64,000 bases of DNA, taken from contig QCPB01000003.1 of assembly GCA_003209795.1 (NCBI GenBank), positions 25,013-89,012 of the forward strand, read 5' to 3'. Made by a program: the position numbers and the translations under genes. Of this stretch, positions 1-64,000 are shown piece by piece. The DNA is from Prochlorococcus sp. AG-436-C05 (GTDB taxonomy: Bacteria > Cyanobacteriota > Cyanobacteriia > PCC-6307 > Cyanobiaceae). A model generated the notes under the pieces. That model ran no database searches. It was not told the origin of the DNA and saw only the letters and a program-made list of their open reading frames with translations. Within the stretch, counting starts at the first letter, position 1. Each line of letters starts with the position of its first letter.

Positions 1-201
1 AGAGCTAAAGGTATCTTATGGTTTAAAGAAAGCGAAAGAAAACATATTTTTCATCTATCTGGGAAACGTTTTTCTCTTGATGATGACGAATGGACAAAGG
101 CGAAATCAAATAAAATTGTTTTAATAGGAAAAGATCTAGATCATCAAACTATTAAGAATCAACTTGATTCTTGTAGATTTAATTCAGTAGAGAACACATA
201 A
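1..201 (+). CDS. CobW/COG0523-family GTPase, C-terminal end (partial)
   Basis: The reading frame is open from the first base to TAA at 199-201, so the gene is cut by the window edge and only the last 66 residues are visible. They include RAKGILWFKE and HLSGKRFSLDDDEW, which resemble the CobW C-terminal domain of the COG0523 metallochaperone GTPases. The GTPase domain with its Walker motifs would lie upstream and cannot be seen. Members of this family deliver metals or insert cobalt, so the metal partner here is unknown. It runs in the same direction as the iron-type permease that starts 18 bases later, which suggests a metal-related operon. Family assignment is moderately sure. Confidence 0.65.
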   Translation, partial: RAKGILWFKESERKHIFHLSGKRFSLDDDEWTKAKSNKIVLIGKDLDHQTIKNQLDSCRFNSVENT

Positions 202-219
202 TAGAAATTATTAAGTTTC

Positions 220-1758
220 TTGCAAATTCTAATTACAGAGATTAAAAAAAAAATAACTAATTTAAAGCCACTAGATATTGCTTCGTTTATAGTTGCACTA
301 ATTTTAATAATACCAATTTCTAATTTCCTGATTGAAGGTTTTAGTTTTATCTTGGGTGGAAATTTTTCATTAGGTATTGCAGGGAGCAAAGAGATTTTAG
401 GCACAATAAAACTTTTATTACTGACAAGCTTATTTGGAGGTGGATTGGGTACATTAAATGGGTGGTTGCTATCAAACTGCAAATTCAGGTTTAGAAAGAG
501 CCTAAGAGTTTGTCAACTTATTCCATTAGCAATACCTGCATATCTAATAACAATAGTTTTGCAAGATATAGGGAGTATTTATGGCTTTCAAATTACTGGT
601 TTATGGTGGGGTGTCCTTATACTTTCTATTTCTACTTATCCTTATGTATTCATTTTAGCTAACGAAAGTTTTAATAAATTTGGAGTAAATCAAATCAATG
701 CAAGTAGAGTATTAGGAGTTGGTCCTTGGGTTAGTTTTTTCAGGATCGCAATACCAATGGCACTTCCTGCTCTAATAACGGGTATAAGTTTAATGTGCAT
801 GGAAGTCATGAATGACTTGGGTACAGTGATGCGGTTAAATATTTCTTGTATTTCCACAGGTATATACGAAAATTGGGAATATGAGGGGAATCTAAAAAGC
901 GCTACCGGATTATCCTTAATTGCATTGCTAATAGTTTTTGCTCTAATTCTATTTGAGAAATTTTCGCGCAGAAAAACAAAACGTTGGAGTGATAATCCAG
1001 CATTAACAGATTCTCAAGGATGGGAATTAGAAAAACATCGAGCTTTCCTTGCGATAATTGTTACTTTATTTCCACCTACTTTTTCTATTGGCATTCCATG
1101 TTTCTGGGTTCTATTAAATATCGATCAGCTTCAGAAAGGATTAACAATGGAACTGCTCAATATCTCATTGAAGACTATTTGTTTAGGCCTTATTACTGCA
1201 CTTATAGCAATAGTATTTTCTCTAATTATTTCATTAGCCAATCGTCAAAATAAAAATTTATTTTTAAAATTTATAACCTATCCAGCAGGGATAGGATACG
1301 CAATCCCAGGATCAGTATTAGCTATAACTTTAATAACTATTTCTACTTCACAATTTACATTTATTGCTGTTTGCCTACTCATTTGGGGTTATTTGGTTAG
1401 ATTCCTTACCATTTCAAAAGGTTCGATTGACTCTGCTCTAGAGAGAATTTCTCCTAGTCTTGATGAAGCTGCAAATGGATTAGGTTCAAATTGGTTTAAT
1501 ATTATAAAAAGGGTTCATCTACCATTGCTCAAGGGGCCAATATTTGTAGGTTCACTTTTAGTATTTGTAGACACAATTAAGGAATTACCAATTTCATTTA
1601 TTTATAGACCATTTAATTTCGATACCTTATCTGTCAGAATATATCAATATGCAGGAGATGAACGCATTGCAGAGGCCATACTGCCAGTAATGATAATTAT
1701 TGTTTTAGGACTTATAGCATCAAGTACACTTATTCCATCTTTAGAGAAAAAGAACTAA
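220..1758 (+). CDS. ABC transporter permease, iron(III)/FbpB type (fused two-domain)
   Basis: This inner-membrane permease would move substrate bound by a periplasmic protein, most likely ferric iron by analogy with FbpB/SfuB/FutB. At 512 residues it is a tandem fusion of two permease halves with about twelve hydrophobic segments. Each half has an EAA-type loop that contacts the ATPase: NASRVLGVGPW near residue 165 and DEAANGLGSNW near residue 425. The start is TTG at 220. No ATG lies nearby upstream of the first membrane segment. No ATPase or binding protein lies beside it; a candidate binding protein is at 43297-44310. The last 4 bases overlap the convergent flippase-like gene. Substrate is inferred from family resemblance only. 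Confidence 0.8.
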   Translation: MQILITEIKKKITNLKPLDIASFIVALILIIPISNFLIEGFSFILGGNFSLGIAGSKEILGTIKLLLLTSLFGGGLGTLNGWLLSNCKFRFRKSLRVCQLIPLAIPAYLITIVLQDIGSIYGFQITGLWWGVLILSISTYPYVFILANESFNKFGVNQINASRVLGVGPWVSFFRIAIPMALPALITGISLMCMEVMNDLGTVMRLNISCISTGIYENWEYEGNLKSATGLSLIALLIVFALILFEKFSRRKTKRWSDNPALTDSQGWELEKHRAFLAIIVTLFPPTFSIGIPCFWVLLNIDQLQKGLTMELLNISLKTICLGLITALIAIVFSLIISLANRQNKNLFLKFITYPAGIGYAIPGSVLAITLITISTSQFTFIAVCLLIWGYLVRFLTISKGSIDSALERISPSLDEAANGLGSNWFNIIKRVHLPLLKGPIFVGSLLVFVDTIKELPISFIYRPFNFDTLSVRIYQYAGDERIAEAILPVMIIIVLGLIASSTLIPSLEKKN

Positions 1759-2708
1759 ATTTTCTTCAAAATTTTTCTCAATAAATAAGGAAAGCTTAAT
1801 AACAGATCTACTGAAGTAGAAATTATTCTATACAAAACTAAACTATCAAGCATAGGGTCTAAAGGGATATTTCTGCCAGGAAATAAAAGGAAGCACGCTT
1901 CAAAAACACCAAATCCTCCAGGAGCTAATGGAATAATTAACCCAACAGACCAGGATAAAGAAAAAATGACTAATAGAAAAAACATCTCATTATGGTTAAC
2001 TGAATGAAATTTACTAACACAAACTAAAAATCCCATGAATTTTGACAAAATAAATCCGAGTTCAAACAAGAATGCCTTCGTAGGGAAAAAAGAAATTATT
2101 TTTATTGTTTTTTTAAATTGATACTGTGAATTCGGAAGTTTCAGAACCCCAACAGCTTTAACTTTTAGTGATTCTAAGCTTCTTAATATAAAGTAAATCA
2201 ATTTACTATTTAAAAAAATTAAAGGCACAACTAAAAAGAAATAAATTGGAGAAAAAATTACACCTATAGAGGCAAATAAAAAAGACGCACACAACATAAA
2301 GTAGGGTTCTATGAGTGTTGAATAAAAAGCAAGCTGAGGACTACTTATATTTTTAACGAAATTAAATCTTTCAAAAAAATGCCAAATTCCTCCAGGGACA
2401 TATTTAAGCGCGTTGGTTAGAACATAAAAAGAAACTAAATTTCTTTTGATATCTCCCCCACCAAACCATCTAACTATATTTTCCCATGCAAAAGCATTTA
2501 AGTAGACACTTAATATGCAAAATAAGAACGACAAAAATATAACATTCCTATCTTTTTCAAAAGATATATTGAATAAAAAGTGATCATGTCTAGAAAAAAA
2601 ATAAATACAAAAATATGACAACCCTATTAGAAAAAAAATTTTCTTTAAAAAGCCAAAATTAATTTTTCTTAGAAATTCAGAAAATCTACTATCAATTTTT
2701 AATTTCAT
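1755..2708 (-). CDS. Flippase-like integral membrane protein (lysylphosphatidylglycerol synthase TM family)
   Basis: The 317-residue protein is strongly hydrophobic, with seven to eight predicted membrane segments. It carries the pattern ALKYVPGGIWHF near residue 100 and PLAPGGFGVFEA near residue 260, which are typical of the UPF0104/LPG-synthase transmembrane region family. It lacks the soluble aminoacyl-transferase domain of MprF, so synthesis of lysyl-phosphatidylglycerol is not expected; a lipid-linked transport or flippase role is only inferred. Its ATG overlaps the TGA of larC in an ATGA junction, so the two are probably co-transcribed and translationally coupled. It converges with the iron-type permease with a 4-base overlap. 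Confidence 0.7.
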   Translation of the reverse strand: MKLKIDSRFSEFLRKINFGFLKKIFFLIGLSYFCIYFFSRHDHFLFNISFEKDRNVIFLSFLFCILSVYLNAFAWENIVRWFGGGDIKRNLVSFYVLTNALKYVPGGIWHFFERFNFVKNISSPQLAFYSTLIEPYFMLCASFLFASIGVIFSPIYFFLVVPLIFLNSKLIYFILRSLESLKVKAVGVLKLPNSQYQFKKTIKIISFFPTKAFLFELGFILSKFMGFLVCVSKFHSVNHNEMFFLLVIFSLSWSVGLIIPLAPGGFGVFEACFLLFPGRNIPLDPMLDSLVLYRIISTSVDLLLSFPYLLRKILKKI

Positions 2709-3928
2709 TTCCAGTTTTCAAAAGCTTTAAAATTGCTAATTGAATCTTGCACAATTTTTCTTATTTCCTCGGATGTTTTATTATTCTCAGACATTAATCT
2801 CAAGATCTCATCATTTTCAGGTTTCATACTTATAGAACCATTAGGTTTCAATTTCTGTTTAACCTTAACCTTTCCAAAAGATGTTAAACACTCTCCTCTT
2901 CGTCTAAGTAATATCCACCTAGACTGAATTCTTTCTCGTATACCAATCGTATTTGAATAATTTAACCATAATTCCCTAAAATACTCTTTCTTGTCTAAGG
3001 GTACTATTGCCTCGACAGAATATCCAATTCTGTTTTTTTTCATGTTAATGGCATGAGAAGAAACATCATATGCACCCTCATTCCTTAGTTTATTTATAAA
3101 GTTGGCAATATCTTCTGGTGTTTGATCATCAATCCAGGCTTCTTGAACAGCAATCTTTTCAAATCTTGGATTATCTTTTTTATCTTCAGAATTTTTGTCG
3201 AAAGATTTGATTTCCAGAATTCTCACTAAATTAGGAAATGGGCATTGCATATTACCCATACCAACTCCATAGGATTTAATAGAGTACTTATTTGGGTATT
3301 CATAAGAATCTACTAAATTACTAATTAATGCAATACCAGTTGGGGTAGATAATTCACCCTCAAATGAATCAAAGCTTGATGCAACCCTAATATTTTTTTT
3401 ACTTAATAACTCGATTACAGCAGGAGAAGGAATTGATAGTTTTCCATGCTCTGTTTCCACAAAACCTTTTCCAAGATTTGGTTCATTACAATAAATCTTT
3501 TTAGGATTTAGGTAATTTATAGCTGCGCAAACACCTATAATATCTATCAACGAATCAATAGCGCCGATTTCGTGAAAATGAACCTCATCAGGATTTATTC
3601 CGTGTACTTTTCCCTCTGCAATTGCTAACGATTCAAAAACTTTGTAGATTATTTTCTGTAACTTTTTGTTCAAACTATTTTTGGAAATAAGTTCTTTAAT
3701 GCTTTTCCAAGTTCGTTTTTTAATTTGATCAATTTTTTCTATCTCAACCTTAATAGCTCTAATTGAACAACTATTCGATTCTTTAAATTTTAAACAATAT
3801 AATTTTTCTAATCCAAGATCAAAAAGTGGTTTTTCGATGACATTTTTAGGGACCCCAATATCAAAAAAAGCTCCCAACATCATATCTCCAGAAACTCCAG
3901 GGGAACATTCAATTAAAATTTCATCCAT
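2705..3928 (-). CDS. larC: LarC-like nickel pincer cofactor biosynthesis protein (DUF111)
   Basis: LarC inserts nickel into the pyridinium bisthiocarboxylate mononucleotide to finish the nickel-pincer cofactor. The N-terminus has CSPGVSGDMMLGAF, the hallmark of the DUF111 family, and residues HFHEIGAIDSLIDI near 150 match the conserved His/Glu/Asp patch. I start it at the ATG at 3928, giving 407 residues. The track's longer start adds 31 residues with no family counterpart and would run into the upstream gene at 3990. In this ORF the domain seems unbroken, unlike Lactobacillus larC, where a programmed frameshift joins two ORFs. No larA, larB or larE lies in the window. Family membership is quite sure; activity is inferred. 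Confidence 0.85.
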   Translation of the reverse strand: MDEILIECSPGVSGDMMLGAFFDIGVPKNVIEKPLFDLGLEKLYCLKFKESNSCSIRAIKVEIEKIDQIKKRTWKSIKELISKNSLNKKLQKIIYKVFESLAIAEGKVHGINPDEVHFHEIGAIDSLIDIIGVCAAINYLNPKKIYCNEPNLGKGFVETEHGKLSIPSPAVIELLSKKNIRVASSFDSFEGELSTPTGIALISNLVDSYEYPNKYSIKSYGVGMGNMQCPFPNLVRILEIKSFDKNSEDKKDNPRFEKIAVQEAWIDDQTPEDIANFINKLRNEGAYDVSSHAINMKKNRIGYSVEAIVPLDKKEYFRELWLNYSNTIGIRERIQSRWILLRRRGECLTSFGKVKVKQKLKPNGSISMKPENDEILRLMSENNKTSEEIRKIVQDSISNFKAFENWK

Positions 3929-3989
3929 AAATCCTAAGGTTCTAGAGCTAAATAAAATTTGCAGTAAAGATAAACAATCAATGTTAAAA

Positions 3990-4589
3990 TTATTCCTTTT
4001 TAGATAAAAATTCTTCAACAACTTCGTATTTAATCATTCGTAAAGTATTCCCCTCTCTTATCACATCCAAACTCAAAAAGTTTCTCAAAATATCAAGAGA
4101 AAGTTCCCCTTCTATAACAAGCTTGAAATTTTTGTTTTTTAATTTATTTGATTTATGCGAGGAGCAAATTTTAATGATAAATTCTTTATTCTGAGTATTT
4201 ATATATACTAACTCTCCCCTTATAGAGAAATAATTATCGCTTAAATTGAACTCATCCAAGACTTCTAAAGTATTTTTTTTCGAATTTTCATTTCCAATTT
4301 CGTTTAATTCTTGAGGATCCCAAATACCAGAAATTTGTAAGTGTAAGTTTTGAGTATTTTTATTTTTTGGATAAACAATCCAAAAATAACTTTTTTTTAA
4401 GTTAATGTATTTTTTTATCAACGATAGAGCCTTACCAAGTACTACAGTTTCTATTTTTTGCCCTTGTTTATCAATTAAAGTCCCTCGATTCAATTGATCT
4501 TTTTCATGAGGAGTGTAAACACCATTAACTATGCCTATTGCTCTATACTGCAATTTATTAGTAACTTTTTGGATAGGATTTTTAATCAT
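3990..4589 (-). CDS. Conserved hypothetical protein
   Basis: I do not recognise this 199-residue protein as a named family. It is soluble, with no signal peptide or membrane segment. The start region has RAIGIVNGVYTPHEKDQ and the middle is basic, rich in Lys and Asn, with alternating hydrophobic residues suggesting beta structure. It lies 61 bases upstream of larC on the same strand and 38 bases downstream of the secreted hypothetical, so the three may share a transcript. The placement suggests nothing firm about function. The ORF uses codons like its neighbours and ends in a normal stop, so it is probably a real gene. Confidence 0.6.
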   Translation of the reverse strand: MIKNPIQKVTNKLQYRAIGIVNGVYTPHEKDQLNRGTLIDKQGQKIETVVLGKALSLIKKYINLKKSYFWIVYPKNKNTQNLHLQISGIWDPQELNEIGNENSKKNTLEVLDEFNLSDNYFSIRGELVYINTQNKEFIIKICSSHKSNKLKNKNFKLVIEGELSLDILRNFLSLDVIREGNTLRMIKYEVVEEFLSKKE

Positions 4590-4627
4590 ATTTAAATTAG
4601 AAATTTGTAAAAGAAAGATCTATTACA

Positions 4628-4939
4628 TTAAAGTTTTTCTTTTTCGTCAATCATAGAAAAAGACTGTAACGCATCATCAATAGCATCCGATGGCAAAGTT
4701 GCATCATTCAAACTATTAGCTCTTCTAATCATCTCAACAATTTCAAATGGATTATTTGGCATCGAGGAGCTTGTTTCGTCAAATTTTGTTGAGCTATCAA
4801 TTTTCATTTCTTCTAGATATGACTCTTCTGCATTTAATAATTCTGTACTAAAGCTAACTAATGCAATAAACAAAATGAAAATAGATTTTGGATTTCTAAA
4901 ATATTTAAAAAAAGAACTTTTCATTTTGTTTAATTTCAA
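4628..4939 (-). CDS. Small secreted or membrane-anchored hypothetical protein
   Basis: This 103-residue protein has a Lys-rich N-terminus followed by a hydrophobic stretch (SIFILFIALVSFST) and a possible cleavage region near LLNAEES, so it is probably exported or anchored in a membrane. The mature part is acidic and Ser/Asp-rich with no cysteine pairs or known motif. Two in-frame ATGs (4939 and 4924) are both possible starts. It heads the leftward group that includes a hypothetical, larC and the flippase-like gene, and is divergent from xthA 55 bases away. I cannot name a family. Confidence 0.5.
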   Translation of the reverse strand: MKLNKMKSSFFKYFRNPKSIFILFIALVSFSTELLNAEESYLEEMKIDSSTKFDETSSSMPNNPFEIVEMIRRANSLNDATLPSDAIDDALQSFSMIDEKEKL

Positions 4940-4994
4940 AATAATTATTATAAAGAATTATCTGTTAACTTGATTCTACATAATTTGATCAAAA

Positions 4995-5840
4995 TTGTTA
5001 ATAGCAACTTGGAATGTAAATTCTGTCAGGACAAGACTTTCACAAATAATAAATTGGATTAATCAAGTTAATCCAGATGTTCTTTGTCTTCAGGAAACAA
5101 AAGTTATAGATAATGATTTCCCAATTAAGCCTTTTAAGGAATTAGGGTACGAAGTAATAGCTTTTGGACAAAAATCCTACAATGGAGTTGCAATAATAAG
5201 TAAAATCGAACCTGAAAATGTAAATAAAGGATTTAGCGGCTATTTAGAGAATCAAAATGATATAAACAAATTTGAAGATCAGAAAAGATTAATTACTGCT
5301 GATATAAACGGAATAAAAATCATAAATGTTTATGTACCAAATGGATCTGCTTTAAATTCTGAAAAGTTTGACTATAAAATTAATTGGTTAAATTGTTTAT
5401 CTTCATTTTTAGATAATCAAGAAAAAAATGGGGAATTAATTTGCCTTCTTGGTGATTTCAATATTGCTCCATCTAATAAGGATATTCATGACCCGCAAAG
5501 ATATGCGGGTGGAATAATGGCTTCTGAGATCGAACGAAATGCCCTAAACAATGTTCTTAAAGAAAGACTAATAGATTCTTTTCGGGTTTATGAAAAGAAT
5601 ACTGGCCACTGGAGTTGGTGGGATTACCGTAATAATGGATATGAATTAAATAAAGGTTGGAGAATAGATCATATCTACATAAGTAAAACACTTACGTCGA
5701 AACTTAAGAGCTGTGTAATAGACTGTAATCCAAGAGGAAATGTACAGCCCAGTGATCATGCTCCTGTAATGATTAATCTGGATTTAGATAATCCAAATGA
5801 AGATTACTTTGATGAAGAAGAGGACTTTTTCGAAATATAA
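4995..5840 (+). CDS. xthA: Exodeoxyribonuclease III (AP endonuclease)
   Basis: This is the ExoIII/APE1-type enzyme that cuts DNA at abasic sites and trims 3' ends in base excision repair. The 281-residue protein begins ATWNVNSVR and carries CLQETKV (catalytic Glu), the GDFNIAP motif (Asp and Asn) near residue 153, and the C-terminal SDHAPV motif with the catalytic His, so all metal-binding and catalytic residues are visible. The start is TTG at 4995; the protein begins exactly at the conserved first strand, so no further upstream start is needed. An acidic tail (DEEEDFFEI) follows the catalytic domain. Length is normal for the family. Confidence 0.93.
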   Translation: MLIATWNVNSVRTRLSQIINWINQVNPDVLCLQETKVIDNDFPIKPFKELGYEVIAFGQKSYNGVAIISKIEPENVNKGFSGYLENQNDINKFEDQKRLITADINGIKIINVYVPNGSALNSEKFDYKINWLNCLSSFLDNQEKNGELICLLGDFNIAPSNKDIHDPQRYAGGIMASEIERNALNNVLKERLIDSFRVYEKNTGHWSWWDYRNNGYELNKGWRIDHIYISKTLTSKLKSCVIDCNPRGNVQPSDHAPVMINLDLDNPNEDYFDEEEDFFEI

Positions 5841-5868
5841 TTTATTTAAATATCAACCTTCTCGAACC

Positions 5869-6072
5869 ATGAAAATCGTTATCCCAAAAGAGTTTTCACG
5901 AATTAATGATGCCTTATATCAATTTTTCCTCACAATTAATTATTTACAATCCGAACTATCGCATTAAAAATATCATAATGTAGAATCTCATCGTGAATTG
6001 AATAAATTTTTACTTATTTCTAATTTAGAACATGATGAAATTTCCTCAAAGCTCCAATCATTTAAACTGTGA
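5869..6072 (+). pseudogene. Small ORF upstream of hemL broken by one in-frame TAA
   Basis: From ATG 5869 the frame reads 32 codons (MKIVIPKEFSRINDALYQFF...) to TAA at 5965-5967. It then stays open in the same frame for 34 more codons (SHRELNKFLLISNLEHDEIS...) to TGA 6070-6072. That final TGA overlaps the GTG start of hemL by two bases, an arrangement typical of coupled genes. Without the single TAA the frame would encode a 67-residue soluble protein. This could be a recently inactivated gene (TAA could come from CAA), two tiny ORFs, or chance. I know no family for it. Confidence 0.35.
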
Positions 6073-7370
6073 CTGAAATATTAAATAACACCCAATCACA
6101 AGAAGTATTCTCCGCTGCTCAAGAGTTAATGCCAGGTGGAGTAAGCTCACCGGTAAGAGCTTTTAAGTCTGTAGGTGGAAAACCAATAGTTTTTGACAGA
6201 GTTAAAGGTCCTTTCGCATGGGATATTGATGGTAACAGATATATTGACTACATAGGTAGTTGGGGGCCAGCTATATGTGGTCACGCGCATCCCGAAGTGA
6301 CTACAGCCTTGCAAGAAGCAATTGAAAAAGGCACTAGTTTCGGAGCCCCATGTGTACTAGAAAATAAGCTCGCTGAAATGGTTATAGACGCTGTCCCTTC
6401 GGTAGAAATGGTGAGATTTGTTAATAGCGGCACAGAAGCATGTATGGCGGTTCTCAGGCTAATGAGAGCATTTACGGGGAGAGATAAAGTGATTAAATTT
6501 GACGGTTGTTATCACGGTCATGCGGACATGTTTTTGGTAAAAGCTGGTTCAGGTGTAGCTACTTTAGGCCTTCCAGATTCCCCTGGAGTACCAAGAACAA
6601 CTACGGCTAACACTCTTACTGCACCTTACAATGACCTAGAGGCTGTAAAAAAATTATTTTCTGAGAATCCTGATGCTATATCGGGAGTTATTCTTGAACC
6701 TATTGTTGGCAATGCTGGATTTATCACTCCTGAGCCAGGATTCTTAGAAGGATTAAGAGAATTAACAACTGAGAATGGATCTTTGTTAGTTTTTGATGAA
6801 GTTATGACTGGCTTCAGAATTAGCTATGGAGGAGCTCAAGAAAAATTTGGAGTTACTCCTGATTTAACTACTTTAGGTAAAGTAATTGGGGGAGGATTAC
6901 CTGTTGGAGCCTATGGAGGTAAAAAAGAAATTATGTCTATGGTTGCCCCATCAGGACCCGTTTATCAAGCAGGTACCCTAAGTGGAAATCCTCTTGCAAT
7001 GACAGCAGGTATTAAAACTCTTGAATTGCTTAAACAAGAAGGTATTTACGAGAAGCTAGATTCAATAACCTCCAGACTAATTGAAGGAATTATTCAATCT
7101 GCAGAAAATAATGGTATTGCCATTAATGGTGGCAGTGTGAGTGCTATGTTTGGATTTTTCCTATGTGATGGTCCAGTAAGAAATTTTGAAGACGCAAAAA
7201 GTAATGATGCGGAACTATTTGGAAAATTACACAGAGAAATGCTTAAAAGAGGTGTTTACTTAGCTCCAAGCCCGTTCGAAGCAGGTTTTACATCATTAGC
7301 CCACAGTGAAGAAGAAATTGATAAAACAATAGAGGTCTTTGACCAATCATTCAACGCTATTAAAAATTAA
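6069..7370 (+). CDS. hemL: Glutamate-1-semialdehyde 2,1-aminomutase
   Basis: HemL is a PLP enzyme that converts glutamate-1-semialdehyde to 5-aminolevulinate, the committed precursor of chlorophyll, heme and cobamides. The 433-residue protein has the family N-terminus [12 protein letters not shown], the [10 protein letters not shown] phosphate-binding region, the FDEVMTGFR stretch with the PLP-contacting Asp, and the Schiff-base Lys in [16 protein letters not shown] at 6069 is the start; it precedes the conserved N-terminus by about 20 residues, as expected. Codon use is like that of a well-expressed gene. Upstream sits a possible broken small ORF. Confidence 0.96.
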
Positions 7371-7409
7371 TAGTAATTATTTTATTTAACAAAATTGTTA
7401 GTAAAAAAA

Positions 7410-7436
7410 GAACTCTTTAAAATAATTAAAGAGTTC
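7410..7436 (-). terminator. Rho-independent terminator between hemL and the SPFH gene
   Basis: GAACTCTTTAA and TTAAAGAGTTC form a perfect 11-bp stem with a 5-base loop (AATAA). Read on the minus strand the hairpin is followed by CTTTTTTTAC, a good U-tract, so it best ends the leftward SPFH transcript from 7497-8303. On the plus strand the bases after the stem are AAAATTAATT, a poor U-tract, so it would stop hemL transcripts less well. Confidence 0.75.
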
Positions 7437-7496
7437 AAAATTAATTATTAACTTGTAATCAAATTAACAATTTTTTTTTTAAAAGTTATATTGTTT

Positions 7497-8303
7497 TTAT
7501 CTCCTTCCGCCACCTACTATTACAGGAGGAGTGCCTCCGGCAGAACCTGGCAAGGATGGGACAACTTGTGTACTGCCATCCCATTTGTCCAGAAATAATT
7601 TAAACAGAACCTGATCATCCAAACTTTTATTTAAAGTCTCATATCTAAGAGCTTCTTGTTCTGCAATTTCTACTTCTGTTTTAGCTCTCAATAATTGCTG
7701 CCCTGCTATTTGCTTTTGTTCAATAGCAGCTCTATATTCCTCAGCGATTTCTAATCCTGTGAGATCTAGACTTTTAACATCAACATAGTCAAATGAGTTT
7801 AATTCTTTAGCAACTGTATCACCAACTTTTTCTGAAATAACAGCAAATTCAGTCGCTATAGTCTCTAATTCATATTGGGAGAAAACTGATTTAAGAGCTT
7901 TAAGTAAAGATGGTTGCACAATTTTTTGATAAACATCACTATTTCTACTTGCAATAGTTCTAAAAATTCTGCCTGCTTCATTAGGCTTGACTGAATATTT
8001 AACTGTAGCTGTTGCTCTTATAACTTGAAGATCCTTTGTGAGGGTTTCAAATTTCTCAGGTTGTACCTGAGTTTTTATATCAAAAGGATATACCGACTGG
8101 ATAAAGGGTATTTTCAAATTCAAACCAGCCCTTCTTGAAGGACCACTAACTTTCCCTAAGGTAGTAACTACTGCAACTTGTCCAGATGGAACTACAAAGA
8201 GAGATTGAGTCAGCAAAAGAAAGCCTGTAAAGGACAATACTATTAGTAGTGTTGCCGTCCCCCCAGGGCCAGCAGGGGTAACATTCTTGAAAGATGTTGA
8301 CAT
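7497..8303 (-). CDS. SPFH/prohibitin-family membrane protein (Band 7)
   Basis: Prohibitin-like SPFH proteins form large rings on membranes and often affect quality control or membrane organisation. The protein has 268 residues: one N-terminal membrane segment (LLIVLSFTGFLLLTQSLFVV, about residues 18-37), then an SPFH domain beginning VPSGQVAVVTTLGKV, then a charged Ala/Glu-rich helix (residues 195-225) suited to coiled-coil assembly, and a Gly/Pro tail. This order is that of prohibitin. It is transcribed alone or with the genes at 8393-9125, and a terminator follows it. The exact role in Prochlorococcus is not known to me. Confidence 0.85.
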   Translation of the reverse strand: MSTSFKNVTPAGPGGTATLLIVLSFTGFLLLTQSLFVVPSGQVAVVTTLGKVSGPSRRAGLNLKIPFIQSVYPFDIKTQVQPEKFETLTKDLQVIRATATVKYSVKPNEAGRIFRTIASRNSDVYQKIVQPSLLKALKSVFSQYELETIATEFAVISEKVGDTVAKELNSFDYVDVKSLDLTGLEIAEEYRAAIEQKQIAGQQLLRAKTEVEIAEQEALRYETLNKSLDDQVLFKLFLDKWDGSTQVVPSLPGSAGGTPPVIVGGGRR

Positions 8304-8392
8304 TTAATTTTCGCTTTAAGACTAATCATATTTAATAAATTAATTAATGCATTAATAAGAGATTTAATTAAAATATTTTTTTAATAATTCTT

Positions 8393-8602
8393 TTATGAAT
8401 TATTAAACTTAAATTCCCCCAAAAGTTTTAAATAAAGATTCTCATCTATCTCTCTAATATCATACTCAGAAGGTAAGACCCCATGCTTATGCTCATGTGC
8501 TGCCATCCAACAAAATTTTTCTATTTCACCGATCGAAAACCGAGGATATTCTTTTATCTTCACACATAATTCTTTAACAAGAAACTCTGGGTAATCTGTC
8601 AT
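8393..8602 (-). CDS. Small conserved hypothetical protein
   Basis: A 69-residue acidic soluble protein with no signal or membrane segment. It contains FSIGEIEKFCWMAAHEHKHG, a helix with closely spaced His residues that could bind a metal, though that is only a guess. It lies 25 bases downstream of the YajQ gene on the same strand, so the two are probably co-transcribed. I know no functional family. Its conserved-looking composition (Trp, Cys, His in a compact helix) argues for a real gene. Confidence 0.55.
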   Translation of the reverse strand: MTDYPEFLVKELCVKIKEYPRFSIGEIEKFCWMAAHEHKHGVLPSEYDIREIDENLYLKLLGEFKFNNS

Positions 8603-8627
8603 CTATAGTAATAAGGTTTTTAAAATT

Positions 8628-9125
8628 TTATCTATAATTAGTAGCCCTGAGAGGGATGTTGTAAGTCTCTTCCATTTCATCAAGAAGTTTAATTGCTAAT
8701 TGCAGATCATTTTTACTTTTACTTACTATTCTAAGAGTTTCACCATTTATGCTAACGTTAATTTTTTTAATTTGATCTCTTATATTTTTGCTGAGTTTTT
8801 TTGCAATTTCTTGGTTAAGGCCTTGTTTGAGAACAATATTTTGTTTTACTTTATTGCCACTTACTATCTCTATTGAACCGTAATCGAAAATTTTCAAAGA
8901 TAATTTTCTTTTAATTGCCTTCTGTCTAATTATATCATTTACAGAATTTAATGTTAATTCACTATTCGCCCTAATAACAATATTTTCTTTCTCCAATTCC
9001 ACTTCAGTATCTGTTCCTTTAAGATCATAACGTTGAGAAATCTCCCTCTTGACTTGATCCAAAGCATTAACTAATTCTTGTCTGTCAAAATCTGAAACCA
9101 CATCAAATGAAAAATTGTCTGCCAT
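8628..9125 (-). CDS. YajQ-family nucleotide-binding protein
   Basis: The 165-residue protein starts FSFDVVSDFDRQELVNALDQ and contains ISQRYDLKGT, both diagnostic for the YajQ (UPF0234) family, whose fold is two ferredoxin-like repeats. YajQ homologues in some proteobacteria bind cyclic di-GMP. Whether this one does is not visible in the sequence, and Prochlorococcus signalling by that nucleotide is doubtful. Length is normal. It heads a small leftward group with the 69-residue hypothetical. Family assignment is sure; function is not. Confidence 0.88.
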   Translation of the reverse strand: MADNFSFDVVSDFDRQELVNALDQVKREISQRYDLKGTDTEVELEKENIVIRANSELTLNSVNDIIRQKAIKRKLSLKIFDYGSIEIVSGNKVKQNIVLKQGLNQEIAKKLSKNIRDQIKKINVSINGETLRIVSKSKNDLQLAIKLLDEMEETYNIPLRATNYR

Positions 9126-9191
9126 TATAAAGTTTTAATGCAGTTTTATTATTACCGTAAATAAACCTTAAATAGTAAAAAAGAATTTAAT

Positions 9192-9704
9192 TTAATCAAA
9201 AAATAACAAACTAACCACTTTCCCCATCTCTTCAGCACATCTACAACTATTTAATAATGTTTCACTATCATGAAAAGCAAAACATATTAACTGATCACAC
9301 CTAGTAATAATTTCTTGGTTACATAGGCTGCTTGCCAGAGGTAAAGGTAGTTCATCATTCTCACTTTTTTCAACCAAGTGCATTACTCTTTCTAAGAGAT
9401 CCATAATTTCAGGTAATTGTCTATCAAGGCTTTGTGGTAATAAGACAGTTAATAATGATGGGTCAATGTCTAGAACAGCTCTAATCACAGCGGCATTAAC
9501 CCCTTGAGATCCTGAAGTTATAATATTGTGACCTTCTTCTGCCAAAGACCTGGCAATTAATTCAATTAAATGGATATCAACGACAGGAACATGTCTACTT
9601 CCCAAGAAAGCAATCCTTCTTTTTCCATTATCCTGCAGTTTTGCGAGTTCCTGAGCTAAGGTGTCAATACCTTCAGTTGCGGGTAGGTCTAAAGAGCGAC
9701 TCAA
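9192..9704 (-). CDS. Rossmann-fold protein of the DprA/LOG superfamily
   Basis: The 170-residue protein has the core RRIAFLGSRHVPVVD, where GSR resembles the nucleotide-phosphate loop of DprA-like proteins, followed by NIITSGSQGVNAAVI, like the second loop of that fold. Cyanobacterial homologues are often annotated as DNA recombination-mediator protein A, but it lacks the length and C-terminal domain of true DprA, so a role in transformation is not supported. The start is TTG at 9704. It lies 25 bases downstream of the BioD-like gene on the same strand, suggesting an operon. Confidence 0.6.
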   Translation of the reverse strand: MSRSLDLPATEGIDTLAQELAKLQDNGKRRIAFLGSRHVPVVDIHLIELIARSLAEEGHNIITSGSQGVNAAVIRAVLDIDPSLLTVLLPQSLDRQLPEIMDLLERVMHLVEKSENDELPLPLASSLCNQEIITRCDQLICFAFHDSETLLNSCRCAEEMGKVVSLLFFD

Positions 9705-9729
9705 AATAAAATGGTTTCTATATTTGAAA

Positions 9730-10839
9730 TTAGCATTTATCTGAAAAATTGCAGGGAAAATCTATCTTTTCAAAAATTCTTTGTAGATTTACGTGTTCTT
9801 GGACCAATTGAACAGCATAAGAAGCTTTAATTGATTCATGTATTCTGACATGACCAAAAGCTTGTTCAATAATTTCCACAGCCGCAAGAGTATCTAATTC
9901 AACTTTTAAAATTGGCACCTCCAATTCCTCTGCTCTATGTATCAATTGTGATAAAGGTTCCCCCAACCCTGTCAAAATAATGCATTGAGTTGAGGCTTCC
10001 AAAGCTGCAAGTTGGATATCTGTTCTAGCAACTCCAGTCACTACTGCCATATTTCTTCTTCTCCTGAAGAATTCCATTGCAGAATTAACACCCATCGCGC
10101 CAATACTTAATGTCTCCACAAGTAATTGATCTTTCTCTGGGCAACAAATAACTTGGGCATCCAATCTTCTTATAAGCTCACCGACAGTAACACTTCTAAG
10201 TAATGGAGATTTAGGCATTACTCCAAAAACTTCAATATCCATCTCTTTAAGAGAAGGAATTATTGCGTTTTTAATTTTTTCCACTTCTTTTGGCAAAACG
10301 GCATTTAGAACCACTCCAGCTAGATGATCACCAAGTTGTTTTTGTGCATCAAGTAATGCGTCTACACTTTTGCAATCCTCCCATATATTCACGATTAGCA
10401 CTTTCGCATTTAATGTCTTTGCAAGTTGTGGAAGACTTAGACCATAAATCATGCCTTCATGAAGACTTCCAGCTGCTTCAAGAATATTTAACCCATCAAA
10501 ATCGTCATTTACCAACCTCTCAATTTGATCAAAGGTTTTACCTGGAAGTAAATCTTTATTAGCAATTCTTTTTTCAGCGGATATATCATCCAACAAACCT
10601 ACTGAAGAAATTAAATTTTCTTCTTCAATATTTAAAGTCGATCCAATAAACTTAACGTCATCATCTATCAACCCTTCATAAGACATTGAAGAGAGATTTG
10701 TAAGTTCAATACAAGTTGCCAGTGGCTTACCAATACGTACTTTTTTATTATGTGCTAAAAGTCTTTTTGCTATTCCCAGTACCAAAGCAGACTTACCGCT
10801 AAATGATTCACAGGAACCAATTAATAATATATCGCTCAT
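9730..10839 (-). CDS. BioD-like/DRTGG-domain protein (phosphotransacetylase N-terminal type)
   Basis: This 369-residue protein matches the N-terminal part of long phosphotransacetylases (COG0857). It has a P-loop domain like dethiobiotin synthetase with SCESFSGKSALVLGIAK at residues 8-24, then a DRTGG-like regulatory domain from about residue 220 (VTVGELIRRLDAQVI; VVTGVARTDIQLAAL). The acetyltransferase domain of Pta is absent, so it is not a phosphotransacetylase itself, and the biotin pathway is not implied. It is the first gene of a leftward pair with the Rossmann protein. A regulatory or ATP-dependent role is only inferred. Confidence 0.72.
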   Translation of the reverse strand: MSDILLIGSCESFSGKSALVLGIAKRLLAHNKKVRIGKPLATCIELTNLSSMSYEGLIDDDVKFIGSTLNIEEENLISSVGLLDDISAEKRIANKDLLPGKTFDQIERLVNDDFDGLNILEAAGSLHEGMIYGLSLPQLAKTLNAKVLIVNIWEDCKSVDALLDAQKQLGDHLAGVVLNAVLPKEVEKIKNAIIPSLKEMDIEVFGVMPKSPLLRSVTVGELIRRLDAQVICCPEKDQLLVETLSIGAMGVNSAMEFFRRRRNMAVVTGVARTDIQLAALEASTQCIILTGLGEPLSQLIHRAEELEVPILKVELDTLAAVEIIEQAFGHVRIHESIKASYAVQLVQEHVNLQRIFEKIDFPCNFSDKC

Positions 10840-11001
10840 AATTCAATAATTAATCAATAAATTCAAGATAATATTTTTTTAAGAAGTAAACAAACATTTA
10901 TTTATGAGTTTTAATCAAATAAATCTAAAAATATAATCTCAAAAAAAAATTTTTTTAATTTTTTGGTCTATCATCAAAATCAAACAAAGCTGGTAAATAA
11001 C

Positions 11002-11715
11002 ATGAATATCTCAAAAACTATTGGTATCACAGGTGCTTCAGGTGCTCTAGGGAAAGAACTAACAAAATTATTTCGTAAAAAAGGATTTAAAGTAATTGGA
11101 TTTACACATAGTAAAACCAACAATGAAATAAATGATGAATCTCCGAATGAATGGATTGAATGGGAATGTGGAAAAGAATTAACATTAAGAAAAAATCTTA
11201 AAGAAATAGATATTTTGATTCTGAACCACGGTATATATAATTTAAGTAGTAAAAATGTCAATTATGAAAACTCAATAGAAATAAATGCATTAAGTACATT
11301 TAAATTATTAAACTTATTTGAAGAGATTGCACTATCAAAAGATTCTGAGAAATTAAAAGAGATTTGGATAAACACCTCTGAAGCAGAAATGTTACCAGCC
11401 TTAAACCCTTCCTACGAAATTAGTAAATCATTGATTGGTAAATTAGTTTCTTTTAAGAAAAATCTTCTAGATAAAAATAGTAAGAAGAAATTTAAAATAA
11501 AGAAAATAATCTTAGGCCCTTTTAAGTCAGACTTAAATCCAATTGGTATTTTGAGTCCAGTATTCGTCTCAGAAAAAATTTATACTTTAGCTAATTCAAA
11601 AAACTATTTAATAATTATCAGCCCAAACCCTATTACTTACATTCTTTTCCCTATAAAAGAATTATATAATTTTCTCTATTGTCAGTTATTGAAAAAAACA
11701 AATTTTTATAGCTAG
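11002..11715 (+). CDS. Short-chain dehydrogenase/reductase family protein
   Basis: An SDR with a Rossmann fold: [13 protein letters not shown] gives the cofactor-binding TGxxGxxG pattern at the N-terminus, LILNHGIYN corresponds to the NAG region, and PSYEISKS supplies the YxxxK catalytic pair. I use ATG 11002 (237 residues); the track's TTG at 10963 adds 13 residues before the conserved strand with no support. The substrate is unknown. Its stop TAG shares the palindrome CTAG (11712-11715) with the stop of convergent map, so the two genes end inside each other. The C-terminus is rather hydrophobic. Confidence 0.75.
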
Positions 11716-12551
11716 AAATCCCTATCTGTCAATATTTCAATACCATCTTTTAATACAACTATTGTATGCTCCCATTGAGCAGATAATTTACCGTCTTTGG
11801 TAATTACGGTCCATCTATCATTTAGGGTTTTGCAAAATTTACTGCCTTGGTTGACGATAGGTTCAACAGCTAATGTCATACCTTCGCGGAGGACCACATT
11901 GGGTAATTCTTTAGTCCTAAAATTGAAGACGGAAGGCTCTTCATGAAGATTTCTTCCTACTCCATGCCCTGTATAATCTTCCACAACACTAAATCCATTT
12001 TTTACTACAACATCTTCAATTGCACCTGCCACATCGAGTAATGTGTTACCTGATTTAATTTTTGACAATCCAGCATATAAAGCCTCAAATGCTACATTAC
12101 TAAGCTTTTTAGCCTGTGAACTAACCTCCCCTACACAGATAGATATACAACTATCCCCATGAAAGCCATCAAGATATGCTCCTGTATCAATTTTTACAAG
12201 ATCGCCATTTTTAATAATTTTATTTTTATTTGGAATTCCGTGAACGACCTCATTGTTAATACTTGAGCAAATACTAGAAGGAAATCCATGATAACCCTTA
12301 AAACTTGGCACAGCTCCAAAATCTCTTATTCTTTTTTCTGCGTAATCATCTAAATCCTTTGTACTCATACCTGGTTTTATTAAATCATTTATTTCTCTTA
12401 AAACCGTAGCAACTATTCTGCTAGATTTTTTCATCAGATTTATTTCACGCGAAGACTTTATTTCTATTCCTCTTCTTTTTTGAATGAATGGCACTTGATC
12501 ATTAGTGTCAGAATTATTCTTATTTAATAATAGATCTGCAAAATGTTTCAT
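11712..12551 (-). CDS. map: Methionine aminopeptidase, type I
   Basis: Map removes the initiator Met from new proteins in the cytosol. The 279-residue protein has about 25 extra N-terminal residues, then the catalytic domain from [13 protein letters not shown]. Metal ligands are visible in order: Asp in [14 protein letters not shown], His in [15 protein letters not shown], Glu in TLAVEPIV and Glu in WEHTIVV near the C-terminus. The length and lack of the type II insertion fit type I. It is divergent from the PepSY-like gene at 12647 and convergent with the SDR gene, sharing its stop-codon bases. Confidence 0.95.
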
Positions 12552-12646
12552 TGGAATAAATAATAGAATTAGTTAAATATCATCAAAATAGCCATTATCA
12601 AACTTGGCTATCTTAAATCTATCAATAAAAAAGAGGAAAACAGACA

Positions 12647-12955
12647 ATGAAATTTTATTCTAATTCTAGGCAATTTCATAAAGCATTGGCGCCATGGGTT
12701 TTCCTTCCATTGTTTGTATCTGCTGTTACTGGTTTATTTTACAGAGTTTCGAAAGATTTATTAGGTTACTCAAGAGATGAGGTTCATTGGTTAATGTCAA
12801 TACATGAGGGAGAATGGCTTGGAGAGAATGGAGAATTAATTTATGTATGTCTTAACTCTCTGGGGATTTTATGGATGATTTTTACAGGGGTCCAAATGTT
12901 TTCAAAAAAGATTTCATTTACTAAAAAGGTTACTAAAGGCGAGTCAAAAGGTTAA
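12647..12955 (+). CDS. PepSY-like small membrane protein
   Basis: The 102-residue protein starts with FHKALAPWVFLPLFVSAVTGLFYR, a pattern of PepSY-associated transmembrane helices that often bind or sit near heme, followed by a short polar loop (IHEGEWLGENGEL) and a second hydrophobic segment near residues 65-85. It ends in a Lys-rich tail, presumably cytoplasmic. A preferred AGAGGAAAAC ribosome-binding stretch precedes the ATG. It lies 32 bases upstream of rplS on the same strand and may share a transcript. Family resemblance is reasonable; function is unknown. Confidence 0.6.
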   Translation: MKFYSNSRQFHKALAPWVFLPLFVSAVTGLFYRVSKDLLGYSRDEVHWLMSIHEGEWLGENGELIYVCLNSLGILWMIFTGVQMFSKKISFTKKVTKGESKG

Positions 12956-12987
12956 GATATTAAACTTGTAGGACAAAAAGGGGCTAA

Positions 12988-13458
12988 ATGGCTAAAGAGA
13001 AACAAGAAAATGAGTTAGAAATCACTAATGAATCTGACAATCCTATTGACATAAAAGTTGAGAAGGTAGATGAGAACTTGGTTGCTGAGAAAACAACCAG
13101 ATTAAGTTCTTCTAATATAATAAACGCTTTTGAGAATGAACAATTAAAAAAAGAATTACCAGAAATATATGTTGGAGACACAGTAAAGGTTGGAGTAAAA
13201 ATTACAGAAGGTAACAAAGAAAGAGTTCAACCTTATGAAGGAGTTGTAATTGCAAAAAGACATGGAGGTATTAACCAGACAATAACTGTGAGGAGAATTT
13301 TTCAAGGCATAGGGGTAGAAAGAGTATTTATGCTACATAGTCCACAAGTTGCCTCTCTAAAAGTTGAACGTAGAGGTAAAGTAAGAAGAGCTAAGTTATT
13401 CTATCTAAGAGATAGAGTAGGAAAAGCTACTCGCGTAAAACAACGCTTTGATCGATAA
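12988..13458 (+). CDS. rplS: 50S ribosomal protein L19
   Basis: L19 sits at the 30S-50S interface of the ribosome. The conserved domain begins around residue 60 ([15 protein letters not shown]) and continues through [28 protein letters not shown] and [21 protein letters not shown], all classical for L19. The protein has 156 residues, compared with about 115 in E. coli; the extra 40-45 residues are an acidic N-terminal extension ([18 protein letters not shown]). The ATG at 12988 is the only sensible start. It is followed directly by tRNA-Trp. Confidence 0.96.
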
Positions 13459-13497
13459 AGTTGTAAAGTAGTTTCAACCTATTGGTCACTAGGCGCT

Positions 13498-13503
13498 TAT
13501 AAT
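13498..13503 (+). promoter_or_regulatory. Likely -10 element of tRNA-Trp
   Basis: TATAAT is found 9 bases before the mature 5' end of tRNA-Trp, which places the start of transcription within a few bases of the tRNA. No clear -35 box is present at the usual 16-18 base distance. The tRNA could also be read through from rplS, 54 bases upstream. Confidence 0.45.
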
Positions 13504-13512
13504 TATTAAAAT

Positions 13513-13585
13513 GCGTCGTTAGTTCAGTTGGTAGAACGCAGGTCTCCAAAACCTGATGTCGGGGGTTCAAGTCCTCCACGACGCG
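13513..13585 (+). tRNA. tRNA-Trp (anticodon CCA)
   Basis: A 73-base cloverleaf can be drawn: acceptor GCGTCGT pairs with ACGACGC, the D-arm TTCAGTTGGTAGAAC, anticodon arm CAGGTCTCCAAAACCTG with anticodon CCA, and the T-arm GGGGGTTCAAGTCCTCC, followed by discriminator G. CCA is not encoded. It lies between rplS and the PSHCP gene. Confidence 0.96.
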
Positions 13586-13620
13586 TTTGACCAACATTCT
13601 GTAAATTATTTTTTCATTAG

Positions 13621-13809
13621 ATGGAGTTAGATCTTCAACCAGGGGATGTAGTTAAAGTCCTCGAATCAGCAGCTTTAGGATGGGTTCGTGCAAGGGTTAT
13701 CAGAGTTAAATCTGGTGGAAGAGTTGTAGTGCAAAGCGACCAGGGCAGAGAATTCACAGCTAGGGGTAATCAAGTAAGGTTGATAGAACCAGCTGGTTTT
13801 AGGCCTTAA
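13621..13809 (+). CDS. Hyper-conserved protein PSHCP of Prochlorococcus/marine Synechococcus
   Basis: The 62-residue protein (starting MELDLQPGDVVKVLESAALG) matches what I remember of PSHCP, a small protein reported as identical in amino acids across Prochlorococcus and marine Synechococcus but absent elsewhere. From memory, published pull-downs linked it to ribosomal protein L2, PsaD and a Ycf48-like protein, and its fold is SH3-like. The sequence itself fits a small beta-barrel: alternating Val/Arg strands with Gly turns (VRARVIRVKSGGRVVV). It lies between tRNA-Trp and tRNA-Asp, close to rplS and gltX, consistent with a translation-linked role. Its G+C (85 of 189 bases, 45%) is well above its surroundings. 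Confidence 0.85.
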   Translation: MELDLQPGDVVKVLESAALGWVRARVIRVKSGGRVVVQSDQGREFTARGNQVRLIEPAGFRP

Positions 13810-13965
13810 AATAAACAGTTTTTTAATCTTTTAAAATTTCTAAAGCTAATTATTTCTTTGAATCCTCAAATTTATGAATTTTTTTTATTACAACAACATT
13901 AAATCAGTATTATGATCTGATAATTTTAAATAATATTGCTCTAATCAAATTTAGAGTAAATTTAA

Positions 13966-14039
13966 GGGACCGTAGTTCAACTGGTTAGAGCACCGCCCTG
14001 TCACGGCGGAAGTTGCGGGTTCGAATCCCGTCGGTCCCG
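13966..14039 (+). tRNA. tRNA-Asp (anticodon GTC)
   Basis: A 74-base cloverleaf: acceptor GGGACCG pairs with CGGTCCC, D-arm TTCAACTGGTTAGAG, anticodon arm CCGCCCTGTCACGGCGG with anticodon GTC, T-arm GCGGGTTCGAATCCCGT, discriminator G. CCA is not encoded. A run of twelve T (14040-14051) begins immediately after it, and the gltX start codon follows 15 bases downstream. Confidence 0.96.
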
Positions 14040-14054
14040 TTTTTTTTTTTTAAA

Positions 14055-15494
14055 TTGGAAAAACGTTTAAGGTTAGCTCCTAGTCCCACTGGTTTATTTC
14101 ACATAGGTACGGCAAGAACAGCATTATTTAACTGGCTTTATGCAAAAAAAACAAATGGTAAATTTCTTATTAGAATAGAAGATACAGACTTTCTTCGGTC
14201 TAAATCTGAATATACAAAAAATATTTTAGACGGTTTAAAATGGCTTGGACTTGAATGGGATGAAGAACCTGTACTACAAAGTAACCGAATTTCTCTTCAC
14301 AAAGATTACATCAAAAAGCTATTAGAAAGCGGAGCCGCTTATAGATGCTTCACTTCAGAAGCGGATATTATTAAACTGAGAGAAGGGCAAAAGAAAAAGG
14401 GATTACCTCCAAAGCATGATAATAGGCATAGAAATCTTTCTGAGAGAGAAATTGAAGAATTTATCTCCCAAGGGAGAAATTCGGTAATAAGGTTTAAAAT
14501 TGACGAAAAAATAGAAATAACATGGTCAGACCAAATTAGAGGAGAAATAAAATGGCAAGGTAAGGATTTAGGGGGTGATTTAGTTTTATCAAGAAGAGCC
14601 TCAGGATATGAAATCGGCGATCCTTTATATAACCTTGCGGTTGTAGTTGATGACAATTATATGAATATTACCCATGTAGTTCGAGGAGAAGATCATATTT
14701 CAAATACTGCAAAACAGATATTGATTTATAAAGCCCTAGAATTTAAATTGCCAATATTTTCTCATACTCCACTCATATTAAATAGCGAAGGGAAAAAACT
14801 ATCTAAACGTGATTGCGTTACTTCAATTGACGAATTTAGGGAAATGGGTTACTTACCTGAAGCATTAGCCAATTACATGTCATTCTTAGGGTGGTCACCT
14901 AAAACTTCTAAGAATGAAATTCTTTCCCTAAATGAGATATCTAAGATTTTTGACTTATCTGAAATAAATAAAGCAGGAGCTAAATTTAATTGGGAAAAGC
15001 TTAACTGGATAAATGCTCAATACATCAAGAAAATGGAGTCAAGTAAATTAAGTGAAATTATTAAAAAATACTGGGATAATTTAGGTTGGAAATCTCCATC
15101 TTCAGATTGGGATTTAAAATTAACAACACTATTAAAAGACTCAATGATTATCTTAAAAGATGCCATTGATCAGTCAAAACCATTTTTTTCTTTACCAAAA
15201 ATTCAAGAAGAGGGGCTGGAATTCCTTAAAAATAAGGAAAGCAAAGAATCTTTAAAACACATATTATCTTACTTACGTCAAGAAAATATTGATAAACTTG
15301 ATCAAGACAAAGCGAAAGAAATAATAAACAACATTTGCAAAACCCACTCTATTAAAAAAGGCATTGTAATGAAAGCGTTAAGAGTAGCTTTTTTTGGTTG
15401 TCTTAGTGGTCCCGATTTAATTCAAAGTTGGGAACTTTTATCAGAGAACAAAAGCGACTTATTAAGAATTGAACGATGCTTTATTTCTCCCTAA
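14055..15494 (+). CDS. gltX: Glutamyl-tRNA synthetase
   Basis: Class I synthetase that charges tRNA with glutamate. The protein begins [20 protein letters not shown] (HIGH-type motif as HIGT) and has the KMSKS-type motif as GKKLSKRD near residue 255, followed by the anticodon-binding region. I choose TTG at 14055, which gives 479 residues and starts right at the conserved N-terminus. The track's start at 14013 lies inside tRNA-Asp and cannot be right. Cyanobacterial GluRS is usually non-discriminating and also makes Glu-tRNA-Gln for GatCAB; that is family knowledge, not seen here. The last 4 bases overlap the convergent antiporter gene. Confidence 0.94.
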
Positions 15495-16690
15495 ACTTTC
15501 TTTTCTGTTAAGCCCAAAACATTTGCTAGTGGCCTAGCTGTAAGTCCTTGAATTCCTACTGTCATTAATATAGTAAGGAATACAAGTCCTTGAAGACGTC
15601 CAGCACCTAGTACTCCTGCTTGCTCTAATCTTATAGAGAAAAGTGAGGCCACGGCAGCTGTTACAATTCCCCTTGGTGCCAACCAAGCTAAAAATATTTT
15701 TTCATTTAATTCTAAATCCTTCCCTATTGTTGCTATTGAAATAGATATTGGTCTTACTATTACCATCATCATAAATACGCAAACAAGTCCTCCCCATCCG
15801 AGAGGACTCAATTCTCCCCAAGACACATCAGATGCCAGTAAAGGGAAAAGAACTGTTATAGCTAATTGAGCCAATTCACCTATCAAATTATCTAACTTTT
15901 CTTTATCAATAATTTCTCTTTTACCTACAATAAATCCAGAAGCAACAGAAGCAGGAAGGCCTGACTCAGGTAAGAAATATTCACAAATTCCATATACAAG
16001 AAAAATAAACCCTAATGTAACTTGCAGCTCTGTTCCAAATGAATCTGCATTTTTTATTTTCTTTAAAATTTCAGATAATATCCATCCTGAACATAAACCT
16101 ATTAGAATTCCACCCCCTAATCTTTGCATTAATGCAATAAAAACTTCTTGTATGCCATGCAAATCACCCAGTATAAATTCTAATAATAATAAAGCGAGCA
16201 CTGCACCAATTGGTTCAAGAACCAAGCCCTCAGCTTTTAGTACTTCAGATAGTGGAGAGGATAATTGTATTTGCTCCACTAATGGAGAAACAACTGTTGG
16301 TCCTGTAGCAAGAACTATTGCACTATAAACTCCTGCCACTTGCCATGAAAGGCCTGCTAGCCAGTGAGCAATAATAATACCAGCTGATAATGAAATCAAT
16401 AGTCGGATTAATGAAATTTTTAACACAGTATTTCTTATATTCCCTTCAGGAAGTTTTAAATTTAGTCCACCTTCAAATAAAACCAAACAAACTAAAAGTC
16501 CAACTATAGTTTCAAGTCCCTGTCCAAGATCGAGAGGCTCAACTAGTCCTAAACCTGATCTTCCAATAAATAATCCAGAAAGTAATAAAATTACAACACT
16601 TGGGAATCCAGAGATGGAAGAAATCAGTCGAGCAAAAGCTCCCGAGAAAACAGTTATACCCCATAGTAATCCAAGCCTTTCAGGCGTCAT
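15491..16690 (-). CDS. Na+/H+ (cation/proton) antiporter, CPA family
   Basis: An integral membrane protein of 399 residues with about twelve hydrophobic segments. Typical CPA motifs are seen: LFEGGLNL near residue 72, ATGPTVVSPLVEQ near residue 128 (the TDPT-like unwound helix region) and LAWLAPRGIVTAAVASLFS near residue 335, a signature of NhaP-type exchangers. It probably exchanges Na+ or K+ for protons, either in the plasma or thylakoid membrane; the ion cannot be read from the sequence. There is no large soluble C-terminal domain. It is convergent with gltX, overlapping by 4 bases. Confidence 0.85.
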   Translation of the reverse strand: MTPERLGLLWGITVFSGAFARLISSISGFPSVVILLLSGLFIGRSGLGLVEPLDLGQGLETIVGLLVCLVLFEGGLNLKLPEGNIRNTVLKISLIRLLISLSAGIIIAHWLAGLSWQVAGVYSAIVLATGPTVVSPLVEQIQLSSPLSEVLKAEGLVLEPIGAVLALLLLEFILGDLHGIQEVFIALMQRLGGGILIGLCSGWILSEILKKIKNADSFGTELQVTLGFIFLVYGICEYFLPESGLPASVASGFIVGKREIIDKEKLDNLIGELAQLAITVLFPLLASDVSWGELSPLGWGGLVCVFMMMVIVRPISISIATIGKDLELNEKIFLAWLAPRGIVTAAVASLFSIRLEQAGVLGAGRLQGLVFLTILMTVGIQGLTARPLANVLGLTEKKV

Positions 16691-16846
16691 ATAAGTTTCT
16701 AATTAAAAATTATTACTAATTTGATTAAATCAATTATCATATCTCAAGTCCATATAAAAACAATATTCTTTAATTTAACCCCTATGGCAAAATAAAGCAT
16801 AAATCAATCCTAGTTGTTTAAAGGGTAAATCCATTTAAAAACATAA

Positions 16847-17026
16847 TCAAGAAGGAAATTGACTAATTAAAGCAATAACTATCAATATTATTCCTATTCC
16901 TACTGTTGCCATCCTTCCATTCCATATTTCAGCCTGAGGGGTAAAGCCTCTTTTCCATAAGTTGAGCTCACTTTTATCAACCAAATTCTTCTTTTCTTTA
17001 ATTTCCACTTCAGATCGTTTATTCAT
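16847..17026 (-). CDS. High-light-inducible protein (Hli/Scp family)
   Basis: This gene is too short for the track. From ATG 17026 it encodes 59 residues ending at TGA 16847-16849. The motif GFTPQAEIWNGRMATVGIG is the chlorophyll-binding helix of the LHC/ELIP/Hli family, with Glu and Arg as the expected pigment ligands, followed by a hydrophobic tail (IILIVIALISQF). Hli proteins protect photosystems and newly made chlorophyll under light stress, in the thylakoid. It lies 6 bases downstream of tsaD, so it is probably co-transcribed. Light-stress control cannot be seen from the sequence. Assignment is firm. Confidence 0.92.
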   Translation of the reverse strand: MNKRSEVEIKEKKNLVDKSELNLWKRGFTPQAEIWNGRMATVGIGIILIVIALISQFPS

Positions 17027-17032
17027 TTAATT

Positions 17033-18103
17033 TTAAAAAGGAGGGGTTTCCTCATAAAGGGAAGTTGATTGATCAATAGAAAGTCTTCCTGAGACACCTA
17101 ATTTAAGAGAACTCTGATGTTCCTTAAATTTGAGTCTAAATAAAGCAGCAGCTCCAATCATTGCAGCATTATCAGTACAAAGATTAATAGGTGCCAAATT
17201 AACTGTAATAGAATTTTTGCTTGCTTCGCTAATCATCATTTTTCTTAACGTATCGTTTGCTGCAACTCCACCAACAACCACAATATTATCCAAATTATGA
17301 TCTCTTGCACATTTTATTGTCCTATCTACCAAAACTTCTGCGACAACCCTTTCAAAACTTGCAGCAATATCGGGAACTGGAAGATTGCAAGTATCAAGAT
17401 TTATTTTCTCCACTAATCTTAGTACAGCAGTTTTTAAACCACTAAAAGAAAAATCATATTTCAGAAAACCACCTTCTTTATTAGAAATTCTACATTTGGG
17501 TAAATCAAACTTATAAGGGTCTCCCTTTTTAGCGATCTTTTCAATTGCTGGGCCTCCAGGATATCCAAGACCTAATAATCTTCCTACCTTATCAAAAGCT
17601 TCTCCAGCTGCATCATCAAAACTTTTTCCAAGCCTATACATTTCCCTTTTCTCTCCAACTTTAATTAATTCAGTATGCCCACCGCTTACAAGCAAGGTAA
17701 GAAAAGTTTTCTTTGGATAATTCTCTGAAAATAGTATCGAGGATAGATGTCCTTCTAAATGATGAATCCCTAAGAAAGGTTTTGAATATAAATAACAAAG
17801 TGACCTTGCCGTAACTGAACCAACTCTTAGACAGCCTACTAATCCTGGAGCTACTGTTGATGCTATAGCATCAACATCTTCAATTTTTATTTTAGATTCA
17901 TTTAATGCTTTTTCTAACACAAACGGTAATAACTCCAAGTGCTTCCTTGCAGCAAGTTCTGGAACAACCCCTCCCCATTTAGCATGATCGTCAATTTGAG
18001 ATGCAATAATGTTCGAATGAATTTTATAATTATCGCCTCTATTTGAAACTAAAGATACAGACGTCTCATCACAACTTGTTTCAATAGCTAAAACTTTATG
18101 CAT
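17033..18103 (-). CDS. tsaD: tRNA N6-adenosine threonylcarbamoyltransferase
   Basis: TsaD transfers threonylcarbamoyl to A37 of ANN-decoding tRNAs, working with TsaB, TsaC and TsaE. The 356-residue protein begins VLAIETSCDETSVSLV, has the metal-binding HLEGHLSSILF near residue 118 (HxEGH), LVSGGHTELI, and the C-terminal NLCTDNAAMIGAA. All these are ASKHA/Kae1 family landmarks, and the length is normal. It is followed after 6 bases by the hli gene, a pairing that puts a stress gene under a tRNA-modification gene's transcript. Confidence 0.96.
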   Translation of the reverse strand: MHKVLAIETSCDETSVSLVSNRGDNYKIHSNIIASQIDDHAKWGGVVPELAARKHLELLPFVLEKALNESKIKIEDVDAIASTVAPGLVGCLRVGSVTARSLCYLYSKPFLGIHHLEGHLSSILFSENYPKKTFLTLLVSGGHTELIKVGEKREMYRLGKSFDDAAGEAFDKVGRLLGLGYPGGPAIEKIAKKGDPYKFDLPKCRISNKEGGFLKYDFSFSGLKTAVLRLVEKINLDTCNLPVPDIAASFERVVAEVLVDRTIKCARDHNLDNIVVVGGVAANDTLRKMMISEASKNSITVNLAPINLCTDNAAMIGAAALFRLKFKEHQSSLKLGVSGRLSIDQSTSLYEETPPF

Positions 18104-18176
18104 ATTTTAATCAATATTGTTCTATTTTAATATTAATTTCTTATCTAACATTAAAAGGAATTAAAGATTGCAACTT

Positions 18177-18731
18177 ATGAAATTCTTTTTTTCAATCATA
18201 ACCTCAGTTTTTCTGTTTCTTGGCCTTACTCCAATTGCTTTAGCTGCTAATGGACCAGCGTTAAATGCTGACAGAGACAGTACAGAATTTACTGCATCAG
18301 CTCTCACAAAATGTTCTGAGAACCCAAAATTTATTGAGAGAGCTAGTTCTGCTACTACCCAAAAAGATATAGCAAGATTTGAAAGGTATGGCAAAGCATC
18401 TTGCGGAGATGATGGTCTACCTCATTTAATTTTAGGTGCGCCACTAGAACCATGGGGAGCACTTTTTAACAGAGGACATGAAGGAGATCTTCTAATTCCA
18501 GGAACAATATTTATTTATATTGCCGGTATAATTGGTTGGTCAGGTAGGGAGTATTTAATTGAATCTAAAAAGACTAAGAATCCTGCTGACAACGAAATCT
18601 TTATAGATTTCGAACTTGCCCAACAATGTCTTATTAAAGGTGCTCAATGGCCATTACTTGCAAATACGCAAGGAAGAAGTGGTGAACTTAGAGAATCCGA
18701 TAAGAATATCACTCTAAATGGTCCTCGCTAA
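18177..18731 (+). CDS. psaF: Photosystem I reaction centre subunit III (PsaF)
   Basis: PsaF is a photosystem I subunit on the lumenal side with one membrane helix. The N-terminus [25 protein letters not shown] is a signal peptide; mature protein follows the ALA site. The two Cys in LTKCSENP and [13 protein letters not shown] form the conserved disulfide, and [20 protein letters not shown] is the membrane helix region. I prefer ATG 18177 (184 residues); the track's TTG 18168 is better spaced from the AAGGAA at 18155, so it remains possible. psaJ follows 29 bases downstream, the usual operon order. Confidence 0.95.
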
Positions 18732-18760
18732 AACTTATCCTTAAATATTTATTTAAAAAA

Positions 18761-18901
18761 ATGTTCAAAATTTTCGGCACTAAATACATGAGATCGGCTC
18801 CTGTAGTTGCAGCAGCTTGGTTGACTGTCACAGCAGGGATAATCATTGAATTTAATAGGTTTTTCCCTGATTTATTATTCCATCCAATGAGCGTGAGCTG
18901 A
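18761..18901 (+). CDS. psaJ: Photosystem I reaction centre subunit IX (PsaJ)
   Basis: The ATG at 18761 opens a 46-residue protein that is too short for the track. It reads [20 protein letters not shown] then a single hydrophobic helix and [13 protein letters not shown], a textbook PsaJ pattern with the conserved Glu and Asn near the lumenal end. PsaJ is a one-helix subunit at the edge of photosystem I beside PsaF. It lies 29 bases after psaF on the same strand. Its stop is 17 bases from the end of convergent gmk. Confidence 0.95.
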
Positions 18902-18918
18902 GATTTCTAAGAGAATAA

Positions 18919-19473
18919 TCAAGACCTAATTATCTTAATTATTCTTTCAGCTGTTTCATTAACATCTCTATTTGTTACTTTAAAATCAAATTCATCAGAG
19001 GATGCTATTTCATAGGTAGACCTACCAAGTCTTCTATTTATAGCCTCCTCTTTTTCAGTACCTCTATTTCTTATTCTTCTCTCTAATTCCTCTTTGCTAG
19101 GAGGCAATATAAATATAGATAATGACTCTGGGTACTTATCTTTAATTTGTTTAGCACCCTCTACTTCAATTTCAAGTAATACAATAAATCCGTCTTCTAT
19201 TTTGTCTTTTACAAAAGATAAAGGTGTGCCATAATAGTTTCCTGCAAATTTTGCCCATTCAAGAAAAAGGTTTTTATTAATCATTTCTTTAAATTTTTCT
19301 TCACTTAAAAAATAATAGTTTTCACCTTCTTTCTCACCCTTCCTAGGACTTCTTGTGGTTGCTGATACTGAAAGGCAAATATTATTATCTTTATCTAATA
19401 TTTCTTTAACGACAGTTCCTTTCCCAACACCACTAGGTCCAGTTAGGATAATTAGTTTTTTTAAGTTTTTCAT
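18919..19473 (-). CDS. gmk: Guanylate kinase
   Basis: Phosphorylates GMP to GDP. The 184-residue protein has the P-loop LTGPSGVGKGTVVKE, the GMP-binding SVSATTRSPRKGEKEGENYYF, and the lid region RIRNRGTEKEEAINRRL, in the usual order and length. It is transcribed leftwards alone, convergent with psaF-psaJ and divergent from the RqcH gene 49 bases away. No unusual features are seen. Confidence 0.96.
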   Translation of the reverse strand: MKNLKKLIILTGPSGVGKGTVVKEILDKDNNICLSVSATTRSPRKGEKEGENYYFLSEEKFKEMINKNLFLEWAKFAGNYYGTPLSFVKDKIEDGFIVLLEIEVEGAKQIKDKYPESLSIFILPPSKEELERRIRNRGTEKEEAINRRLGRSTYEIASSDEFDFKVTNRDVNETAERIIKIIRS

Positions 19474-19522
19474 ATTAAAATTTTTACAGTAAAATAGACT
19501 TCTTTAAAGGAAAAGAGAAATA

Positions 19523-21247
19523 ATGCAGAAAGGTGTGCCCCAGATAATGGATATTACATCTATTAAATCTTTATTGCATGATTTATCAAAAAATATTTTA
19601 CCTTCAAGGTTTGAAACTGCCCAACAACCAGAGTCTAATACAATTCAATTATGTTTTAGGGGAGTTGATTTTCAGACTTGGCTAGAGGTTTCTTGGCATG
19701 GTGAGGCTCCCAGAATACTAAAAATCAATCAACCAGAAAAAATTGGCCGAGAAAGTACCCTATCTAAACAAATAAGATATGGATTAAAATATATGGCTTT
19801 AATTTCTATAGAACAAGATAATTTTGAAAGAGTAATAAAATTTGGATTTGCAAAAAAGCCTGGAGATGAAATAATCAAATATTTAATTTTTGAATTAATG
19901 GGTAAGCACAGCAATATCTTTTACTTAGATAAAAATCACAAAATAATTTCCCTTGGGAAACAAATAAACTCTAGTCAATCAAGTTTTAGGACAATTTCAA
20001 CAGGCTCAATTTATTCGGAACCACCAATTAACCTTAAAAAAATACCTACAGAAAATGAGTCTTATCAATCATGGAAAGAGTCTATCTCGACCATCTCTGG
20101 ATCACTTCAATACTGTTTAATTAATACTTATCAGGGAGTAAGCCCTATTTTAACAAAGCAATTAGAGTTCTTTAGTAATTTAAGTAGTCTAGAAATTATG
20201 AATAAAAATATTGATTTAATAAGTGATTCGAATTTAAAAAAGATATTTAAAAGTTGGATAATATGGATTAATAGATTTACAAATAACAAGTTTCAATTCT
20301 CAATATTTAATGATTTTTTTTATTGTGTTTGGTTTGTAAATAATGAAGTTAAGAGTGATAGAAATATTGATTTAGAAACTGGTCTAGAAACTTATTATAG
20401 TTTTCATTTAAAACAAAAGAAAATTGAAGCATTATTCCAAAACATTAATGGAATAATGTTTAAACAAAAAAATGTTGAGAAAAAGAATTTGAATATGCAA
20501 TCTAATCTTCTTTCAAATTCAGAAAACCACTTAGCATATAAAGAAAAAGCAGATCAAATATTCATGAATTATCAAATTAAAAAAAAAGATATTATTGAAG
20601 GTCAGAAACTTTATAAGAAGTCTAAAAAACTGAAAAGATCTCAAGAATTAATTAAAGATAGAATTGATATTTATAAAAACAACCTAAATAGGCTAGAGGA
20701 ATTTAGCGCACTTTTGGAAAACTTAAATTCTTTAAATGATGAAAAACTTATTGTGAAAATTAAACTCCTTGAAGAAATAAGAGAAGAAATATGCAAAGAG
20801 TTTAATATAAAAATCAAGAAAAAAAGAGAAGAGAAAAAATATACCTCTGAAGTAGGCTCTTCTCCAATTCAAATAACCACTCCAAGAGGCTTAAAACTAC
20901 AGATAGGAAGAAATATGAGGCAAAATGATTTAATAAGTTTTAAGTTTTCTAGTAAAGGCGATCTATGGTTTCATGCACAAGAATCACCAGGCAGTCATGT
21001 TGTATTAAAGTCATCAGCCCAAATAGCATCAGAGGAAGATCTTCAAATAGCTGCAGATTTAGCCGCTTTATTTAGTAAGGCCAGACGAAATATTAAAGTA
21101 CCTATTAACTTGGTAAAAATTAAAGATCTGCAAAAAATAACGAAAGGAGGGCCAGGATGCGTTTCTTTCAAAAAAGGAGAAATTATATGGGGGAATCCTA
21201 CAAGAGGAGAAGATTACATGAAAAACAGTCTTAAAGCTTTAATTTAG
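19523..21247 (+). CDS. NFACT-family protein, RqcH (bacterial Rqc2) homologue
   Basis: RqcH binds stalled 50S subunits carrying peptidyl-tRNA and, with Ala-tRNA, adds C-terminal alanine tails that mark the peptide for degradation. The 574-residue protein has an NFACT-N domain (about residues 10-210), a helical and coiled-coil middle rich in Lys/Leu (residues 300-440), and the NFACT-R domain with SKGDLWFHAQESPGSHVVLK near residue 475. It has the DR-type position replaced or displaced near the N-terminus (FETAQQPESN), where typical RqcH has a conserved Asp-Arg; I could not confirm that pair. ATG 19523 follows AAGGAAAAGAG. An in-frame ATG at 19547 is a possible alternative. Confidence 0.8.
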   Translation: MQKGVPQIMDITSIKSLLHDLSKNILPSRFETAQQPESNTIQLCFRGVDFQTWLEVSWHGEAPRILKINQPEKIGRESTLSKQIRYGLKYMALISIEQDNFERVIKFGFAKKPGDEIIKYLIFELMGKHSNIFYLDKNHKIISLGKQINSSQSSFRTISTGSIYSEPPINLKKIPTENESYQSWKESISTISGSLQYCLINTYQGVSPILTKQLEFFSNLSSLEIMNKNIDLISDSNLKKIFKSWIIWINRFTNNKFQFSIFNDFFYCVWFVNNEVKSDRNIDLETGLETYYSFHLKQKKIEALFQNINGIMFKQKNVEKKNLNMQSNLLSNSENHLAYKEKADQIFMNYQIKKKDIIEGQKLYKKSKKLKRSQELIKDRIDIYKNNLNRLEEFSALLENLNSLNDEKLIVKIKLLEEIREEICKEFNIKIKKKREEKKYTSEVGSSPIQITTPRGLKLQIGRNMRQNDLISFKFSSKGDLWFHAQESPGSHVVLKSSAQIASEEDLQIAADLAALFSKARRNIKVPINLVKIKDLQKITKGGPGCVSFKKGEIIWGNPTRGEDYMKNSLKALI

Positions 21248-21276
21248 TTTATAATAAAAAAAATTTTTAAGATTAA

Positions 21277-21537
21277 ATGTTTGATTTTCTTTTGGGCACA
21301 CATGAATTTTTAGGCAATCATACTTTCCCGGAATTTATTATTGGTTATTTATTTGGAGCTGCTTTAATTATTGGGGCGCCAACAGTTTTTTTATTACTTG
21401 CTTTCGTAAGTGCTTTAATGAAAACGAATGGAAAAATGGGTGGTTACAGAGAATATGAAACTTATGGTGAATCATCTTTAAATGATGCTCCTCCATTTTT
21501 ATTGCCAGATCCAACTAATCCAAAGTTAAGCAAGTAA
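21277..21537 (+). CDS. Small conserved membrane protein, unknown function
   Basis: The 86-residue protein has one long hydrophobic stretch (IIGYLFGAALIIGAPTVFLL, residues 21-40, continuing to about residue 50) and a polar C-terminal part with MGGYREYETYGE and a Pro-rich end. It begins 29 bases after the RqcH gene. I recognise the type as a cyanobacterial small membrane protein, but cannot name it. It might be a thylakoid protein given its length and position among photosynthesis genes; that is a guess. Confidence 0.6.
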   Translation: MFDFLLGTHEFLGNHTFPEFIIGYLFGAALIIGAPTVFLLLAFVSALMKTNGKMGGYREYETYGESSLNDAPPFLLPDPTNPKLSK

Positions 21538-21622
21538 TCTATAGAAAGGCCTAAACAAATAAGTAAACTTTTTCAGAAATAAATTATTAAATATTATCTT
21601 CCAAAATCTAAAAAAGTTAAAT

Positions 21623-22381
21623 ATGAATAGTCTTGATGGGAGTGAAAATGAATTTTCTAAGGAGATGAGTTTTAGCGACCATTTGGAGGAGCTTAGACAA
21701 AGAATACTTAACTCAGTTTATTCAATATTAATTTCTATATTTTTCAGTTTTCTGATTATTAAACCCTTAATTTCTTTTCTAGAAATCCCTGCTAATGATA
21801 TACACTTGCTACAACTTGCTCCTGGAGAGTTTCTATTTGTTGCTATCAAAGTTGCTGGATATAGCGGATTAATAGTTTCTATCCCATTTATTATTTATCA
21901 AATAATATTATTTATTTCCCCTGGATTAACAAAACAAGAAAAAAGTCTTATCTTACCTGCTGTATTTGGATCAGGTTTATTATTTTTTATAGGCTTACTT
22001 TTTTCCTGGTGGATATTGGTACCTGCTGCAATCAATTTCTTTATAAATTTTGGAGCAGATATAGTTGAACCCACATGGTCAATAGAAAGGTATTTTGATT
22101 TCGTACTCTTATTAATGTCTAGTACTGCAATTGCATTTCAATTGCCAGTTTTACAATTTATTCTTGGTTCTCTTGGAATTATTACTACGCAAAAAATGTT
22201 ATCAAATTGGAAAATAGTTGTAATTTCTTCTGCTATCTTATCTGCAGTGATTACGCCTTCCACAGACCCTTTAACAATGTCACTGCTATCAATATCGATA
22301 GTATTTTTATTTTTTTTAGGGACTGGATTAACTTACATTTCTGAGAATCTTAAATCAAAAACTCTTTCGTCTTTTCATTAA
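21623..22381 (+). CDS. tatC: Sec-independent protein translocase TatC
   Basis: TatC is the receptor of the twin-arginine export pathway. The 252-residue protein has the diagnostic SFSDHLEELRQRI near the N-terminus, then six membrane segments, including SWWILVPAAINFFINF and QLPVLQFILG. Substrates in this window could include the Rieske protein PetC and the solute-binding protein at 43297 (TRRQFLQFGG). Its 3' end overlaps the convergent DUF3067 gene by 32 bases, so the last residues of both are read from the same DNA. Confidence 0.95.
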   Translation: MNSLDGSENEFSKEMSFSDHLEELRQRILNSVYSILISIFFSFLIIKPLISFLEIPANDIHLLQLAPGEFLFVAIKVAGYSGLIVSIPFIIYQIILFISPGLTKQEKSLILPAVFGSGLLFFIGLLFSWWILVPAAINFFINFGADIVEPTWSIERYFDFVLLLMSSTAIAFQLPVLQFILGSLGIITTQKMLSNWKIVVISSAILSAVITPSTDPLTMSLLSISIVFLFFLGTGLTYISENLKSKTLSSFH

Positions 22382-22667
22382 TACTTAATTTCAAGCTAAC
22401 AGCTCTTCCTAACCTTGGCCTTGAATTTACTTTTTTTAGCCATTCCCTTACGGCATCTGAGTAACCACATCTATTGAGTATTTCAATCTTATCTGCTATT
22501 GATTTTTTATATTCAACTTCATTTAAAGGGAATGATTCTTGCCCAAGAAAACCCCACATCATTTGAAAATATAAATATTCCCCTCTTTTAAAAAGCCTAA
22601 AATCGTATTTTTTACCCCATCTATGAATTAAGTAATGTATAACCTCATCTACTACCAATGGTTTCAT
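22350..22667 (-). CDS. DUF3067 family protein
   Basis: A 105-residue soluble protein. The features IHYLIHRWGKKYDFRL, YLYFQMMWGFLGQESFPL and VREWLKKVNSRPRLGRAVSL are those I associate with the DUF3067 family, found in cyanobacteria and plastids. The function is not known to me. It is divergent from petC with 113 bases between them and convergent with tatC, overlapping by 32 bases. The Arg/Lys- and Trp-rich surface could suit RNA or protein binding, but that is speculation. Confidence 0.7.
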   Translation of the reverse strand: MKPLVVDEVIHYLIHRWGKKYDFRLFKRGEYLYFQMMWGFLGQESFPLNEVEYKKSIADKIEILNRCGYSDAVREWLKKVNSRPRLGRAVSLKLSINEKTKEFLI

Positions 22668-22780
22668 ATTAATTAATAAACAAAACTTTTACTTTAAATT
22701 ATTAAAAGTCCTATCTATTTGCAACAGAAATAGTGCAATCTGATCCATAATAAGTAACAAATGACTGTTTCAAGTATCGA

Positions 22781-23317
22781 ATGACTCAATTAAGTTCCAA
22801 TGACGTACCCTCTATGGGGCGAAGGCAATTTATGAATCTTCTTACATTCGGTACTGCAACTGGTGTTGCCTTAGGAGCTCTATATCCTGTAGCGAACTAT
22901 TTCATGCCCTTGAGAGCTGGTGGTGGGGGTGGTGGAACTTCTGCTAAAGATGAATTAGGTAATCCAATTACTAAGACAGGCTGGTTATCAACACATCAAG
23001 CAGGAGATAGAAGCTTAGTCCAGGGTCTTAAAGGAGATCCAACTTATTTAATAGTTAATGATGATGGTGCAATTGGAGAATTTGGTCTAAATGCTATTTG
23101 TACTCATTTAGGTTGTGTAGTTCCCTGGGATAGTGGTGCAAATAAATTTATATGTCCTTGCCACGGTAGTCAATATGACACAAATGGGAAGGTAGTAAGA
23201 GGACCTGCACCTTTATCTTTGGCCTTAGCTCATGTAGATATTGAAGATGACGCTGTACTCGTTAAACAGTGGTCAGAAACTGACTTTAGAACTAATGAAA
23301 ATCCTTGGTGGGCATAG
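22781..23317 (+). CDS. petC: Cytochrome b6f Rieske iron-sulfur subunit
   Basis: PetC accepts electrons from plastoquinol in the cytochrome b6f complex. The 178-residue protein has an N-terminal [17 protein letters not shown] with a twin-arginine-like region and one membrane helix, a Gly-rich hinge (AGGGGGGTS), then the [2Fe-2S] ligands in CTHLGC and CPCHGSQYD near residues 108-128. The first ATG of the frame fits. petA begins 5 bases after its stop, the standard operon. The hinge is long and flexible, as in other cyanobacteria. Confidence 0.97.
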
Positions 23318-23321
23318 AAAA

Positions 23322-24275
23322 ATGAAAAATCTTAAAAATCAAATCATGAAACAAACAACATTCTTGCTCTGCACTTTGTTCTTAATTTCAAGTATTTTAC
23401 TTTATCCAAAGACAACTTTGGCCTATCCATTTTGGGCACAGCAAAATTATGAATCCCCTAGAGAAGCTACAGGTAAGATAGTTTGTGCAAATTGTCATCT
23501 AGCTCAGATGCCAACCATTGCAGAGGTTCCTCAATCGGTTGGGGCTGACAGTGTTTTTAAAGCCGTTGTAAAAATCCCTTACAGTAATGACTTAAAAGAA
23601 ATAGGAGCTGATGGTTCTGAGGTACCTTTACAAGTTGGTGCCGTAGTAATGTTACCTGATGGTTTTAAATTAGCTCCTCAAGAAAGATGGACTGAAGAAA
23701 TAAAAGAAGAAACAGAGGGTGTTTATTTTACTAATTACAGCGAAGATAAAGATAATATTATTATTGTTGGGCCCTTATCAGGAGATACTAATAAAGAAAT
23801 TGTTTTCCCAGTCCTTTCCCCCGACCCTGCAACAAATAAAGAATATCACTATGGGAAGTACCAATTACATATCGGAGGTAATAGAGGCAGAGGTCAAGTT
23901 TACCCAACTGGAGATAAAAGCAATAATGTACTATTCACAGCCACATCCACAGGCACAATTAATTCAATAGAGCAAATTGAAGATGGCAGCTATAAAATTA
24001 ATATTGAAAACGAGAATGGAGAAATAATTACTGAGACTGTTCCTGTTGGACCAAAACTAATCGTAAAAGAGCAAGATAAAATAAATGCAGGAGATTCTCT
24101 TACAAATGATCCTAACGTTGGAGGATTTGGACAACTAGATGCTGAGGTTGTACTGCAAAGTCCTTATAGAATTATTGGCTTAATTGCATTTTTCATTGGT
24201 GTTGGGCTAACTCAAATACTCTTAGTATTGAAGAAAAAACAAGTAGAAAAAGTACAGGCTGCTGAAGGAATTTAA
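23322..24275 (+). CDS. petA: Apocytochrome f
   Basis: Cytochrome f passes electrons from the Rieske protein to plastocyanin or cytochrome c6 in the thylakoid lumen. The correct start is ATG 23322 (317 residues), not the track's 23241, which lies inside petC. A signal peptide ends at TLA before YPFWAQQNY, whose Tyr amine is the axial heme ligand in this family. CANCH is the heme c site near residue 60. One C-terminal membrane helix ([21 protein letters not shown]) anchors it. It is encoded 5 bases after petC. Confidence 0.97.
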
Positions 24276-24286
24276 TTATCCTTTAA

Positions 24287-25180
24287 ATGCTTATATATCA
24301 AGCCTTTATTCAATCACCTGGAGAAACATTTTTAAATTTAGGCTTTCTAAGTATTAGATGGTATGGATTTCTAATATCTATATCAGTCTTAATAGGCCTA
24401 TTTATTTCTAAAAAGCTTGCAAAAGAAAGAAATATTGACCCCTTATATATAAGTGAATTTTTACCACTATTAATAACATCTTCAATTATTGGAGCAAGAG
24501 CTTACTATGTAATTTTCGAATGGAGACAATATAGTGGTAATAACTTTTTCAGTTCCCTAGAACTATTCAACAATTCAATTCCAATCCCCTCATTTCTTGC
24601 GATTTGGGAAGGAGGAATAGCAATCCATGGAGGTTTAATTGGAGGATTATTATCTACAATCTTTTTTTGCAAATCTAAAAAAATTCATCTAAAAACGTTT
24701 ATAGATATTTTAATTCCATCTATTATTCTTGGGCAATCAATTGGAAGGTGGGGGAATTTTTTCAATAGTGAAGCTTTTGGATTACCAACAAATCTCCCTT
24801 GGAAATTATTTATTCCTATACAAAATAGACCAATAGAATTTATTAATTACGAATTCTTTCATCCAACATTTCTTTATGAGTCATTGTGGAATTTTTTAAT
24901 ATTCATAATCTTGATTATTATTTTCAAAAAACAGAGCAAAGCAAATTTTGTTAGGCCTGGCTTTATTAGTTGCATTTATTTAATTGGTTATAGTTTTGGA
25001 AGATTCTGGATTGAAGCTTTAAGAACTGATCCTTTATGTTTTGGGGGTCTTCCTCCTTTTTGTAATAACGGAATAAGAATCGCCCAATTTATAAGTATTT
25101 TTCTATTTTCTTCTGGATTAATTGGAATATTTTTTTTAAGATTAAGAACATACAATGTAAATAAAAGAAAGAATGGATAG
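24287..25180 (+). CDS. lgt: Prolipoprotein diacylglyceryl transferase
   Basis: Lgt transfers diacylglycerol from phosphatidylglycerol to the Cys of prolipoproteins. The 297-residue membrane protein has about seven hydrophobic segments and the signatures [21 protein letters not shown] and [17 protein letters not shown] (family hallmark), plus ArgxxxE-like [13 protein letters not shown]. It lies 11 bases after petA and overlaps cobM by 8 bases. A candidate client in this window is the lipoprotein at 46166-46702. Confidence 0.95.
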
Positions 25181-25928
25181 AAAAATATCCTTTATTGGAG
25201 TTGGTCCAGGCGATCCAGATTTATTAACAATAAAAGCATTGAAAAAGATAGAATCTGCAGACGTCATAATTTGGACTGATTCTTTAATTCCAGAAAAGAT
25301 TATAAATTTTGCTCAAGAGGGGGCTGAAACGATCAAAACAGGTTCGCTTACATTAGAGAAAATTACCTCAATAATGATCGAAAAATTTAATGAAGGTAAA
25401 ACTGTTATAAGGTTGCAGGATGGAGATCCATGCCTTTTTGGAGCATTAAGAGAACAAATAGAAATTTTAACCCAAAACAAAATTGGAATAGAAGTCATCC
25501 CTGGTGTTAGTGCTTTCCAGATTGCAGCAGCATATAATGAGGCTGAACTAACAATTCCTAATATAACTCAAACCATTATATTAACGAGGGCAGGCGGCAG
25601 AACAGGTATGCCTGAGAAAGAATCTCTTAAAGATCTTGCAAAACACAATTCCTCTTTATGTCTTTACTTAAGTGCTAGGCATATAAAAAGTTCCCAAGAA
25701 ACTTTATTAGAATTTTACCCCCCAGAGACCAAAGTTATAGTTGGATATAGAGTATCTTGGGATGATGGATGGACATCTTTAATTGAACTAAAAGATATGG
25801 CAAAATTTACGCTTGATAAAAAACTAATTAGAACAACTATTTATATTATTAGTCCAGCTATTTGTAATTCTACAAATAGGTCTAATCTATATAATCCATC
25901 ATATAAACATCTGTTTAGAAATAATTAA
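25173..25928 (+). CDS. cobM: Precorrin-4 C11-methyltransferase
   Basis: CobM methylates C11 in the corrin pathway to cobamides. The 251-residue protein has the SAM-binding [16 protein letters not shown] at the N-terminus, [16 protein letters not shown], and [18 protein letters not shown], all typical for the tetrapyrrole methylase family with CobM-like spacing. It starts 8 bases before the end of lgt, so it is translationally coupled. Prochlorococcus is known to make pseudocobalamin; the CobT-like gene at 44314 may act later in the same pathway. Confidence 0.92.
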
Positions 25929-25937
25929 TTGTAAAAG

Positions 25938-25965
25938 TTGTTAGATAAATATATATCACTATAAT
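25938..25965 (+). promoter_or_regulatory. Candidate sigma70-type promoter of the RodZ-like gene
   Basis: TTGTTA (25938-25943) and a perfect TATAAT (25960-25965) are 16 bases apart. The TTG start of the next gene follows 19 bases later. This matches the general sigma70 pattern closely; no transcript data are available here. Confidence 0.5.
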
Positions 25966-25984
25966 TGGGGAAAATTAAATTCCT

Positions 25985-26464
25985 TTGAAAGAAATAAAAT
26001 CTTATACTAAAGACGATAATTCAGAAGAAAATTCCTCTTTGATAAGAATTGGAAATTTTATTAAAGAAGCTAGATTAAGTAGAGATCAAACAATTGAAGA
26101 ATTAGCTGCTAATCTAAAAATTGGAGCACACCAACTTAAGGCGATTGAAGATGGTAATAAGGACGAATTACCTGAGGAAGTTTTTGTCAAAGCAATGGTT
26201 CGTAGAATTTCAGATAAACTTAAACTTGATACAGAATTTATAATGGGTGAATTTAATTCCAATAGGAAAGAAGAAATTGTTGAAGAAGTTTCAAATACAT
26301 CTAAGAAGAAAAAACGAGTAAAAAATCACAATCCATTAGGTGTTGGAATATTTGTTTTAATTTCTGGTATTTTTGGACTATTTGCTTCATCTTTAATTTT
26401 CAATTTCGTTTCAGAATCTTTTTATAATCAAAATCCAAAACAAGAACTAATCAACAAAAACTAA
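25985..26464 (+). CDS. RodZ-like helix-turn-helix membrane protein (short form)
   Basis: The 159-residue protein has a helix-turn-helix of RodZ type (GNFIKEARLSRDQTIEELAA, residues 20-45, with AIEDGNKDELP following), a Lys-rich stretch (SKKKKRVKNHNP) and one membrane segment (VGIFVLISGIFGLFASSLIF, residues 118-137). RodZ links MreB to cell shape. The C-terminal periplasmic beta domain of E. coli RodZ is missing: only about 15 residues follow the helix. The start is TTG 25985. Its end overlaps convergent ppx by 4 bases. Confidence 0.75.
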   Translation: MKEIKSYTKDDNSEENSSLIRIGNFIKEARLSRDQTIEELAANLKIGAHQLKAIEDGNKDELPEEVFVKAMVRRISDKLKLDTEFIMGEFNSNRKEEIVEEVSNTSKKKKRVKNHNPLGVGIFVLISGIFGLFASSLIFNFVSESFYNQNPKQELINKN

Positions 26465-28056
26465 AAAACTTTTAGCTCCAAATCTTTTAATTCTTTAACC
26501 ACATTGCGACATAACTCTAAGTTCCATTTTTCAAGAAGAAGATCATGGTTTTTATGCAAAGGTTCAAGTTCAATTGCAATAATATTGTTTTTTAATTTAA
26601 TTTTTACTGATGATATTAAGTTTTCTGGTCTTTGATCAAGAGATGCAGCCAATCTTAAAATCAAGGACATATCAAGTACTAAAGTTTTATCTTCTTTGGA
26701 AATTATATTTTGCCAAGAATCATGTCTTTTCTTTGGCAAAGTCTTTCTATGATATCTAGCAATGGAAGCAATAATATTGGTTTCAGCTTGTGAATATCCT
26801 AATAAATCACAATTTTTGATTAGGTACCAAGAGTGTTTATGGTACGAACTTATATTTACATATTTTCCACAATTATAGAGATTACAAGCTGCCCAAAGAA
26901 GTTCTTTGGCTTTGGTATCCGTATAGTTGTGAAAAATATCTTTAGTTTGATCATAAATTTGAAAAGCAATATTGATCACTTTATTAACTCTTTCCTTATC
27001 AACTCCAAACTTGTTTGCCTGATGAACTATGGTAGTTTTCCTAATATTACTTTGAATATTAAATTCGTTTTTTATTATCCCTTTTCGAAGCATCCAATCA
27101 ACTACTAAGCCCTCCCTTAATGCCCTCTCACTAATAGTCAATTCATTAAAATTTAACATCTCCATTGACGTATTTAATATTAATGCTCCTGGAATAATTA
27201 TTTCTGCTCTTCTTTCGCTCAATGATGGTATTTTGCCTATTTCAGAAATTGGCATTTTAATTAATTTTTCCAATAAAATAGTCAAACTTTCTTTTTTAAA
27301 TTTATAACCATGCATCTTTTGTTTTGGTTGTCCTAGATAATTTACAATCAAATTACCTAATGACGTTGCTGTACCACTTGTTGCAATCAGAGAAACAGGC
27401 TTATCATCTTTTAATCTCCTTTTAATTTTTCTAACCGCTGGTTCTAGAGAACCTTGAATAAAAGTCCTTAAAAAATTAGCTCTATCTATGTTTATTGTTT
27501 CACTATTTAGAAAATCATTCTTAAGTTTAACCGCCCCAACTCTTGAACTTGTGAGAGCTATTGCATCATTGTTATCTGCAAGTATTAACTCTGTAGATCC
27601 TCCTCCAATATCAATAATTACATAAGACTCATTTTGAAAAGCCATTCCAGACAATACTCCAAGGTAAATCAATCTGGCTTCTTCAGAACCACTTATCAAT
27701 TCTATTTTTATACCAGTTTCATTTAGTACTCTTTTTAGAAAATCTTGGCCGTTGGGAGCTTCTCTAACAGCACTTGTTGCTGCAGTTACTATTTGATCTA
27801 CACCATTACTTTCGCAATACTCCTTAAATCGCCTCAGAGTAACTAAAACCCTATAAATTGATTCCTCGGTAAGATTTCCTTCTTCGTCTCTTTCTCCAAG
27901 GCGAGTTGTAGATTTATCAGTAAATTTTATTGAAAATGATTTTAAATGTAAATTAATTTCTGCAATCAAAAGGTGTGTAGAGTTAGTTCCAATATCAATT
28001 GCAGCAACTAATATATCTTTTTCTTGAGAATTAATTGATTTGTTTTTCTCTATCAT
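26461..28056 (-). CDS. ppx: Exopolyphosphatase, Ppx/GppA family
   Basis: Ppx removes phosphate from polyphosphate, or pppGpp in GppA-type members. The 531-residue protein has the ASKHA phosphate loops VAAIDIGTNSTHLLIAE (residues 15-31) and YVIIDIGGGSTELILAD (near residue 143), then an HD-type C-terminal domain with YHKHSWYLIKN and SIARYHRKTLP. Which substrate it prefers cannot be decided here. It is convergent with the RodZ-like gene (4-base overlap) and divergent from the UbiA gene, 119 bases away. Confidence 0.9.
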   Translation of the reverse strand: MIEKNKSINSQEKDILVAAIDIGTNSTHLLIAEINLHLKSFSIKFTDKSTTRLGERDEEGNLTEESIYRVLVTLRRFKEYCESNGVDQIVTAATSAVREAPNGQDFLKRVLNETGIKIELISGSEEARLIYLGVLSGMAFQNESYVIIDIGGGSTELILADNNDAIALTSSRVGAVKLKNDFLNSETINIDRANFLRTFIQGSLEPAVRKIKRRLKDDKPVSLIATSGTATSLGNLIVNYLGQPKQKMHGYKFKKESLTILLEKLIKMPISEIGKIPSLSERRAEIIIPGALILNTSMEMLNFNELTISERALREGLVVDWMLRKGIIKNEFNIQSNIRKTTIVHQANKFGVDKERVNKVINIAFQIYDQTKDIFHNYTDTKAKELLWAACNLYNCGKYVNISSYHKHSWYLIKNCDLLGYSQAETNIIASIARYHRKTLPKKRHDSWQNIISKEDKTLVLDMSLILRLAASLDQRPENLISSVKIKLKNNIIAIELEPLHKNHDLLLEKWNLELCRNVVKELKDLELKVF

Positions 28057-28175
28057 TTGTTCTCTAAGAAATATAGATTATAAATCCATTAATTAATATA
28101 CTTAAGATTGATTATTAAATTATAGAATTCTCTAAATCCTAGTAAAATTATTTACAGTTATGAAATATAGATCCT

Positions 28176-29063
28176 GTGCTGATAAAAATCTTGCAAATAA
28201 AATTAAATAGTTTTTTTGAATTATTAAGATGGGATAAGCCTACAGGTAGGCTGATTTTACTTATTCCCGCGGGATGGAGTTTATATCTAACTCCTGGATC
28301 CAATCCAAATATTGAGATATTGTCAAAAATAATCATCGGCGGATTATTAGTTAGTGGTTTAGGCTGCGTGGCTAATGACATTTGGGATAAAAAAATAGAT
28401 CAAAAAGTCATAAGAACTCAAAACAGACCTCTAGCTGCAAATAAACTTGGGCTAAAAACAGCTTATTTAATTCTTTTATTTTTAATTCTATGTAGCTTCT
28501 TTTTAACCTTATCACTTCCAGAAAAAGGGAGAATCCTTTCTATTGCCCTTGCTTTTTTAGCATTGCCAATAATATTAATCTATCCTTCCTCCAAACGATG
28601 GTTTAAATATCCTCAATTAATCTTGTCAATTTGCTGGGGTTTTGCAGTTTTAATTCCTTGGGCTGCTAATCAAGGCAACATAAATAGCCTTGTTTTATTG
28701 TGTTGCTGGTTCGCCACAATTTTCTGGACATTTGGTTTTGATACGGTCTATGCTCTTGCTGATAAAAAATATGATCTTGAAATTGGTTTAAATAGTTCTG
28801 CTATTAATCTAAAAAACAATACGAAAATAACTATACAAATTTGTTATTTCTTAACTTCTGCTTTTCTTGCAATATGTGGTTTTCTTACTCAAGTAAATTT
28901 TATTTTTTGGCCAATTCTACTAATGACAGCATTCTTAATGCAAAAAGATATTCTAAAAGTATTTCCTGAAAATAAGCAATCCATTAAAAACATTGGGAAT
29001 CATTTCAGAAACCAATCAATTTATGGAGGGGTAATTTTATTAGGAATTATCATCGCATCATAA
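28176..29063 (+). CDS. 4-hydroxybenzoate polyprenyltransferase, UbiA family (plastoquinone pathway)
   Basis: A UbiA-type prenyltransferase with about eight membrane segments over 295 residues. The first Asp motif is NDIWDKKIDQ near residue 68, followed by RTQNRPLAA. The second is DTVYALADKKYD near residue 190. In cyanobacteria the enzyme joins 4-hydroxybenzoate to solanesyl diphosphate for plastoquinone; that role is inferred from family. The start given by the track is GTG 28176. It is followed 10 bases later by the LD-carboxypeptidase gene, probably one operon. The paralogue chlG is at 54849. Confidence 0.85.
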   Translation: MLIKILQIKLNSFFELLRWDKPTGRLILLIPAGWSLYLTPGSNPNIEILSKIIIGGLLVSGLGCVANDIWDKKIDQKVIRTQNRPLAANKLGLKTAYLILLFLILCSFFLTLSLPEKGRILSIALAFLALPIILIYPSSKRWFKYPQLILSICWGFAVLIPWAANQGNINSLVLLCCWFATIFWTFGFDTVYALADKKYDLEIGLNSSAINLKNNTKITIQICYFLTSAFLAICGFLTQVNFIFWPILLMTAFLMQKDILKVFPENKQSIKNIGNHFRNQSIYGGVILLGIIIAS

Positions 29064-29073
29064 ATTCTTAATC

Positions 29074-29946
29074 ATGTTAGTTAAATTAAAGAAAGGAGAT
29101 CGAATAGATGTTTTAGCTCCCAGCTCATTTATTGATAACAAAGATGATTTTAAAAAAGGCTTAGAAATTTTAAAAAAATGGGGTTTAGAGATTAATCAAC
29201 ATAATTCTTTATCAAGAAGATTTGGCTATTTTGCGGGAGATGATCGGACAAGGTTTGAAGCACTTGAGAAAGCTCAAAATAGCAAACTTATCATTTTTGC
29301 AAAAGGAGGTTGGGGGTCAGCGAGACTTCTAGAAAAAGATCCATCTTGGAAAAATGGGTTAATGCTTGGATTCTCTGATACATGTTCTTTATTACTTTCC
29401 AAATATTCTCAAGGATTTTTTGGTTCTATTCATGGTCCTATGGTTACAAGTCTTTCCAAAGAACCAGAATGGAGTCTTAAAAGGTTAAGAAATTTACTTT
29501 TTGAAGGGTATATTGAGGAAATAGAGGGGATCCCTTTAAAAGAAGGAAAAGCGCGAGGAGAAATAATTGTCTGTAATCTAACTATTGCAACTTTTTTAAT
29601 TGGTACTGATCACTTCCCAGATGTGAGAGGGAAAATAATAATATTTGAGGATATCAATGAAGATATTTATAAAATTGATCGAATGTTGACTTATTTAAGA
29701 ATGACCAAAATATTTTCTGAAATTGGAGGAATTGGATTCGGGAGTTTTTCTTCTGATATTGGCACTAACGAATGGAAAGATTTATTAAAAACCCTTGTAA
29801 TGGAAAGACTGAAAGAATTTGATTTTCCTATCCTTTTTGACCTCCCTATTGGACATATATCTGGGAATGCATGCATTCCTCTAGGATATCAAGCAACCCT
29901 AAATGGTGATGATGACATTCTTAGTATTCATATTCCTTATGTATAA
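29074..29946 (+). CDS. LD-carboxypeptidase (muramoyltetrapeptide carboxypeptidase, S66 family)
   Basis: S66 peptidases remove the terminal D-residue from tetrapeptides in peptidoglycan recycling. The 290-residue protein has the start [13 protein letters not shown] and the nucleophile region [13 protein letters not shown], where Ser lies in GxSD, and [16 protein letters not shown] carries the catalytic Glu. The catalytic His is probably in the C-terminal [12 protein letters not shown]. It probably shares a transcript with the UbiA gene. Its end overlaps ispD by 10 bases on the opposite strand. Confidence 0.85.
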
Positions 29947-30614
29947 GAATCTTTTAAGAACAATTTTGCAATTTTTAGATCTATTGGGGAGGTAACCTTT
30001 ATATTTGAATAATTTCCTTCAATAATTTTCACTTTCCAATTCAGCATCTCAAATAATGATGCATCATCTGTCACGATAAAATTCTTGTCAATTGCAATTT
30101 TATGCGCTTTTTTAAGACTATCAACTAAAAAACCCTGAGGAGTTTGTGCTGCCCACAAATATTGCCTATTAGGTGTGTCTTTAATAAAACCTTCACTATC
30201 AACAATCTTTATCGTATCTGTAACTTTAGTAGCTACAATAACAGCTTCATTTTCTTCTAATTCTGCGGCACATTTGTTAATTAATTCTGGATTAATTAAA
30301 CATCTAGCACCATCATGAATTAAAACTTTTTCAGCATCTTTTGGAAGTGAATTTAAACCATTAAAAACCGATTCTTGCCTAGTCTCTCCACCATTGATCC
30401 ATTTAACTTTATTTGAAAAATCCTTTAGTGAATTTAATAACAATTCTTTATCTTTTGGTTGACCTATTATTCCTACCCAGGTTATTGAACTTGCAGAGAA
30501 TATAGATTTAAGAGTCCAATAAATTAGAGACTCTCCTTCCAATTCTATTAATAATTTATTTTTCCCAGCTTTCATTCTGCTACCACTACCTGCAGCGGGT
30601 ATTAACAAGTGCAC
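29937..30614 (-). CDS. ispD: 2-C-methyl-D-erythritol 4-phosphate cytidylyltransferase
   Basis: IspD makes CDP-methylerythritol in the non-mevalonate isoprenoid pathway that feeds carotenoids, phytol and quinones. The 225-residue protein begins [21 protein letters not shown], with the Gly-rich CTP loop and basic residues, has [14 protein letters not shown] near residue 100 and [19 protein letters not shown] near the C-terminus, all typical. Length is normal. It is convergent with the LD-carboxypeptidase and divergent from fabG. Confidence 0.95.
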
Positions 30615-30707
30615 AACAATTTGACTTAATAATTTCTAGATAATTATAAATAAAAGCAATATCTTTGCACAAATAGTACTACGATTTTAAATTATAAAAA
30701 TTTAAAA

Positions 30708-31457
30708 ATGTCGAATACAGAATCTTTATCAGGGAAAGTTGCTTTAATTACAGGAGCTAGCAGAGGAATTGGCAAGGAAATTGCTATGGAACTTAGTAAA
30801 TTAGGCGCAGAAGTTTTTATAAATTATTCCTCCTCTGATGAAAAAGCTGAAGAGGTTGTGAATTCAATAAAAAATAATGGAGGTAAAGCGCATAAATTAA
30901 AATTTGATGTTTCAAAAGAGGATTCAGTTAGCTCAGCTTTTGACACAATTATAAAAATCAATGGATCAATTGATATTCTTGTTAATAATGCTGGGATAAC
31001 GAGAGATGGTCTTTTGATGAGAATGAAATCAGAACAATGGGACGAAGTACTTAATACAAATTTAAAGGGAGTTTTTCTTTGTACAAAATATGCTTCTAAA
31101 TTCATGATGAAAAAAAGAAGCGGTAATATTGTAAATATTTCATCTGTTGTTGGAATAATTGGAAATCCTGGACAAGCAAATTATTCTGCAGCGAAAGCTG
31201 GTGTTATTGGGTTTACAAAAACTTGCGCTAAAGAATTTGCTTCTAGAGGTATTAACGTTAATGCAATAGCTCCTGGTTTCATAGAAACAGAAATGACTGA
31301 AAAACTTAATACTGAAGAGATTGTAAAAGCCATACCATTAAAAAGACTAGGAAGTTGTTCTCAAATTGCTAACTTAGTATCATTCTTAGTATCAAGTAAT
31401 TCTGGAAGTTATATAACAGGGCAAACAATCAGTATTGATGGTGGAATGAGTATTTAA
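30708..31457 (+). CDS. fabG: 3-oxoacyl-[acyl-carrier-protein] reductase
   Basis: FabG reduces 3-oxoacyl-ACP in fatty-acid synthesis with NADPH. The 249-residue SDR has ALITGASRGIGKEIA, VNNAGITRDGLLMRM, NISSVVGIIGNPGQANYSAAKAG (catalytic Ser, Tyr and Lys) and the C-terminal YITGQTISIDGGM, all closely FabG-like. The 94-base gap to ispD contains its promoter. Its TAA directly abuts the stop of the small gene on the other strand at 31458. Confidence 0.95.
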   Translation: MSNTESLSGKVALITGASRGIGKEIAMELSKLGAEVFINYSSSDEKAEEVVNSIKNNGGKAHKLKFDVSKEDSVSSAFDTIIKINGSIDILVNNAGITRDGLLMRMKSEQWDEVLNTNLKGVFLCTKYASKFMMKKRSGNIVNISSVVGIIGNPGQANYSAAKAGVIGFTKTCAKEFASRGINVNAIAPGFIETEMTEKLNTEEIVKAIPLKRLGSCSQIANLVSFLVSSNSGSYITGQTISIDGGMSI

Positions 31458-31637
31458 TTATGCACGTTCGTAAGGCTGACCCAACTCATCTCTTAATCTT
31501 CTAATCTTTTGTAATAGTTTTAGTCTTCGGCCTCTAGCTGTTAATGTTAAAAAAAGTCTTAACGGGAAGTATATAAGTGTCATTGCAACTGCAAGAATTG
31601 CGGTAAGGGTAAAAATAAGATTACTTGTCTCGTCCAT
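31458..31637 (-). CDS. Small membrane protein of 59 residues
   Basis: Not in the track. From ATG 31637 a 59-residue protein is encoded with its stop at 31458-31460, adjoining the fabG stop. It has one hydrophobic helix (LIFTLTAILAVAMTLIYFPL) followed by a strongly basic segment (ARGRRLKLLQKIRRLRDELG), a layout of small cyanobacterial membrane proteins with a cytoplasmic basic tail. The clear composition and the tail-to-tail stop spacing argue for a real gene. No named family is known to me. Confidence 0.65.
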   Translation of the reverse strand: MDETSNLIFTLTAILAVAMTLIYFPLRLFLTLTARGRRLKLLQKIRRLRDELGQPYERA

Positions 31638-31770
31638 AACTTAAATATACTGTCATTTTGTTAAATTTGTATGTCTCTTTAAAAAGAAATTCGGCTTTCC
31701 CCACTTAATTAAGTATCCTTTAAAAATAATTCTATGGGAGATTAGAATAACAGTAAAAGTTTCGGTAAAA

Positions 31771-33492
31771 ATGGCAAAACAATTAAGCTTTTCGAATGAA
31801 TCAAGAGAAGCGCTTGAAAAAGGTGTAAACACCGTAGCGAATGCAGTAAAGGTTACTATTGGCCCTAAGGCAAAAAACGTTGTAATAGAAAGAAAATTCG
31901 GTTCACCAGATATAGTTAGAGATGGATCTACAGTTGCGAAAGAAATTGAGATTGAGAACCCTATTTCAAATTTGGGAGCAAAATTAATTGAACAAGTAGC
32001 TTCTAAGACAAAAGAAAGTGCAGGAGATGGAACAACAACAGCAACTATTTTGACCCAAAAGATGGTTCAGGAAGGATTAAAAAATATCGCCTCTGGAGCC
32101 AGTCCTATAGAGTTAAAAAAAGGAATGGAAGCAGGATTACAAATTGTTTTAGAAAAACTAAGCTCAAAGAGTATTTCAATTAGTGGTGCTGATATACAAA
32201 AAGTTGCGACAGTAAGTGCTGGAGGAGATGAAGAGATAGGATCTATAATTGCAAAGGGAATGGATATCGTAACTTCTGATGGGGTTATAACTGTTGAAGA
32301 ATCTCAATCACTAGATACAGAATTAGACATAACTGAAGGGATGTCTTTTGATAGAGGTTATAGCTCTCCTTATTTTGTAACAGACCAAGAGAGACAAATT
32401 TGTGAACTTGAAAATCCTAAAATATTAATAACTGACCAGAAAATTTCAACATTAGCTAATTTAGTTCCTATTCTCGAAGAAATTCAGAAATCAAACTCAC
32501 CATTTCTAATCCTTGCTGAAGATATTGAAGGAGAAGCTTTAACAGCACTTGTATTGAATAAAAACAGTGGGGTCTTAAATGTGGCTTCCGTTAGAGCCCC
32601 ATTATTTGGTGAAAGAAGAAAAGCTGCGCTTGAAGATATTGCTATCCTTACTGGAGCTAAATTAATTAGTGAAGATAAATCGATGGCCTTAGACAAGGTA
32701 TCTATTAATGATCTAGGGAAAGCAAAAAAGATAACCATCACGAAAGACAAAACTACTATTGTTGCTTTTGAGGACACTAAAAAATTAGTTAAAGCGCGAG
32801 TAGAGAAATTAAAGAGGGAAGTAGAAATAACAGAATCAGAATATGATAAGGATAAAATTAATGAAAGGATAGCCAAACTTGCTGGAGGAGTAGCTCTTAT
32901 CAAAGTAGGAGCTGCCACTGAAACAGAGCTGAAATATAAAAAATTAAGAATAGAAGATTCGCTTAATGCTACAAAGGCTGCTATTGAAGAAGGAGTTGTA
33001 TCGGGCGGAGGACAAACTTTAATTGAAATTTCAGATAATATTTCTAATTCAAGTAAAGCCGTATCCGATGATTTTCAAACAGGCATAAATATAATTAAAA
33101 CTGCACTTTTGGAACCTACTAAACAAATTGCAAAAAATGCTGGTTTTAACGGAGATGTAGTTGTAGCTGATATCAAGAGACTTAATAAAGGCTTTAATGC
33201 TAATACTGGGGAATATGAGAATTTAAAAAAGTCAGGAATAATAGACCCCACCAAAGTCATAAGGTTAGCTCTTCAAGATTCAGTATCTATTGCGGCTATG
33301 CTTCTTACAACAGAAGTTGCTATTGCAGACATTCCAGAACCTGAAGCAGAAGCTCCTGGAGGGCCAGGCGGAGACCCAATGGGAGGAATGGGTGGTATGG
33401 GTATGCCAGGAATGGGTGGTATGGGTATGCCAGGAATGGGTGGCATGGGTATGCCAGGAATGGGTGGCATGGGTATGCCAGGAATGATGTAA
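31771..33492 (+). CDS. groEL: Chaperonin GroEL (60 kDa, GGM-tail)
   Basis: ATP-driven protein-folding chamber. The 573-residue protein has [20 protein letters not shown], the ATP-site motif [11 protein letters not shown] near residue 88, and [13 protein letters not shown] in the equatorial domain. The C-terminus is a 4-copy MGGMGMPG repeat, longer than the E. coli GGM tail. No groES lies next to it. In cyanobacteria a second, monocistronic groEL paralogue is common, and this fits that copy. I see no CIRCE element (TTAGCACTC-N9-GAGTGCTAA) in the upstream gap. Confidence 0.93.
33385..33480 (+). repeat. Four tandem 24-bp repeats encoding the GroEL tail
   Basis: GGAATGGGTGGTATGGGTATG (plus CCA) is repeated four times in frame, each copy coding for GMGGMGMP. 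Copies three and four differ from one and two only at GGT to GGC. Such near-identical copies suggest recent slippage, so copy number may vary among strains. Confidence 0.9.
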
Positions 33493-33790
33493 AAAGCTAA
33501 CTAGCTTGTTTATTGTTATTAATCCATTTACTAAATAATTAATAAAAGATAGGGGGAATTTCTAAAAAAGAATAATTCTTAAAGTTTCACTATTAATACA
33601 AGTTATCTATAAATTTGATTTGTAGAAATTTTCTTCTTATGCAAATAGAATATTGGATTAGAAACCTTTAAAGAATCACAGCTAAACCTATCAAGTAACT
33701 TAATAAAAATATTCTCTTTAAAAAAATATTTTTTCTAAAGAAGCCTTATTATAAATTTCTTCTAGATCATCTTTTCAAGGCATGATTTTG
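33493..33790. other. 298-base spacer after groEL, no gene found
   Basis: AT-rich DNA between the groEL stop and the convergent ABC permease. AAGCT-AACT-AGCTT at 33494-33507 followed by GTTTATTG could be a weak terminator for groEL. I see no ORF over 12 codons with any plausible motif, no tRNA and no repeat. Confidence 0.5.
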
Positions 33791-34615
33791 TTAATTTAAT
33801 TTTCTATTTAACAAAGGTCTTATAATTATCAAGGAAAGCACTGTTAAATAAAATAAAATTGATATACAACTCTTACAAGTCAATTCCCCGTATGGAGCAT
33901 ATAAAGCAACTAATTCTAAATCAATAGTTTGAGTATAAGCAGTCCTGATAGGTTCAATCGCAAAAGTTAATGGATTGAGAGAAGCTAGCCATCCCAGCCA
34001 ATTTGGCATAAAGGAAATTGGAGCTAAAGCGGTACTAGCAAAAAGAAGAGGTAAATTTATAACAAAGATAAGAGCTATTAATTCAATATGACCTGGCAAA
34101 ATGAATGCTAAACATAGACTTATTGATGTCACAAAAAGTACTAATAATATTAATGTTGTAAATACAATTCCTAAACCATATAAGTTTGGCCATCCATAAC
34201 CCAAAACATATGAAACAATCATTATGACTATACTCTGAACAAAACTTAGGATTGTTATATAAAAGAAAGCCGACAAAACAATAGATAATCTACTAGTTAA
34301 AGGAGCCACAAGTAACCTATTTAGAAATCCGAACTCTCTATCAAACATTAGAGGGAGACCTGAATTTAATGCTCCACTAAAAGCAGTAAAAACAATGAGT
34401 CCTGCACCTAAAAAATTTCCATAAGAATCGACTCCAGGTAAAAACCCTTCTGGAGCTTTAGAAAATAAAGCTCCAAATAAAAATAGCCAAATTATAGGTT
34501 GTAATATTCCCGCTAAAAGAGTTGATGGTCTTCTTTTTAATTGGATAAATAATCTCTTTGTTAAAGCATAAGTTTCTTGATATAAAAAAAACAAATTATA
34601 TTTTTTTAATTCCAT
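33791..34615 (-). CDS. ABC-2 type transporter permease
   Basis: The 274-residue protein has a basic N-terminus, then six predicted membrane segments, with PIIWLFLFGALFSKAP, FDREFGFLNRLLVAPL (a typical ABC-2 cytoplasmic loop) and LNPLTFAIEPIRTAY. This is the DrrB/NodJ class of exporter permeases. The ATPase gene 54 bases upstream on the same strand is its likely partner. In cyanobacteria the pair is often next to ctaA-ctaB, as here, but its substrate is unknown. Confidence 0.85.
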   Translation of the reverse strand: MELKKYNLFFLYQETYALTKRLFIQLKRRPSTLLAGILQPIIWLFLFGALFSKAPEGFLPGVDSYGNFLGAGLIVFTAFSGALNSGLPLMFDREFGFLNRLLVAPLTSRLSIVLSAFFYITILSFVQSIVIMIVSYVLGYGWPNLYGLGIVFTTLILLVLFVTSISLCLAFILPGHIELIALIFVINLPLLFASTALAPISFMPNWLGWLASLNPLTFAIEPIRTAYTQTIDLELVALYAPYGELTCKSCISILFYLTVLSLIIIRPLLNRKLN

Positions 34616-34669
34616 AGTTATCGATAATTAGTAATCATTATAATTAGATCTCAAGAATTTTTATTATTT

Positions 34670-35689
34670 TTATCTCATTGATTGCTTAGATTCTTTTTTA
34701 AGGTCTCTTTTACCTGCCATAGAAATTTCAGCATCTAATAATGTTTTACCAGTGGCCTGAAGATATACATCATCTAAACTTGGCTGACTTTGAGTAAGAG
34801 AAAATATTTCAAACTTTGAAAAGGCTAATTCAACTTTGAGTTTTGATAGTAAATCCTTTTCTTTATCTGCTACAAAATTTATTGAATAACCTTGTGCTTT
34901 ATTAATAATAATCTGACTTATTCCATCTATTGAAGATAATATTTCACATATTTTTTCTGATTCTGCCTGATTACTAAATTCTCTAACTTTCAAAGTTATC
35001 CTATCTCCTCCTAACTTATTTTTAAGTTGAGCAGGAGTTCCTTGTGCTATAACTCTTCCGTGATCAATAATTATTAACCTATCTGCTAATTTATCTATCT
35101 CATCAAGATAGTGACTACTTAAAAGAACAGTCATTCCATCATTTCTCAAATCTTTCAAGAGTTGCCATATTATATTTCTGCTTTCAATATCTAAACCAAC
35201 AGTAGGTTCATCCAATATTAAGACTTTAGGTAAATGTAAAAGCCCAGACGCTAGATCGATTCTTCTTTTCATTCCACCTGAATATGTTCCACATTTCCTA
35301 TCAATCCAATCATTCATGTCTAACTGATTGATTAATGTTTCTATTCTTTCAATTTTGTTGTTTTTTTTAATGTGATATAAATCTGATTGAAAATCTAAAA
35401 GCTCTCGTCCTGTAAGTATTTTATCGAGTGCGACATCCTGAGCTACATAACCAATTAATTCTCTGATTTGCCTTGAATTCGTTATCAAATTTATATTATT
35501 TATAGAAATCTCACCACTATCAGGTTCAATTAAAGTAGCTAGTATTTTTATTAGTGTTGATTTACCTGCGCCATTTGGACCTAGAATTCCAAATAATGTT
35601 CCAGCAGGAATTTCCATTGATAAACCTTTCAAGGCCTGGATATTAGAATATGATTTTGAAAGTTCTTTAACTTTTATATAACTCATCAA
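34670..35689 (-). CDS. ABC transporter ATP-binding protein (DrrA-like)
   Basis: The 339-residue ATPase has Walker A GPNGAGKSTLIKIL, the signature YSGGMKRRIDLASGL, Walker B KVLILDEPTVGLD and the switch His in LLSSHYLDEID. A C-terminal domain of about 100 residues is typical of DrrA-type exporters. It follows ctaB with a 37-base gap and precedes the ABC-2 permease, so ctaA-ctaB-ATPase-permease form one likely leftward operon. A link to heme or oxidase maturation is inferred from this order only. Confidence 0.9.
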   Translation of the reverse strand: MMSYIKVKELSKSYSNIQALKGLSMEIPAGTLFGILGPNGAGKSTLIKILATLIEPDSGEISINNINLITNSRQIRELIGYVAQDVALDKILTGRELLDFQSDLYHIKKNNKIERIETLINQLDMNDWIDRKCGTYSGGMKRRIDLASGLLHLPKVLILDEPTVGLDIESRNIIWQLLKDLRNDGMTVLLSSHYLDEIDKLADRLIIIDHGRVIAQGTPAQLKNKLGGDRITLKVREFSNQAESEKICEILSSIDGISQIIINKAQGYSINFVADKEKDLLSKLKVELAFSKFEIFSLTQSQPSLDDVYLQATGKTLLDAEISMAGKRDLKKESKQSMR

Positions 35690-35726
35690 ACTACCTTTTT
35701 TATTTTAAGAACATTTTACATCCAAT

Positions 35727-36725
35727 TTAATTACTAAGGTTGGATAATAGAGAAAAATATATTTGGAGAGATTGTTGTTCAAATTCCACAGATAGTTGAG
35801 TTCTTGAAATTAATAATAAAAGACAAATACCAAACATATAAAGTATTGACCATCTAAATAAGCCCTTTGCTTCTTTTATATCATCAGGTGATTTTTTCAA
35901 TCTATTTATTAATTGTAGAAGTCTTCCATTAAAAGGTAATAACATAATCCCATATAAAAAACCTCCTTCAGGTAAAGCAAAAACTCCCAAAATACTCATA
36001 AGTACGGTTGCCCATCCATAACGCGAAATTGCTTTAACCGTAAAAACAGATCCTTTAACTGATGGAAGCATAGGAATACCCACAGATGCATAATCATCTT
36101 TCAACAAAATTGCAAGAGCCCAAAAATGAGCTGGGGTCCATAACATTACTAAACCAAACAACCACCAACCACTAAGTCCAACGTGTCCAGTAGCAGCAGA
36201 TGCACCAACTAAAGGGGGGATGGCTCCTGCCACTCCACCGAAAACAATATTTTGAGTTGTCCGAGGTTTCAGAATAATGGTATATAAAATTACGTAGCTA
36301 CATAAGCCAAGAAGTGTCAATCCTGCAGCTAAATAATTCACACCACTTATTAAAAGCATCGAAGCTGCCAAAGTACATGAAACGGCTGCTAAAAAGACAG
36401 TCTTTGATGACAATTTACCTGCTGGCAAAGCTCTTTTACTTGTTCTTGTCATCCTTTTATCTAAATCCATTTCCCATAAACAATTCAGAGCTCCAGCCGC
36501 TGCTGCTGCTAAAGCACCTCCGCCTAAAGTACATATAAGTTTCGGGGAAGATAAAGGCCATTCGTCTGTTAAAGCCATACCACCCAAAGTTGTTGCTAGC
36601 AAAAGAGGGATTAATCTTGGTTTTGCTACTTCTAGCCAAGGTGGTAATGTTAATCTCTTTCTAGAAGGTACTACTTCATCTCTAGTTGAAGATTGATAGT
36701 TCAAGTTTTCTAAGTTACTGTTCAT
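35727..36725 (-). CDS. ctaB: Protoheme IX farnesyltransferase (heme O synthase)
   Basis: CtaB adds a farnesyl group to heme b to make heme o, the first step toward heme a. The 332-residue UbiA-family protein has about nine membrane segments and the motifs [23 protein letters not shown] near residue 82 (NxxxDxxxD) and [16 protein letters not shown] near residue 210. The N-terminus is polar and Ser/Arg-rich. Its start overlaps the end of ctaA by 4 bases, so the two are coupled. Confidence 0.95.
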
Positions 36726-37696
36726 GGATTAATACCAACCATCTGAGAATTTAGGGAAGGGTTTAGCTCTTTTTTAAAAAAAGGATTTCTAAAAATTAAT
36801 GTTGTTAAAATTGCAACTAATAATGACGCATTAAGTTGATGACCAATAATAAAGATTGGTTCATTCAAATTTGTTTTAAGACTTAATACGCCAAGAACAA
36901 TTTGGGAAAGCAAAAGAAAAACAAGTGAGGATAAATATTTCCAGTTTTCTAAAAATAAAGTTTGCTTATATATTGAGATGGCAATAATCGATAAAATTGA
37001 AAAAGTTATTGGGAAAGCAAATAATTTATGAGTATCAAGTATTAGACATTGTTTATTAAAAGATAAGCAAAGATGCGCAGACCAAGTTGATGCAACCCTT
37101 ACGCCAATAACAGATTGAATTAAGGTAAGAATTAAAGGTGTACACAATAATAACTTCCATCCAATTATTGGTTGTTTAATTTCTTTATTCTCTAGATTCT
37201 GATTTATTGAAATAGTTAAAATAAGAAGAAGAAATGCTATGAAAAGATGTCCAGAAACAGTATATGAATTAAGTAGGTTAATTACTGTTAAGGCTCCTAG
37301 AGAGCCTTGAACTAAAACTAAAAATACTAATAAGGAATAAGTTTTTGGTAACCAATTTGGAATTTCTTTACTCCAAATTAGTGAAAGTATAAATTTAGAG
37401 AGAATTAATATTCCTAAAATAAAAGCATCTAGACGATGAAACCATTCTAGAAAAACTCTTATATTCATATGTTTAAGGGGTAAAAAAGATCCGTAACACA
37501 AAGGCCAATCAGGGCAGGCTAGTCCCGCCTCCATAACTCGAGTAGCTCCTCCTATAACAATTAAGGCGATTAATGCTAATACAGTATGATTTCCCAATCC
37601 TTGCAAAATTGGAAGATATCTTGAATTATATATTTGGCGTTTAATCAATTTAATCCAATCTAATATTTTGCATAATAATTTATATTTAAAAAGCAA
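36722..37696 (-). CDS. ctaA: Heme A synthase (Cox15/CtaA)
   Basis: CtaA oxidises heme o to heme a for the aa3 oxidase. The 324-residue protein has about eight membrane segments with His pairs in the [12 protein letters not shown] and SGHLFIAF regions, and a Cys pair in [13 protein letters not shown], as in family members. Its stop overlaps the ctaB start, and the oxidase operon ctaCDE starts divergently 215 bases away, so synthesis of cofactor and enzyme are likely coordinated. Hydrophobic N-terminal extension of about 30 residues before the first helix is mildly unusual. Confidence 0.93.
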
Positions 37697-37911
37697 ACAT
37701 TAATTAAAAATTAATATGTTTAATTTCAAAAATAATTTGTTCTTTTAATCTTTTTTCCCTGACATTTAACTTTAAAAAGTTATTAATATTACGCCTTTTT
37801 TCTAAAAAATCTTAAGAAGTTATAAATTTAAATCATTTTCCTTTAAAAAATGATGCAGAATCAAAAAAAATGAATATGTTGATAATATAAATACTATATT
37901 TTAGTCAAACA

Positions 37912-38715
37912 TTGTTATATAAAAACATTTATTTAATACTTATAATTTCTTGTGTTTTTGGTATATCTTTTTGGATTGGTTTTAACGTAAATTTACTCCC
38001 TGCAGAGGCCAGTATAAATGCACCAATTTATGATGAACTTTTTAAAATTCTTTTCATTATTGGTTTAATAATTTTTATAGGTATGTCAATAGCAGTTATT
38101 TATAGCTTATTTAAATTTAAGAGAAAAAAGGATGAAATAGGAGATGGAATAGCTTTAGAAGGGAACTTGAGCTTAGAGATCATATGGACATTAATTCCAT
38201 CTATAATTGTTTTAATAATAGGAATATATAGCTATAACATTTACGATCGAATGGGAGGGATGAAGGAATTAAATCATAGTCATGAAATGATTAGTTCGAA
38301 TACTGAAAAAATATGGGCAGGCATCAGTCAAGCTTCTAATAAAGATATTGCAAACATCAATTTGTCTGTTGAAGTTTCAGCTATGCAATTTGCTTTTCTC
38401 TTTAATTACCCCAAAGGTGAATTTGTTTCAGGAGAGCTTCACGTTCCTGTTGATCAAAAAGTATCAATGAGAATGGAATCTAAAGATGTTATACATGCTT
38501 TCTGGGTCCCAGAGTTCCGAATTAAGCAAGATATTATTCCTGGCCAACCAACTATCTTGAATTTCACTCCTACAAAAGTTGGTAAATATCCAATTATTTG
38601 TGCTGAACTATGTGGTCCATATCATGGAGGAATGAGAGCCTCAATTATTGTTGAAGAGGAATCTGATTACAAAGATTGGTTCAATAAAAATAAAAAAACA
38701 GAGGTTAATTTATGA
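37912..38715 (+). CDS. ctaC: Cytochrome c oxidase subunit II
   Basis: The 267-residue protein has two N-terminal membrane helices, then a cupredoxin domain. The CuA site is visible as HAFWVPEFRIKQDI and CAELCGPYHGGM (two Cys, His, Met), the electron entry from cytochrome c or plastocyanin. The start is TTG 37912. It is followed by ctaD with a 4-base overlap. The 215-base gap upstream, shared with divergent ctaA, presumably holds both promoters. Confidence 0.95.
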   Translation: MLYKNIYLILIISCVFGISFWIGFNVNLLPAEASINAPIYDELFKILFIIGLIIFIGMSIAVIYSLFKFKRKKDEIGDGIALEGNLSLEIIWTLIPSIIVLIIGIYSYNIYDRMGGMKELNHSHEMISSNTEKIWAGISQASNKDIANINLSVEVSAMQFAFLFNYPKGEFVSGELHVPVDQKVSMRMESKDVIHAFWVPEFRIKQDIIPGQPTILNFTPTKVGKYPIICAELCGPYHGGMRASIIVEEESDYKDWFNKNKKTEVNL

Positions 38716-40346
38716 CAATATCAATTGATCGACAAAACGAAAATAATAAGAGCCTTCAACCTAATGGATGGCTTAGATACTTTAGTTTTAGCCTTGATCA
38801 TAAAGTAATTGGAATCCAATACTTGGTTTGTGGTTTTCTTTTTTATTTAATTGGTGGGACTTTAGCAAGTGCAATAAGAATAGAACTAGCAAGCCCAATG
38901 TCTGACTTTCTGCCAAGAGATGTGTATAACCAATTTTTAACCTTACATGGGACGATAATGATATTTCTTTGGATAGTGCCCGTAGTGAATGGGGCTTTCG
39001 GAAATTATTTAATCCCATTTTATGTAGGTGCAAGAGATATGGCATTCCCAAGATTAAATGCTGTAGCTTTTTGGCTAATCCCACCTTCAGGGTTGATGCT
39101 AATAGCAAGTTATTTTGTTGAAGGAGCTGCGCAATCTGGATGGACTGCTTACCCACCTTTGAGTATAACCACTCCTCAATCAGGACAAATAATTTGGATA
39201 ATTAGTGTTTTGTTGCTTGGTGGGAGCTCTATCTTTGGAGGAATAAACTTTATTGCGACAATTATCAAATTAAGAAGGCCTGGATTAAAACTTATGCAAT
39301 TACCAATGTATTGCTGGGCAATGCTTGGTACGAGTTTATTAGTAGTCTTATCAACTCCAGTATTAGCAGGTACTTTGATTTTACTTAGCTTTGACATTGT
39401 TGCCCACACAGGTTTTTTTAATCCCGTTTTAGGTGGGAACGTGGTAGTTTATCAGCATTTATTTTGGTTTTATTCTCATCCAGCTGTTTACATTATGGTT
39501 CTTCCTGCTTTTGGTTTGGTAAGTGAAATACTGCCAGTGCATTCTAGAAAGCCACTTTTTGGATACACAACAATGGTTTTTTCTATAATGGGAATAGTTG
39601 TGCTTGGTTTAGTTGTTTGGGCTCACCACATGTTTACTAGTGGAACACCCCCTTGGATGAGATTATTCTTTACTATTGCCACATCATTTATAGCAGTCCC
39701 AACTGGAATAAAGTTTTTCAATTGGGTGGCAACCTTATGGGGAGGCAAAATATCTGTAAATAGTGCGATGTTATTCTCATGTGGATTTATTATAAATTTT
39801 GTTTTTGGAGGCATTACAGGAGTTGCCCTAGCTCAAGTTCCTTTTGATATCCATGTACATGACACCTATTTTGTTGTAGCCCACTTTCATTACATAGTTT
39901 ATGGAGGAACTGTTTTTATTATTTTCTCATCCATTTATCATTGGTTCCCAAAAGTAACGGGTAAAATGCTAGGTGAAAAATTGGGGATTTTACATTTTGC
40001 TATTACCTTTATTGGATTTAACTTATGCTTTGCTCCTCAACATTGGCTTGGCTTAAATGGCATGCCAAGAAGAGTTGCAGAATATGATCCTCAATTCGAA
40101 TTCGTAAATCAAATTAGCAGTATAGGGGCACTATTAATGGCTATAAGTACTATTCCTTTCTTAGTTAACATATTTCTAAGTGTAAGAAATGGTAAAGATT
40201 CAGGAGATAATCCTTGGAATGCTTTAACTCCTGAATGGTTAACATCATCTCCTCCGCCTGTCGAGAATTGGGAGGGAGACGCACCATTAGTAGAAGAACC
40301 TTACGGTTATGGAGATCCTTTTTTCGATGAAAATAAAAAGATATGA
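38712..40346 (+). CDS. ctaD: Cytochrome c oxidase subunit I
   Basis: The 544-residue protein has twelve membrane segments and the heme-copper ligands: LTLHGTIMIFLW for low-spin heme a, WFYSHPAVYIMVLP with the Tyr cross-linked to His of CuB, WAHHMFTSG for CuB, and VAHFHYIVYGG for hemes a3 and a. It is thus an aa3-type oxidase subunit I. Gene order C-D-E is standard. Both junctions with its neighbours are ATGA overlaps. It ends with a polar tail of about 25 residues. Confidence 0.97.
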   Translation: MTISIDRQNENNKSLQPNGWLRYFSFSLDHKVIGIQYLVCGFLFYLIGGTLASAIRIELASPMSDFLPRDVYNQFLTLHGTIMIFLWIVPVVNGAFGNYLIPFYVGARDMAFPRLNAVAFWLIPPSGLMLIASYFVEGAAQSGWTAYPPLSITTPQSGQIIWIISVLLLGGSSIFGGINFIATIIKLRRPGLKLMQLPMYCWAMLGTSLLVVLSTPVLAGTLILLSFDIVAHTGFFNPVLGGNVVVYQHLFWFYSHPAVYIMVLPAFGLVSEILPVHSRKPLFGYTTMVFSIMGIVVLGLVVWAHHMFTSGTPPWMRLFFTIATSFIAVPTGIKFFNWVATLWGGKISVNSAMLFSCGFIINFVFGGITGVALAQVPFDIHVHDTYFVVAHFHYIVYGGTVFIIFSSIYHWFPKVTGKMLGEKLGILHFAITFIGFNLCFAPQHWLGLNGMPRRVAEYDPQFEFVNQISSIGALLMAISTIPFLVNIFLSVRNGKDSGDNPWNALTPEWLTSSPPPVENWEGDAPLVEEPYGYGDPFFDENKKI

Positions 40347-40945
40347 CAACTTTAGATAGCTCAAAAGAAATTCAAAAAAATAAATCTGAGGTTGGTGAGC
40401 ATCATGAAGACTTCAGAATGTTTGGACTAGTTACTTTCCTAATTGCAGACGGAATGACTTTTGCTGGTTTTTTTGCTGCTTATCTTACTTATAAAGCAGT
40501 AAATCCTCTACCTGAAGGTGCAATATATGAATTAGAACTGCCTATACCAACATTAAATACAATATTATTGCTTGTTAGTAGTGCAACTTTCCACAAGGCA
40601 GGAAAGGCCCTTCTAAAAGATAAAAACTCAGACTCCCAAAGATGGCTAATCTTAACTGCATTCCTTGGAATAATTTTTTTAATATGCCAATTGTTTGAAT
40701 ATTTCCACTTACCCTTTGGTCTTACAGATAATTTATTTGCGAGTACATTTTATGCCCTAACAGGTTTTCATGGATTACATGTAACTTTAGGAACTTTAAT
40801 GATCTTAATTATTTCCTGGCAGACAAGATTAAATAAAGGAAGAATTACAAGTAAAAATATGTTCCCTTTAGAAGCAGTTGAATTATACTGGCATTTCGTA
40901 GATGGAATTTGGGTAATATTGTTTATTATTTTGTATCTTTTATAA
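40343..40945 (+). CDS. ctaE: Cytochrome c oxidase subunit III
   Basis: The 200-residue protein has five membrane segments and the SuIII patterns FLIADGMTFAGFFAAYLTY, FHGLHVTLGTLMILII and AVELYWHFVDGIWVILFII. It is the short five-helix form usual for many bacteria. It overlaps ctaD by 4 bases and ends the operon. A 97-base gap follows before the cyAbrB gene. Confidence 0.95.
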   Translation: MTTLDSSKEIQKNKSEVGEHHEDFRMFGLVTFLIADGMTFAGFFAAYLTYKAVNPLPEGAIYELELPIPTLNTILLLVSSATFHKAGKALLKDKNSDSQRWLILTAFLGIIFLICQLFEYFHLPFGLTDNLFASTFYALTGFHGLHVTLGTLMILIISWQTRLNKGRITSKNMFPLEAVELYWHFVDGIWVILFIILYLL

Positions 40946-41042
40946 GAAAAAATTTTGATCTAAAAAAATATATTTTTTATTAATTTATATTGCCACAATT
41001 CTCATTTTTAGTAAGAATATATAATTAGAAAACGCACATATA

Positions 41043-41396
41043 ATGCTTACTGGAAAAGAACTTCTTGAAAAATCAAAATTACTAAATAAGCAATCTGAAG
41101 ATGAGATCGCAAGAGCTTGTGGCTATATAGGACCGAGTGGGAGAGTGTTGAGAAAAAGTTTTTACAGGGCAATTATTAAAGCTAAGGGTTATAAATTAGG
41201 AAATAATGGGCCAGGTAGGCCTGGGAATAGAGCTTCAAGAGGTAGACAAGCAGAATTTAAAACGAAAGTTCATGGAAATGGTAACTTATTAATAGGACAT
41301 GCCTACACCAAAAAATTAGGCCTTAAGCCTGGTCAAGGATTTAAAATTGACCTCAGAAAAGAATCAAAAACAATTTATCTTACTCCATTAAAATAA
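41043..41396 (+). CDS. AbrB-like transcriptional regulator (cyAbrB)
   Basis: The 117-residue protein matches the cyanobacterial AbrB family, which in other cyanobacteria regulates nitrogen and carbon genes. It starts LTGKELLEKSKLLNKQSEDE, has YIGPSGRVLRKSFYRAI, and ends with a possible AbrB-type beta region, VHGNGNLLIGHAYTKKLGLKPGQGF. It is rich in Lys and Gly, as DNA-binding proteins often are. It lies alone between ctaE and convergent ribE. Target genes cannot be deduced from this window. Confidence 0.88.
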   Translation: MLTGKELLEKSKLLNKQSEDEIARACGYIGPSGRVLRKSFYRAIIKAKGYKLGNNGPGRPGNRASRGRQAEFKTKVHGNGNLLIGHAYTKKLGLKPGQGFKIDLRKESKTIYLTPLK

Positions 41397-41405
41397 AAAA
41401 TATTT

Positions 41406-42059
41406 TTACCAACCGTTTTCTTTAAGCCACTCAGATGAGATTTCATTCTTAGAAAGAACTTCTGCTTTATTCTTATTAAATAAAAGTAATTTCTCTACGT
41501 ATTTAATTAGTGCATCAGCCTCAAGGTTAACACTATCGCCAACATTTAAATACTTCAAATTTGTGTTATGCCAAGTATGGGGAATTATAGCAATAGTAAA
41601 TATTTCCCCCTCATTCAAATATTTTGCAATTGTCAGGCTAATCCCATTTACACAAATACTACCCTTATTCACTACATATTTTGAAAAATTATCATTTTGC
41701 CACTTTATTGATAAGAGCAATGATTTCTCTAATTTTTCTATATTCTCAACAGTTCCTAGACCATCAATATGCCCGCTCACTATATGGCCGCCAAGACGAT
41801 CAGAGACTCGAAGGGCTGGTTCTAAATTAACAATTTGATTCATATTAGTTTTCAATCCTAAAGTGGTTTTTTTCAATGTTTCCTCGCTAACATCAACGGT
41901 AAATTTTTTTGGAAAAATTTCTTTAACTGTTAAACAAATACCATCAACAGCTATGCTGTCACCAATTTTCATATCAAAAAAATTATCAATAATTTCAATT
42001 GCCAGTATATTTTCTGCCTGTTTTAATTTTCCTATTGACTGTACTATTCCTGTAAACAT
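41406..42059 (-). CDS. ribE: Riboflavin synthase alpha chain
   Basis: Riboflavin synthase dismutates two lumazines to riboflavin. The 217-residue protein begins MFTGIVQSIGKL and has two homologous halves: the first with DSIAVDGICLTV, the second with GSICVNGISLTI. It ends SVNLEADALIKYVEKLL, the usual end of the trimerisation helix. It is convergent with the cyAbrB gene, 9 bases apart. No FMN riboswitch is visible upstream. Confidence 0.94.
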   Translation of the reverse strand: MFTGIVQSIGKLKQAENILAIEIIDNFFDMKIGDSIAVDGICLTVKEIFPKKFTVDVSEETLKKTTLGLKTNMNQIVNLEPALRVSDRLGGHIVSGHIDGLGTVENIEKLEKSLLLSIKWQNDNFSKYVVNKGSICVNGISLTIAKYLNEGEIFTIAIIPHTWHNTNLKYLNVGDSVNLEADALIKYVEKLLLFNKNKAEVLSKNEISSEWLKENGW

Positions 42060-42165
42060 TGATTTAAATATTTTTACAAAATTTCTATTAAGGTTATTTT
42101 ACTTTAAATCATTTTAAACTATAAATAAATTAAATAGTTACCAAAAATAAATTAATCATATTTAG

Positions 42166-43308
42166 ATGATTATTAATTCACAAAAAAGATTTTTTGGCAA
42201 AAAATCCAAAGTAAGTTTATTCACATTAGGAACAATGCGATCAACTGAAAGTCTTGATCAAATGTATAGCATTATAAAAAAAGCACACCGGGTAGGTATT
42301 AATCATATTGAGACGGCAGCCTCTTATGGTGATGCAGAAATTCTTATTGGAAATTCATTAAAAAAATTAGAAATAGAAGATAAAATATCAAAAAAGGATT
42401 GGATAATTACTACTAAAGTTTTACCTAAAGGTGATCTTAATTATCTAAAAAATAATTTCGAAAATTCTCTTAAAAATTTAAAGCTTAGGAAAATTAATAA
42501 TCTTGCAATTCATGGACTAAACTTAAATGATCATTTAGATTGGGTACTCTTTGGCGAAGGACATAAGTTCATAAAATGGATTTTTGAAAAGAGGTTAGTT
42601 GATCAAGTTGGTTTTAGTTCGCACGGAAGTTACTCACTTATCCAAAAAGCAATTAACTGTGAAGTTTTTAGTTTTTGTAATCTTCACTTACATTATTTAG
42701 ATCAATCTAAAATTAATCTTGCAGAGCTAGCTTTAAAAAAAGGTATGGGAGTACTAGCAATATCACCTGCTGACAAAGGAGGAAGATTATATTCTCCAAG
42801 TGATATTTTGTTAGAAGCTTCTAAACCATTTCATCCATTAGAACTGGCATATAGATTTTTGTTGGCAAAAGGTATTACAACTTTATCCCTAGGTGCAACA
42901 AAAATTGAAGATTTTGAGTTAGCAAAAAAACTTAGAAACTCTTATCAGAAACTAACAAAACTTGAAATTAATGCTCTCAAAAATATTGAAAAGATAGCAG
43001 ATGAAAGATTAACTTCTACAAAATGTGAACAATGCAGACTTTGCCTACCATGCCCAAATGAAATTCCTATTCCGGAGATACTACGATTAAGAAATATATC
43101 TATTGGTTATGGCCAATTAGAATTTGCTAAAGAAAGATATAATTTAATTGGAAGAGCTGGGCACTGGTGGGAAGAAAAAAATTCTTCATTTTGTCTAAAT
43201 TGCAATGAATGTGTTCCTAAATGCCCAACTAAATTGGATATACCAGATTTATTAAAGCAAACACATAATTTATTGATTGAAAGACCAAGAAAAAGATTAT
43301 GGGATTAA
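42166..43308 (+). CDS. Aldo/keto reductase with C-terminal ferredoxin-like Cys motifs
   Basis: The 380-residue protein has an AKR barrel in its N-terminal 270 residues (FTLGTMRSTESLDQM; ETAASYGDAEILIGNSLKK with the catalytic Asp/Tyr region; LAIHGLNL with the catalytic His). Its C-terminal part carries CEQCRLCLPC and CLNCNECVPKC, probably two [4Fe-4S] sites. This AKR-ferredoxin fusion occurs in several bacteria. The substrate is unknown. It ends 12 bases inside the convergent solute-binding protein gene. Confidence 0.85.
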   Translation: MIINSQKRFFGKKSKVSLFTLGTMRSTESLDQMYSIIKKAHRVGINHIETAASYGDAEILIGNSLKKLEIEDKISKKDWIITTKVLPKGDLNYLKNNFENSLKNLKLRKINNLAIHGLNLNDHLDWVLFGEGHKFIKWIFEKRLVDQVGFSSHGSYSLIQKAINCEVFSFCNLHLHYLDQSKINLAELALKKGMGVLAISPADKGGRLYSPSDILLEASKPFHPLELAYRFLLAKGITTLSLGATKIEDFELAKKLRNSYQKLTKLEINALKNIEKIADERLTSTKCEQCRLCLPCPNEIPIPEILRLRNISIGYGQLEFAKERYNLIGRAGHWWEEKNSSFCLNCNECVPKCPTKLDIPDLLKQTHNLLIERPRKRLWD

Positions 43309-44310
43309 AGATTCATTCCACAACTTTTCATAATTTATTTTTCTTTGACTATCAAGAGGATTTAAAGACCAACTATTCTTCCAACATTCTTTAGAGGGTC
43401 CTAAAATAGAAATTTTTGATTTAATAGGTTGATTAAATTTATTTTGAGAATAATCATTTTTAAAGGGTAGGTACCAACCTTGGTTTGATAATTTATCTAT
43501 AGTTCTATTTTTTTCTAAAGAATTAATCCACTCAATTAAAATGTCCTTATTATTTTTTGATTTCGTCAGCATCAAATTCCACATTAAAGGTACACCTTGT
43601 TTAGGAAAAACTATCGATATTCTTGAATCAATTTTCGGTAATTTATAACAAAGACTATATGGAACAATAGCCAATGAATCTTCAGAATTAATTAACCAAT
43701 TTAGAGAATTTTTATCTTCATACATCATTGCTTGACTTTTAAGTTTTCCAAGAGAATTTTCTCCATCAATAGCCCTTGCTATAGACATTATTATTCTTGG
43801 ACTTTGAGGAAATATAATTTTCCCCGTTAATTTATCAGATAAAAGAAAGTCCCATGATTCATTAGCAGAATTAATTAGATCTTTATTATTTTTTATCAAA
43901 ACTGCATATGGTACCACTCCAATGGGGAATAATTTTTTTCTTTTATCTTCATCAAAAGTATTCAGGAAATTTTCTGATCTTTGATCTAATTTATCTAATA
44001 ATGATAAATAATTTATATTTTGGTAATTTTCAAAATTAATAATATCAATCCATCCGTCGTTTATAATAGTAAAATCAGAATCTAGAATTTTATTATTATA
44101 TTTTTTAGATTTAAATTCAGCAAAATTAATTTTCTGCTTTTTCCATTTTTTAGGCAGAGTTTTTTTAAAAGAAATTGGTAAAAAAGAACTTTGAAAAGAA
44201 ATTTTTACTGTTTTCGAAAGGTTACTAAAGAATTTAAAAAGGAAAACAAACGATAAACTCCCTCCACCAAATTGTAAAAACTGCCTTCTAGTGAAATATT
44301 TTTCAGACAT
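43297..44310 (-). CDS. Tat-exported extracellular solute-binding protein (candidate)
   Basis: The N-terminus MSEKYFTRRQFLQFGGGSLSF is a twin-arginine signal. The rest of the 337-residue protein resembles ABC periplasmic binding proteins of the polyamine/iron type: VVPYAVLIKN, SWDFLLSDKLTGKIIFPQSP, and DSLAIVPYSLCYKL. It is moderately divergent and Lys/Asn-rich. No ATPase or permease adjoins it, although a matching type of permease is at 220-1758. It begins 4 bases before the CobT-like gene's end, so the two are probably co-transcribed. Confidence 0.65.
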   Translation of the reverse strand: MSEKYFTRRQFLQFGGGSLSFVFLFKFFSNLSKTVKISFQSSFLPISFKKTLPKKWKKQKINFAEFKSKKYNNKILDSDFTIINDGWIDIINFENYQNINYLSLLDKLDQRSENFLNTFDEDKRKKLFPIGVVPYAVLIKNNKDLINSANESWDFLLSDKLTGKIIFPQSPRIIMSIARAIDGENSLGKLKSQAMMYEDKNSLNWLINSEDSLAIVPYSLCYKLPKIDSRISIVFPKQGVPLMWNLMLTKSKNNKDILIEWINSLEKNRTIDKLSNQGWYLPFKNDYSQNKFNQPIKSKISILGPSKECWKNSWSLNPLDSQRKINYEKLWNESLIP

Positions 44311-44313
44311 TTT

Positions 44314-45468
44314 TTAATCGTTATTTAAAGAAATTTGACCTAAATTCTTCATCTTTTCCAGATTCAGTTGACACAATGAAACTATTTCTTTATTTGTAAA
44401 CCCTTTGAGAAAAGCAAGTATTGATATTCCACCTGCTCCAACCCCCTCTTTAACATGTCCTAATTCATAATCTATCAATTCTTTATATTTTGATGATTTA
44501 AAATTTAAAGGGCTTGATAAACCTACAAGATTAACATTATGTTTTTCATTAATTAAATCTAATAAATCACTGAGGGAATTATCATTTACCAACCAACCAG
44601 TTGAAGCTATAAAAACCTTCTTAATAAAGTCTTTTTTATTTCTATAATCTAAAAATTCTAAAGCTAGTAATATCACAGCTAACATTTGACTCCCTCCAGA
44701 CAAAACTACAGGTTGGTTAGCTAACCTAGTTCCAATTAATAGACCCATAGAGAAGGCTTGAAAAGGATCACCAACTGATGAAATAACATCAAAAGAATCA
44801 AACTTACTTTTGAGATTTGCATTCAATAGTCCAGTTTGAATTACTTTTCTTTTCAATTCTCTGGGAGCTATGAACAAACTACTACCTACTAAATTAGAGA
44901 CATTCAATCCAAAAGCTTCCATTACAGCCTGCGCAGTAGTAGTCCCTCCTGGCACAGATTCGGCAAGTAGAATAGGTTGTTTTGAAGATTTACCGATTTG
45001 AATACCTTTTTTATAGAGATTCAAAACTCTCTCTCTAGTCATTGACTTACCAGTAGTAAGACAACTTGATGGTCCTAAATTTTGATCTTCTACAACCAAA
45101 TGACGAAAGAAAGGTTTTTGATTAATTCCTATAGGAACTACTATTGGACTTGCACTAATAAGCTTTGAACACACATAGCTTATTAATGCAGGTGTTACTC
45201 CTGCATTAAGAAATGGTAATTTATATTTGTGATCTGCTGATGCCCCAAATAACAAAAATTCAGCATCTGCAAGAGCAGTTTTTCTTCTAGAAGTAGCATT
45301 GATCCCTGCTGCTGAAATCCCTTTAATTTGTGATGTATCTGTGCCCGCAATTATAAGGTAGATTTTAAAGTCATCAATATTGTGTCGCAGGATTTTTAGG
45401 ATTTCATTAAAAGACTTTTTATATCTCTTACTCCCAAATAAATTTATTCCAAAATTAATCTTATTCAT
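44314..45468 (-). CDS. CobT-like nicotinate-nucleotide phosphoribosyltransferase family protein (UPF0284)
   Basis: The 384-residue protein belongs to a divergent CobT branch (TIGR00303/UPF0284), with GTDTSQIKGISAAGINATSR, LAESVPGGTTTAQAVMEAFG and VVLSGGSQMLAVILLALEFL. True CobT activates 5,6-dimethylbenzimidazole as its ribotide for the lower ligand of cobalamin. Prochlorococcus makes pseudocobalamin with adenine as lower ligand, so this protein may handle adenine or an unrelated base; that is inference. A DUF2232 membrane gene lies 17 bases upstream. cobM is elsewhere in the window. Confidence 0.8.
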   Translation of the reverse strand: MNKINFGINLFGSKRYKKSFNEILKILRHNIDDFKIYLIIAGTDTSQIKGISAAGINATSRRKTALADAEFLLFGASADHKYKLPFLNAGVTPALISYVCSKLISASPIVVPIGINQKPFFRHLVVEDQNLGPSSCLTTGKSMTRERVLNLYKKGIQIGKSSKQPILLAESVPGGTTTAQAVMEAFGLNVSNLVGSSLFIAPRELKRKVIQTGLLNANLKSKFDSFDVISSVGDPFQAFSMGLLIGTRLANQPVVLSGGSQMLAVILLALEFLDYRNKKDFIKKVFIASTGWLVNDNSLSDLLDLINEKHNVNLVGLSSPLNFKSSKYKELIDYELGHVKEGVGAGGISILAFLKGFTNKEIVSLCQLNLEKMKNLGQISLNND

Positions 45469-45485
45469 TCTTTATATTTTTTATA

Positions 45486-46124
45486 TCAAAAGTTAAGATC
45501 AACTAATCCATCTAATATTTTTGGCGGATCAGGGATTTTTGACTTTAATCTGGGGAATAGGGAGTATGCAACTATGTGTATTGTTAAAACATAAACCATT
45601 TCTTGAAAAATTATTAATAATATTGCGACTAATTGGATAATCCTAATTGAAGGCGAAAAAGGTAAATTAAAGAATCCAATAACCTTATCTATTAGCCCGT
45701 AACTTGATCTAGTAATTATAACCCAAAGATTATCCCCAACTAATGTAGATAATGCAATTACTCGAATCAAAAAACCAAGGGTTCCAATAAAAACTCCTAC
45801 ACTAAAACTAAGCTCCCATTTCTTTTCTTTAAACCAACACCAGCCTAGCCAAAAAGCCAATATTCCATAAGGGAATAAAAATAACGTTCCTCTAACCGGG
45901 CCCATAATTATAAATAGAAGAAGAAATTGTATTATTAGTCCTTCAAATGCGGTTTTAGTTCCTCTTCTTAAATGCAACAATATAATTGGGAGAGGTAATA
46001 TTAACCTCAACAAAGCTCCTCCAATTGGTAAATAATATAAAGCGACCCATAACAAAGAAGAAAGAGAAGCCAAATAAGAAGTCTCTACTATATTTAAAGC
46101 TTGAGTTTTAGTTGTTATTTTCAT
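45486..46124 (-). CDS. DUF2232 family membrane protein
   Basis: A 212-residue very hydrophobic protein with about six or seven membrane segments (LSSLLWVALYYLPIGGALLRLILPLPIILLH; FLFPYGILAFWLGWCWF). This matches the DUF2232 (YybS-like) family, of unknown function. Its placement 17 bases upstream of the CobT-like gene, and the resemblance of such proteins to ECF transporter S components, make a cobamide-precursor transport role conceivable, but nothing in the sequence shows it. Confidence 0.75.
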   Translation of the reverse strand: MKITTKTQALNIVETSYLASLSSLLWVALYYLPIGGALLRLILPLPIILLHLRRGTKTAFEGLIIQFLLLFIIMGPVRGTLFLFPYGILAFWLGWCWFKEKKWELSFSVGVFIGTLGFLIRVIALSTLVGDNLWVIITRSSYGLIDKVIGFFNLPFSPSIRIIQLVAILLIIFQEMVYVLTIHIVAYSLFPRLKSKIPDPPKILDGLVDLNF

Positions 46125-46165
46125 TTCTCAATTTGCATATTATGAATTGATTTATTTTCATGATT

Positions 46166-46702
46166 TTATTTTTTTAAATCATGAAATCGTTCTATCTTTT
46201 CTATTTCAAAATTTACCTCAGAATTTCTTAATATGGTACTCAATTCTTCAATAGGATCTTTAGGATCAACGTCTTTTAAAATAAATATAATTTTGTATGA
46301 TTGCAGATCATTTTTTGTTTTCTTAAAGTAACGATTAACTTTTTTCTCTTTATTTGTTTTATTTGTTTTATTTGTTTTATCTGTTTTTTTTAACTTTAAA
46401 ACTTGTTTATTCTCTAAAACATCTTTTCGGTCTTCTTTTTTGGTTTCTTTAATATCCTTTTTTTTTCTTTCCTTAGTTTCTTTTTTCAAAAGTTTTTTAT
46501 TTTCTAAAACATTTTTCCGGTCTTCTTTTTTGATTACTTTAATATTATTATTTTTTCTTTCCTTCATTTCTTGATTCAAATTTCTCTTATTTTCTAAATC
46601 ATCAAAACTGGTTTCAAGAAAATTTCCAATTCTGCTCCCAGAACATGCTTGTAATAAAATTAAAAAAATTAATAGAAAAAATTTTTTTATTTTAAAAATC
46701 AT
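46166..46702 (-). CDS. Lys-rich lipoprotein with internal repeats
   Basis: The N-terminus KKFFLLIFLILLQACSGSRIG is a lipoprotein signal peptide with lipobox LQAC, so Lgt should modify the Cys near residue 20. The middle (residues 40-130) is low-complexity and very basic. It holds two similar copies of about 30 residues (KERKNNNIKVIKKEDRKNV and KERKKKDIKETKKEDRKDV), then TDKTNKTNKTNK. The last 45 residues look folded (YKIIFILKDVDPKDPIEEL). No family recognised. It starts 8 bases after topA ends, same strand. Confidence 0.65.
   Translation of the reverse strand: MIFKIKKFFLLIFLILLQACSGSRIGNFLETSFDDLENKRNLNQEMKERKNNNIKVIKKEDRKNVLENKKLLKKETKERKKKDIKETKKEDRKDVLENKQVLKLKKTDKTNKTNKTNKEKKVNRYFKKTKNDLQSYKIIFILKDVDPKDPIEELSTILRNSEVNFEIEKIERFHDLKK
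46349..46384 (-). repeat. Four 9-bp repeats encoding Thr-Asn/Asp-Lys
   Basis: TTTATTTGT occurs three times in a row, followed by TTTATCTGT. On the coding strand they read ACA-(A/G)AT-AAA, giving TDK-TNK-TNK-TNK in the lipoprotein. Perfect short in-frame copies suggest replication slippage, so the number may vary among strains. Confidence 0.8.
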
Positions 46703-46710
46703 ATCTTTTT

Positions 46711-49317
46711 CTAACTTTTCTTTCTCGAAACAGGCTTCTTTCTACTTTTTTTAGTTTTCTTAATAATGGAACCTTTCTTATCTTTTAGTTTTTCTTCCAA
46801 AAGAACTTTTGCATCTTCAATTGAGAATTTTTCCAAATCAGTATCTTTAGCAAGAGAAACATTAGTTTTACCGCACTTTACATACATTCCATATCTTCCA
46901 TTTAATATTTGAATTTTATCTTCAAATTCTTTAGGTTTTCCAAAATCTTTTAGTACTTCTTGACCTCCTCTAGCCATCTTTGGCATCGCTAGTATTTCTA
47001 ATGCTCGATTTAGGTCAACTTTAAAAACATCATCTTCTTTTTTTAAAGACCTGTTTTCAGACTCCTTTTCATTTTTTATCCACTTAATATATGGACCAAA
47101 TCTACCTCTATCCGCTTCAACAATACCTCCTTTAGGATGAACTCCTAACAATCTAGGCAAACTTAAAAGGACTAGAGCCTCATCTAGAGTTAGATTATCA
47201 GTTTTCAACTCTTTGGGTAATGAAGCTCTTCTTGGTTTAGCTTTATCTTCATCATTATTGCCCAATTGTACGTAAGGTCCATAAGGGCCAAATCTTAAAA
47301 AGACTTTTTCCCCAGTTTTTGGATCGGTTCCAAGATCTGATGGGCCACTTAAAATTTGATCAACTTGCTTTATGTCTAAATCTCCAGGAGTAATATCCAT
47401 TGGAAGATTACCTTTAGCCTGGATTTCATTACCAGATTCATCAATTTTTGTACCCTCTAGCCAAGGTCCGTTAGAGCCTATTCTGACTACGCAAGGAAGG
47501 TCTTCAAAATCAACTTGTCTATAAGCTTTACCATCAATATCACCCTCGGTTTTCTGAACTTTCACCTCCAGCCCATTTTTACCCTTATAAAATGTCTCAA
47601 GGTATGGAAGCCACTCAAGATTACCTGATGATATTTCATCCAAAGAAGATTCCATTTTTGCAGTAAAAGTAGTATCAACTAGATCAGGAAAATGTTCTTC
47701 TAATAGAGCAGTAACAGCAAAAGCAGTAAAGGTTGGAGCCAAAGTATTGGAAGATATATTCGCATAACCTCTATCCACAATTGTTCCAATAATGCTTGCA
47801 TAGGTAGAAGGCCTCCCAATCCCCTCTTTTTCGAGGACTTTAACTAATGCAGCTTCTGTATATCTTGCAGGTGGTTTAGTTTCATGAAAAGTAGATTCCT
47901 TATTAACAACCTCAAGGCATGTTCCAGTTGTTAAGTTTGGAAGAATAATTTCTTGTTGTTCAAGGGATGAACTTGGGTCATCGCTTCCCTCGACATAAGC
48001 TCTGAAGAATCCTGCAAAATCAATACTTTTCCCGCTTGATTTAAATAAAGCATCCCCTACACTAATTTCAGCATTGATCATTGTTAACTTAGCTTCCGCC
48101 ATTTGACTAGCTACAGTTCTTTTCCAAATTAAATCGTAAAGAGATAAGTCTCTACCAGTTAGGTTGGTTTCCTTTGGTGTTTTAAAGAACTCACCTGCAG
48201 GCCTAATAGCTTCGTGTGCTTCTTGAGCATTTCTTGCAGATGAACTAAATTGTCTTGGTGAGTTAGATAAATATTCTTTCCCATACTTTGAGCTGACGCA
48301 TTCCCTAGCAGCTTTTATGGCTTGTTGGGATAGATGAACTGAATCAGTTCTCATATATGTTATAAAACCTCTCTCATATAGTCCTTGAGCACATCTCATA
48401 GTTTCTCTTGCAGATAAACGAAGCTTCCTGTTTGCTTCTTGTTGCAATGTACTAGTTGTAAATGGAGGTACTGGTTTACGAGTAGATGGTTTTTTTTCGA
48501 TTTTTGAGACTAACCAATCCTCCGAAGACAAAGCCATCAATAAATCATTTACTTTTTCTTCTCCAATTATTAAAGATTTATTTCCTTGTTTTAATTTACC
48601 TGTCTGTTCATCAAAATCGGAACCATTAGAAATTCTTTGACCGTTTAAGCTAAATAATTTAGTTTCGAAAGTAATATTATCTTTTACTAAAGAAGCTTTA
48701 ATTCCCCAGTAACTGGCTTTTTTAAAGGATCTTCTTTCTCTCTCTCTTCTGACAAGCAATCTTACAGAGACTGATTGAACACGACCAGCAGATAATCGGG
48801 GGGCTACTTTCTTCCAAAGTAGAGGAGATAATTCATATCCAAAAAGCCTGTCCAAGATTCTTCTAGTTTCTTGAGCTTGAACAAGTTCCATATCAATTTC
48901 TCTAGTTTGATCTAAAGCTTTATTAATTGCCTTTTTCGTAATTTCGTGAAAAACCATTCTCTTAGTTGGAATTTTAGGCTTAAGTATTTGCATAAGATGC
49001 CAGCTAATACTTTCTCCCTCTCTATCTTCATCAGTTGCAAGTAATAATTGGTTCGCTCCTTTTAATGCATCCTTCAACTCTTTAACAACCTTTTTCTTAT
49101 CTTTTGGAACTATATAAAGTGGTTCAAAATCTTCTGTTGTATTAACTCCTATCCTTGACCATTTTTCCTTTTTAACCGCAGCAGGTATTTCAGCAGCTCC
49201 TTTTGGAAGATCTCTAACGTGCCCCATTGAAGCAAGAACTTCATAATTAGAAGGCAAAAACTTTCTTATAGTTTTCGCTTTGGTGGGACTTTCAACAATA
49301 ACAAGTGTGTGATCCAA
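46711..49317 (-). CDS. topA: DNA topoisomerase I
   Basis: Type IA topoisomerase that relaxes negative supercoils. The 868-residue protein has VIVESPTKAKTIRKFL in the Toprim domain, LLATDEDREGESISWHL with the metal-binding DxDxE, and GFITYMRTDSVHLSQ, whose Tyr is the nucleophile. After about residue 650 it carries several TopoI_C-type repeats rather than Cys zinc fingers (LRFGPYGPYVQLG; GRFGPYIKW; GRYGMYVKCGKTN). The basic tail KKSRKKPVSRKKS ends it. It is divergent from ndhB, 175 bases away. Confidence 0.96.
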   Translation of the reverse strand: MDHTLVIVESPTKAKTIRKFLPSNYEVLASMGHVRDLPKGAAEIPAAVKKEKWSRIGVNTTEDFEPLYIVPKDKKKVVKELKDALKGANQLLLATDEDREGESISWHLMQILKPKIPTKRMVFHEITKKAINKALDQTREIDMELVQAQETRRILDRLFGYELSPLLWKKVAPRLSAGRVQSVSVRLLVRRERERRSFKKASYWGIKASLVKDNITFETKLFSLNGQRISNGSDFDEQTGKLKQGNKSLIIGEEKVNDLLMALSSEDWLVSKIEKKPSTRKPVPPFTTSTLQQEANRKLRLSARETMRCAQGLYERGFITYMRTDSVHLSQQAIKAARECVSSKYGKEYLSNSPRQFSSSARNAQEAHEAIRPAGEFFKTPKETNLTGRDLSLYDLIWKRTVASQMAEAKLTMINAEISVGDALFKSSGKSIDFAGFFRAYVEGSDDPSSSLEQQEIILPNLTTGTCLEVVNKESTFHETKPPARYTEAALVKVLEKEGIGRPSTYASIIGTIVDRGYANISSNTLAPTFTAFAVTALLEEHFPDLVDTTFTAKMESSLDEISSGNLEWLPYLETFYKGKNGLEVKVQKTEGDIDGKAYRQVDFEDLPCVVRIGSNGPWLEGTKIDESGNEIQAKGNLPMDITPGDLDIKQVDQILSGPSDLGTDPKTGEKVFLRFGPYGPYVQLGNNDEDKAKPRRASLPKELKTDNLTLDEALVLLSLPRLLGVHPKGGIVEADRGRFGPYIKWIKNEKESENRSLKKEDDVFKVDLNRALEILAMPKMARGGQEVLKDFGKPKEFEDKIQILNGRYGMYVKCGKTNVSLAKDTDLEKFSIEDAKVLLEEKLKDKKGSIIKKTKKSRKKPVSRKKS

Positions 49318-49492
49318 GGTTTATTTCAAAAATTGGTGTTTTTGTTCAACTAGGGCATATTATGATTATTTGAGGCTTTTTCAAGTAATTTTTTTTGAAA
49401 ATTTCAAAAATCATACCCACAAATTATAATCAAGTTAAGATTAACTCTTAGACCCTTACAATCAAACATCTAATTTAATCCAATTTAATAAA

Positions 49493-51013
49493 GTGCCCAA
49501 CGAAATCTTTACAATTAATTTAAATGCTCAAGCCATTATTCCAGAGGCTTTTATTTTACTAGGTATTGTTGGGACTCTCCTTGTAGATTTAGCGGGAGAA
49601 AAAACTGCATCAAAGTGGGCACCAATAATTTGCTATTTATCAATTGGCAGCTCTCTTTTTAGTTTAGGCTTGCAATGGAGTAATCCATTAGAAAGTGCAT
49701 TTCTTGGATCCTTTAATTCAGATAATTTGGCAATCGCATTTAGAGTAATAATATCTTTATCAACTTTAATTTCTTTACTTATTAGTTGGCGATATACAGA
49801 ACAAAGTGGCAGCCCTATTGGCGAGTTCGCAGCGATAGTTCTTTCGGCAACTCTTGGAGCTATGCTTTTGTGTGGATCTACTGACCTTATTAGTGTATTT
49901 ATATCTCTTGAGACTTTATCAGTAGCAAGCTATTTACTATCTGGTTATCTCAAGAGAGATCCCAGAAGTTCAGAGGCAGCTTTAAAATACCTACTTGTTG
50001 GGTCAGCTGCTGCTGCGATCTATTTATATGGCTCCTCCTTTCTTTATGGATTAAGTGGCTCAACAAATTTAGCAACAATTGGATTAGATATTATCAACAA
50101 GCCATCATTCATCACTTCTCTAGCTCTTGTATTTGTCTTATCAACTGTTGCATTTAAAATTGCTGCCGTACCCTTTCATCAATGGACTCCTGATGTATAT
50201 GAGGGATCACCTACACCTGTAGTAGCTTTTTTATCTGTTGGTTCTAAGACAGCTGGGTTTGCATTCGCAATAAGAATATTGAGTACTACGTTCTCTTCTT
50301 TCGATGAAGAATGGAAACTTTTATTTACTATTTTAGCCATATTGAGCATGGCTCTAGGAAATGTTGTTGCCCTTGCTCAAACCTCAATGAAAAGGATGTT
50401 AGCTTACAGTTCTATCGGACAAGCTGGATTTGTAATGATTGGAATAGTATCTGGAACTCAAGATGGTTTATCAGCGGCTGTTTTATATTTAGCTGCATAT
50501 TTGTTTATGAATTTAGGTGCTTTTTCGTGTGTAATACTTTTCTCTCTAAGAACTGGTTCTGACAAAATTCTTGATTACTCAGGACTTTACCAAAAAGATC
50601 CTCTCATCACATTAGGTTTAAGCCTCTGTCTTCTTTCTCTTGGAGGTTTACCTCCAATGTTGGGATTTTTTGGAAAGATATATTTATTCTTTGCTGGTTG
50701 GGCTAATCATCAATATCTATTAGTAATAGTTGGCCTAGTAACTTCAGTTGTCTCTATTTATTACTACATTTCAGTGATAAAAATGATGGTGGTTAAAGAA
50801 CCTCAGGAAGCTTCTGATATCGTTAAATCATATCCTGAAGTAAGCTGGGGAGTTGTAGGATTGCCTCCCTTAAGAATTGCACTTTATACTTGCGTGGCAA
50901 TAACAGCTCTTGGAGGAATACTTTCTAATCCTCTTTTTAAATTAGCTAACACAGCTATTTCAGAGACTCCTTTTTTACAAGATATTATTGCTATAACAAA
51001 CAATATTTCCTAG
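49493..51013 (+). CDS. ndhB: NAD(P)H-quinone oxidoreductase subunit 2 (NDH-1)
   Basis: NdhB is a membrane proton-pumping subunit of the cyanobacterial NDH-1 complex used in respiration and cyclic electron flow. The 506-residue protein has about fourteen hydrophobic segments and conserved antiporter-family motifs: [40 protein letters not shown], and [19 protein letters not shown]. Start is GTG 49493, matched by the usual polar N-terminus. The ABC ATPase gene follows 16 bases later. Complex-specific partners are not in this window. Confidence 0.97.
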
Positions 51014-51029
51014 AAAAATTTTTCAATAA

Positions 51030-51716
51030 ATGTCCAAGAAAGTCGCAACTTTAGAAAGAATATCTAAAACATACGGGAAAGATGATCTAACTGTTAAGGC
51101 CTTAGACAGCATAAACTTAGAAATTTATAAAGGTGATTATTTAGCTGTAATGGGAGCAAGTGGCTCAGGTAAAAGTACAGCAATGAATATTATTGGATGT
51201 CTAGATAGACCATCTGAAGGTGTTTATAAATTAAATGGTATACCTGTTGAGAAATTATCTGATGATGAGCTAGCGGAGATACGTAACCAAAAATTAGGCT
51301 TTGTTTTTCAACAATTTCATCTTCTCTCAGACGCAACAGCACTTGAGAACGTAATTTTACCGATGATTTATGCTGGTATTGAGCCTAAGCAAAGATTAGA
51401 GCGAGGTAAGAATGCCTTAAAAAAAGTTGGCCTTTCTGAAAGAATGAATAATCGCCCTAACCAATTATCAGGAGGTCAACAACAACGAGTGGCTATTGCT
51501 AGGGCAATCATCAATAACCCTGCGATATTATTGGCAGACGAACCCACTGGTGCACTAGATTCGAAAACAACTGAAGATGTCCTAGATCTTTTTGACAAAC
51601 TTCATAAATCTGGAATAACAATCGTTTTAGTTACTCACGAAGATGAAGTAGCAAGTCGTGCAAAAAAAATAGCAAAATTTAAAGACGGAAGAATAGTTGA
51701 ACTAAAAGACAATTAG
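51030..51716 (+). CDS. ABC transporter ATP-binding protein, MacB/LolD/DevA type
   Basis: The 228-residue ATPase has Walker A GASGSGKSTAMNIIG, the FVFQQFHLL Q-loop, signature LSGGQQQRVAIARA, Walker B ILLADEPTGALD and switch His VTHEDEV. The overall class is that of MacB/LolD/DevA ATPases, which work with FtsX-type permeases in export of macrolides, lipoproteins or glycolipids. No such permease or membrane-fusion gene lies beside it, so the target is unknown. It may be co-transcribed with ndhB. Confidence 0.85.
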   Translation: MSKKVATLERISKTYGKDDLTVKALDSINLEIYKGDYLAVMGASGSGKSTAMNIIGCLDRPSEGVYKLNGIPVEKLSDDELAEIRNQKLGFVFQQFHLLSDATALENVILPMIYAGIEPKQRLERGKNALKKVGLSERMNNRPNQLSGGQQQRVAIARAIINNPAILLADEPTGALDSKTTEDVLDLFDKLHKSGITIVLVTHEDEVASRAKKIAKFKDGRIVELKDN

Positions 51717-51718
51717 AT

Positions 51719-52468
51719 TTAGAACCTTGTTAGTACTTTTTCTTTGGTTAGATTGTATATTCTTAAATTTCCATTAGAGTCAACATCTTTAATTTTCCAT
51801 TCGTTAGGACTAAAACCTTTAGGTAAAATGCTTTTAGTAAGAAACTTATTTGCTTCTTGGATAACATATTCTTTTCTATCATTACAATCAATGGAATCAT
51901 GAAAAGCCTTAAGGATTTTTGCAGTCCAATAATATTCACTAATGTTTTTGGTTCTTAGTACTTTTGCTAAAGAGATCCCTTCTAAAGGCGTTTTATTTAA
52001 AAAGTTCATACCAAGACCTATCCTTACATATATAATTTCCTTCCCTCTAGTGAGAACCCTAGGTAAAAAACCTATCAACTTTTTTGAATCAAAAAAAATA
52101 TCATTTGGCCATTTCAAATTAACTTTTATATTTTCCTTCCTCAACATTTGGCATAATTTAATAGCTAAAGACAAGCTAAAAATTTCGCTTGAGAATTTTT
52201 GAGAAAAGATTGGATAAGCAGCACTTAACCAAATTCCACCTTTAGGTGAAAACCAGGACCTTGAATTCTGACCAAAACCTGAAATTTGTTCTCTAGCAAT
52301 TATGGCTATTGGCTGATTCCTTTTCATTTCTGAACATCCAAGCCAGTTTGAAAGTTCATTTTCAGTACTTCTACATTTTATTTTGTATTGCAGTCTCCAA
52401 TGTGGATAGATAATCTGCATTTTTTTTAAGTAATAAGCAGTTTTCGCCGCAGATCCTATAACTTTCAC
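51719..52468 (-). CDS. birA: Biotin-[acetyl-CoA-carboxylase] ligase
   Basis: Attaches biotin to the carboxyl-carrier protein of acetyl-CoA carboxylase. Motifs: QISGFGQNSRSWFSPKGGIW (biotinyl-AMP loop, normally GRGRxxxxW), NLKWPNDIFFDSKKLIG and VRIGLGMNF. There is no DNA-binding N-terminal domain, so it is a ligase without repressor role. I prefer GTG 52468 (249 residues); the track's start at 52618 runs 74 bases into the divergent DUF721 gene and adds about 50 residues without family support. TTG 52495 is also possible. The loop variation SGFGQN may deserve note: Gly-Arg-Gly-Arg is not intact. Confidence 0.8.
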   Translation of the reverse strand: MKVIGSAAKTAYYLKKMQIIYPHWRLQYKIKCRSTENELSNWLGCSEMKRNQPIAIIAREQISGFGQNSRSWFSPKGGIWLSAAYPIFSQKFSSEIFSLSLAIKLCQMLRKENIKVNLKWPNDIFFDSKKLIGFLPRVLTRGKEIIYVRIGLGMNFLNKTPLEGISLAKVLRTKNISEYYWTAKILKAFHDSIDCNDRKEYVIQEANKFLTKSILPKGFSPNEWKIKDVDSNGNLRIYNLTKEKVLTRF

Positions 52469-52544
52469 AAATCTTTTATTAAAATAAAAATGCAACTTTT
52501 TTAAGATTATATTAAATTTAATCTTATTAAGATAATTATACAAA

Positions 52545-53027
52545 GTGAACAAAAAATATTTACCAATACTAAAAAAAAGAAATCCAGAATCATTAAGAAA
52601 TTGTCTTGATGATTTCAAAAAATCTTGGGAAGACTTACATAAACTCTCAGAAATTATTGAAAATTGGAGAAAATTAATCGGTTTAGAATTGTTTAATGAA
52701 TGTAAACCATTAAAATTTGAAAATAAAATACTAACTATTACAGTTAATCATCCCCAGTGGCGCCAAGCTTTAATTTACAACAAACATAGCTTAAAAGAGA
52801 GAATAGAGAAGATTGGAATCGATTTAAATGAAATCAAGATAATACAAAATTATGAGCCAAAAGCTGTTAATATTAATAATCCTAATTCAAAATTACTTTG
52901 GGAAAAGCATCCAAGTAGAGTAAATAGAAATAATATGAGCATATGCAAAATATGTAATTGCCCAACTCCTAAGGGCGAGATCTCGAGATGGGGGAAATGT
53001 ACTTTTTGTTGGAGACAGAAAATATAA
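52545..53027 (+). CDS. DUF721 protein with C-terminal zinc ribbon (DciA-like)
   Basis: The 160-residue protein has a DUF721 domain (IIENWRKLIGLELFNECKPL; TVNHPQWRQALIYNK), resembling DciA, the loader of the replicative helicase in many bacteria that lack DnaC. The C-terminal part adds CKICNCPTPKGEISRWGKC, followed by TFC, probably a zinc ribbon with CxxC and CxxC ligands. It starts with GTG 52545 and is divergent from birA. A helicase-loading role in cyanobacteria is supported only by family homology. Confidence 0.75.
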   Translation: MNKKYLPILKKRNPESLRNCLDDFKKSWEDLHKLSEIIENWRKLIGLELFNECKPLKFENKILTITVNHPQWRQALIYNKHSLKERIEKIGIDLNEIKIIQNYEPKAVNINNPNSKLLWEKHPSRVNRNNMSICKICNCPTPKGEISRWGKCTFCWRQKI

Positions 53028-53037
53028 GGGAATTGAA

Positions 53038-53739
53038 CTATTTCCCTAGAATCAATATACCCATTTGACCGCAAAGAATAGTTCTATATTCAATTCTTTC
53101 AAATCCAACTTTTTTTGCTATTAAGATAAGCTCATTGCCCTTTGGAAAATTACTAATACTTTCTTCAATATAAGCATATTCTCGACTTAAATTAAAAAGT
53201 CTTGAGATAGGAACTACTAATAGCCTTAAATATATTTTTTGAAAAATATTTGATAAAGAATTATGTCTTGAATGATGAAAATCCAGGAACCCAGCTCTTC
53301 CTTTATCATTTAAAAGACTAAAAACTTTTTTTATTCCTTGTTCAACGCTTTCTAAGTTTCTTAGACCATATGACATACAAATTCCATCAAAATTTCTAGA
53401 ATGTTCATCTATTTGTAAAACATCATTAATTTCCCAAGTAATAAGTTTATTTTTAACAAGTTCTGACTTTCTCTTTGCAATATTTAGAATTTCCTTTGCA
53501 CTATCAATACCAGTTATTGAACCATTAGGACCAACTCTCTTACAAATCAGGAATGCCAAATCTCCTGTTCCACAACATAAATCAGCCCAATCTTCACCTT
53601 CTTGTGGTTTTAATAAGTCAACTAATTTCTTTTTCCATAATTTGTGCAGTCCAAAACTTAATAAACTATTTAAAAAGTCATATCTATAAGATATTTTATT
53701 AAAAATAGTTTTGACTTCGATATTTTTTTTTAATTTCAT
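53038..53739 (-). CDS. menG: Demethylphylloquinone/demethylmenaquinone methyltransferase (UbiE/MenG)
   Basis: Class I SAM methyltransferase of the UbiE/COQ5 family with 233 residues: YDFLNSLLSFGLHKLWKKK, DLCCGTGDLAFLICKRVG (motif I), GIDSAKEIL, and FDGICMSYGLRNLE (motif IV). In cyanobacteria this enzyme usually makes phylloquinone for photosystem I. The name menG is from that function, inferred. It is convergent with the DUF721 gene (10 bases apart) and follows hisF after 46 bases on the same strand. Confidence 0.9.
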   Translation of the reverse strand: MKLKKNIEVKTIFNKISYRYDFLNSLLSFGLHKLWKKKLVDLLKPQEGEDWADLCCGTGDLAFLICKRVGPNGSITGIDSAKEILNIAKRKSELVKNKLITWEINDVLQIDEHSRNFDGICMSYGLRNLESVEQGIKKVFSLLNDKGRAGFLDFHHSRHNSLSNIFQKIYLRLLVVPISRLFNLSREYAYIEESISNFPKGNELILIAKKVGFERIEYRTILCGQMGILILGK

Positions 53740-53785
53740 TTTTAAACTTGAAGATAAACTCCTTATATAAGATTAATATTCATTT

Positions 53786-54556
53786 TTATTCATTTGGTCT
53801 AATTAGGAGTTGCTTATCTAGTAAGAAAGTTTTTATTTCATTTATAGTAAGTTTTTTATCATGAAGTAATGATGCCAAGAGTGCTGCAGATGCCTTACCT
53901 GTTTGAAAAACATCATAAATATCATTTAGACAGCCTGCTCCACCAGATGCAATTACAGGAATATTAACAGCATTCGCAACTGATTCAGTCAAAAGCAAAT
54001 CATATCCATTCTGTGTACCATCACCATCCATTGAAGTTAATAAAATTTCTCCTGCGCCCAATTGCTCAACTTTTTTTGCCCAATTTAATACATCTAATCT
54101 TGTATTTTCTCTCCCTCCTTTTACATATACATCCCATTCATTAACTTTATTAAGTTTTCTTCTGGCATCAATCGCAATCACAATGCATTGAGCGCCAAAT
54201 TGTTCAGAACTTTTAGAAATCAAATCTGGATTTTTGACAGCAGAGGAATTCAAACTAACTTTGTCTGCGCCTGCTCTTAAGAGATCATTAATAGAAGGAA
54301 TGGAATCTATACCACCACCAACAGTAAATGGAATTTTTACTGACTTTGCAGTCCTAGAAACAAGATCAATTAAAGTTCTTCTATTTTCCACACTTGCCCT
54401 AATATCTAAAAAGACTAATTCATCAGCCCCCTCATCTGAGTACTTACAAGCCAATTCAACAGGATCACCTGAGTCTCTAAGGTTAACAAAATTAACCCCT
54501 TTTACGACCCTACCATTGGCCACATCTAAACAAGGAATTAAACGAAGAGCTACCAT
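53786..54556 (-). CDS. hisF: Imidazole glycerol phosphate synthase subunit HisF
   Basis: The cyclase subunit of IGP synthase in histidine synthesis; takes ammonia from HisH. I set the start at ATG 54556 (256 residues), where the protein begins [20 protein letters not shown] with the catalytic Asp. The track's start adds 39 residues that overlap the divergent PetP-like gene. Later motifs include [32 protein letters not shown] and ASGGAG, all typical of the TIM barrel. Length is normal. Confidence 0.96.
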
Positions 54557-54614
54557 TTTAAAAAAAATTGTCCAAATACTGTTAATCTTGCATAATACGT
54601 TCATTTTACCCCTT

Positions 54615-54839
54615 ATGGCTGAAACAAAAGTATTACCGAAGATTGGTAGTAAAGTTAAAATTAACATTAACAAGGTTAAAGATAGACTACCTGCAAACTT
54701 AATTGATCAAATATCCTCTACTCCAAGAGCGATAATATCTGGTTATAAAATGACTGACGGCAACAGTATTGGAATTACTGCAAAATTACAAAATGGTGAG
54801 GAAACCTGGTTTTTCCCTGAAGAAATTGAAAAAGGTTAA
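54615..54839 (+). CDS. PetP-like DUF2862 small protein (candidate cytochrome b6f-associated)
   Basis: The true gene is the last 74 residues of the track's 201-residue ORF, starting at ATG 54615; the longer frame lies antisense to hisF. The small protein has [37 protein letters not shown] and [11 protein letters not shown], a compact beta-barrel pattern that I associate with DUF2862, the family of PetP, a peripheral cytochrome b6f subunit in some cyanobacteria. The link to b6f is from memory. chlG follows after 9 bases on the same strand. Confidence 0.65.
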
Positions 54840-54848
54840 AGAATAACA

Positions 54849-55796
54849 GTGAATGATCCAAAACAACTATTAGGCATTAAAGGTGCTTCTGAGACTTCAA
54901 GTATCTGGAAACTCCGTATACAATTAATGAAGCCTATTACATGGATCCCCTTGATCTGGGGAGTTATTTGTGGGGCAGCTGCGAGTGGAAATTTTAAGTG
55001 GACATTTAGCAATGTTTTAGCATCATTAGCTTGCATGCTTATGAGTGGACCACTGCTAACGGGTTATACCCAAACCATAAATGACTTCTTTGATAAAGAA
55101 ATTGATGCAATTAATGAGCCTAATAGACCAATCCCCTCTGGAAAAATTTCAATTAAAGAAGTAAAAATACAAATCTGGGTATTACTTATTTCTGGGTTAA
55201 TAGTAGCTTTTCTATTAGATTTGTATGCAAAACATACTTTTCCATCTGTCTTACTTTTAGCTTTAGGCGGTTCTTTTGTTAGTTATATATATTCTGCTCC
55301 ACCTCTAAAATTAAAACAAAATGGGTGGTTAGGAAATTATGCATTAGGAGCATCTTATATAGCTCTACCTTGGTGGGCAGGACAAGCTTTATTTGGGAAA
55401 TTAACTCTTCTTACGGCATTACTAACACTTGCTTATAGTATCTCTGGACTTGGTATAGCGGTTATAAATGATTTCAAAAGTGTTGAAGGCGATTCCAAAC
55501 TGGGCTTAACTTCCTTACCAGTAGTATTTGGAATTAAAAATGCCAGTCGTATAAGTGCAGGACTTATTGACATTTTTCAATTAGCAATGGTAGTTGTATT
55601 AATTATTATTGGACAACATCTAGCATCTGTAATTTTGGTTTTACTTATAATTCCTCAAATTACTTTTCAAGATATGTGGTTGCTAAGAGACCCTTTAAAA
55701 TTTGATGTCAAATATCAGGCAAGTGCTCAACCGTTTTTGATCTCTGGCATGTTAGTTACAGCTATAGCTATAGGCCATAGTTATTTAGTAGCTTAA
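54849..55796 (+). CDS. chlG: Chlorophyll synthase
   Basis: ChlG attaches phytyl or geranylgeranyl to chlorophyllide in the membrane. The 315-residue UbiA-family enzyme has nine membrane segments; motif one is NDFFDKEIDAINEPNRPIPSG near residue 78, motif two VINDFKSVEGDSKLG near residue 205, and the ChlG-like SYIALPWWAGQA lies between. Start is GTG 54849. It follows the PetP-like gene by 9 bases, and the PBP gene starts 1 base after its stop. In Prochlorococcus the pigment would be divinyl chlorophyll; that is background, not visible here. Confidence 0.95.
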   Translation: MNDPKQLLGIKGASETSSIWKLRIQLMKPITWIPLIWGVICGAAASGNFKWTFSNVLASLACMLMSGPLLTGYTQTINDFFDKEIDAINEPNRPIPSGKISIKEVKIQIWVLLISGLIVAFLLDLYAKHTFPSVLLLALGGSFVSYIYSAPPLKLKQNGWLGNYALGASYIALPWWAGQALFGKLTLLTALLTLAYSISGLGIAVINDFKSVEGDSKLGLTSLPVVFGIKNASRISAGLIDIFQLAMVVVLIIIGQHLASVILVLLIIPQITFQDMWLLRDPLKFDVKYQASAQPFLISGMLVTAIAIGHSYLVA

Positions 55797-55797
55797 A

Positions 55798-57567
55798 GTG
55801 CGAAAAATAAAATATTTATATTTTATTTTTATTATTCCAATATTAATCTTTTCTGGAATATTTTTTCCCATAATTAATATATTTATAACTACTTTAAAAT
55901 TTGATCCTTCTAAAAATCATCTTTCAAAAGATCCAAAATATTCCTATGTAATTTTGTCTTCTGACAACAAGATATTGAGTAAATTAAGCCGCAAATTTGA
56001 AATAAATAATAACAAAAACAAAATTCCATTTTTACTAAAATATTCTTTTATATCTGCTGAGGATAAAAGATTTTTAAAACATAATGGAATAGATCTAATT
56101 GGTCTCTCAAGAGCTTTGATGAGCAATATCAACAGCGGTTATCTTAAAGAGGGCGGAAGTACGATTACTCAACAAGTTGCAAGATTAATTTTTTTAAATA
56201 ATGATATAAGTTTTCAAAGAAAGCTTAAAGAAATATTGATATCTTTGATACTAGAATTTAGATATAGTAAAGATCAAATTTTAAAACTATATCTAAATAA
56301 CATTTATTTAGGCTCAGGAGCCTATGGTATAAATGAGGCTTCACAAGTTTATTTTGGAAAGCTTCTAAACGAATTAACACTATCAGAAATTGCATTAATT
56401 ACAGGACTGGCTCCAGCACCTTCAATCTATTCGCCTTATGAAAATATAAAATTAGCTATTAAAAATAGAAATCAAATTCTTGAATCCATGTATCTAGATG
56501 GATACATATCTATTGATGCTAGAAATAAAGCTCTTAATGAGAAAATTACCTTAAATCATCAAACAACTAATAATCTGTTAAATGATAAGTTATTAATAAA
56601 TTTTATTATTGAGGAAACTAATAACAAAATTAAAGATTTTAACAAATATAAGTTTTTAAGAATTAAATCTAGTATCAATAAAAAATGGCAGGAAAATGGA
56701 CAAAATATTTCAGCTTCTGTAAAACCTAATAATATTGAATTGGCTTTGTTATCAATAGACTCTAATACAGGTTTAATAAGGACAATGATAACAAGCAAGA
56801 ATCCATCATTAAACGAATTTAATAGAGTTAATTCATCTATAAGACCTTTAGGTTCTACTTTCAAAATTATTCCTTATGCTGCTGCATTAACAAATGGTAT
56901 TAAATTAAATGATAAGTTTGAAGATTTACCCACTTGTTGGGAAGATTATTGCCCAAAAAATTTTTCCGAAATATATAGAGGTAAAATATCTTTAATTGAA
57001 TCATTTAAAAGTTCATCTAACATAATTCCTATAAAAATAACTAAAAAAGTAGGAATTAAAAAAGTTATTAATCTAGCGAATGCATTTGGCCTGGGATATA
57101 AACAAGAGTTTGAAGAATTTCCATCATTAGCAATTGGCGCTTATGGAGATAATCTCTTAAACATTACAAATGCTTATGCCGTAATAAATAGTAATGGGAA
57201 AATCTATATGCCAAGCACTATAGAAAAAATTGAAACATTGAATGGTAAATCAATTTGGGAAAACAAATTTATTTCCAAACAAATATTAGATATAAAAGTA
57301 AATAACAATCTAAAAAAACTACTAGAAAAATCAGTTAATGATGGTACCTCAATAGCAGCTTCCATAAAGGGTGAGAAAATATTTGGGAAAACAGGAACTT
57401 CTGATGGGAACAGAGACCTTTGGTTTATTGGTTCAATAAAAAACCTTACGACAGGAGTATGGCTAGGCTTTGATGAAAACAAAGAATCAGAATTATCAAG
57501 TGGAAATGCTGCATATTTATGGAAAAGATTTATTGCTAAAATTTATAATTTAGATATTAAAAATTAA
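55798..57567 (+). CDS. Class A penicillin-binding protein (transglycosylase/transpeptidase)
   Basis: Bifunctional peptidoglycan synthase of 589 residues. One N-terminal membrane anchor (YFIFIIPILIFSGIFFPI) precedes the GT51 domain with SAEDKRFLKHNGID (catalytic Glu) and EGGSTITQQVARLIF, and the KLYLNNIYLG motif. The transpeptidase domain has SxxK as STFK (in PLGSTFKIIP), SxN in SFKSSSNIIP and KTG as FGKTGTSDG. All active sites are intact. The start is GTG 55798, just after chlG, so the two may be one operon. The protein is rather short for the class. Confidence 0.93.
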   Translation: MRKIKYLYFIFIIPILIFSGIFFPIINIFITTLKFDPSKNHLSKDPKYSYVILSSDNKILSKLSRKFEINNNKNKIPFLLKYSFISAEDKRFLKHNGIDLIGLSRALMSNINSGYLKEGGSTITQQVARLIFLNNDISFQRKLKEILISLILEFRYSKDQILKLYLNNIYLGSGAYGINEASQVYFGKLLNELTLSEIALITGLAPAPSIYSPYENIKLAIKNRNQILESMYLDGYISIDARNKALNEKITLNHQTTNNLLNDKLLINFIIEETNNKIKDFNKYKFLRIKSSINKKWQENGQNISASVKPNNIELALLSIDSNTGLIRTMITSKNPSLNEFNRVNSSIRPLGSTFKIIPYAAALTNGIKLNDKFEDLPTCWEDYCPKNFSEIYRGKISLIESFKSSSNIIPIKITKKVGIKKVINLANAFGLGYKQEFEEFPSLAIGAYGDNLLNITNAYAVINSNGKIYMPSTIEKIETLNGKSIWENKFISKQILDIKVNNNLKKLLEKSVNDGTSIAASIKGEKIFGKTGTSDGNRDLWFIGSIKNLTTGVWLGFDENKESELSSGNAAYLWKRFIAKIYNLDIKN

Positions 57568-57579
57568 ATTTTATTATTT

Positions 57580-58893
57580 TCATTTATAAGAAATGACGGC
57601 AGCATAAAATCCATCTCCATGATGATCAAGCTTGGGCAAAATTTGCTTTTGGCTATCTAATTGTATTTCATCATTTTTTTCAATAAATCTGTTAATTAAT
57701 AAGTTATTTTCTTCAGGACATATTGTGCAAGTTGAATAAACTAAAAGGCCACCCCTTTTTAAAAGCGGTAAAAGACTCATTAATAGCCTTTCCTGTAAAA
57801 TAATTAATTGTTTTATTTTGTCTTTATTTAAGGACCATCTAGCATCTGGGTTTCTTGAAAGAGTTCCAATCCCAGAACAGGGGGCATCAATCAAGATCTT
57901 ATCAAAATGCGATATGAAATTAGGATTGAAATCAAGCAAACATGTCGCATCAGCTTTAAGAGTCTTTACAGAAGTTAAATTTAACCTATCTAAATTTGAT
58001 TGTATTATCTTTAATCTTCTTTCTGATCTATCTACAGCAAGTATGTCAGCATTATCATTTGTTAATTCTGCTAAATGGGTAGATTTACTTCCTGGGGCGG
58101 CACAAGCATCTAATATCTTTTCACCTTGTTTGGGATTTAAAAGAGGGGCCACCCACTGAGAAGATCTATCTTGAATTGTCCACAGGCCATCATTATAACC
58201 AGGCAAGTTCTTAATAGATCTTGGATTAGAATTTAAGGTAATTCCATTTTTTAAGCTCTTGATTGGTTCAGCATTAATGTTATTTTCAATAAGCACTTTC
58301 AGGAATTTATCTAAATCAGTTTTTATTGGATTAATCCTTAAATCAATAGAAGGTTTTTTATTAAATGCCTTTGCAAGATCTTCAGCATCTTTAATTCCAA
58401 ACCAATTAACAAGTTCATTAACAAGCCATAATGGGAATGATTCAAGATATGAAATTTTCTCAATAACATCAGAAGATATTTTAGGGGTATTTCCTTGTTC
58501 TATTTTTCTAACTGCATTTCGTAAAATTGCATTTACAGTACCTGTCAAACCCTTCAAATCAGTTTTTTTTGCTACCTCTACAGTTGTAGAGATAGCCGCA
58601 GAAAATGGAATTTTATCCATTTTTAATAATTGATATAAACCTATATGTAAAAGCCATCTTAATTTGGGAGGTTGCTTTTGATGAGGAATTTTTGATAGAT
58701 GATCAATCCAACGATCAAGAAACTTCCTATATCTTATGCATCCGAATGATAATTCAGTAATAAATGCTATATCTAAAGCATTAAATTGGTAGCTTTTTAA
58801 AACCTTTTCAAGAGCTTGATCTGAAAAGGTTCCAGAACTTACCTTTAATAGAATTTCCCAAGATGCTTTTCTTTGAAGATATCCAATTGCCAA
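57580..58893 (-). CDS. rsmB: 16S rRNA m5C967 methyltransferase RsmB
   Basis: Methylates C967 of 16S rRNA. The 437-residue protein has a NusB-like RNA-binding N-terminal domain (residues 1-135, ISTTVEVAKKTDLKGLTGTVNAILR), then a SAM-dependent domain with ILDACAAPGSKSTHLAE, LIDAPCSGIGTLSRNPD and LVYSTCTICPEENN, which contains both catalytic Cys positions. Length is normal. It is convergent with the PBP gene, 12 bases apart. The 505-base region beyond its start carries a possible small RNA and ORF. Confidence 0.94.
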   Translation of the reverse strand: MAIGYLQRKASWEILLKVSSGTFSDQALEKVLKSYQFNALDIAFITELSFGCIRYRKFLDRWIDHLSKIPHQKQPPKLRWLLHIGLYQLLKMDKIPFSAAISTTVEVAKKTDLKGLTGTVNAILRNAVRKIEQGNTPKISSDVIEKISYLESFPLWLVNELVNWFGIKDAEDLAKAFNKKPSIDLRINPIKTDLDKFLKVLIENNINAEPIKSLKNGITLNSNPRSIKNLPGYNDGLWTIQDRSSQWVAPLLNPKQGEKILDACAAPGSKSTHLAELTNDNADILAVDRSERRLKIIQSNLDRLNLTSVKTLKADATCLLDFNPNFISHFDKILIDAPCSGIGTLSRNPDARWSLNKDKIKQLIILQERLLMSLLPLLKRGGLLVYSTCTICPEENNLLINRFIEKNDEIQLDSQKQILPKLDHHGDGFYAAVISYK

Positions 58894-58969
58894 AATATAA
58901 TTTATTTTTTGAAGCTTTATTAAATATACTAATTAAGTAACCCTTTAAACTAGATTAGCCATTGAAGAT

Positions 58970-59041
58970 TTGAACCAAAACAAACCCAGTATTGATATTA
59001 GAGATAAATTAAATCCTAAAAATATAAAGATATTCAAATAA
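58970..59041 (+). CDS. Possible 23-codon ORF directly before a strong terminator
   Basis: TTG 58970 opens 23 codons (MNQNKPSIDIRDKLNPKNIK...) to TAA 59039-59041, three bases before the terminator hairpin at 59045. A possible ribosome-binding GAAGA sits just upstream. The tail is basic and could be a small peptide, or the region may be a noncoding RNA instead. No homologue is known to me. Confidence 0.25.
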   Translation: MNQNKPSIDIRDKLNPKNIKIFK

Positions 59042-59044
59042 TGA

Positions 59045-59071
59045 ATTCTTTCTCGAAAGAATATTTTTTTT
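59045..59071 (+). terminator. Strong plus-strand rho-independent terminator without an upstream annotated gene
   Basis: ATTCTTTC-TC-GAAAGAAT folds into a 7-8 bp stem, one base from a run of eight T (59064-59071), a good intrinsic terminator on the plus strand. The nearest upstream gene, rsmB, is on the other strand, so it must end a short transcript starting in the preceding 150 bases (for example after the AATATACT at 58924), perhaps a small RNA. Confidence 0.6.
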
Positions 59072-59103
59072 CTTGATTTTTCATTATCAAATGTAATCCT
59101 AAA

Positions 59104-59283
59104 TTACGCTTTTAAACGGCAACCAATGTTTATAGAACCTGAGTCAATCATTCTTCCTAATTTAATTGCAATTGATTCTTCCAATCTTGTAAAATCTGAC
59201 TGATTTTTAGTTACCCAATCCAATTCGTAGAAAGTGATTATTCCTGTTAAATTAATTTTCAGAAAAAGAGCTCCAATGTTCAT
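59104..59283 (-). CDS. Hypothetical protein of 59 residues
   Basis: Not in the track. ATG 59283 to TAA 59104-59106 gives a soluble 59-residue protein with LTGIITFYELDWVTKNQSDF, EESIAIKLGRMIDSG and a single Cys near the end. Balanced composition, with normal hydrophobic spacing and Trp/Tyr/Cys, makes it look like a real gene rather than chance in AT-rich DNA. No membrane segment. No family is known to me. Confidence 0.5.
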   Translation of the reverse strand: MNIGALFLKINLTGIITFYELDWVTKNQSDFTRLEESIAIKLGRMIDSGSINIGCRLKA

Positions 59284-59398
59284 CTTTTAAAAATCACCAA
59301 AGATAATTTAACATTGCCTCGTAATATTTCGTAATAATATAATATTCTTTTAATTTTTCAAAATTTATATTTTTTTTATGAGTAGATTAAAATCCAGT

Positions 59399-59613
59399 TT
59401 AATACTTAAACGCCATATGCTTAGTATTCCTTAATGAAACTCTTTGTCTCCAGACTCTAAATGATTTAGACTTTAGGTTCCTTCGCATAATTTTTATAGC
59501 ATCTTACTCTTGTAACAAACTTGATACCTAATAGCCTCAAAAGGAGTTCTATCTCCCCATCGCATCTAGATAATTCTTTCTACTTCTATATTTTCCATAT
59601 CTATTGTTGACAT
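59399..59613 (-). pseudogene. Decayed DUF2805/TIGR03643 gene
   Basis: Reading from ATG 59613, VERII*MRWGDRTPFEAI matches the family pattern (R/D)RIIEMAWEDRTPFEAI, with TAG 59566-59568 where Glu is expected. Beyond RYQ the frame slips; in the next frame LQE*DAIKIMRRNLK and SFRVWRQRVS with NTKHM follow, matching the family's QFGLSE-xxVIKLMRRELKPSSFKLWRERV-xxxTKH. So one or two stop codons and a single-base loss lie inside a gene of about 70 codons. The start overlaps the end of the DUF393 gene by 13 bases, as in a coupled pair. Family function is unknown to me. Confidence 0.75.
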
Positions 59614-59993
59614 TTATTATTGCAAAGTTTCGCTATACCTGATCTACCTGTAATACTGAGTCTATATTTTGCCCAATATCTATAACCCAACCTTAGAACA
59701 GGTGATAAAATTTGGATTTGTAAAGGATAATAAACCCAGCCTAAACCAATTAATGCATATGAAAATGCGAGAACATCCAACCCTCTAATTATTTCACCAT
59801 TGTCCAATATCCCATGAAGGTTGGACATGGCTTCTGAATATGAAATTTCATTGAATAAAGTTGGATCATAATTTTCATTGTTAATATCTACAAATCTAAT
59901 TTTGTTTGAAATATCTTTCCTTTTTAAAAAAGTAATCTCTCTTAAACAAAGTGGGCAGCCTCCGTCGAATAAAAAAGTTAATTTATTTTTCAT
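59601..59993 (-). CDS. DUF393 (DCC-family thiol-disulfide oxidoreductase-like) protein
   Basis: The 130-residue protein begins FLFDGGCPLCLREITFLK, with the family CxxC motif in a thioredoxin-like start, and continues LHGILDNGEIIRGLDVLAFSYAL and YRYWAKYRLSITGR. This is the DUF393 family, named for its DCC motif. Disulfide chemistry is likely but unproved. A basic Cys-containing end (AKLCNNKCQQ) follows. The dead DUF2805 gene begins inside its last codons, so the two were once probably translated together. Confidence 0.85.
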   Translation of the reverse strand: MKNKLTFLFDGGCPLCLREITFLKRKDISNKIRFVDINNENYDPTLFNEISYSEAMSNLHGILDNGEIIRGLDVLAFSYALIGLGWVYYPLQIQILSPVLRLGYRYWAKYRLSITGRSGIAKLCNNKCQQ

Positions 59994-60152
59994 ATTTTTT
60001 ATTTAAATATAAAATTTAAATAACTTATTTGTGGTCAATCAAGAAAAATTTAAAATAATATTTTGTTAATAAAAATTCTCCAAATAAGCTTTATAAAGCC
60101 TTAATAATTAGTGGTTCTAAATTAGTAAAATTACTTTATCTTATATATTAAT

Positions 60153-60184
60153 AAACCATTGATTAAGGGATACATCAATGGTTT
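60153..60184. terminator. Perfect 11-bp hairpin (possible terminator)
   Basis: AAACCATTGAT and ATCAATGGTTT pair perfectly around a 10-base loop. On the plus strand CTCTTTTTTG follows, a U-tract, yet no plus-strand gene precedes it for over 2 kb. On the minus strand it lies 16 bases past the stop of the 60201-60404 gene but has only a weak U-tract. It may end that gene or an unannotated rightward RNA. Confidence 0.5.
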
Positions 60185-60200
60185 ACTCTTTTTTGAAGAG

Positions 60201-60404
60201 TTATTCATCTAACAAATGAACCCCTTCTCCTACATCCGGAGTAAATTGACAATATTTTTCAAAAACAATTCCAACCCCTCTCATCTTTTCTCCTAATTCA
60301 TCGTTAAATCTATTCCATTCTTCCGAATTCCTCTCAGGCAAATTCCAGCCTTGATTTTCCACCATACTTGTTATTACTGTGTAATCCCATTCTATGTAAG
60401 CCAT
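60201..60404 (-). CDS. Small conserved hypothetical protein
   Basis: A 67-residue acidic soluble protein with IEWDYTVITSMVENQGWNLP, a central Trp/Glu-rich helix and a Cys in EKYCQFTPDVG. No signal peptide or membrane helix. It stands alone with 207 bases of gap behind and 162 bases ahead of it. The composition argues for a real, folded protein; I know no family. Confidence 0.5.
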   Translation of the reverse strand: MAYIEWDYTVITSMVENQGWNLPERNSEEWNRFNDELGEKMRGVGIVFEKYCQFTPDVGEGVHLLDE

Positions 60405-60566
60405 TAAATAAATTTTAATTACTTTCTTAGTATAAACTAGAATATTGAATAAATAATCGAAGACTTCTTACTTATAGTTCTTAAATAGAAATTAAGACTG
60501 TTAATTTTATTATTGAAAAATATTTTTTGAATTGAATATACTTTAAGAAGTATGAAAACATTTTAA

Positions 60567-61238
60567 ATGTCTATTTTGCCCAGAAGATTTGAGCGAATAA
60601 AAAATGTTTTAAATTGCCGAATGAAAAACTTAACTGTTTTAGTGGAAGATGTAAATAAACCACATAATTTATCTGCAATATTGAGGACATGCGATGCAGC
60701 AGGAGTTTTTGAAGCAAATTTTATTACCAAAAAAAATATATTTAAAACTTTTAATAGCACAGCCCAAGGCAGTCAAAAATGGGTCAAATTAAATACTCAT
60801 GAAAGTAGCATCAGTGCTATATCTGAATTAAAGAAAAAGGGTTTTAAATTATATGGAACTACTCTTAATAGTGAATCTATTGATTATAGAAATTTTGATT
60901 ATGCTGAAAATACATGTTTTGTTTTAGGAGCAGAAAAATGGGGATTAAGTGATGAGCTCATATCAATGGTTGATCAATCAATTTTTATACCAATGAGAGG
61001 TATGGTTCAATCTTTAAATGTTTCAGTAGCCGCATCTATATTATTATTTGAAGCTATTCGCCAGAGAAAAAGTAAGGGGAAACTTCCTAAAAATGGAGAA
61101 GGTTTAAATGAAAATGAATATCAAAAAACTTTATTTGAATGGAGTTATCCAGAATTAGCTTCTATATACAAAAAATCTGGCAAAAGCTATCCAAAGTTGA
61201 ATGAAGAAGGCGAGTTTAAATCAATTAAAAGTAATTAA
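60567..61238 (+). CDS. trmH: SpoU/TrmH-family RNA 2'-O-methyltransferase
   Basis: The 223-residue protein has the SPOUT family motifs: NLSAILRTCDAAGV (motif 1), FVLGAEKWGLSDELI (motif 2) and IPMRGMVQSLNVSVAASILLFE (motif 3, trefoil knot). N-terminal RRFERIKNVLNCR and the length resemble TrmH, which makes Gm18 in tRNA. Substrate is inferred from that similarity; it could also act on rRNA. It is convergent with the DppC-like gene, 14 bases apart. Confidence 0.88.
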   Translation: MSILPRRFERIKNVLNCRMKNLTVLVEDVNKPHNLSAILRTCDAAGVFEANFITKKNIFKTFNSTAQGSQKWVKLNTHESSISAISELKKKGFKLYGTTLNSESIDYRNFDYAENTCFVLGAEKWGLSDELISMVDQSIFIPMRGMVQSLNVSVAASILLFEAIRQRKSKGKLPKNGEGLNENEYQKTLFEWSYPELASIYKKSGKSYPKLNEEGEFKSIKSN

Positions 61239-61252
61239 ATCATTAAATTATT

Positions 61253-62086
61253 TTACTTTTCAAAGATACTTTCTAGTTCCTCCCCAATAAAAGAAAGCCC
61301 TAATACTAAAAAGAACATTGCTAGTCCTGGGAATAAAGCCGTCCACCATATACCTGTAGGTAGAGCTGCAAGAGCAAGATTTAAATCACTACCCCATTCT
61401 GGAACATCTGCTGGGACACCAAGGCCTAAAAAGCCTAAACTACCTAAAACTAAAACAGCATCAGCTGCATTTAAAGTCATTACTATAGGCAAAGGAGTTA
61501 TTACATTAGGGAGAATATATTTAAAAATAATAGTTGTAAGATTAGCACCTGAAATTCTTGCTGCCTCTATATACGTTTCAGATTTAACCAATATTGTCTG
61601 ATTCCTAATTAATCTAAAATATTGAGGAGAATAAACTATACATAAAGCTAAGGCTGCATTGATAATGCCCTTACCTAATACAAAAGCAACAACTACTGAA
61701 AGTAAAATTACAGGTATTGAAAAAATAGTATCCATAATTAGTGATAAGCATTTATCAAATACCCCGCCCAAATATCCACTTAATAATCCCAATGGCAATC
61801 CCAAACTTAATGCAAAAGAAATAGCAAAGAATACAACCTCAATGGCTAAGGATGAACCTTGCAAAGTCCTAAAACAAACGTCTCTTCCTAATCTGTCTGT
61901 TCCGCATAGATGTTTTAATGACGGTGGAGCAAAAATATCACTACTCAAAGTTGAGAATGAATAACCAAAAAAATTATTGACTTCCAAAAATTTCATAATA
62001 ATCACCACAAAAAGATAAAAAAATACAATTAAAAATCCTGTTTTTCTAATATTTTTACCTACGCGATTGGATGAGTTTATATCCAC
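61253..62086 (-). CDS. ABC transporter permease, DppC/OppC type
   Basis: A 277-residue permease with about six membrane segments, a DppC-like N-terminal region (FAPPSLKHLCGTDRLGRDVCFRT) and the EAA loop ETYIEAARISGANLTTIIFKYILP. Partners for dipeptide or oligopeptide uptake (DppB, ATPases, binding protein) are not in this window. The start is GTG 62086. It is followed, upstream on the same strand, by lepA 81 bases away. Substrate is inferred only. Confidence 0.87.
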   Translation of the reverse strand: MDINSSNRVGKNIRKTGFLIVFFYLFVVIIMKFLEVNNFFGYSFSTLSSDIFAPPSLKHLCGTDRLGRDVCFRTLQGSSLAIEVVFFAISFALSLGLPLGLLSGYLGGVFDKCLSLIMDTIFSIPVILLSVVVAFVLGKGIINAALALCIVYSPQYFRLIRNQTILVKSETYIEAARISGANLTTIIFKYILPNVITPLPIVMTLNAADAVLVLGSLGFLGLGVPADVPEWGSDLNLALAALPTGIWWTALFPGLAMFFLVLGLSFIGEELESIFEK

Positions 62087-62167
62087 AATATTTCTAATAA
62101 ACGAATCAACTGAAATATACCTAATTATTAAAAGAATAAAAATAGCAATTAATTTTAATTAAAAAAA

Positions 62168-63976
62168 TTACTGATTTAATTTCAAAACTGCCATAAAAGC
62201 TTCTTGAGGCACTTCAACCTTACCCATTGCCTTCATCCTTTTTTTTCCTTTAGCTTGTTTCTTTAATAGTTTCTTTTTCCTTGAAATATCTCCCCCGTAA
62301 CACTTAGATAAAACATCTTTTCTTAAAGCGCTTATACTTTCACTAGCAATAATACGACTACCAATAGATGCCTGAATAGGTATTTTAAATTGTTGTTTTG
62401 GAATAAGTTCTTTTAATTTCTCGACTAAACTTCTACCAATTCCATACGCCTTATCTTTATGAACAATAGATGTTAATGGATCTGCTCTTTCAGAGTTTAT
62501 CAGGACATCTAATCTAACAAGGTCATTTTTTCTATAGCCAATTAAATGATATTCCATTGAGGCATAACCTTGAGTTCGACTTTTCATTTGATCAAAAAAG
62601 TCAGTAACTACCTCCGCTAAAGGAATCTCATAAATCAGAGTTACCCTATCAGTAGTTATGTATTTCATATCAATAAAAACTCCTCTTCTTTCTTGGCACA
62701 AACCCATTAAAGTACCATTAAATTCATTAGGAGCATAAATTTCCATTTTTACATAAGGTTCTTCTATTGATTCTCTTAATTGAGGGTCAGGAATAGTAGA
62801 AGGATTATCAATAAAAAGATGTTCTTTTTGATTTAAATTAACCTTATAGATAACTGACGGAGCTGTTACGATTAGATCCAAATCATATTCTCTCTCCAAA
62901 CGTTCTTGAACAATCTCCATATGAAGAAGCCCTAAAAATCCACATCTAAATCCAAATCCCATTGCGCTACTAGTTTCAGGCTCATATTTAAGAGCAGCAT
63001 CAGATAATTGTAATTTCTCAAGTGAGACTCTTAAATCCGGGAACTGATCTGCATCCGTTGGGAACAATCCACAAAAAACCATTGGATTTGCAGTTTTATA
63101 ACCAGGCAAGGGATCTTTGGCAGGTGCATTAAAAAGAGTAATTGTATCTCCCACTCTCGCATCAGCAACTGATTTAATTGATGCAGCTAAATATCCCACT
63201 TCTCCTGAATGTAATTCATTAACTTGCTGCTGATCAGGAGCCATTATTCCAATTTCATCAAGTTCATAGTTCTTTTTACTAGCCATTAGTAATATTCTGT
63301 CTCTTTTATTAATTGCACCAGATATTACTCTGAAATAAACAATAACTCCCCTATATGGATCATAATAAGAATCAAAAATCAGTGCCTTAGTAGCCAACTT
63401 TATTTCATCTTGAGGTGGTGGGACTCTTTTAACAATTGCTTCTAAAATATCTTTTATTCCTACTCCAGTTTTTGCTGAACAATTTATTGCATTAGAGGTA
63501 TCTAATCCTATAATCTCTTCAATTTCTTGTTTTATTTTTTCAGCATCAGCCCCTGGCAAATCAACTTTATTTAAAACAGGGATTATTTCAAGATTATTTT
63601 CAAGAGCAAGATATACATTAGCTAGGGTTTGAGCTTCCACTCCCTGACTTGCATCAACGACTAATAAAGCACCTTCACAAGCCTGCAGTGATCTACTTAC
63701 CTCATAAGAAAAATCGACATGTCCTGGTGTATCTATTAAGTTCAAAACATATTCTTGCAAATCGTCTGCCTTATATTTCATCCTCGCGGCTTGTAATTTG
63801 ATAGTTATTCCCCGCTCTCTTTCAAGATCCATACTATCCAAGAATTGTTCTTGCATATCCCTTTGCTGGACAGTGCCAGTATCTTGAAGCAACCTATCTG
63901 CGAGAGTAGATTTACCATGATCGATATGAGCTATTATGCAAAAGTTCCTTATTTTTGAAACGGATATATCAGTCAT
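62168..63976 (-). CDS. lepA: Elongation factor 4 (LepA)
   Basis: LepA is a ribosome-associated GTPase that is thought to act on stalled or mis-translocated ribosomes and in 30S assembly. The 602-residue protein has [15 protein letters not shown] (G1), RGITIK (G2), [11 protein letters not shown] (G3) and NKVDLPGAD (G4), then EF-G-like domains and the LepA-specific C-terminal domain with [19 protein letters not shown] near the end. The length is normal. ATG 63976 is near the window edge; what lies beyond is unknown. Confidence 0.97.
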
Positions 63977-64000
63977 TAAATAAAATAACTACTCCTCTTA

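Follow-up and report, generated by a model that had tools for sequence, protein, structure and literature searches.

A DUF2805 relic next to an open DUF393 gene

The window analyzed here is the whole 64,000-nucleotide stretch of Prochlorococcus sp. AG-436-C05 (contig QCPB01000003.1), and positions are counted from its first letter. Its minus strand carries the relic of a DUF2805 gene between an open DUF393 gene and a conserved ORF of 59 amino acids. The features at this locus are as follows, with lesions placed by orthologue alignment.

59601..59993, minus: open DUF393 (DCC1-like) gene, with which the former operon began (PF04134, E = 8e-23)
59365..59598, minus: DUF2805/TIGR03643 pseudogene, what is left of a gene of 78 codons (profile match and alignment with intact orthologues)
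59596..59598, minus: conserved start ATG, 2 bases past the DUF393 stop, at the same place in HLII relatives
59566..59568, minus: codon 11 changed to the stop TAG (relatives have Glu)
59510..59520, minus: one-base deletion causing a frameshift just after RYQ, codons 27-30
59504..59506, minus: codon 32 changed to the stop TAA (relatives have GAA; AG-402-K10 has the same change)
59399..59401, minus: codon 67 changed to the stop TAA (relatives have TCA)
59387..59389, minus: codon 71 changed to the stop TAA (relatives have AAA)
59353..59362, minus: deletion scar, the sole remaining copy of the 10-bp direct repeat TTTGAAAAAT (junction alignment)
59104..59283, minus: conserved 59-aa ORF, just past phr2 in relatives and forming the right flank of the deletion (comparison with relatives)

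Taken singly, the N-terminal and C-terminal pieces of the relic match the TIGR03643 profile with E-values of 9e-8 and 7e-12, respectively, far above chance, which bears out the initial annotation in its recognition of family fragments in two minus-strand frames. With the two frames joined (X at the stop and the slip), the relic scores 82.7 bits against TIGR03643 (curated cut-off 66.55) and 74.7 bits against Pfam DUF2805 (PF10985; cut-off 22.5); these cut-offs are passed only with the frames joined by X, the raw genome frames scoring 50.5 and 30.4. Most of the conserved profile is recovered, split over two frames, and no single ORF spans the domain because of four in-frame stops and one frameshift. 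By descent the relic is DUF2805, its score being over the curated cut-off, but it differs from the family (PF10985) in being a pseudogene and not a functional gene; positions 59365-59598 of the minus strand are a recently dead DUF2805 gene.

The TAG, the slip near RYQ and one TAA had been noticed beforehand and are all present, although that count was incomplete, codons 67 and 71 also being TAA. Alignment with other Prochlorococcus loci and with TIGR03643, which the initial annotation had proposed, placed the relic and its lesions and altered its limits. The relic reaches about 59365 instead of ending at 59399, and an ATG at 59613 that overlaps the DUF393 stop, formerly read as the gene start, is not the conserved start by comparison with HLII relatives; this is the ATG at 59598-59596, two bases after the stop codon TAG (59603-59601). 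The upstream DUF393 gene does stay open, as had been thought, and a search for a second DUF2805 copy, also suggested earlier, found none in the window's assembly (1.14 Mb, 40 contigs, 72% complete).

Deletion of DUF2256 and phr2 downstream of the relic

High-light genomes such as MIT 9302 have the order DUF393 - DUF2805 - DUF2256 - photolyase - conserved 59-aa ORF. The photolyase at this locus of MIT 9302 comprises 496 amino acids with Pfam DPRP and FAD-binding domains, and the photolyase that follows DUF2256 is phr2, already described as PromaPL (PMC9426592, PMC9178010). Deeper-branching Prochlorococcus (loci L158 and L159) share this order, and a locus from another genus (L193) has DUF2805-DUF2256-DPRP, so DUF393-DUF2805-DUF2256-phr2 is ancestral, an operon for a PromaPL-type photolyase, an enzyme that uses light to repair DNA. 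In the window, DUF393 stands directly upstream of DUF2805 as it would in such an operon, and the relic is followed directly by the 59-aa ORF, without DUF2256 or phr2. Compared with the published phr2/PromaPL locus (Haney et al. 2022, PMC9426592; NAR 2022, PMC9178010), where HLII genomes have DUF393-DUF2805-DUF2256 directly upstream of phr2, the window's lineage has therefore lost DUF2256 and phr2 while retaining DUF393 and a dead DUF2805.

The three nearest genomes, as judged by DUF393, are AG-363-P06, AG-402-K10 and AG-409-A22 (99% and 94% complete for the first two, 72% for the window's own genome), and DUF2256 and DPRP likewise do not follow DUF2805 in any of these, both genes being deleted; neither has a match at the locus or elsewhere in the window's genome or in these three. 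Two copies of TTTGAAAAAT flank DUF2256-phr2 in most of the HLII relatives examined, and alignment of the junction with MIT 9302 places a 1,646-bp deletion between them (L037 3135 and 4781). Moreover, a single junction at this 10-bp direct repeat is common to all four genomes of the group. The junction, the scar and the outgroup order together place the deletion in an ancestor shared by HLVI and the window's lineage, and slippage or recombination between the TTTGAAAAAT copies would be a straightforward mechanism for the loss.

As separate observations, the 59-aa ORF, open in the window, is broken in AG-402-K10 (L152 10765-10928), where it has lost its start and is frameshifted, and one incomplete genome (G087) has a frameshifted DUF393 along with a DUF2805 that has no stops.

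Decay of DUF2805 in the window and its closest relatives

AG-363-P06 is a published HLVI genome. In a tree built from five flanking genes, (WIN,((P06,K10),A22)), the group receives 100% support, as does the separation of the three relatives from the window, and the pairing of AG-363-P06 with AG-402-K10 is weak (52%). The window, at about 93% nucleotide identity, thus groups with AG-363-P06 as sister to all three genomes, and its lineage may be sister to HLVI proper. The evidence for the group comes from four genomes only, apparently all single-cell assemblies.

The state of DUF2805 differs in each of these genomes. The gene is intact in AG-409-A22 and broken by a 20-nt deletion in AG-363-P06; AG-402-K10 has it broken by a TGA and a TAA, with Trp replaced by Cys as well, and in the window it is interrupted by four stops and a 1-nt deletion. 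The intact copy and the differing lesions imply that the photolyase deletion came first, with DUF2805 still intact, and that the gene was later broken on more than one occasion. Outside the group, all of the fully assembled loci that we inspected have an open DUF2805 and none a broken one, and DUF2256 and phr2 follow wherever the downstream region could be read. Those genus members without a DUF2805 match that were checked are contig-end truncations or lack the whole locus, and they are not counted as losses. The window and AG-402-K10 share both the codon-32 TAA and a Gly-to-Cys change at codon 28 (GGT->TGT), against the species tree, and we attribute these shared changes to convergence or recombination.

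Pairwise Nei-Gojobori estimates, made on a short gene, give dN/dS values for DUF2805 of 0.21-0.72 in the group versus 0.05-0.17 in HLII pairs, and flanking genes have values of 0.10-0.13 in the group and in HLII alike. DUF393, which is still open, shows more nonsynonymous change than the flanking genes (0.16-0.31 in the group versus 0.09-0.10 elsewhere). Pairs that include the window have DUF2805 values of about 0.2-0.3, so the gene was constrained for much of its past and its decay looks recent. Together with the differing lesions and the one intact relative, the raised dN/dS indicates that selection on DUF2805 was relaxed once its partners were gone and that independent breakage followed in two or more descendant lines, probably three, including that of the window.

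The assembly is fragmented and 72% complete, and two of the changes are shared with a related single cell, as might be expected if errors of single-cell sequencing or amplification only mimicked a dead gene. We consider this very improbable because five lesions fall within 78 codons between flanking genes that are open, two sister genomes bear lesions of other kinds, and dN/dS is raised at non-stop sites too. Continued use of the two frames by programmed frameshifting and stop read-through, or of the region as an RNA, is less credible still: the slip does lie between two conserved halves, and the dN/dS of window pairs could be taken as persisting purifying selection, yet the four nonsense codons are spread along the gene, the relatives have different lesions and no common slip motif, and a recent decay would be expected to leave some constraint behind.

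The pseudogene, the deletion scar and sister genomes caught at different points of decay allow the gene losses to be put in order. We have high confidence that the DUF2805 pseudogene is the remnant of a photolyase operon, orphaned by the downstream deletion of DUF2256-phr2. Since these two genes were deleted first and group-wide, the window presents the tail end of an operon loss and not the loss of one small gene. The earlier suggestion of a lineage-specific loss thus survives insofar as the gene is dead and the death is confined to the lineage, but it was not a lone event, and the decisive partners were the downstream genes, DUF2256 and phr2, instead of the upstream gene that had been emphasized.

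Association of DUF2805 with photolyase

Among 213 other cyanobacterial genomes, chosen to be spread, 41 have DUF2805, 62 have DPRP and 28 have both, giving an odds ratio of 8.7 (p=6e-9), a statistic uncorrected for phylogeny. The association is not obligate, because 13 of the 41 genomes with DUF2805 have no DPRP and, in many genomes, DUF2805 does not adjoin a photolyase, DPRP lying far from it. A strict pairing with some other photolyase was also considered and rejected, since queries with Prochlorococcus proteins found none within about 4 kb of DUF2805 in the DPRP-free genomes. Furthermore, dependence of DUF2805 on phr2 is not absolute, given that AG-409-A22 keeps an open DUF2805 after losing phr2.

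These exceptions, and the streamlined nature of Prochlorococcus genomes, are what one would cite for DUF2805 having been lost on its own by random streamlining, the adjoining photolyase deletion being a coincidence. Against this, DUF2805 is broken in three of the four genomes without phr2, whereas the inspected loci outside the group combine an open DUF2805 with DUF2256 and phr2 as described above, and we judge such a coincidence improbable, if not to the same degree as sequencing error. The orphaning of DUF2805 by the operon deletion remains our preferred reading, under which DUF2805 may act with or on the photolyase, its value having dropped after phr2 was lost.

A more specific proposal, which we put forward tentatively and hold to be somewhat doubtful, is that DUF2805, along with DUF2256 and DUF393, serves Phr2 as a dedicated accessory, for example a small regulator or a maturation or cofactor factor, and that the accessory genes decay once Phr2 is gone. 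If this is true, HLVI would amount to a natural knock-out series in which an otherwise high-light-type Prochlorococcus loses a photolyase system one gene at a time. Three families of unknown function, DUF393, DUF2805 and DUF2256, are tied to photolyase by gene order and shared fate, which gives them a testable role. A structure model of an intact orthologue (pLDDT 72) consists of four helices, for which Foldseek returned only insignificant matches (E of at least 2.4), several of them to helix-turn-helix proteins and sigma region 4; this likeness is a lead at most. No sequence relative of DUF2805 was found among solved structures. The literature on DUF2805 offers only a metagenome correlation with translation genes (PMC3597751), which is not informative, and the papers that mention DUF2256 deal, by their titles, with subjects other than photolyases.

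In MIT 9107 (L156 5900-7388), phr2 is frameshifted and phr1 is split, and the open DUF2805 of this strain differs at three sites that hardly vary elsewhere. It is a possible second case of DUF2805 decay after loss of phr2.

Photolyase-family genes in HLVI genomes

Counting photolyase-family genes by the FAD-binding profile PF03441 gave one match each in the window's genome (G000), AG-402-K10 (G119) and AG-363-P06 (G146), versus mostly 3-4 in near-complete genomes of the genus. The single gene kept is of the phr3 type (479 aa, 87-90% identical to the HLII copy), and the near-complete HLVI genome AG-363-P06 has phr3 only, without phr1, phr2 and phr7. The phr7 neighborhood is present but phr7 is gone in AG-363-P06, AG-409-A22 (G107) and AG-402-K10, and the last also has the phr1 neighborhood without phr1. 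The stretch of AG-363-P06 that was examined did not reveal the phr1 home locus, and the window's contig stops short of this locus.

High-light and LLI strains mostly have four genes (phr1, 2, 3 and 7), and LLII-LLV strains have none (PMC9426592, in which the term HLVI does not occur). Photolyase loss in HLVI resembles that in LLII-LLV in affecting photolyase-family genes of cells that live, in HLVI presumably, at greater depth, but the examined HLVI genomes retain phr3 and so are intermediate between the patterns of four genes and of none that have been published. This phr3-only pattern appears to be unreported, although the kind of process is already known; decay itself is ordinary, and it is the photolyase pattern exposed by it that would interest specialists. 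Judging by gene content, the lineage is shedding photoreactivation genes, and an uncultured high-light clade that has gone from four photolyase-family genes down to one is predicted to be sensitive to UV and to occupy a deeper niche. In anticyclonic eddies, the deep chlorophyll maximum shows an enrichment of HLVI transcripts (PMC12236433), which fits a lower UV exposure, and we infer a causal link whereby loss of phr2, phr1 and phr7 would be tolerable to cells living deeper with less UV.

In the other genus of the family mentioned above (L193 2917-6573), a phr7 homologue directly follows DUF2805-DUF2256-phr2, so that phr2 and phr7 may once have formed one cluster.
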